Source: a virus
DNA length: 22,894 nt
Virus record (IMG/VR): IMGVR_UViG_3300047388_000079
Location: 1 to 22,894 of that record
Reading direction: 5' to 3' (one strand)
This document shows, piece after piece, positions 1 through 22,894 of the stretch. Under the pieces are notes generated by a model. The model saw nothing but the letters and a program-made list of their open reading frames with translations. It was not told where the DNA came from and made no database searches. The first letter of the stretch is position 1. Every line of letters starts with the position of its first letter. The translations under genes and the position numbers were made by a program.

Positions 1-2
1 TC

Positions 3-782
3 AGCAAGATGGGCGACAAAGTAAAGATCCGCACCAAGCCGACGATCCAGATCAGGAACTATACTCTGGATCAGACGCTGACGGTGGATCGCCCGTCTTC
101 TACGGCGGTCGAGCTGACCATCGACTACGCCAAGTACTTCAACACGGTGCTTGACGACATCATGGAACGGCAGTCCGACATGAACCTGCTGTCCATGTGG
201 GGCGACGACGCGTCGGAGCAGATGAAGATCCAGATCGACACTGACGTTCTGACCAACATCGACGCTGGGGTCGACGCGGCCAACAAGGGCGCGACCGCCG
301 GAAAGGTATCCCAGAACATCAATCTGGGCGTCGCCGGCACGCCGATTGTTCCGACGGCGCTGACGATCCTAGACTCGATCATCAACATGGGTCAGGTGCT
401 CGACGAACAGAACATCCCTGAAACCGGGAGGTGGTTGGTCATCCCGCCCTGGGTCGGGTCATTGGTCAAGAAGAGCGATCTGCGCAACGCGTCCATCTCG
501 GGTGATGGGGTGTCCCTGGTGCGCAACGGCCGGCTCGGGATGATCGACCGGTTCACGCTTTTTTCTAGTAATTTGCTGCCGACGCTGACCGACACGACCC
601 ATAAGGTCACTCGTATTTTTGCGGGTCATTCGGCTGGGCTGACCTTTGCTTCGCAGATCAGCGAGATGGAGACGCTGCGGGCCGAGAGCACGTTCGGTAC
701 GTTGTTGCGCGGGTTGCAGGTCTATGGCTTCAAGGTCATCGACGGAACCTGCATTACCGAGCTGTACGCGTCGCCGACCTAG
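3..782 (+). CDS. Major capsid (coat) protein, HK97-like fold, 5' partial
   Basis: This is the shell protein of the phage head. The frame is already open at the left edge (Ser-Lys precede the Met at position 9), so that Met is internal and the true start lies upstream. The visible part has hallmarks I know from podovirus coat proteins: a β-rich opening (GDKVKIRTKPTIQIRNY), a Val-Glu-Leu-x-Ile-Asp-x-x-Lys-Tyr segment, a spine-helix-like stretch (ASEQMKIQIDTDVLTNI), the GATAGKVSQNINLG loop, a GQVLDEQNIPETGRWLVIPP block, and a C-terminal TFASQISEMETL...RGLQVYGFKVI block. About 40 N-terminal residues are probably missing. It is followed directly by a strong hairpin. The family call is from pattern recall, not a search, but coat identity is very likely. 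Confidence 0.9.
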   Translation, partial: SKMGDKVKIRTKPTIQIRNYTLDQTLTVDRPSSTAVELTIDYAKYFNTVLDDIMERQSDMNLLSMWGDDASEQMKIQIDTDVLTNIDAGVDAANKGATAGKVSQNINLGVAGTPIVPTALTILDSIINMGQVLDEQNIPETGRWLVIPPWVGSLVKKSDLRNASISGDGVSLVRNGRLGMIDRFTLFSSNLLPTLTDTTHKVTRIFAGHSAGLTFASQISEMETLRAESTFGTLLRGLQVYGFKVIDGTCITELYASPT

Positions 783-786
783 GCTT

Positions 787-799
787 CACTACCGTAGTG
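787..799. repeat. Dispersed palindrome copy 1 (CACTACCGTAGTG)
   Basis: A 13-bp palindrome with a central C, in the non-coding gap after the capsid gene. It shares its half-sites CACTAC/GTAGTG with four other palindromes in the window (4862, 7460, 16107 and 22214). A third half-site (CCACTACGG) ends at 830 and forms the distal arm of the terminator-like hairpin. Confidence 0.8.
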
Positions 800-830
800 G
801 GGGGTGAGGAGATCAACCCCCCCACTACGG
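787..830 (+). terminator. Terminator-like hairpin after the capsid gene
   Basis: A perfect 13-bp stem is formed by 792-804 (CCGTAGTGGGGGG) and 818-830 (CCCCCCACTACGG), with a 13-nt loop. It begins 9 nt after the capsid stop codon. The left arm overlaps a second palindrome, CACTACCGTAGTG at 787-799, so two alternative foldings compete. No T-tract follows (the next bases are AGGACGCAGG). It may therefore be a partial terminator, a transcript-stabilising 3' hairpin, or a protein site. A structure that lets coat mRNA be more abundant than the downstream genes would fit the position; that is inference. Confidence 0.6.
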
Positions 831-849
831 AGGACGCAGGGAGGTTGAT

Positions 850-1011
850 ATGGGTGTATCCGGAATTCTGCTCGTCGCCGCGTTTCTGCTGACGCTAATC
901 GCTTCGCTCTGGGGCGGCCCTGGCGCGCCGGCTCCCTATGTCCGGTTTCCGCACTTCGGCTGGCTCGGCGTGAGCCTCTACTTTCTCCTGCTTGTGTTGG
1001 GTGGAAGGTAA
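850..1011 (+). CDS. Small membrane protein with two transmembrane segments (53 aa)
   Basis: This short gene has a good ribosome binding site (AGGGAGG, about 6 nt before the ATG). The protein has two hydrophobic helices: residues 4-21 (SGILLVAAFLLTLIASLW) and about 37-51 (FGWLGVSLYFLLLVL). They are separated by a short Gly/Pro/Ala loop, so a hairpin in the inner membrane is likely. Small two-span proteins of this shape are common between the coat and adaptor genes of podoviruses, but I know no proven function. It is not an obvious holin, because there is no endolysin next to it and no charged C-terminal tail. The coding call rests on the ribosome binding site, the hydrophobic pattern and the fit between the hairpin and the next gene. 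Confidence 0.75.
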   Translation: MGVSGILLVAAFLLTLIASLWGGPGAPAPYVRFPHFGWLGVSLYFLLLVLGGR

Positions 1012-1020
1012 GATCCGCTG

Positions 1021-1386
1021 ATGCCTAGAACCATAGGCACGCTGGTGATGGAAGCCCGTGGCTTGCTCAACGACACGGTGCCGATCTCGGGGTCGCCCCG
1101 GTTTTCGGATGGCGACCTGATGGACGCGTTCAACGACGCGCTGCTGCAGGTTCGCGTCAAGCGTCCGGACGCGTTTCTTAGGTATGGGCTGCGTAACCCC
1201 CTATTGGTTTATCAACTACCAGACGATCAAGACACCCCACTGCCGATCGACGACATGTTTTACACTCCGATCGTGTTTTACGTGGTCGGTCGTAGCGAGC
1301 TCGTCGAGGATACCTTCGCCGATGATGGGCGGGCCATAACGTTAGCCAACAAGTTTGTCTCTCAGCTGCTGAAGGTAGCTTCGTGA
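1021..1386 (+). CDS. Head-tail adaptor-like protein (DUF6682 type)
   Basis: This 121-residue protein probably closes the head or joins it to the tail. It opens with a helix-rich pattern (RTIGTLVMEARGLLNDT), then RFSDGDLMDAFNDALLQVRVKRPDAF, an RNPLLVYQLPDDQD strand, and a C-terminal helix near residues 97-121. This order (early helix, 'D.L..W.NDA...V...RPDA', β-strand pair, closing helix) matches what I recall of DUF6682 phage adaptor proteins; it may be somewhat shorter than typical. The start is ATG after a GGAAGG motif inside the end of the preceding gene. The stop codon (1384-1386) overlaps the next ATG by one base, implying coupled translation. Confidence 0.65.
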   Translation: MPRTIGTLVMEARGLLNDTVPISGSPRFSDGDLMDAFNDALLQVRVKRPDAFLRYGLRNPLLVYQLPDDQDTPLPIDDMFYTPIVFYVVGRSELVEDTFADDGRAITLANKFVSQLLKVAS

Positions 1387-2018
1387 TGGCTGACACCCCC
1401 GCTTATCTGGATCCTAAGCCCGACATAGACCGGCTGCTCGACAACGTCCAGTCGCAGATGCCCGGCCTTACGACCGACACGGCGACGATGGTGATCTGGA
1501 ACACGATCGAGGATTTTTACCAGAGGTCCACTTTACGCCGCGAGCATGTGTATTGGACCCTGCCGCCGCGCGTGATGGTCTTGGACTTTGACCCGTTCGA
1601 CAGTCAGTGGCGGGTATGCAGGTTTGTCGGGTTTAGAGGTCTATCACGAGCCAAGTTCATCCCGCCGGGGAAGGTGTTGGATCTGGAATGTCCGGCGCCG
1701 GACAGCGCGCGTTCCGGCGAGGTGCTGCTCGCTCTAAAACCGTCGAGCCTGCAAAGTGAGCTTCCCTACGACATCTGGACCCAGTGGTTCGAGACGCTGC
1801 TGGCGGGCGCGCTGTATCGCTTGTTTTTACAGCCAGCTAAGCCCTACAGCGATCCGCAGGCGGCACGTCTGCACGCCGCTGCGTTTCGCGCCGGCGTCGC
1901 TTCGGCGCGCGCCCAGGCGCAGGCATATAACCTAACGGGTGGCAGCTCCTGGCGGTATCCGTACTTCTCGCAGGGGCGCCAGCTCGCCTATGGGTGGCAG
2001 GTCTTATATGGCGGATAA
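1386..2018 (+). CDS. Virion structural protein, probable head-tail connector (210 aa)
   Basis: The chosen start is the ATG at 1386, which overlaps the preceding TGA. The N-terminal third is helical (IDRLLDNVQSQMPGLTTDTATMVIW). The middle is β-rich with many Trp/Phe/Pro residues. The C-terminal third carries a long Ala/Arg helix (AARLHAAAFRAGVASARAQA, residues about 157-176), followed by a Trp/Tyr/Phe-rich tail (SSWRYPYFSQGRQ). I associate the combination of 'PYSDPQAA..H...F..G...AR..A' and an aromatic WR-P-F tail with podovirus adaptor or connector proteins that sit between the portal-proximal adaptor and the tail. I cannot name the family. Its position right after the DUF6682-like gene supports a neck role. 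Confidence 0.6.
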   Translation: MADTPAYLDPKPDIDRLLDNVQSQMPGLTTDTATMVIWNTIEDFYQRSTLRREHVYWTLPPRVMVLDFDPFDSQWRVCRFVGFRGLSRAKFIPPGKVLDLECPAPDSARSGEVLLALKPSSLQSELPYDIWTQWFETLLAGALYRLFLQPAKPYSDPQAARLHAAAFRAGVASARAQAQAYNLTGGSSWRYPYFSQGRQLAYGWQVLYGG

Positions 2019-2805
2019 GGATTATCTGTTTCAGGTCTACTCCGATAGCCTGACGCCCTTCGGCCCGGTCGGGAAGGAGAACTTGGACGTCGTTCGTCTG
2101 CGGTTTGATTTTTCTAAATACCTCGATGTTGGCGAGACGATCGACATCGTTCAGTTTCCGACAATCGACACGGTGCAGCCAGAGCAGCAGCAGAACAACG
2201 GCGTGTGGCGCCCGGACTACCCAGTGGATTGCGGCCCGGCGCCTGCGCCCGTCGCGTTGCCGCCGGATGATTACCCGCTGACGATCGTCTCTGAGGCGAT
2301 CACCACTATGGGTACGCATGTCGATGTGAGAGTTAATTCCGGTACGCCGGGTTTCACCTACGTCGTGAGTATTTTAATCGTTGGCGCGACGACCCGGCGG
2401 CGCAAGCAGATAGACACGCTGGTCGCTGTCGAGATGCCGGTCAACGGGCTGATGGTCGGGCCGGGGCAGCTCGACCCGGACATCATACCGCCGATCATCA
2501 TCGCAGGTTCGATCGCGTTGCCGATGGGGTTCAACGGGTTGGTGGTGCTCGAGAACTCGGGAAATCTTACGAGCCTGGTTATTACACTGCCGCCAAACCC
2601 AGATTTAGGCCAGTTGGTCGAATTTATCGACGCACTTGGCAAGGACGGATCCTATCCGGTGACGTTTCGTGGCGACGGCAATGTGCCGGTTGATGGTGAT
2701 TTAAGTGTTACGTTTGTCAGTGCAATAAATTTTGATTGTTTGCGCTTTATATGGATGGGTACGAACTGGATCATGGAGTCTCAGCGTTTTGGGTTTTTGG
2801 GTTGA
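2008..2805 (+). CDS. Fibre-tail adaptor-like structural protein (265 aa)
   Basis: The start is set at the ATG at 2008 (MADKDYLFQVYSD), which overlaps the previous gene by 11 nt; the upstream in-frame ATG at 1939 would give a long overlap and a low-quality Arg-rich leader. Residues about 25-50 (LDVVRLRFDFSKYLDVGETID) and about 90-140 (a β-sandwich-like stretch with FTYVVSILIVGATTRRRKQIDTLVAVEM) resemble small phage proteins that clamp fibres onto the tail. Residues about 165-265 form a second β-rich block ending FDCLRFIWMGTNWIMES, like C-terminal trimer tips of phage fibres. I infer a fusion of an adaptor and a small tip domain. The last 100 bases are notably AT-richer than the surroundings. 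Confidence 0.5.
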   Translation: MADKDYLFQVYSDSLTPFGPVGKENLDVVRLRFDFSKYLDVGETIDIVQFPTIDTVQPEQQQNNGVWRPDYPVDCGPAPAPVALPPDDYPLTIVSEAITTMGTHVDVRVNSGTPGFTYVVSILIVGATTRRRKQIDTLVAVEMPVNGLMVGPGQLDPDIIPPIIIAGSIALPMGFNGLVVLENSGNLTSLVITLPPNPDLGQLVEFIDALGKDGSYPVTFRGDGNVPVDGDLSVTFVSAINFDCLRFIWMGTNWIMESQRFGFLG

Positions 2806-2816
2806 GGGCAACATAG

Positions 2817-4502
2817 ATGGCTGTCGTACTTGAAGTTTCCCTTACCCTGAACCCAAACAACCAGATTGCGTATCTGGCTGACTTTACGTCGCTGATCGAA
2901 GACACTGAGTATATTATAAATGCGACGTATATTGGTTACGACACGCGGTTTGTCTTTCACGGCAACCTGGATATTACCCTTACCAAGCCGCCTATCGGGG
3001 TGCCGGCTTCCGGCACGATAGTCCCGGCGGAGATCAGCACGGTTCCCACGGCGGCGACACCGCCACCACCGCCGACTTATCCGTACTCGACAAAAGACCG
3101 GCTGGTCGCGAGCAACCTCAACATCGACTTTGAGTTTAGCCCTAACACCGTACCGCCGCATAGTTTGCTCGGCGGTGCCGGTAAGTTCAAATACTGGGTT
3201 GATACAAGTACGGCGCTGCCGTCGTTACGGCAGTGCATCGTGCCGCGCGCTTCTACCACTTACACCGCTGCCGAATGGATCTTGTTAGGAACAATAGATG
3301 CAGCTGCTCACAAATTTCATTTTAACGGCGACGTTGTTGATTTTGTTGGCGGTGGCGGTACTAGCAATATTTTTAATGTCACCAACCTCGCAGTAAGCGG
3401 CGCATCAAACTTAACGACACTTAATGTGGCTGGGGCTTCGACGCTGACGACGCTTAATGTCGGCGGTGCGACGACATTGAGCAGCACGCTTGGTGTCAGC
3501 GGCGCGACGACATTGGGCAGTACGCTGAATGTGAGCGGAGCGACGACGCTGGGTACGCTGAACATCAGCGGCGCTACGACGATGACCGGCGATCTGACGG
3601 TGCCGACCATCAATTTCTCGACCTCATCCGGCGGCGCAAACCGTTTCGCCCTAGGGTGGAACGGTGCTCATGTCACGACTTGGATCGGCGGCGTTATTGC
3701 AGGAACCGTGCCGTCTGCGTTGCCAGTGCCGATCGCCGAAGGCGGCACGAGCGCTACTTCTGCCGCAGCGGCATTGGCCAATCTTGGCGGGTTCCCCAAC
3801 ACCGGCGGCACGCTCAACGGCGCTCTAAACGTTAATGGCAACATAACGACCGGCGGCGTGGTTCAGGGGAACTATCTCCACTCGACCGGCTGGGTCGACG
3901 GGACTTATGTCCACTCGACCGGCGCTGTCACTGCGGATGGTACCGTCACAGGAGGCTATCTCCATTCGACTGGACATGTCGATGCAGACGGCATTTTGCA
4001 TGCCGCTGGCGGACAGATGTCTATGGGCAATGGCGGTCTCGGTCGCAGATTGTCGATAGATCCCGGTTGGTATTGGGAGTGGAACAGCAGTAACGGTGAC
4101 CTGATCTGGGGTGGCCCGTCCGGCGCGCAGTTTTGGGTCACGCGGTATTCGGATCGTTACTGCGGCAACCAGATTGGGCCGGTGTTCGGGAATGGGGCGT
4201 ACATAAATTTTTCTGACGCTCGAGGCAAGACCGACATCGCCCCGGCGAAGCAGGGGCTGGACGAGATTATGAAGCTCAAGCCGGTGAGTTTTCGGCGAGT
4301 GCGCGAAGAGGGCAAGGCAGGCGGCGTCGAGCTGGGGTTTACGGCGCAGGATGTTCAGGAGGTTCTGCCGGAAGCGGTGCACCCCCTGGAAGCCGGCGCC
4401 GATCCCCATCTCGGGGTGTCGCTTGATCCGATTGTGGTTAGCCTGGTGAACGCCGTGCAGCATCTGGTGGCTCGCCTTGAGGCTTTGGAAGGGGCCCGTT
4501 GA
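2817..4502 (+). CDS. Tail fibre with C-terminal Peptidase_S74 intramolecular chaperone (561 aa)
   Basis: A receptor-binding fibre or spike. The N-terminal part (residues 1-185) is β-rich with a Pro-rich hinge (ATPPPPPTYP). Residues about 189-261 carry six or so degenerate 11-14-residue repeats (VSGATTLGSTLNVSGATTL), typical of a trimeric β-fibre shaft. Then come PIAEGGTSATSAAAALANLGG and a stretch of YLHSTG/YVHSTG repeats (about 355-390). The last 96 residues match the S74 chaperone: Ser466-Asp-Ala-Arg-Gly-Lys471 gives the Ser...Lys dyad five residues apart, followed by LKPVSFRR, GFTAQDVQEVLPEAV and a closing coiled coil. In this family the trimeric chaperone cuts itself off before the Ser, so the mature fibre would end at Phe465. 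The stop codon overlaps the next ATG. Confidence 0.85.
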   Translation: MAVVLEVSLTLNPNNQIAYLADFTSLIEDTEYIINATYIGYDTRFVFHGNLDITLTKPPIGVPASGTIVPAEISTVPTAATPPPPPTYPYSTKDRLVASNLNIDFEFSPNTVPPHSLLGGAGKFKYWVDTSTALPSLRQCIVPRASTTYTAAEWILLGTIDAAAHKFHFNGDVVDFVGGGGTSNIFNVTNLAVSGASNLTTLNVAGASTLTTLNVGGATTLSSTLGVSGATTLGSTLNVSGATTLGTLNISGATTMTGDLTVPTINFSTSSGGANRFALGWNGAHVTTWIGGVIAGTVPSALPVPIAEGGTSATSAAAALANLGGFPNTGGTLNGALNVNGNITTGGVVQGNYLHSTGWVDGTYVHSTGAVTADGTVTGGYLHSTGHVDADGILHAAGGQMSMGNGGLGRRLSIDPGWYWEWNSSNGDLIWGGPSGAQFWVTRYSDRYCGNQIGPVFGNGAYINFSDARGKTDIAPAKQGLDEIMKLKPVSFRRVREEGKAGGVELGFTAQDVQEVLPEAVHPLEAGADPHLGVSLDPIVVSLVNAVQHLVARLEALEGAR

Positions 4503-4708
4503 TGGATACCAACCAGGAAATACCGCTGACGCTCACGGCGGGCGACGCTAGTATTTTACTTCAGCTGCTTAACGAGGCGCCTTATCGGGTCGCCGCGCCG
4601 CTGATTGACAAGATGCGGCGCCAGATCCTAGCGGTTGACCCGACTGCCTTTGATCCAGTCGTGGGGCAGGCGCAACCCAACGGACATTTACAGGAGATCC
4701 CGCGATGA
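4502..4708 (+). CDS. Small conserved-type phage protein (68 aa)
   Basis: The start is the ATG at 4502, overlapping the upstream TGA; its own stop overlaps the next ATG at 4705. The sequence reads LTLTAGDASILLQLLNEAPYRVAAPLIDKMRRQI, a β-strand then helix-turn-helix shape that I recall from many short phage proteins in structural modules ('L...D...IL..L...PY..V..LI.KI..Q'). No enzyme motif or membrane segment is visible. The C-terminal third is a loose Pro/Gln tail. Function is unknown; it could be a fibre-associated factor or a host-takeover protein carried in the late operon. Confidence 0.65.
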   Translation: MDTNQEIPLTLTAGDASILLQLLNEAPYRVAAPLIDKMRRQILAVDPTAFDPVVGQAQPNGHLQEIPR

Positions 4709-4926
4709 ATGGAACCTATGACAAGCACGGTCTTACGAACACCGCCCATAACACCGGTGGCGGCGGCAGTAAGTCGTTACCCCAACAACCGATCCCCGGT
4801 CCGGAAAATCCCGGCCCGCCGGCGTCCATGAGGAAGGCGCTGGCCAAGAAGAGCGGCAACTCCACTACCGGTAGTGGGCCTGGCCTGCCTAATCGTAACA
4901 CTAGCTTTCCAGGGAGTGTCCGATGA
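4705..4926 (+). CDS. Unrecognised disordered Gly/Pro-rich small protein (73 aa)
   Basis: I do not recognise this protein. It is low in hydrophobic residues, with a Gly run (NTGGGGSKS), a Pro stretch (PIPGPENPGPPAS), a short basic helix (MRKALAKK) and a Ser/Thr/Gly tail, so it is probably unstructured. Both ends are tightly coupled to neighbours by ATGA overlaps, which supports real translation. Its Ser53-Thr-Thr-Gly-Ser-Gly segment is encoded by one copy of the dispersed palindrome (4862-4877). The gene may exist partly as a vehicle for that element; this is inference. Confidence 0.5.
   Translation: MNGTYDKHGLTNTAHNTGGGGSKSLPQQPIPGPENPGPPASMRKALAKKSGNSTTGSGPGLPNRNTSFPGSVR
4862..4877. repeat. 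Dispersed palindrome copy 2 (CCACTACCGGTAGTGG)
   Basis: A perfect 16-bp palindrome inside the 73-aa gene. It is read as Ser-Thr-Thr-Gly-Ser-Gly. It is identical in its 16-bp core to the copy at 16107-16124 and is read there in the same frame. Confidence 0.9.
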
Positions 4927-5126
4927 GCCTCGGCAAGGACCGGGTCCGCGCCGGGTTTAACCCGAGCGGCGATCAGCGGGTCGAGAGTATCAAATCCTTG
5001 AGCGCCCAGCTGATCGACATCTGTGAAGATTTGAAGCCGCTCGATCCGAGGCTGGCCGCGCTGGCGCAGACTGCCTACGAGGAAGCGGCGATGTGGGCTG
5101 TCAAGGCTGCGACAACTAGCAAATAG
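4923..5126 (+). CDS. Acb2/Tad1 hairpin-like protein, candidate cyclic-nucleotide sponge (67 aa)
   Basis: A small helical protein. After a short lead (MSLGKDRVRAGFNPSGD) it forms two long helices: residues about 18-36 (QRVESIKSLSAQLIDICED) and about 45-65 (LAALAQTAYEEAAMWAVKAA), joined by a KPLDPR turn. The 'I...A..L...CE.L....RL.ALA.T..EEAAMWAVKA' pattern is what I know as the Acb2/Tad1 hairpin domain (formerly DUF7681). Characterised members bind cyclic di/trinucleotides or cyclic-ADP-ribose-type signals and blunt CBASS or Thoeris immunity. The Tyr-Glu-Glu-Ala-Ala-Met-Trp-Ala core is the strongest evidence. Activity in this protein is not shown; related small proteins occur widely in phages without a tested role. 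The start overlaps the upstream stop (ATGA). It is an early-type function carried here in a late operon, which is unusual but precedented. Confidence 0.65.
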   Translation: MSLGKDRVRAGFNPSGDQRVESIKSLSAQLIDICEDLKPLDPRLAALAQTAYEEAAMWAVKAATTSK

Positions 5127-5136
5127 GAGAATTACC

Positions 5137-5787
5137 ATGCCTGCGCCTTATCAACACGCTTCCGACTGGATCCCCGGAGTACCGACACCCTTCTCGGGGG
5201 TGATCCGCGTCGCCGATGGTAAGTGGATCGCCTGCGCCGCCGACAGCCCGGAGTGGGAGGAGTATCTGACTTGGGCGGCTACAGACCCGGCGAACGTTCC
5301 GGACCCGTATCTGGCGCCCGCCGCCGGCGGCGTGACGGTCGTTCCTGCGCAGGACGAGGTGCTCTACGGTGCGGCGGTCGAGTCACTGCCGCCGGCCGGG
5401 CAGCCGGTGATGAGCACCGTGCCGGCAGTTACGGTCAACGACGCAATCGGCACATCTGCGGTCGTCGGCGATACGCTGAAATGCACCATGGGCGAGTGGG
5501 AGGGCGAGCCTACTTCGTATCAGTATCGCTGGATCAACGAGCTTATGACGGATCTTTCCGCCGGTGATACTTACATCGTCGCCGGTTCCGATGTCGACCA
5601 TAGCGTATGCTGCGTCGTCACTGCGACCAATGCTGGCGGGTCGACCACGTCAGCACCGTCCAACGCGGTTGCTGTCGCTGCCCCGGTAGAAGGGACGGTG
5701 GAGACTACCGGGTCACGTCGCGAGTACCTGAAGGCGGAGGTAGAGGAGCCTCACCGGCGCTCGCACCATAAGAAGGAAGAGGAATAA
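5137..5787 (+). CDS. Ig-like domain virion protein with small fibre-companion N-terminus (216 aa)
   Basis: Preceded by a clear AGGAGA ribosome site. Residues about 20-50 (VIRVADGKWIACAADSPEWE..YLTWAA) match the core of two small proteins further on, at 11873 and 14043 ('R.ADG.FIP.D..N.DYQ.YL.W'). Residues about 93-182 form a bacterial/phage Ig-like domain: GDTLKCTMGEWEGEPTSYQYRW, then ADG-type turns, CCVVTATNAGGSTTSAPSNAV. Such domains often sit on virion surfaces and bind glycans weakly. The tail (residues about 190-216) is strongly charged (EVEEPHRRSHHKKEEE). I infer a surface decoration or fibre-associated protein. The fusion of the companion module with an Ig-like domain is seen directly from the alignment by eye. 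Confidence 0.65.
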   Translation: MPAPYQHASDWIPGVPTPFSGVIRVADGKWIACAADSPEWEEYLTWAATDPANVPDPYLAPAAGGVTVVPAQDEVLYGAAVESLPPAGQPVMSTVPAVTVNDAIGTSAVVGDTLKCTMGEWEGEPTSYQYRWINELMTDLSAGDTYIVAGSDVDHSVCCVVTATNAGGSTTSAPSNAVAVAAPVEGTVETTGSRREYLKAEVEEPHRRSHHKKEEE

Positions 5788-5790
5788 GTT

Positions 5791-5937
5791 GTGAAGGGAA
5801 GCCCTAAGATCAAAAAAGTCCTGCACGAGTTTAAGACCGGCACGTTGCACTCCGGCTCGGCGAAGGGGCCGAAGGTCACCGATCGTAAGCAGGCGATCGC
5901 AATCGCGATGAGTGAGGCTAAGAAGGGCAGGAAATAG
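5791..5937 (+). CDS. DUF6496-like small basic protein (48 aa, GTG start)
   Basis: A short gene starting with GTG three bases after the preceding stop. The product is very basic and reads KVLHEFKTGTLHSGS, then VTDRKQAIAIAMSEAKKGRK. The pairing 'KV..EFK.G.L.SG' with 'V..RKQAIAIA.SEA.K' is the signature I know as DUF6496, a small domain found in phages and bacteria with no established function. A nucleic-acid-binding role is plausible from its charge. The next gene begins immediately after its TAG. An upstream GGAAGAGG motif can serve as ribosome site. Confidence 0.75.
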   Translation: MKGSPKIKKVLHEFKTGTLHSGSAKGPKVTDRKQAIAIAMSEAKKGRK

Positions 5938-7680
5938 TTGGTCGCATGGACGATCAAAGCCATGGGGGGCATGATCCCCCGCACCGACGACGCTCTGCTG
6001 GGAGACAGCCAGGCGGTCGAGGCGATCAACTGCGACCTGAGCTCGGGCTCGCTGGTTGGGCTGCCGGAAGTATCTTTGATCGTCGACCTGTCGAGTACCC
6101 CTGGCTCGGTAGAGCGCGCCTACCGCCTTCCTGGGCCGGTGGACACCACCGATCCGCCTATCTGGCTACCTCTGCCCTCGCGCTACAGCTCGGTCGTACG
6201 CTCGCCGATAGCGAACGATACTGGCGATCGGGTCTACTGGACAAACCCCGGTGACATACACCCCTGGTGGACGACCTACGCTCGGTTGTCCGCCGGTCAG
6301 CCGGCTTATAACCTCGGCACGCTGCGGCCCACCCAGAAGCCTGTCGTTTCGGCTTCCGGCGGCGATACGACCGTACCGGAGATCGAGCGATCTTATACTT
6401 ATACATATATTAATCTTTACGGCGAAGAGAGCGCGCCGTCGCCGCCGAGCGATGTTGTGGCAGGGGCGCCCGACGCTACCTGGACGGTTACCAACCTGCC
6501 GACTGCCATACCGGCAAACCCATCAGATGGTAACTACCCACCGATCGTAACCCTGAGATTATACCGTACGATCACCAGCAGCCAGTCGGGCGCGCAGTTC
6601 TACATGGTGACCGACTTAGCCATGCCGACTTCTGGTACCTATGTCGATAGTGTAGGCGACCAGAACGTCGCAAATAACGGCGTGCTCGAAGCGGTCGGTT
6701 GGGAAAACCCGCCGGATTACCTTGACGGTCTGACTTCGTTGCCCGGTGGTATTCTGGTCGGGTTCACGGGCAATACGGTTCATTTTTGTGAACCCAACCG
6801 GCCGCATACCTGGCCAATTGGTTACGACCAGTCGGTGCATTATAATATCATTTCGCTCGCCAGCTGGCAGCAGTATCTGATGGTGCTGACCACGGGTTAC
6901 CCGTCCACCGGGTCGGGTAATGTGCCGGGTAATTTCATCCTGGTTCAGTCACAAGTTCCTGAGCCTTGCATCTCGCGCGGGTCGGTGGTCACCGATCTGA
7001 CGGCGGTTTATTACGCCAGTCAGAACGGCCTGGTGCAGCTTTCCGGTTATGGCATTCAGAACCAAACCCTGCTTATGGTCGAGAAGAACGACTGGCTTAA
7101 TAGGTTTCATGCCGAGAGCATCATCGCTTGTCGCCATCGCTCGCAGTATCTCGCGATCAATAATACGAACAGTGCGTTTTTGGTAGACTATACCGAGCCT
7201 CGGCTTGGGTTTGGCGACTTGAGTACCTTTCAGGATGTGGTGTGTATCTGGAATGACGAGTACACTGGCGAGACTATGTTATGTGCTAATAAGAAAATAT
7301 ATTTGTGGGATGACCCGGATACTCCGCATGTAACTTATCGCTGGCGGTCGAAGCGGTTTTTTACCCCCGTTCCGATAAGCCTTGGTGCAGCGCAAGTAAC
7401 TTTGGGCACCACTGTTTATGATACGTTTCCGCCAGGCACTCCGTTGCTGAGTAACGGCGACACTACGGTAGTGTTACCCGCTGGAATAAACGCGGTGTTT
7501 AACTTATACGCCGGGCCAAAACTTGATCTTATCATGACGCGTAACCTCGTAGAACAGCAGGAGATATTTAGATTACCAAAAGGTTTTAAGGCGTTCGACT
7601 GGCAGTGCGAGATCGTCGCACGGGTTAAGATATCTTCGATCCAGCTCGCGACGACGCTGGCGGAGTTGAAGGGTGTGTGA
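5938..7680 (+). CDS. Podovirus tail structural protein, nozzle-like (580 aa)
   Basis: The start is TTG at 5938, directly after the previous stop. I prefer it to the ATG at 5962 because the lead WTIKAMGGMIPRTDDALL is part of the family's usual opening ('W.I..m.G..PR.....L....A..A.NC.L.SG.L'). The rest is β-rich throughout: SPIANDTGDRVYWTNPGDIHPW near residues 83-105, YTYINLYGEESAPSPPSDV near 155-173 (a fibronectin-like strand), and TSLPGGILVGFTGNTVHFCEPNRPHTWP near 268-295. This is typical of large podovirus proteins that I recall as tail nozzle or tail-hub components; a β-propeller-like platform is possible. Thr509-Thr-Val-Val is encoded by dispersed palindrome copy 3. An alternative is a plain virion-associated structural protein of unknown site. 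Confidence 0.6.
   Translation: MVAWTIKAMGGMIPRTDDALLGDSQAVEAINCDLSSGSLVGLPEVSLIVDLSSTPGSVERAYRLPGPVDTTDPPIWLPLPSRYSSVVRSPIANDTGDRVYWTNPGDIHPWWTTYARLSAGQPAYNLGTLRPTQKPVVSASGGDTTVPEIERSYTYTYINLYGEESAPSPPSDVVAGAPDATWTVTNLPTAIPANPSDGNYPPIVTLRLYRTITSSQSGAQFYMVTDLAMPTSGTYVDSVGDQNVANNGVLEAVGWENPPDYLDGLTSLPGGILVGFTGNTVHFCEPNRPHTWPIGYDQSVHYNIISLASWQQYLMVLTTGYPSTGSGNVPGNFILVQSQVPEPCISRGSVVTDLTAVYYASQNGLVQLSGYGIQNQTLLMVEKNDWLNRFHAESIIACRHRSQYLAINNTNSAFLVDYTEPRLGFGDLSTFQDVVCIWNDEYTGETMLCANKKIYLWDDPDTPHVTYRWRSKRFFTPVPISLGAAQVTLGTTVYDTFPPGTPLLSNGDTTVVLPAGINAVFNLYAGPKLDLIMTRNLVEQQEIFRLPKGFKAFDWQCEIVARVKISSIQLATTLAELKGV
7460..7474. repeat. Dispersed palindrome copy 3 (ACACTACGGTAGTGT)
   Basis: A 15-bp palindrome with a central G inside the 580-aa tail gene, read as Asp-Thr-Thr-Val-Val-Leu. 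Its half-sites CACTAC/GTAGTG match the other copies. A second nested pair, GTAAC (7451-7455) and GTTAC (7473-7477), could extend pairing. Confidence 0.75.
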
Positions 7681-8945
7681 TGCGCGGGCGCGGCAGTAAT
7701 ACGTTTGGCAGTATTACGGTCAACGGGGTTTCGGTAGGGAACCACAACCCGGCCTCGAACCCGTTCACGCCGCCGATCCCGCAGCCAGCTGCCAACGTAG
7801 ATAATCTAGCGGCCTGTGTGGCTGCGCTGAAAGCCTGCGTTGAGAGTTTAATAGGCCAGCGCGGCGACGCGTCTAACCGGGCGGTGACGTTTAACGATCT
7901 TGTGGATTATGAATTGCTCTCGCCAACCGCCGTGGCCAGCCCTACCGGCAAAGCGGATTTCGCTGGCGGTGGCGGTGGTGGGACCGTTGAGACTATTGGT
8001 AGTAAAGTTACGACCGACGATACTCCGCCCCCCTCGCCTGCGGACGGCGATATGTGGTGGGACAGTGGGGATATCAGCGGCGGTCAGCTCTATGTCTGGT
8101 ACGACGACCCCAGCGCCGATGCCGGTCAGTGGGTAGTAGCTGTTAACCAGGCGTCGGGCTCGCCGGGTCCGCCGGGACCGGCTGGCCCACCTGGCAGCGG
8201 CGGTGGCAGCACCATCCTCGACGGTGCGGGACCGCCCAGTCTCGCTCTTGGGGCGGACGGCGATTACTATGTCGATAGCGTTGGTCAGGATCTCTATGGG
8301 CCGAAAGAGGCTGGCGGCACGGATTACGCGGCCGAAGAAAGCGTTCAGTCGTCGCCTGTTATAAATCATAACTTTGCCGGACCTTATAGAGTAGGCAATG
8401 AGATAAAGTTTATTGTCGCGGGGCAGATTACCAAGGGCAGATTTCACCGCAACAGTGGTTCGGCGACAACTTCGCGGTCAATGTATTTGTACAATACTGC
8501 CGGGACGCTGGTTGCCACGTCTAATCCAACGGTGGCGGAAATCGGCACCGGATGGGTGCAGGTAACATTTCCGTCGCCAATCCCGGTTGCGGCGGGTTCC
8601 AGCTACGTAATTAGCTATGATGCTCTTGATGTTTTCGATTATGCCAGTGTAGGGCCGCCTCTCACTAATGCAGCACATGCGACGTGGACTATTGGAAGAT
8701 ACGGTTCCAGTGGTTCATTTCCTTCCGGTACTGTTGACGGCACCAATTATGCGGCCGATGTCATCTGGCAACCGATGATTTTCGTAGGCGCATCATGGCC
8801 GCTTGCGGTTCCTGGCGAAAGTGGCACGGGCGGCGGCGGCATTCCCGAAGCTCCGCTTGATGGCGTCGCCTATGGACGGCAGAGCGCCGCCTGGACGCAT
8901 GTCCTGATGGCGACTAACGACATAGTCGATGGGGGGAACTACTAG
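7680..8945 (+). CDS. Tail fibre with collagen-like stalk and DUF4082-like domain (421 aa)
   Basis: The start is the ATG at 7680, overlapping the previous TGA. Order: residues about 113-153, a 'DTPP.SPADGDMWWDS....LYVWYDDPSADAGQWV' module shared with three later fibre genes; residues 159-173, a short collagen-like Gly-X-Y stalk (SPGPPGPAGPPGSGGG); residues about 228-366, a jelly-roll stretch resembling DUF4082 (ITKGRFHRNSG, YNTAGTLVATS, GWVQVTFPSPIPVAAGSSYVISY, FPSGTVDGTNYAADV). DUF4082 is a carbohydrate-associated adhesin-like domain in bacterial surface proteins, so this is a good receptor-binding candidate. The mRNA can form a 7-bp stem just after the start codon (7696-7717). Confidence 0.7.
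   Translation: MRGRGSNTFGSITVNGVSVGNHNPASNPFTPPIPQPAANVDNLAACVAALKACVESLIGQRGDASNRAVTFNDLVDYELLSPTAVASPTGKADFAGGGGGGTVETIGSKVTTDDTPPPSPADGDMWWDSGDISGGQLYVWYDDPSADAGQWVVAVNQASGSPGPPGPAGPPGSGGGSTILDGAGPPSLALGADGDYYVDSVGQDLYGPKEAGGTDYAAEESVQSSPVINHNFAGPYRVGNEIKFIVAGQITKGRFHRNSGSATTSRSMYLYNTAGTLVATSNPTVAEIGTGWVQVTFPSPIPVAAGSSYVISYDALDVFDYASVGPPLTNAAHATWTIGRYGSSGSFPSGTVDGTNYAADVIWQPMIFVGASWPLAVPGESGTGGGGIPEAPLDGVAYGRQSAAWTHVLMATNDIVDGGNY
7696..7717 (+). promoter_or_regulatory. Small stem-loop at the start of the DUF4082 fibre gene
   Basis: GTAATAC (7696-7702) can pair with GTATTAC (7711-7717) around an 8-nt loop, beginning 14 nt after the start codon. It is AT-rich and modest in strength. An effect on initiation is possible but not shown. 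Confidence 0.3.
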
Positions 8946-10357
8946 TGGCTGACACCCTACGCATCAAGCGGCGTACCTCGGGCGCGCCCGGCGCGCCGGC
9001 TAGCTTGGCCAACGCGGAACTGGCTTATAACGAGGTCGACCATATCCTGTATTACGGCGAGGGTACGGGTGGCGCGGGCGGTACTGCGAGTGTAACACCT
9101 GGTATCGGCGGGCAGGGGATGTCGGCGGTAGCGACGCCGACGATGAATGGTATTGGCGCGGCAGGTGTTGCGACGAATTGGTCGCGCGGCGATCACGTCC
9201 ATCCTAGTGACACTTCCCGAGCGCCGATAAATTCACCGACCTTCACTGGTGTACCTTTAGCGCCGACCGCTGCTCCCACGACAAATACGACGCAACTGGC
9301 AACGACGGCATTTGTCACTGCTGCGGTGACAGCGGGATCGGCGGGTGTTGCTAGCTTTAACACCCGCACCGGCGCGGTTGTTCAGCTCCTCGCCGACATC
9401 ACCGGGGTCGGCGGCGCACCGATCGCCAGCCCGACTTTTACCGGTGTGCCGGCCGCTCCGACCCCAGCCAACGGCACGAACACGACGCAGCTCGCGACGA
9501 CCCAGTACGTCATGGCGCAGCGCCTCGACCAGTTTGTCGCGCCAAATGTCGATGTGAGCTGGAACACTCACAAGATCACCGGGCTGCTCGATCCCACCAA
9601 CGCGCAGGACGCGGCGACTAAGAATTACGTCGATGGGGTGGCGCAGGGGGTCGACGCCAAGGCGAGCGTGCGGGTGGCGACAACTGCTAACCTTGCCGCC
9701 CTATCGGGTCTTCTGACGGTCGACGGGATAACGGTCGCCGGTGGTGACCGGGTGCTGGTCAAGGACCAGACAACGCAATCGGCGAACGGAATTTATGTCG
9801 CAGCCGCCGGCGCTTGGGCGCGGGCGTTGGATGCCGACACCTGGGCCGAGCTGCCCTCGGCTTTTGTGTTTGTCGAAGTCGGTTCGGCCAACGCCGACAG
9901 TGGCTGGCTGTGCACCGTCGACGCGGGCGGCACGCTGGGAACAACCAACGTCACCTGGGTGCAGTTCAGCGGTGCTGGGCAGATCACGGCAGGCGCCGGG
10001 CTCACAAAGACTGGCAACACGATCGACGCGGTGGGCACCGCCAACCGCATCCTGGTCAATGCCGACAATATCGACATCGCCGCGACCTATGTCGGGCAGT
10101 CTTCGATCACGACGCTGGGCACCGTTACGACGGGTGTGTGGAACGGTACGACGGTTGCGGTTGCCAATGGCGGCAGCGGCGCGGCGACGTTGACCGGCTA
10201 TCTCAAAGGCAATGGTGTTGCGGCGTTTACCGGCGTGGCGACAATTCCCAACACCGACATCACCGGTCTCGGCACGATGGCGACGCAGAATGCAAATGCG
10301 GTTGCCATTACCGGCGGTACGGTTGACGGCGTGACCTTTGACATGGGTACGTTCTGA
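8945..10357 (+). CDS. Modular tail fibre (470 aa, GTG start)
   Basis: The GTG at 8945 shares its first base with the upstream TAG. Residues 1-40 form an anchor (MADTLRIKRRTSGAPGAPAS, then NAELAYNEVDHILYYGEG) also used by the next gene. Then GDHVHPSDTS, two copies of SPTFTGVPxAPTxxxxTNTTQLATT (about 98-120 and 162-185), WNTHKITGLLDPTNAQDAAT (about 206-225), and a GDRVLVKDQTTQSANGIYVA domain (about 265-290). The C-terminal third is of the type 'GTVTTGVWNGTTVAVANGGSGA'. These are standard phage fibre shaft modules that vary by shuffling. There is no recognisable tip or chaperone domain: the protein ends ITGGTVDGVTFDMGTF in mid-motif, which suggests the receptor tip was lost or lies in a partner protein. 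Confidence 0.75.
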   Translation: MADTLRIKRRTSGAPGAPASLANAELAYNEVDHILYYGEGTGGAGGTASVTPGIGGQGMSAVATPTMNGIGAAGVATNWSRGDHVHPSDTSRAPINSPTFTGVPLAPTAAPTTNTTQLATTAFVTAAVTAGSAGVASFNTRTGAVVQLLADITGVGGAPIASPTFTGVPAAPTPANGTNTTQLATTQYVMAQRLDQFVAPNVDVSWNTHKITGLLDPTNAQDAATKNYVDGVAQGVDAKASVRVATTANLAALSGLLTVDGITVAGGDRVLVKDQTTQSANGIYVAAAGAWARALDADTWAELPSAFVFVEVGSANADSGWLCTVDAGGTLGTTNVTWVQFSGAGQITAGAGLTKTGNTIDAVGTANRILVNADNIDIAATYVGQSSITTLGTVTTGVWNGTTVAVANGGSGAATLTGYLKGNGVAAFTGVATIPNTDITGLGTMATQNANAVAITGGTVDGVTFDMGTF

Positions 10358-10674
10358 TGGCTGACGTGCTGCGCATCAAGCGGCGTGCAGTTGGCGGCGC
10401 GGCAGGACCGCCGGCGGCATTGGCGGCGGCCGAGATTGCTTATAACGAGCAGGATGACACGCTGTATTACGGCAAGGGCAACAGCGCCGGGGCGGCGACC
10501 TCGATTGTGCCGATCGCCGGGACCGGTAGTTACCTGCCGCGCATCACGATCAGCGACACCGCGCCGGTTACTCCGGCGGTAGGCGACCTGTGGTTCGACA
10601 GTGTCGGCAGTAATTTATATATCCGGTTCAATGACGGTACCTCGACCCAGTGGGTTCCGGTCATAGCCCGATGA
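10357..10674 (+). CDS. Fibre anchor 'stub' (105 aa)
   Basis: The start ATG overlaps the upstream TGA. Residues 1-40 repeat the anchor of the preceding fibre almost residue by residue (MADVLRIKRRAVGGAAGPPA, AEIAYNEQDDTLYYGKG). Residues about 65-102 are a degenerate version of the 'DT.P.TP..GDLWFDS....LYI.FNDG....WVPV' module found in three other fibre genes. It then stops, with no shaft and no tip. It is either a working adaptor that caps an anchor site or accepts another fibre, or the remnant of a fibre whose C-terminus was replaced. The intact overlaps on both sides favour an expressed protein. Confidence 0.65.
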   Translation: MADVLRIKRRAVGGAAGPPAALAAAEIAYNEQDDTLYYGKGNSAGAATSIVPIAGTGSYLPRITISDTAPVTPAVGDLWFDSVGSNLYIRFNDGTSTQWVPVIAR

Positions 10675-11873
10675 TTGATTTTCCCAACAGCCCAACACTT
10701 GGTCAGATATTCTCCGCTGCCGGTGCGAACTGGCGGTGGGATGGCGTCAAGTGGGTCTATTATTCTGCCGGTGGCAGCAGCATAACAGTGAGCGATACGC
10801 CGCCGGTCAGCCCTACAGCCGGTAGCATGTGGTGGGACTGTGTCGGCGGGCAGCTTTATATTTGGTATGACGATCCCAGTGCCGACCCTGGTCAGTGGGT
10901 TGCCGCTACTAATTCACCTGGGCCGGTAGGACCGCAGGGTGTACCCGGTACGCGCAACCTGCTGCATAACTCGATGTTCAACGTGGCGCAGCGCGGCGCG
11001 GGGGCGTTCGTAACGAGTGGCGTATATACCGCTGATCGCTGGCAAATGGTGCTTAGCGTTAGCTCTCTGTCCATTACGGTTGTCGCGCTCGCGGATGCCG
11101 ACCGTACCGGTATCGGCGACGAAGCGGCGGTATCGTCTTTACAAAGTGTCGTTGGGGGAACCGCCGGCGCAGGCGATCTGGCGTTCTTTGTTCAGTCGAT
11201 TGAAGGTGTGCGGCGCACGGCTGCGAAGACGGTAACGCTGAGTTTCTATGCCAAGGCGAACGCCGGCACGCCCAAAGTAGGGCTTAACTGGGCGCAGGGT
11301 TTCGGTACTGGAGGTTCGCCCAGCGCTCAGGTGAATGGGTCGGCGCAGGCGGTGACGCTCTCGACAAGCTGGGTGCGTTACACCGCGACATTCGCTATTC
11401 CATCGGCGGCGGGTAAAACTCTCGGCACGGCGGCGAATGACAGTCTCGCAATCTATTTCTGGCTGTCATCGGGAGCGACCAACAATACCCTGGCTGGCGG
11501 TATCGGGGTGCAGAGCTTCACCTTGCAGATATGGGGCGTACAGCTCGAAATCGGCTCGGTCGCGACCGCTTTAGAGAAGCCCGATCCGCGTTACGATCTG
11601 GCGAATTGTCAGCGGTTTTATCAGACCGTAGTCTGTGGTGCCCGGAATTACTTCAGCGCTACGCCTTCCAGCGTTTCTGCGCCGTCTTCATGGCCGACGA
11701 TGCGAGCAACCCCGACCACTGCGCTCGTCACGGCGGGGATCAATGCGAACACCGGCGGCACCTATACATTGAATGCAGCCTATCCGAATGGGGGATATTT
11801 CAACTTTGTCGGGTCGACGACGGGTGACAGCTATGCGCTAAATTATCTTTTTAGCTTATCGGCGGATCTGTGA
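10671..11873 (+). CDS. Tail fibre with jelly-roll carbohydrate-binding-like domain, paralogue A (400 aa)
   Basis: The start is the ATG at 10671 inside the upstream stop (ATGA). Residues 1-30 are the anchor MIDFPNSPTLGQIFSAAGAN then WRWDGVKWV. Residues about 40-80 are the WWD/LYIWYDDPSADPGQW module. A short GPVGPQGVPG stalk follows. Residues about 95-310 are a β-jelly-roll typical of phage receptor-binding proteins (NLLHNSMFNVAQRGAG, YTADRW, KTVTLSFYAKANAGTPKVGL, TSWVRYTATFAIPSAAGKTLG, IWGVQLEIGSVATALEKPDP), followed by NCQRFY and a C-terminal tail ending FSLSADL. The fold resembles CBM_4_9-type carbohydrate modules. The gene at 13001 is a clear paralogue. Confidence 0.8.
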   Translation: MIDFPNSPTLGQIFSAAGANWRWDGVKWVYYSAGGSSITVSDTPPVSPTAGSMWWDCVGGQLYIWYDDPSADPGQWVAATNSPGPVGPQGVPGTRNLLHNSMFNVAQRGAGAFVTSGVYTADRWQMVLSVSSLSITVVALADADRTGIGDEAAVSSLQSVVGGTAGAGDLAFFVQSIEGVRRTAAKTVTLSFYAKANAGTPKVGLNWAQGFGTGGSPSAQVNGSAQAVTLSTSWVRYTATFAIPSAAGKTLGTAANDSLAIYFWLSSGATNNTLAGGIGVQSFTLQIWGVQLEIGSVATALEKPDPRYDLANCQRFYQTVVCGARNYFSATPSSVSAPSSWPTMRATPTTALVTAGINANTGGTYTLNAAYPNGGYFNFVGSTTGDSYALNYLFSLSADL

Positions 11874-12052
11874 TGGCGCAACCATACCAACTCGTCGCAA
11901 CGCTCCCCGGCACGGCGCTTCAGATCGTGCAGCGCATCGCGGACGGCGCATTTATTCCGTTCGACCCTGCCAACCTTGACTATCAGGAGTACCTTGATTG
12001 GCTGTCTAAGGGTAACCAGCCCGACGCTGCAGAGGCTTATAATGGCAATTGA
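11873..12052 (+). CDS. Small fibre-companion protein, copy 1 (59 aa)
   Basis: Begins MAQPYQLVATLPG. The core 'QRIADGAFIPFDPAN.DYQEYLDWLSKGN' is nearly the same as in the protein at 14043 and is recognisable in the N-terminus of the Ig-like protein at 5137. Both stand-alone copies directly follow a jelly-roll fibre ending SLSADL, so the pair behaves as a unit. I recall this short domain from many phages next to fibre genes; a fibre chaperone or tip cap is plausible but unproven. The start overlaps the upstream TGA by one base, and its end overlaps the next gene by 11 nt. Confidence 0.7.
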   Translation: MAQPYQLVATLPGTALQIVQRIADGAFIPFDPANLDYQEYLDWLSKGNQPDAAEAYNGN

Positions 12053-13004
12053 TTACCCGGCTAGTCCGGTCCTTAACCAGATATTCACCGCTGCCGGTGC
12101 GAGCTGGCGCTGGGACGGCACGAAGTGGGTTGTTAGTGGTACGGGTTCAGGTGGCAGTATAACTATTGGTGATACGCCACCGGCTTCGCCGACTGCCGGG
12201 TCGGGTTGGTGGGACTCTACCGATGGGCAGCTTTTTATCTGGTATGTCGATCCGGTTGGGCCAGGGCAGTGGGTTCCGGCGACTAACCAGTCCGGTGTGT
12301 TTCCTGTGCCGTTGCCGATCGCGCAGGGCGGCACCAACGCCGCGACGGCGCCAGCCGCGCTAACCTCGCTCGGTGCGGTCGCCAAGGCCGGCGACACGAT
12401 GACCGGCGCGCTGACAGTGTCCTCCGGCAATATCACTACTACGACCGGCAGCTTTGTCATGGCGGCAACGGGCGGCCTGTTCAACGGCGCGAACGCCGTG
12501 ATTAAGGGCGCGGCGGTTGGGGGTTATACGGTGGTCTGTGACAACACCGGGTTTAATTCGATCTCGCTCGGCCCGAGTGGCGACCAGTCGAACTATTACG
12601 ATCAGGGCGCGCATCTCTTTCGCAGCCGCGCCTCCGCCCAGTGGATGCAGATCAACAGCATCGGGACCTACAATGTCTCGGGGAGTTGGCTTACTCTCTC
12701 CGACCCGTTGCTCAAGGAAGATGTCACCGCCTACACGCGCGGCCTCGAAGCGCTCTGCCAGCTCAATCCGGTGACATTCCGCTATGTAGCCGGCTCCCCG
12801 TTCGCCGCGCCTGAGCCCAGAGATCCGTTGATCGGGCTACTGGCCGATGAGGTTGAGCCGCACATGCCGGAGCTGGTCGGTGAGTACACCGACGACAAAG
12901 GCCACACCGTCGCGACGCTGGCGCCGGGTAATCTGGTGTATGCGCTGATCAATGCGGTCAAGGAACTCACCGCCCGCCTCGAAGCAGTCGAGGCTAAATT
13001 ATGA
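12042..13004 (+). CDS. Tail fibre with Peptidase_S74 chaperone domain (320 aa)
   Basis: The start is the ATG at 12042 (MAIDYPASPVLNQIFTAAGA then SWRWDGTKWV), overlapping the previous gene by 11 nt; an upstream in-frame start would run deep into that gene and disrupt the anchor match. Residues about 43-80 are the WWD/LFIWY module. Then PLPIAQGGTNAATAPAALTSLGA (shared in style with the 561-aa fibre) and a short shaft. From Ser220 the S74 chaperone begins: Ser220-Asp-Pro-Leu-Leu-Lys225, LNPVTFRYV, IGLLADEVEPHMPELV, and a terminal coiled coil (LINAVKELTARLEAVEAKL). By family knowledge it should self-cleave before Ser220 after trimerising. The receptor-binding part, residues about 130-219, is short. 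Confidence 0.8.
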   Translation: MAIDYPASPVLNQIFTAAGASWRWDGTKWVVSGTGSGGSITIGDTPPASPTAGSGWWDSTDGQLFIWYVDPVGPGQWVPATNQSGVFPVPLPIAQGGTNAATAPAALTSLGAVAKAGDTMTGALTVSSGNITTTTGSFVMAATGGLFNGANAVIKGAAVGGYTVVCDNTGFNSISLGPSGDQSNYYDQGAHLFRSRASAQWMQINSIGTYNVSGSWLTLSDPLLKEDVTAYTRGLEALCQLNPVTFRYVAGSPFAAPEPRDPLIGLLADEVEPHMPELVGEYTDDKGHTVATLAPGNLVYALINAVKELTARLEAVEAKL

Positions 13005-14041
13005 TTGATTTTCCTAGCAGTCCCAGTATCGGCCAAATCTTTACCGCTGCAGGTTGTTCGTGGCGCTGGAACGGCGTCAAATGGGTTGCCAATACGCCGG
13101 CGGCGGTTCCGGCGAATGATATCGGGCGCAACTTGATCCACAACCCGATGTTTAATGTGGGACAGCGCGGCGCGGGGCCGTTCACGGTGAATGGCTACAC
13201 GGCGGATCGCTGGGGGATCGTGGGAGTCGGCGGCGACACATTCAATGTGTCCAGAAGCGTATTGAATGATACTCAACGATCCCAGATCGGCGATGAAGCA
13301 GCGGCGTTTTGTTTACAAAATACAGTTACCGGAACTGCTGCTGCGGGGGCCGGCACATTTGCGTACCAGGCTATCGAAGACGTTCGGCGTTTAGCAGGCA
13401 AGACGATAACCGTCAGTTTTTGGGCTAATACTGGAACCGGCCTGCATGTTGGCGTTTCGTGCAGTCAAGTTTTTGGCACTGGTGGTTCGCCGTCACCTAC
13501 TGTCAACGTCAACGGGCAGTCTTTTACGTTAACTGGTACATGGACCCGTTACAGTGCTACATTCACCTTGCCGAGTGTTTCGGGTAAAGTGCTCGGCACC
13601 AACAACGATCACAGCACCACGCTTTATTTTTGGTATTCGGCGGGCGCGAATTTTGCCGTGCAAGCCGGCAGTCCCGGCGTGCAATCCGGTATCATCAATC
13701 TATGGGGCGTGCAGCTCGAAATCGGCAGCACCGCAACTCCGCTCGAAAAGCCCGACCCGCGCTACGATTTGAGTAATTGTCAGCGGTTTTATCGTGTCAC
13801 CCAGGTTCAAGGCGGGGGTTATGCTGTTGCAGGAACCGTCGTGCAAGCCCAGGGGCACGCTCCCGTTACCATGCGCGCCCAGCCTACAATGGTGGAAACA
13901 AGCGATGGCAGCAGTAATTTGGGGACTGCGGGTTATGCAGCAACCAATCCCGGTGTTGGAAATGTCACGATAACGGCGACTGCTCCCGCAACAGGCCAGT
14001 GGTACATGAACAAATTGTTTTCACTTAGCGCGGATCTGTGA
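13001..14041 (+). CDS. Tail fibre with jelly-roll carbohydrate-binding-like domain, paralogue B (346 aa)
   Basis: The ATG overlaps the upstream TGA (ATGA). The anchor MIDFPSSPSIGQIFTAAGCS/WRWNGVKWV is followed directly by the jelly-roll (NLIHNPMFNVGQRGAGP, GYTADRW, IWGVQLEIGSTATPL type block near 235-250, then NCQRFY). It lacks the WWD module that its paralogue at 10671 has. Conserved blocks alternate with diverged loops, as expected for receptor-binding paralogues under selection for different glycans. Its last residues FSLSADL are the same as in paralogue A, and the same companion gene follows. Confidence 0.8.
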   Translation: MIDFPSSPSIGQIFTAAGCSWRWNGVKWVANTPAAVPANDIGRNLIHNPMFNVGQRGAGPFTVNGYTADRWGIVGVGGDTFNVSRSVLNDTQRSQIGDEAAAFCLQNTVTGTAAAGAGTFAYQAIEDVRRLAGKTITVSFWANTGTGLHVGVSCSQVFGTGGSPSPTVNVNGQSFTLTGTWTRYSATFTLPSVSGKVLGTNNDHSTTLYFWYSAGANFAVQAGSPGVQSGIINLWGVQLEIGSTATPLEKPDPRYDLSNCQRFYRVTQVQGGGYAVAGTVVQAQGHAPVTMRAQPTMVETSDGSSNLGTAGYAATNPGVGNVTITATAPATGQWYMNKLFSLSADL

Positions 14042-14042
14042 C

Positions 14043-14234
14043 ATGGCGCAACCCTATCAGCTTGTTCCAAATCCGCTTGGTGGAGAACCAAATACGGTCT
14101 TGCGAGTTGCTACTGGAGAGTTCATCCCGTTCGATCCGGCCAACAAAGATTATCAAGATTATCTCGAGTGGGTCGAGGCTGGCAACCAAGCCGATCCGCC
14201 CCCGGAGCCCATCGGAGTTACTGATGCCACGTGA
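14043..14234 (+). CDS. Small fibre-companion protein, copy 2 (63 aa)
   Basis: Begins MAQPYQLVPNPLGGEPNTVL and has the core 'RVATGEFIPFDPANKDYQDYLEWVEAGNQ', nearly identical to the protein at 11873. It has a short Pro/Glu-rich tail. It starts two bases after the stop of jelly-roll fibre paralogue B and ends 11 nt inside the GNAT gene. The role is inferred from position only: fibre folding, capping or attachment. Confidence 0.7.
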   Translation: MAQPYQLVPNPLGGEPNTVLRVATGEFIPFDPANKDYQDYLEWVEAGNQADPPPEPIGVTDAT

Positions 14235-14682
14235 AATCCTGATCGACGCACCGGGTGCCGGTACGTGGATCATGGACCGCTGTCAGGGCGTGTTTCGCCA
14301 AGACATGGATCACTCGTTTAGCACCCATGATGACAGTGGTAAAATCCTGGGCGGGTTTGTTTTATGTCAGTATCTCGGCGCTAGCATGTCGGTGCACATG
14401 GCCGGCGAGGATAAGCATTGGTGCAACCGGGAATTACTCTGGCTGGTGTTTCACTATGCCTTTGTACAGCTCGGATGCACGAAGATGATAGCGCCGGTGC
14501 AGTCTGATAATTACGCCGCGATCTCGCAGGATCTGCGTGCTGGTTGGCATCTCGAGACTGTGATCCGCGATGTCTACGCTCCTGGCGTCCACATGATGGT
14601 TCTGACCATGGCGAAGGACACTTGTCCGTGGCTGGACTACAAGCCTAAGACATGGATGCCTAACGTGAAAAGGATCGCCTGA
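14224..14682 (+). CDS. GNAT-fold acetyltransferase-like protein (152 aa)
   Basis: The start is the ATG at 14224 (MPREILIDAPGAG), overlapping the previous gene by 11 nt. The pattern fits the small GNAT-like proteins found in podovirus structural modules: central strands (KILGGFVLCQYLGASMSVHMAG), a helix RELLWLVFHYAFVQLGCTKM, IAPVQSDNYAAISQDLRAGW (the usual 'N..A......GF' motif of the AcCoA fold), and a final strand VHMMVLTMAKDTCPWL. The classic Q/R-x-x-G-x-G/A loop for CoA is not evident, so it may have lost catalysis or bind differently. Target unknown; protein or small-molecule acetylation or a purely structural role are all open. Confidence 0.7.
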   Translation: MPREILIDAPGAGTWIMDRCQGVFRQDMDHSFSTHDDSGKILGGFVLCQYLGASMSVHMAGEDKHWCNRELLWLVFHYAFVQLGCTKMIAPVQSDNYAAISQDLRAGWHLETVIRDVYAPGVHMMVLTMAKDTCPWLDYKPKTWMPNVKRIA

Positions 14683-15890
14683 TGGGTAAGCCTTCAGTCC
14701 CGGCGGCGCCCGACTACACACCCTTTATCCAGGCGTCGCAGCAGACAGCCGCTGCTGACTCGCACGCCGCTGATCTACAGTTTCAGCTTGGCGAAGACAC
14801 GCTGAAAAAACAGGATGCGTACGCCCAGCGATCCGCCGATGTCGGCGATAAGTATTACCAGATGGCGCAGGACTCGGCGCAGTGGGGCAGAGACCAGTTT
14901 AATACCGTATGGCCTTACGCCCAGGATTATCTAAAGCAAGAGACCGGGGTCGCGACTGAGCAAAACAAGGAAGCGGCGGATACCTACGCCCGGTACATGA
15001 GTACCTATGCGCCGCGTGAGGACCAGTTTGCCCGGGAGGCTTTTGGCTGGGGTTCGCAGGCGCGCCAGGACGAAGCTGCCGGCGCCGCCAAGGCCGATGT
15101 GGCGAGCGCGTTCCAGCAAACCCAAGACGCCGCCAAGCGAAGCTTGATGAGCTACGGTGTCGACCCCTCGCAGGGTCGGTTTGCCGCGCTGGCCGATGTC
15201 GGGAATTATCAGCAAGCCGCTGCGTCGGCGGCGGCTGGCACGACGGCTCGAACCCAGGCTGAGCTGCAAGGCAAGAGCCTCGAGGAGACCGCGCTGCAGA
15301 TCGGCCAGAAACTACCGGCGCTGGGGCTGGGCCAGTTACAAGCGGGGTCGGGTGCCGGGGCGGCGGGGCTCGGCGGCGCGAACCAGGCGATCGGTACCGG
15401 TGTCCAGAGCGGTGGATCGCCGACGGCTTATGCCGGGTTGAGTAATCCCTATACGCAGCTGGCCGGTTCTTATGGCACGGTCGGTGGCAGCCTTTTTGGT
15501 GGTGGCACGTCGGCGCTCGGCAATATATCCAGTGCGATCAGCGCCGGCGCCGGGGCGATGAACAGCGGGTTCAGTAACCAGATGTCGGCGTACAACGCCA
15601 AATATGCGCAGCAGTCGGATTTGTGGGGCGGCATTGGTAAGATAGTTGGCATGGGTGCGGGCTTTGCGATGTCCGATCGTCGTCTTAAGGAAGATACCAA
15701 AGTCGTCGGGCATGTCGGAGCTTTGCCGTTGCATACGTTCCGTTACCGCGACGATCCTGCCCATGCTCTCCATGTCGGCTTTATGGCCGATGAAGTTGAA
15801 CAGGTCGATCCCGGCGCCGTGCACACCGTAGCGTTGCCCTTCAAGGCAGTTGACTACAACCGGGCAGTAGCCTCGGCGTTGCGATTGTAG
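14682..15890 (+). CDS. Internal virion / ejection protein with C-terminal S74-like motif (402 aa)
   Basis: Rich in Ala, Gln and Gly. Residues about 10-210 are helical and coiled-coil-like (YAQRSADVGDKYYQMAQDSA and many similar heptads). Residues about 215-325 are Gly/Ala/Ser-rich with glycine-zipper-like spacing (SLFGGGTSALGNISSAISAG), suited to membrane insertion during ejection. The last about 72 residues start Ser331-Asp-Arg-Arg-Leu-Lys336 and contain HTFRYRDDPAHALHVGFMADEVEQVDP and VDYNRAVASAL, a shortened Peptidase_S74 domain. I know this architecture from podovirus internal virion proteins. Whether it self-cleaves is unclear because the domain is about 30 residues shorter than in the fibres. 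The start overlaps the GNAT stop. Confidence 0.7.
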   Translation: MGKPSVPAAPDYTPFIQASQQTAAADSHAADLQFQLGEDTLKKQDAYAQRSADVGDKYYQMAQDSAQWGRDQFNTVWPYAQDYLKQETGVATEQNKEAADTYARYMSTYAPREDQFAREAFGWGSQARQDEAAGAAKADVASAFQQTQDAAKRSLMSYGVDPSQGRFAALADVGNYQQAAASAAAGTTARTQAELQGKSLEETALQIGQKLPALGLGQLQAGSGAGAAGLGGANQAIGTGVQSGGSPTAYAGLSNPYTQLAGSYGTVGGSLFGGGTSALGNISSAISAGAGAMNSGFSNQMSAYNAKYAQQSDLWGGIGKIVGMGAGFAMSDRRLKEDTKVVGHVGALPLHTFRYRDDPAHALHVGFMADEVEQVDPGAVHTVALPFKAVDYNRAVASALRL

Positions 15891-15899
15891 GAGGTTCAT

Positions 15900-17180
15900 A
15901 TGCTTGGCGCGTTTATGTCTGGGTTGACCTCCGGTATGGAGTCGATGCTGAAGCTCCGCCAGCAGGCCGACGAGCTTCGGATGCAGCTGGACTCTAATGA
16001 GAAATTCCGCCAGGCGTCGGCGGAGCGCGGCGCCATCCCTACCGGACCGGATTATGGCGGGGGTGGGGACCCAGGTAGTTCACCGGATTTCCCGATACCC
16101 GATACTTCCACTACCGGTAGTGGAGGTGGTGGCGCCGGTGGATCTGGTGGCGGTGATGGTGGTGTTGGAGATACTTCGGCTACTGGCGTAGGTCATAGTG
16201 TGCCGATTTCTGAACGCCTTGCCTACTATCAGAAACGTGCGGGTGAGTTGGGACTTAACTATAACGCAATCGCCGCGACCGTGCACGGTGAAGGACTGCA
16301 TCAGTTTCACGGCGACAAGGGTAAATCATTTGGTGATTTTCAGCTTTATACCGGCGGCGGTATGGGAAACGAGGCCGAACAGGCTGGCGTCAATATTCGT
16401 GATCCAAACCATTGGAAAGAGGCTGCTGATTATGCTCTTGGGCAAATGGCACAACACAAGAACGATCCTGGTTGGTTTGCCGGTCAATGGCACGGCGCTC
16501 CAGGGTGGGCGGCGCAGACTTTTTCCGATCCAAAAGCACTAGCTCCCCGTGGCTGGTCAGTGCCGAATTACATATCACCGGCGCCGGTAGCATCGGCATC
16601 ACCGCCCGCGTCGAGATTAGCTGTAGGCGGAGCTATTACCGGGGGCGCGGGTCAGCCTGCGCCGGGGTATGGGTCTACGGCGATGGGTGACGGCGTCAAC
16701 GTCGAGCAGCTTGGTACGGCGGCAGGTGCCGGCGCTGCCGGTTTGGCTCCTGGCTTTGTGCGTGATCCGGTTACTCAGCAACTAACCATGAATGGTAGAC
16801 CGCCCGACACGTATATTGGCGGCGTGCTGCCGGGCGGTGGCGCCGTTCCGGCGTGGAACGCACCAACACCAGGACCATCACCATCAGCGACGGCGCGCTC
16901 GCCAGCGGTAACCGCGTCGCACCCGATGACCCAGAAGCAACAATACGACGCCGACATGGCCGCCGGGCGCCGGCCGGTGTTTCCGCCGGGCCAGAAGTTT
17001 AATTCTCGCGGCGAGGCTATTGCCAGCGACCTTAAGCCTGCTTTACCGGGTGCTAGCTTTCCGAAGACGTATACCCCGGTGCCTGGATATGCGATCTCGC
17101 CGACTGGTGAGGTTACAGGTGGTCAGCGCGCGGATGTGAGTAACCCGGACGATACCAATCAGTGGGGAGCCCTTGCCTGA
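15900..17180 (+). CDS. Virion-associated murein hydrolase (lysozyme-like, 426 aa)
   Basis: Preceded by a consensus GGAGG, 6 nt before the ATG, one of the few non-overlapping starts. Residues about 1-45 are helical. Residues 50-98 form a Gly-rich linker, including a palindrome-encoded Ser70-Thr-Thr-Gly-Ser-Gly. Residues about 103-208 form the catalytic domain (SERLAYYQKRAGELGLNYNA, VHGEGLH with likely catalytic Glu131, SFGDFQLYTGGGMGNEAE, WKEAADYAL, GWFAGQWHGAPGWA), matching the phage transglycosylase/lysozyme modules that open peptidoglycan during DNA entry. Residues 225-426 are a disordered Pro/Gly/Ala tail containing NVEQLG. Its stop overlaps the next start. The family call is by motif; the Glu is the key residue to test. 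Confidence 0.75.
   Translation: MLGAFMSGLTSGMESMLKLRQQADELRMQLDSNEKFRQASAERGAIPTGPDYGGGGDPGSSPDFPIPDTSTTGSGGGGAGGSGGGDGGVGDTSATGVGHSVPISERLAYYQKRAGELGLNYNAIAATVHGEGLHQFHGDKGKSFGDFQLYTGGGMGNEAEQAGVNIRDPNHWKEAADYALGQMAQHKNDPGWFAGQWHGAPGWAAQTFSDPKALAPRGWSVPNYISPAPVASASPPASRLAVGGAITGGAGQPAPGYGSTAMGDGVNVEQLGTAAGAGAAGLAPGFVRDPVTQQLTMNGRPPDTYIGGVLPGGGAVPAWNAPTPGPSPSATARSPAVTASHPMTQKQQYDADMAAGRRPVFPPGQKFNSRGEAIASDLKPALPGASFPKTYTPVPGYAISPTGEVTGGQRADVSNPDDTNQWGALA
16107..16124. repeat. Dispersed palindrome copy 4 (TCCACTACCGGTAGTGGA)
   Basis: A perfect 18-bp palindrome in the Gly-rich linker of the murein hydrolase gene, read as Ser-Thr-Thr-Gly-Ser-Gly. It is the longest copy and contains the exact 16 bp of the copy at 4862. 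Confidence 0.9.
16697..16714 (+). repeat. 18-nt direct repeat shared by two ejection genes, copy 1
   Basis: CAACGTCGAGCAGCTTGG occurs here and again at 18763-18780, both times read as Asn-Val-Glu-Gln-Leu-Gly inside disordered linkers. It may be a recombination footprint or a shared short linear motif. Confidence 0.7.
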
Positions 17181-20100
17181 TGCCTCCGCTCGATAACAGA
17201 GATTTATCGCCGGAAGAAACTGCGGCGCTCAACACCGCCCCGCCGGATACTCCGCCACCGGCTGCGGCCTTGAGCCTGGGGCCAGTTTCCGGCGATGTCG
17301 GGAACGCCGAGCCTCCGGCGCCACCACCAACAAAGGCGCCGGGCTACCAGCCGCGCGACATACAACCGGCGATAGCCAGCCAGGCTATTTCCGCGCCTGA
17401 ACCCGCGAAGCCTGTTCCGCAGCAGGAGCAGGCACCGGGGGATATGGTAGCTCAGGTAGGGCCGGATTTTCGGGGAGCCAGGGGCTCACCCGAACACGCG
17501 CTTGGCGACAACGAACACCCGCCGGTAACCGAGAAGATCAAGCTGCCGCCCGACCGGTTCACCGCGCTGGAAAAAGCTGACCCGGCGATGCACCAGGCTA
17601 TCCAGAAAGCCTCGACCGATGTCGGCGTGCCGGCGATCGACCTGGCTAACCTGGCCTGGGCGTCGAGTAGATTTAACCTTAAAGCGCCCGGCGGGCTTAT
17701 GAATGTCAGCCCGGCGGAAGCAAAGCAGCTCGACCCGAGCGGGTCGTTCAACCCGTCCGACCCGGTGGATAACGTCTATCTGGGGGCGGTGAAGTATAAG
17801 CAGCTCGCTGACCGGTATGGTGTATCTACCTCTAGCGCGCTTGGCGCCTATACCTCTGGCGCCGACACGATCGAGCAGATGGCCCGGTTGTCGCCAGAGG
17901 ATCAGCGCAAGCATTTTCCGCAGGTGTTCGACCAGCTGCGCCAGCTGAGTGCTCCAGACAAGGACCGCGTCGTCGACGACACGACGACGGCTGCTGCCCT
18001 GAAGGCGGGCGGCATAGCGGGGCCAGTTGTTCAAGGCGAGGAACCACCGGCGCCGCGCCGAGTGCCGGAAGGTAGATTAGGTTTAGAGTTACGCAGTCTG
18101 CGTCCGGAGCCGGGTGCGCCGACAAACATGGCGCAGGTAGACGCGGCCAGTGCAGCGGAAGCACGGCGTAGAGCTGCGGTTCCAGTTAGTGAGATGCCGA
18201 ACCCGCCGACAGACCTGGCGCAGGTAGATGCGGCCGGGGCTGCGGGAGCCCGCCGTAGAGAAAACCTCGAGCTGCTCGGCCGGGTTGCGGCTCGTAACCA
18301 GCCACCTGTCAGCGAGATGCAGAACGCGCCTACGGACATAGGGGCGGCGGATCGAGCTAATACCGCGCAGATGCAGCGCAGCGGCGCTATTCCGGGCATG
18401 GATGTCGAGCCGGTGCGGCCGGAGTTCCAGCCGCCGGGAAGCCAGTTCGCTGATCCGATGACGGGTCAGCGCGTCGCACCACTGCCGGAACCGACGACGA
18501 CAGTTCCGGAGATGGTACGCGCTGGCGGTCAGGCTGTTGCTGATACTGCTAGAAGTGCCCTCGCCGGTGCCGGTCGTGCTATGGCCGGTGTTTATGGACC
18601 GGCTACACCGTCGGCTGCCACCTACCAACCGGCATTCCAACCGGCACCTCAACCGGCACCTACTCAACCTGGCGCGCCTCAACCGACACCCCAACCAGCA
18701 TCTCCGCCGGGCGTCGACCCGACTACTGGCGCAGCGCTGACTACCGCGTTGCCAGCAGGCACCAACGTCGAGCAGCTTGGAAGTTCACAACCCCCAGCTG
18801 CACCAGGTGCACCCGGTGCACCGGGTGCACCACCAACTGCACCTGCACCACCAATACCACAGCCCAAACCAACGCCGCCACCGGCAGCACCTACAGCTGC
18901 GCCAGAACCAACTGCTTCCCAGCTGAACCAGCAGGAGCTGGAGCGTATACGATCTGGGCAACCATCGGCGCTGCCCGGTACTACACCTGGGCAACCCGGT
19001 GCACCAACCCCTCAAGCGCCGCAACCTCCTGCCGGCGCCCCGACGACCGCTGGCGCACCAGTAGTCCCGACAGCTACCACCTCAACAGGCGCGGTCACGC
19101 AGCCCGCTGGGCAGGGCCCAGGGGTTCCGGCAGTCGGCGGCCCTGGCCAGACCAGGGACGTACCGCACGTCACCGGGTCGGGTAATATGACGCCGCAGGG
19201 ATTTATATCCGCTGCGGTGCAAGGCGGGCCGCAGGGAGGTATGCGGTACATGGTCGCGAACGCGCCGCGCGGTATGAGCACCAACGATATGTGGCCACAC
19301 GTGGGTACGTTACTGGAGCAGGCGTATATCTTAAAAGGCGACATGGTGGGGGCGCAGCGTGCCCGCGAATATGTTTTTCAGCAGCAGCATGTCGGTTCCA
19401 ACCAAGCCTTGATGGATGCCTACCGGGCGATGGCGGTCGGTGATAGCGCCGGGGCGGCGCAGTTCCTCGCTAAGTCTCACGCGTTCGTACCCGACGGCAG
19501 TACGATGTCGTTCAAGGTCGGGCCTAACAATACGCTATGGGGCCAGCGCTTTGCCGACGGTTCCGGTAACCAGCCGATGGGCGGACCATTCCAGGTGACG
19601 CCGGGGGGTATCGCGACGATGCTCAACCAGACCCTCGACCCGCAGCAGTTTCTGAAGACTTTGAATGCCGAGCGCGAACTGACCCAGAAGATGGTTCACG
19701 ACCAGCTGATGACTGGCGTCAGGCGGGAGGGGATCCAGACGACGGCGGAGACCCAGGATCTCAACCGTGCGCAGCGCGCCGCAACGGCCGAGGCGGGTCA
19801 GACAGCAGCTACTGCGCGTACTCAGTTGCAGGTCGACGCGGCAAACCAGCGCGCCGAAGAAGCCAATCAGCGGATGCGCGACATCGCGGCAGCCAGGACG
19901 GGTCAGATTGCCAACGCCCGGCGTAACGCGCTGACTAAGGAAGCAGATAATTACTGGAACCCAAATACAAATCCGCAGGATTTTGCCGGCGGTGACATGT
20001 CCCCGGCACAGTTGTCACAAGCATTTGATATTCACGCCGGCATGCGAACGGCTACTCCTGATCTGCAACCTAGATCGGCGGTGGATTTTACTAAGAACAT

Positions 20101-20305
20101 TCTAAATAACAGCTGGTCGGTACGTCCAACAGCCGACGGCCGGCTGGCGGTTCTCGACAAGCCCAATAACAGCGGTAATGTTCGTGCATACTTGCCGGGC
20201 TCGATGGCGTCGATATTTGGCCGGAGTGTCGGTGAGACGCCTGTCTCAGCAACGCCGCAGCCGCCGCAGCAAGGTCAACCTAGAAGCGGGGCGGTAGCTC
20301 GATGA
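17180..20305 (+). CDS. Large internal virion protein with degenerate lytic-transglycosylase domain (1041 aa)
   Basis: The start is the ATG at 17180, overlapping the upstream TGA. Residues 1-115 are Pro-rich. Residues about 125-245 follow the lytic transglycosylase (SLT) order: Trp160-Ala-Ser-Ser-Arg-Phe-Asn166, PGGLMNVSPAEAKQL, DPVDNVYLGAVKYKQLADRY and SALGAYTSGADTI. The catalytic Glu of the usual ESxFN motif is absent (Ala161 or Ser162 stands there), so it is probably not catalytic. Residues about 312-404 carry imperfect repeats of 'P(T)xxAQVDAAxAAxARRR...PVSEMxN'. Residues about 475-660 are extreme Pro/Ala/Gly low complexity with collagen-like GAPGAPGAP. Residues about 700-850 form a conserved-looking helical block, 850-925 a coiled coil (QRAEEANQRMRDIAAARTGQ). 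This fits the inner-core ejection proteins of podoviruses. Confidence 0.7.
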   Translation: MPPLDNRDLSPEETAALNTAPPDTPPPAAALSLGPVSGDVGNAEPPAPPPTKAPGYQPRDIQPAIASQAISAPEPAKPVPQQEQAPGDMVAQVGPDFRGARGSPEHALGDNEHPPVTEKIKLPPDRFTALEKADPAMHQAIQKASTDVGVPAIDLANLAWASSRFNLKAPGGLMNVSPAEAKQLDPSGSFNPSDPVDNVYLGAVKYKQLADRYGVSTSSALGAYTSGADTIEQMARLSPEDQRKHFPQVFDQLRQLSAPDKDRVVDDTTTAAALKAGGIAGPVVQGEEPPAPRRVPEGRLGLELRSLRPEPGAPTNMAQVDAASAAEARRRAAVPVSEMPNPPTDLAQVDAAGAAGARRRENLELLGRVAARNQPPVSEMQNAPTDIGAADRANTAQMQRSGAIPGMDVEPVRPEFQPPGSQFADPMTGQRVAPLPEPTTTVPEMVRAGGQAVADTARSALAGAGRAMAGVYGPATPSAATYQPAFQPAPQPAPTQPGAPQPTPQPASPPGVDPTTGAALTTALPAGTNVEQLGSSQPPAAPGAPGAPGAPPTAPAPPIPQPKPTPPPAAPTAAPEPTASQLNQQELERIRSGQPSALPGTTPGQPGAPTPQAPQPPAGAPTTAGAPVVPTATTSTGAVTQPAGQGPGVPAVGGPGQTRDVPHVTGSGNMTPQGFISAAVQGGPQGGMRYMVANAPRGMSTNDMWPHVGTLLEQAYILKGDMVGAQRAREYVFQQQHVGSNQALMDAYRAMAVGDSAGAAQFLAKSHAFVPDGSTMSFKVGPNNTLWGQRFADGSGNQPMGGPFQVTPGGIATMLNQTLDPQQFLKTLNAERELTQKMVHDQLMTGVRREGIQTTAETQDLNRAQRAATAEAGQTAATARTQLQVDAANQRAEEANQRMRDIAAARTGQIANARRNALTKEADNYWNPNTNPQDFAGGDMSPAQLSQAFDIHAGMRTATPDLQPRSAVDFTKNILNNSWSVRPTADGRLAVLDKPNNSGNVRAYLPGSMASIFGRSVGETPVSATPQPPQQGQPRSGAVAR
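18113..18390 (+). repeat. Imperfect tandem repeat in the 1041-aa ejection protein
   Basis: Two good units and one decayed unit of about 30-40 residues (AQVDAASAAEARRR / AQVDAAGAAGARRR / GAADRANTAQMQR), separated by PVSEMPN and PVSEMQN. Unit spacing varies because the second unit has an 11-residue insert. The repeat probably extends a helical arm. Confidence 0.65.
18763..18780 (+). repeat. 18-nt direct repeat shared by two ejection genes, copy 2
   Basis: Exact match to 16697-16714 (CAACGTCGAGCAGCTTGG), again encoding NVEQLG within a Pro/Ala linker. Confidence 0.7.
18796..18837 (+). repeat. Short collagen-like Gly-Ala-Pro nucleotide repeat
   Basis: Three to four near-identical 9-nt units (GGTGCACCC/GGTGCACCG) encode GAPGAPGAP in the Pro-rich linker. 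This is a likely site for slippage and length variation between related phages. Confidence 0.6.
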
Positions 20306-22894
20306 TCGCCGACGACGAAGAACTACCGGCTGCTCCCGATCAGCCAGACCCCTACGAAGCGGAGCTTGACCGGAGTATCTTTGCGCCGCCGCCCGCAGAA
20401 CCGGAGCCGGCGGCGCCGATCGAGCAGACGATAAGCTCGCCCACCGCCGAGCAGCTCTACGCCCCGGCGCAGGCGCTGGCCAACAAGCCACTACCCAGCG
20501 ACGAAGAATTATTAGCTCCCCAGGCGCCGTCGAAAGAACCGCCCAAGGGGGTGCAGTGGGCTGGTGACGCATTCACGATAAACCAGCCTCCAACCGCAGC
20601 AGCGTCGGATAAGGAACCACTACCGCCTAAGGGGGTGCAGTGGGCCGGGGATGCGTTCACGCTGGGGACACCATCGCCAGAGAAACCCGCCGAAAAACGC
20701 AGCATCTTTATGGAGCCTGTGGTCGGGGCAGCGCGCGGTATCACCAGCACGGCACTCGATCTGGTGAACGTGTTCAACACCGTCGAGCGGAAGCTTGGCG
20801 ACTGGACGGGTAGTGATTTCTTCAAGAACCTGGCATCTGCCGATCAAGAGCTGACCGATACGATCCAGAAGAAAACTCAAACGGCGCTGGCGCCTACCGT
20901 CGCGGGTCTTGAAGACGTCATTAAAGATCCGTCGGCCTCGAACATCGCGCGCTACGGGCTGGGCAAGTTCGGCGAAGTCCTGCCGATGATCGCCGAGTAC
21001 GTCTATGCCGGCGTGCCGGCGATGGTCATCGCTGGTATTATGACCGGCGCTGACAAGGCGGCGCGCGAGAACAACGGCGATTACGGCGCGACCATGACCG
21101 GCGGGTTCGTCGGTGGGGTGGTGGCTGGCGCCAAGGCGCCGTTCCTTGCAGGCGCCGCCGGTAAAAGTCTGGTCGAGAACGTCACCCGCTCGATGATCGG
21201 CATGCCGCTTATCACGACGGCTCAGGTAATGGCTGAGCCGCTGCCTAAGACGGTAGCGACCGGAAAATATGAACCGCCGACTTGGGGGCAGATCGCCGAC
21301 GCGGCAGTGAGCGGTGCGATTGGCGGCGTGGCGGGGGGTGTTCATGGTTATTACCATGGCCGTACTCCGGCGGAAGGGCCACCGGTCGAGGGAGGAGGTA
21401 CCGGCGGCCGGGATCCCGACCACGAAGCGGCGATCAAGGAGGCGATGGGCGAGCCGGCGCCATTGCAACTAACCGGGCCGCCGGACCGTCTGGCGCTGCC
21501 AGCGCCCTCTCTCGAAAACCGCGCGCCGGTACCGGATGTCATTCCTGCCGGCCCGCCGCCGGCGCCGCCACCAGCTCCGAGAACTCCCGAGCAGTTGGCG
21601 ATGGATGTGGAGGAGCCCCCTAGGGCTCCTCCTCCGACTGCCCCTGCCGCGCCCGCCGCGCGCCCGCCAGAGCAGCTCGAGCTTCCGGGCGGTGCACCAC
21701 AGCAGTTGGGGCTTCCCCGCGCTCCTGAGGCCCCGCTGGCGCCTGCTGCCCCGTTGGAGCAGCCGGTGCAGCAGCGCTTACCGCTGGTCGAGCCAGAGGC
21801 ACGCCAGGGCGAGCTGCCGGTTACCGCGCCGCAACAGGAGAGGCTGCCGCTTACCGGCGAGGAACCATACACTGGGCGCCCGACTGCGCCGCTGGCACCG
21901 GAACCCGAAGAGATTGCCGCCGCCAGGGCGGCGCCGGAAGAACCGCCAATACGTCCGCCACTGGGCCCGACGCCGCAGGGCGAGCCCGGCTGGACCGTCG
22001 AGCGCGATCACACCGGGCCCGGCTACGTCGTTAAGAACGCCGATGGCAATGTGATTGCGGTCGGGGATACCGCCGAGCAGGCGATGCAGTTCGCCCGTGC
22101 CCGGTCGCGCGACCAGACCGCTGCCGCTGCGGAAAGCGCCGCGCGAGCAGCTGAGGCAGAAGCCTCAGCTGCTCGCCAGCCGGGGCGCCTAGTCAAAGCC
22201 GAGGAGGCTCCCCCCACTACCGTAGTGGAACCGGCTAAGCCCAGCGGCGGGATGAACCGGGGCAATTTGATCGGTAAGCTGATCGATCTCGGCCAGGACG
22301 CACAGTCGCTGCGCCGCATGAAGATCGGCGAGCTGCGCGACGCCTACGACCAGGCGGTTGCACAACCAACAGAAGCTCCTGCCGAGGCTGCCCCGGCAAA
22401 GCCTGCCACGGTCGGGGAGCAGCTGAAGACCAAGCGCCAGGTTGAGAAGGCGCGCCTGGCCGAGCAGACCACAGGTCTACGCAAGAAGGGTCAGGCGTTT
22501 GTCAGCGAGGGTGAAAGCCTACCAGCTAAGGAGGAACTACCCGCAGCTAAGCCCGAGCCCCGCCGATCGCGCATGGCTGAGGAGGCGCGCGCTGAGGTTG
22601 AAGCACAGCCCACGCGTTTCGAGCCGGAAGCAGCTGCTGCGGAAGAAGCTGCCGAGCCAGCAACCAAGGAACGATCGACGAAGACCACCAACCTGCCGCG
22701 CATCGCCGAGGATCTGGTGGGCGACATCCTGTCGGGTGAGAAGACCCACCAGGAAGCTCACGAAACCTATGGGGTCGAGAAGCCGGGGCGTGGCAACAAG
22801 CGCACCTATCCCGAGATCGCTGACTACATCGAAGACCGAGTGAACGCAGCGACCGACGAGACCGGCAAATACCAGCCGAAGATAAAGACCATGG
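20302..22894 (+). CDS. Giant virion/ejection protein, 3' partial (at least 864 aa)
   Basis: Starts with ATG at 20302 overlapping the upstream stop (ATGA) and is open to the right edge, so its true length is unknown. Residues 1-135 are acidic and Pro/Ala-rich, with two copies of PKGVQWAGDAFT at residues about 81-92 and 109-120. Residues about 221-350 hold hydrophobic Gly/Ala-rich segments (YVYAGVPAMVIAGIMTGA, GGFVGGVVAGAKAPFLAGAA, AAVSGAIGGVAGGVHG), plausible membrane-inserting helices for an ejection conduit. Residues about 390-560 are Pro/Gln low complexity. Residues about 560-590 form a small β-strand unit (GWTVERDHTGPGYVVKNADG). After that come charged coiled-coil stretches and a helical block near 790-850. 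No enzymatic domain is visible before the edge; such phage proteins often carry several domains further on. Confidence 0.75.
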   Translation, partial: MIADDEELPAAPDQPDPYEAELDRSIFAPPPAEPEPAAPIEQTISSPTAEQLYAPAQALANKPLPSDEELLAPQAPSKEPPKGVQWAGDAFTINQPPTAAASDKEPLPPKGVQWAGDAFTLGTPSPEKPAEKRSIFMEPVVGAARGITSTALDLVNVFNTVERKLGDWTGSDFFKNLASADQELTDTIQKKTQTALAPTVAGLEDVIKDPSASNIARYGLGKFGEVLPMIAEYVYAGVPAMVIAGIMTGADKAARENNGDYGATMTGGFVGGVVAGAKAPFLAGAAGKSLVENVTRSMIGMPLITTAQVMAEPLPKTVATGKYEPPTWGQIADAAVSGAIGGVAGGVHGYYHGRTPAEGPPVEGGGTGGRDPDHEAAIKEAMGEPAPLQLTGPPDRLALPAPSLENRAPVPDVIPAGPPPAPPPAPRTPEQLAMDVEEPPRAPPPTAPAAPAARPPEQLELPGGAPQQLGLPRAPEAPLAPAAPLEQPVQQRLPLVEPEARQGELPVTAPQQERLPLTGEEPYTGRPTAPLAPEPEEIAAARAAPEEPPIRPPLGPTPQGEPGWTVERDHTGPGYVVKNADGNVIAVGDTAEQAMQFARARSRDQTAAAAESAARAAEAEASAARQPGRLVKAEEAPPTTVVEPAKPSGGMNRGNLIGKLIDLGQDAQSLRRMKIGELRDAYDQAVAQPTEAPAEAAPAKPATVGEQLKTKRQVEKARLAEQTTGLRKKGQAFVSEGESLPAKEELPAAKPEPRRSRMAEEARAEVEAQPTRFEPEAAAAEEAAEPATKERSTKTTNLPRIAEDLVGDILSGEKTHQEAHETYGVEKPGRGNKRTYPEIADYIEDRVNAATDETGKYQPKIKTM
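20542..20661 (+). repeat. Duplicated short motif PKGVQWAGDAFT
   Basis: Two copies, starting at 20542 and 20626, with an 84-nt (28-residue) period. The motif residues are identical in both, while the nucleotides differ at several third positions, so the protein motif rather than the DNA seems to be conserved. Confidence 0.75.
21610..21631. repeat. 9-bp inverted repeat in the giant ejection gene
   Basis: GAGGAGCCC (21610-21618) pairs with GGGCTCCTC (21623-21631) around a 4-nt loop. It lies in a Pro-rich coding stretch, so codon composition may explain part of it. Confidence 0.55.
22143..22176. repeat. Perfect 15-bp inverted repeat in the giant ejection gene
   Basis: GCGAGCAGCTGAGGC (22143-22157) and its exact reverse complement (22162-22176) flank a 4-nt AGAA loop, giving a very stable RNA hairpin inside coding sequence. 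It encodes an Ala/Glu helix (RAAEAEASAAR). It lies 38 bp upstream of dispersed palindrome copy 5. Confidence 0.85.
22214..22228. repeat. Dispersed palindrome copy 5 (CCACTACCGTAGTGG)
   Basis: A 15-bp palindrome with a central C in the giant ejection gene, read as Pro-Thr-Thr-Val-Val-Glu, the same frame as the other three coding copies. It contains the 13 bp of copy 1 (787-799) exactly. Confidence 0.9.

Follow-up and report, generated by a model that had tools for sequence, protein, structure and literature searches.

A candidate Acb2-type sponge gene inserted as a single open reading frame among the late genes of an uncultured tailed phage

The 67-aa open reading frame at positions 4923 to 5126 probably encodes an Acb2-type sponge that would bind the cyclic nucleotides of CBASS, a reading to which we give a probability of about three in four (0.76). 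The window, i.e., the whole stretch of 22,894 bases from an IMG/VR record, covers part of the late genes of a tailed soil phage; we recognized genes for the capsid, a tail fibre, an internal virion protein, fibre-like proteins, and a transglycosylase (Table 1). The protein family is already known; the single-gene insertion by which the gene reached its present place is demonstrated here by comparison with near relatives.

Table 1. Features of the sponge region and of the surrounding late genes (window coordinates)
Feature	Position	Strand	Remark
Major head protein, phrog_267, PF25209	9..782	+	
Tail fibre with S74 chaperone domain	2817..4502	+	
69-aa gene	4499..4708	+	4-nt overlap with gene 4705-4926
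Upstream gene, 73 aa, Gly/Pro-rich	4705..4926	+	Left flank of insertion; stop overlaps sponge start by 4 nt
Ribosome-binding-like AGGGAG	4911..4916	+	6 nt 5' of sponge ATG, within 3' end of upstream gene
Candidate sponge gene, Acb2-type	4923..5126	+	67 aa, PF24729
Insert of 200 bp with a single ORF	4925..5124	+	Relative to the empty site of L234, L235, L236, L238, and L239
F12 codon	4956..4958	+	Corresponds to T4 Vs.4 Y8 and PaMx33 Y11, base stacking; PF24729 register, alignment A5, PMC10097602
K24 codon	4992..4994	+	Corresponds to Vs.4 K23 and PaMx33 K26; hhalign A1 versus A4, alignment A5
R43 codon	5049..5051	+	Invariant in 35 relatives; aligned to PaMx33 R67
Signature helix AQTAYEEAAMWAVK	5064..5105	+	Contains A48, A55, A59, and K61
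Downstream gene, 216 aa	5137..5787	+	Right flank of insertion
Internal virion protein, phrog_511	5938..7680	+	Query for finding near relatives

Assignment of the protein (start codon ATG; translation MSLGKDRVRAGFNPSGDQRVESIKSLSAQLIDICEDLKPLDPRLAALAQTAYEEAAMWAVKAATTSK) to the Acb2/Tad1 family, as proposed in an earlier note on this DNA, was borne out by a match to the Acb2/Tad1 hairpin profile PF24729. The match covered 57 of the 58 profile positions with a score of 53.2 bits (E = 3.3e-14), twice the curated cut-off of 27 bits. PF24729, and no other Pfam family, was also matched by all 35 aligned relatives (63 to 75% identity), and the sequences of T4 Vs.4 and PaMx33 Acb2, taken from the respective genomes, matched it over its full length (positions 1 to 58). 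Profile-profile comparison with the PaMx33 family by hhalign gave a probability of 93 (E = 3.4e-7), and comparison with the T4 family aligned the signature helix, in which MWAVKA of the window protein faces MWACRA of Vs.4. Identity to the tested sponges is only about 10 to 25%, and the match to phrog_717, the PHROG containing the Vs.4 homologues (PMC10097602), was weak (E = 0.0013). Searches of the PDB with phmmer and with the profile of the window family (A1) gave no significant match, the T4 Vs.4 structure 7uq2 being aligned correctly at E = 0.14. The mixed profile A5 matched Acb2 and Vs.4 strongly by construction, because it includes both, and its only independent matches were 9ptq (E = 4e-4) and the Tad1 structures (E = 0.016). 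NCBIfam has no corresponding model. Membership in the Acb2/Tad1 hairpin family is well supported by sequence and predicted topology, and sponge function is likely by analogy.

The IMG/VR database contains 397 relatives of this one protein, which places a tested family of counter-defence proteins in uncultured phages that are abundant; the subfamily of the 67-aa sponge is itself abundant in metagenomic phages. Acb2 was earlier described as relatively rare and confined to specific phage groups (PMC11722364). The 22-aa signature block was compared among 55 distinct DNA sequences, revealing 3843, 1549, and 18772 differences at the first, second, and third codon positions, respectively (a 3.5 to 1 ratio of third to first plus second), and 17475 synonymous versus 2621 non-synonymous codon differences. 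This excess of third-position differences indicates that the 67-aa protein is under purifying selection. The record of one relative (L077) contains a second PF24729-like match (G021:C1:45262-45432, - strand) located ~4.5 kb from the first on the same contig, with a score of 22.8 bits that is below the cut-off.

The cGAMP contacts of Vs.4 are Tyr8, His11, Lys23, Arg79, and Phe82, and its hexamer requires Leu29, Ala66, Ala73, and Ala77 (PMC10097602). All three alanines are kept in the window protein, as A48, A55, and A59, respectively. Four of the five named cGAMP contacts differ, two of them conservatively, namely, F12 for Tyr8 and K61 for Arg79 (Arg85 in PaMx33), and Lys23 is kept as the identical K24. 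The replacement of Tyr by F12 entails loss of the hydroxyl, Tyr8 of Vs.4 both stacking on and hydrogen-bonding cGAMP. His11 and Phe82 are not kept, T64 occupying the position of the latter, and PaMx33 Acb2 also lacks both residues, with Leu and Ala88 in their places. Thus, the main pocket positions F12, K24, and K61, ligand contacts of the kind to which the earlier note had drawn attention, are kept or conservatively changed, and they are invariant or nearly so in the 35 relatives. The profile alignment to the PaMx33 family pairs K24 with K26, R43 with R67, T50 with T74, and K61 with R85; T50, like R43, is invariant in the relatives. PaMx33 Acb2 (gp24; PDB 8h2j and 8h2x) resembles the window protein in its PF24729 domain, its hairpin of two antiparallel helices, and these aligned residues, but it comprises 93 aa, the 67-aa protein having a shorter hairpin with Phe for Tyr11 and Lys for Arg85. 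A further solved member, Acb2 homolog 43 (PDB 9ptq), is similarly short (76 aa) and shows Arg and Thr at the equivalent positions, although it is only a weak sequence match obtained with the mixed profile. The kept and conservatively replaced contacts make a cGAMP pocket plausible in the 67-aa protein; its specificity is not readable from them.

The same positions bear on the possibility that the protein is an Acb2-fold sponge acting mainly on other signals, such as the cA3 common to type III CRISPR and NucC, rather than on the dinucleotides of CBASS. Acb2 has a distinct binding site for trinucleotides (PMC12043709), the invariant R43 and T50 align with R67 and T74 of PaMx33, and Phe replaces the Tyr of the dinucleotide pocket. 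The positions of the dinucleotide pocket are likewise conserved, however, and we consider a sponge devoted mainly to such other signals unlikely.

The AlphaFold2 model, based on 35 sequences, has a pLDDT of 93.5 and consists of a short N-terminal helix (residues 3 to 7) and two long antiparallel helices (residues 18 to 37 and 43 to 64), with nothing else. This topology is the Acb2 architecture (PMC12043709, PMC10419184), and the two-helix hairpin proposed from the letters alone is predicted with high confidence. Among the predicted viral structures of BFVD, the top matches were "Acb2/Tad1 hairpin" proteins (probability of 1.00; TM scores of 0.75 and 0.79). Foldseek with the window model returned no solved Acb2 from the PDB, in a search that is insensitive for a 67-aa hairpin, and Foldseek plus VIA-align returned only generic helical hairpins, which is no evidence of absence for so short a query. 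In a control search of the PDB by Foldseek, the model of PaMx33 Acb2 retrieved 8h2j and 7uq2. The C-terminal hairpin is common to Tad1 (PDB 7uav, 8smd, and 8kbe), whose structures were weakly matched in the PDB profile search (see above), and a Tad1-type sponge for the glycocyclic ADPR signals of Thoeris had to be weighed accordingly. Tad1 has an additional N-terminal domain formed by an antiparallel beta-sheet, and loops of its protomers contribute to the gcADPR pocket (PMC12043709), whereas the 67-aa model is all helical and the beta-sheet domain is absent from it. This absence indicates that the protein is of the Acb2 type rather than of the Tad1 type, and a Tad1-type sponge is improbable. 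The initial proposal of an Acb2/Tad1 sponge directed against CBASS or Thoeris is therefore narrowed to its Acb2-type, anti-CBASS part, the anti-Thoeris part being unlikely for a 67-aa hairpin that has no beta-sheet domain.

The sponge gene belongs to a series of genes (4499-4708, 4705-4926, and 4923-5126) that overlap at their starts and stops by 4 bases, and its stop codon is contained in TAGGAG (5124-5129), a ribosome-binding-like motif of gene 5137-5787. These overlaps imply translational coupling, and, together with the capsid, tail fibre, and internal virion protein genes, they uphold the description of the locus in the earlier note as a translationally coupled virion cluster. The gene order of the window is common to seven contigs, whose capsid proteins are 74 to 83% identical. 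In five of these near relatives, with capsid identities of 78 to 83%, the genes flanking the sponge gene are adjacent and the sponge gene is absent. Joining the window flanks at 4924/5125 produces an alignment with L238 that continues across the junction, the empty site of L238 reading ...GGTTCGAT-AGGAGGTAAGC-ATG and the filled site of the window reading ...GTCCGAT-(200 bp)-AGGAGAATTACC-ATG. The insert comprises little more than the ORF itself, and the ribosome-binding-like motif that it uses sits in the upstream gene. No promoter-like or terminator-like site was found on the + strand of the insert, and no Rfam RNA was found in the sponge region. The empty-site comparison illustrates how a counter-defence gene gains entry to a virion operon, as one ORF that borrows the translation signals of its neighbours, and the position of the gene is explained by gene gain.

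Two further Acb2-family subtypes are present in near relatives (L241:5245-5481, - strand, and L240:402-596), both matching phrog_1454 ("unknown function"), which may deserve annotation as Acb2-like. One of the two, of about 64 aa (YRALS type), lies in L240 between the portal-like gene and the scaffold/capsid genes, and the other, of about 71 aa (FEYLKPT type), overlaps the terminase gene at its end in the L238 genome. Because three subtypes occupy three places in one clade, the pattern is that of counter-defence gene turnover and would be difficult to explain for a component of the virion. A small protein of the virion or of its morphogenesis that happens to form a helical hairpin would fit a gene sitting in a coupled structural operon, with relatives that often adjoin terminase, portal, or capsid genes. 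This explanation is nevertheless distinctly improbable, since the structural neighbours persist in the five syntenic relatives that lack the gene, relatives in other phages occupy early or replication regions, and the PF24729 match is family specific. The empty site in near relatives likewise makes a structural role unlikely and weighs against the virion association that had been suggested; carriage of the sponge within the virion, for which no support was found, is highly improbable. We therefore regard the sponge gene as an accessory counter-defence gene rather than as a virion part. A repurposed hairpin that has lost nucleotide binding would account for the low identity to tested members and for the four differing Vs.4 contacts, but is most improbable in view of the near invariance of F12, K24, and K61, the strong purifying selection on the signature block, and the fact that the two non-conservative positions differ in the tested PaMx33 Acb2 too.

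Around the 80 best relatives, essentially none of the other genes of the window were found, indicating that the sponge gene moves separately from the genes that now surround it. The relatives form 23 groups without common neighbours. Terminase, portal, capsid, tail, virion, or lysis genes were among the scanned neighbours in 14 of the 23 groups, one of which also includes a locus adjoining genes for a Cas4-type exonuclease and a helicase; an integrase was a neighbour in one group, and eight groups gave no functional assignment. Some prophage relatives in Bacteroidota and Alphaproteobacteria have portal, minor head, and terminase genes as neighbours. In the Pseudomonas Beetreviruses JBD67 and vB_Pae-SS2019XII and in the cyanophage Lsp-JY19 of Leptolyngbya, homologues of the PaMx33-like subtype are located in a late head operon just 3' of the capsid gene region, with a start that overlaps the preceding stop, whereas the window gene comes after the tail fibre gene, at a greater distance from the capsid gene. 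The location in a virion cluster had been considered odd for an immune antagonist, a view that is contradicted by these three phages and by the relatives beside head and packaging genes in many metagenomic phages. Other placements were also observed. The gene lies in an early or middle region in the Flavobacterium elemo phages and in Enterobacter phage EcP1, and the PaMx33-type homologue of Strzyga is beside DNA polymerase and helicase genes. Unlike the window gene, PaMx33 acb2 does not share the strand of the structural genes but lies on the other one, and the Vs.4 gene is clustered with regB, vs, tk, and denV, in no head or tail operon. A terminase gene was found within 2 kb in 7 of 11 records counted singly, but in only 3 of 7 independent lineages. 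Since PHROG annotation also favours structural genes, the late bias is a pattern rather than a proven excess. Late placement of Acb2 genes is thus common, neither odd nor universal. Separately, seven contigs (L093 and L095 to L100) of one Rhodobacteraceae metagenome-assembled genome (CATOSB01) share one Acb2-like gene, which points to a multicopy (transposable?) prophage or to a mixed bin.

An Acb2-type sponge of 67 aa would assemble as a hexamer and bind the cyclic di- and/or trinucleotides made by the CBASS enzyme of the host, which would be kept from the suicide effector rather than broken down. Judging from gene order, the gene would be transcribed with the capsid and fibre genes, because it is a single-ORF insert with no recognizable promoter in a late structural operon. 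The output of the sponge might then coincide with capsid synthesis, i.e., with the time at which the signal is made. Direct activation by a capsid protein is established for a staphylococcal Thoeris system (PMC11312562), and capsid mutations let phages without acb2 evade CBASS (PMC10419184). We hypothesize that the supply of the sponge is timed to the signal, because the capsid triggers one Thoeris system and is genetically implicated for CBASS. The broader proposal that late head and packaging operons of unrelated phages have repeatedly taken up Acb2-type sponge genes as single-ORF inserts without promoters, tying sponge dosage to capsid production, is tentative and somewhat less than even in our estimation; it draws on the three subtypes at three late positions in one soil-phage clade. 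It predicts that late-operon sponges are timed to capsid synthesis. The locus also serves as a warning that a position between virion genes is no ground for annotating small genes as structural.

Sulfitobacter phage phiCB2047-B encodes a 188-aa protein, SUFG_00048 (L111:5605-6171), in which an RyR domain (PF02026) is fused to a PF24729 hairpin and whose gene adjoins that of thymidylate synthase. Degradation or sequestration of cADPR signals by phage RyR proteins was recently demonstrated in a report that makes no mention of the hairpin, Acb2, or Tad1 (PMC13232231). SUFG_00048 is a possible two-signal counter-defence protein. In the window itself, an S74 chaperone domain is encoded at 14682-15890 in addition to that of the tail fibre (2817-4502), and positions 7677-14234 contain a run of fibre-like genes with the repeated module IGQIFTAAGxSWRWxGxKWV. 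Small DYQEYLxW proteins encoded at 11870-12052 and 14043-14234 resemble the N terminus of the product of gene 5137-5787, and the run probably consists of paralogous adhesin cassettes.
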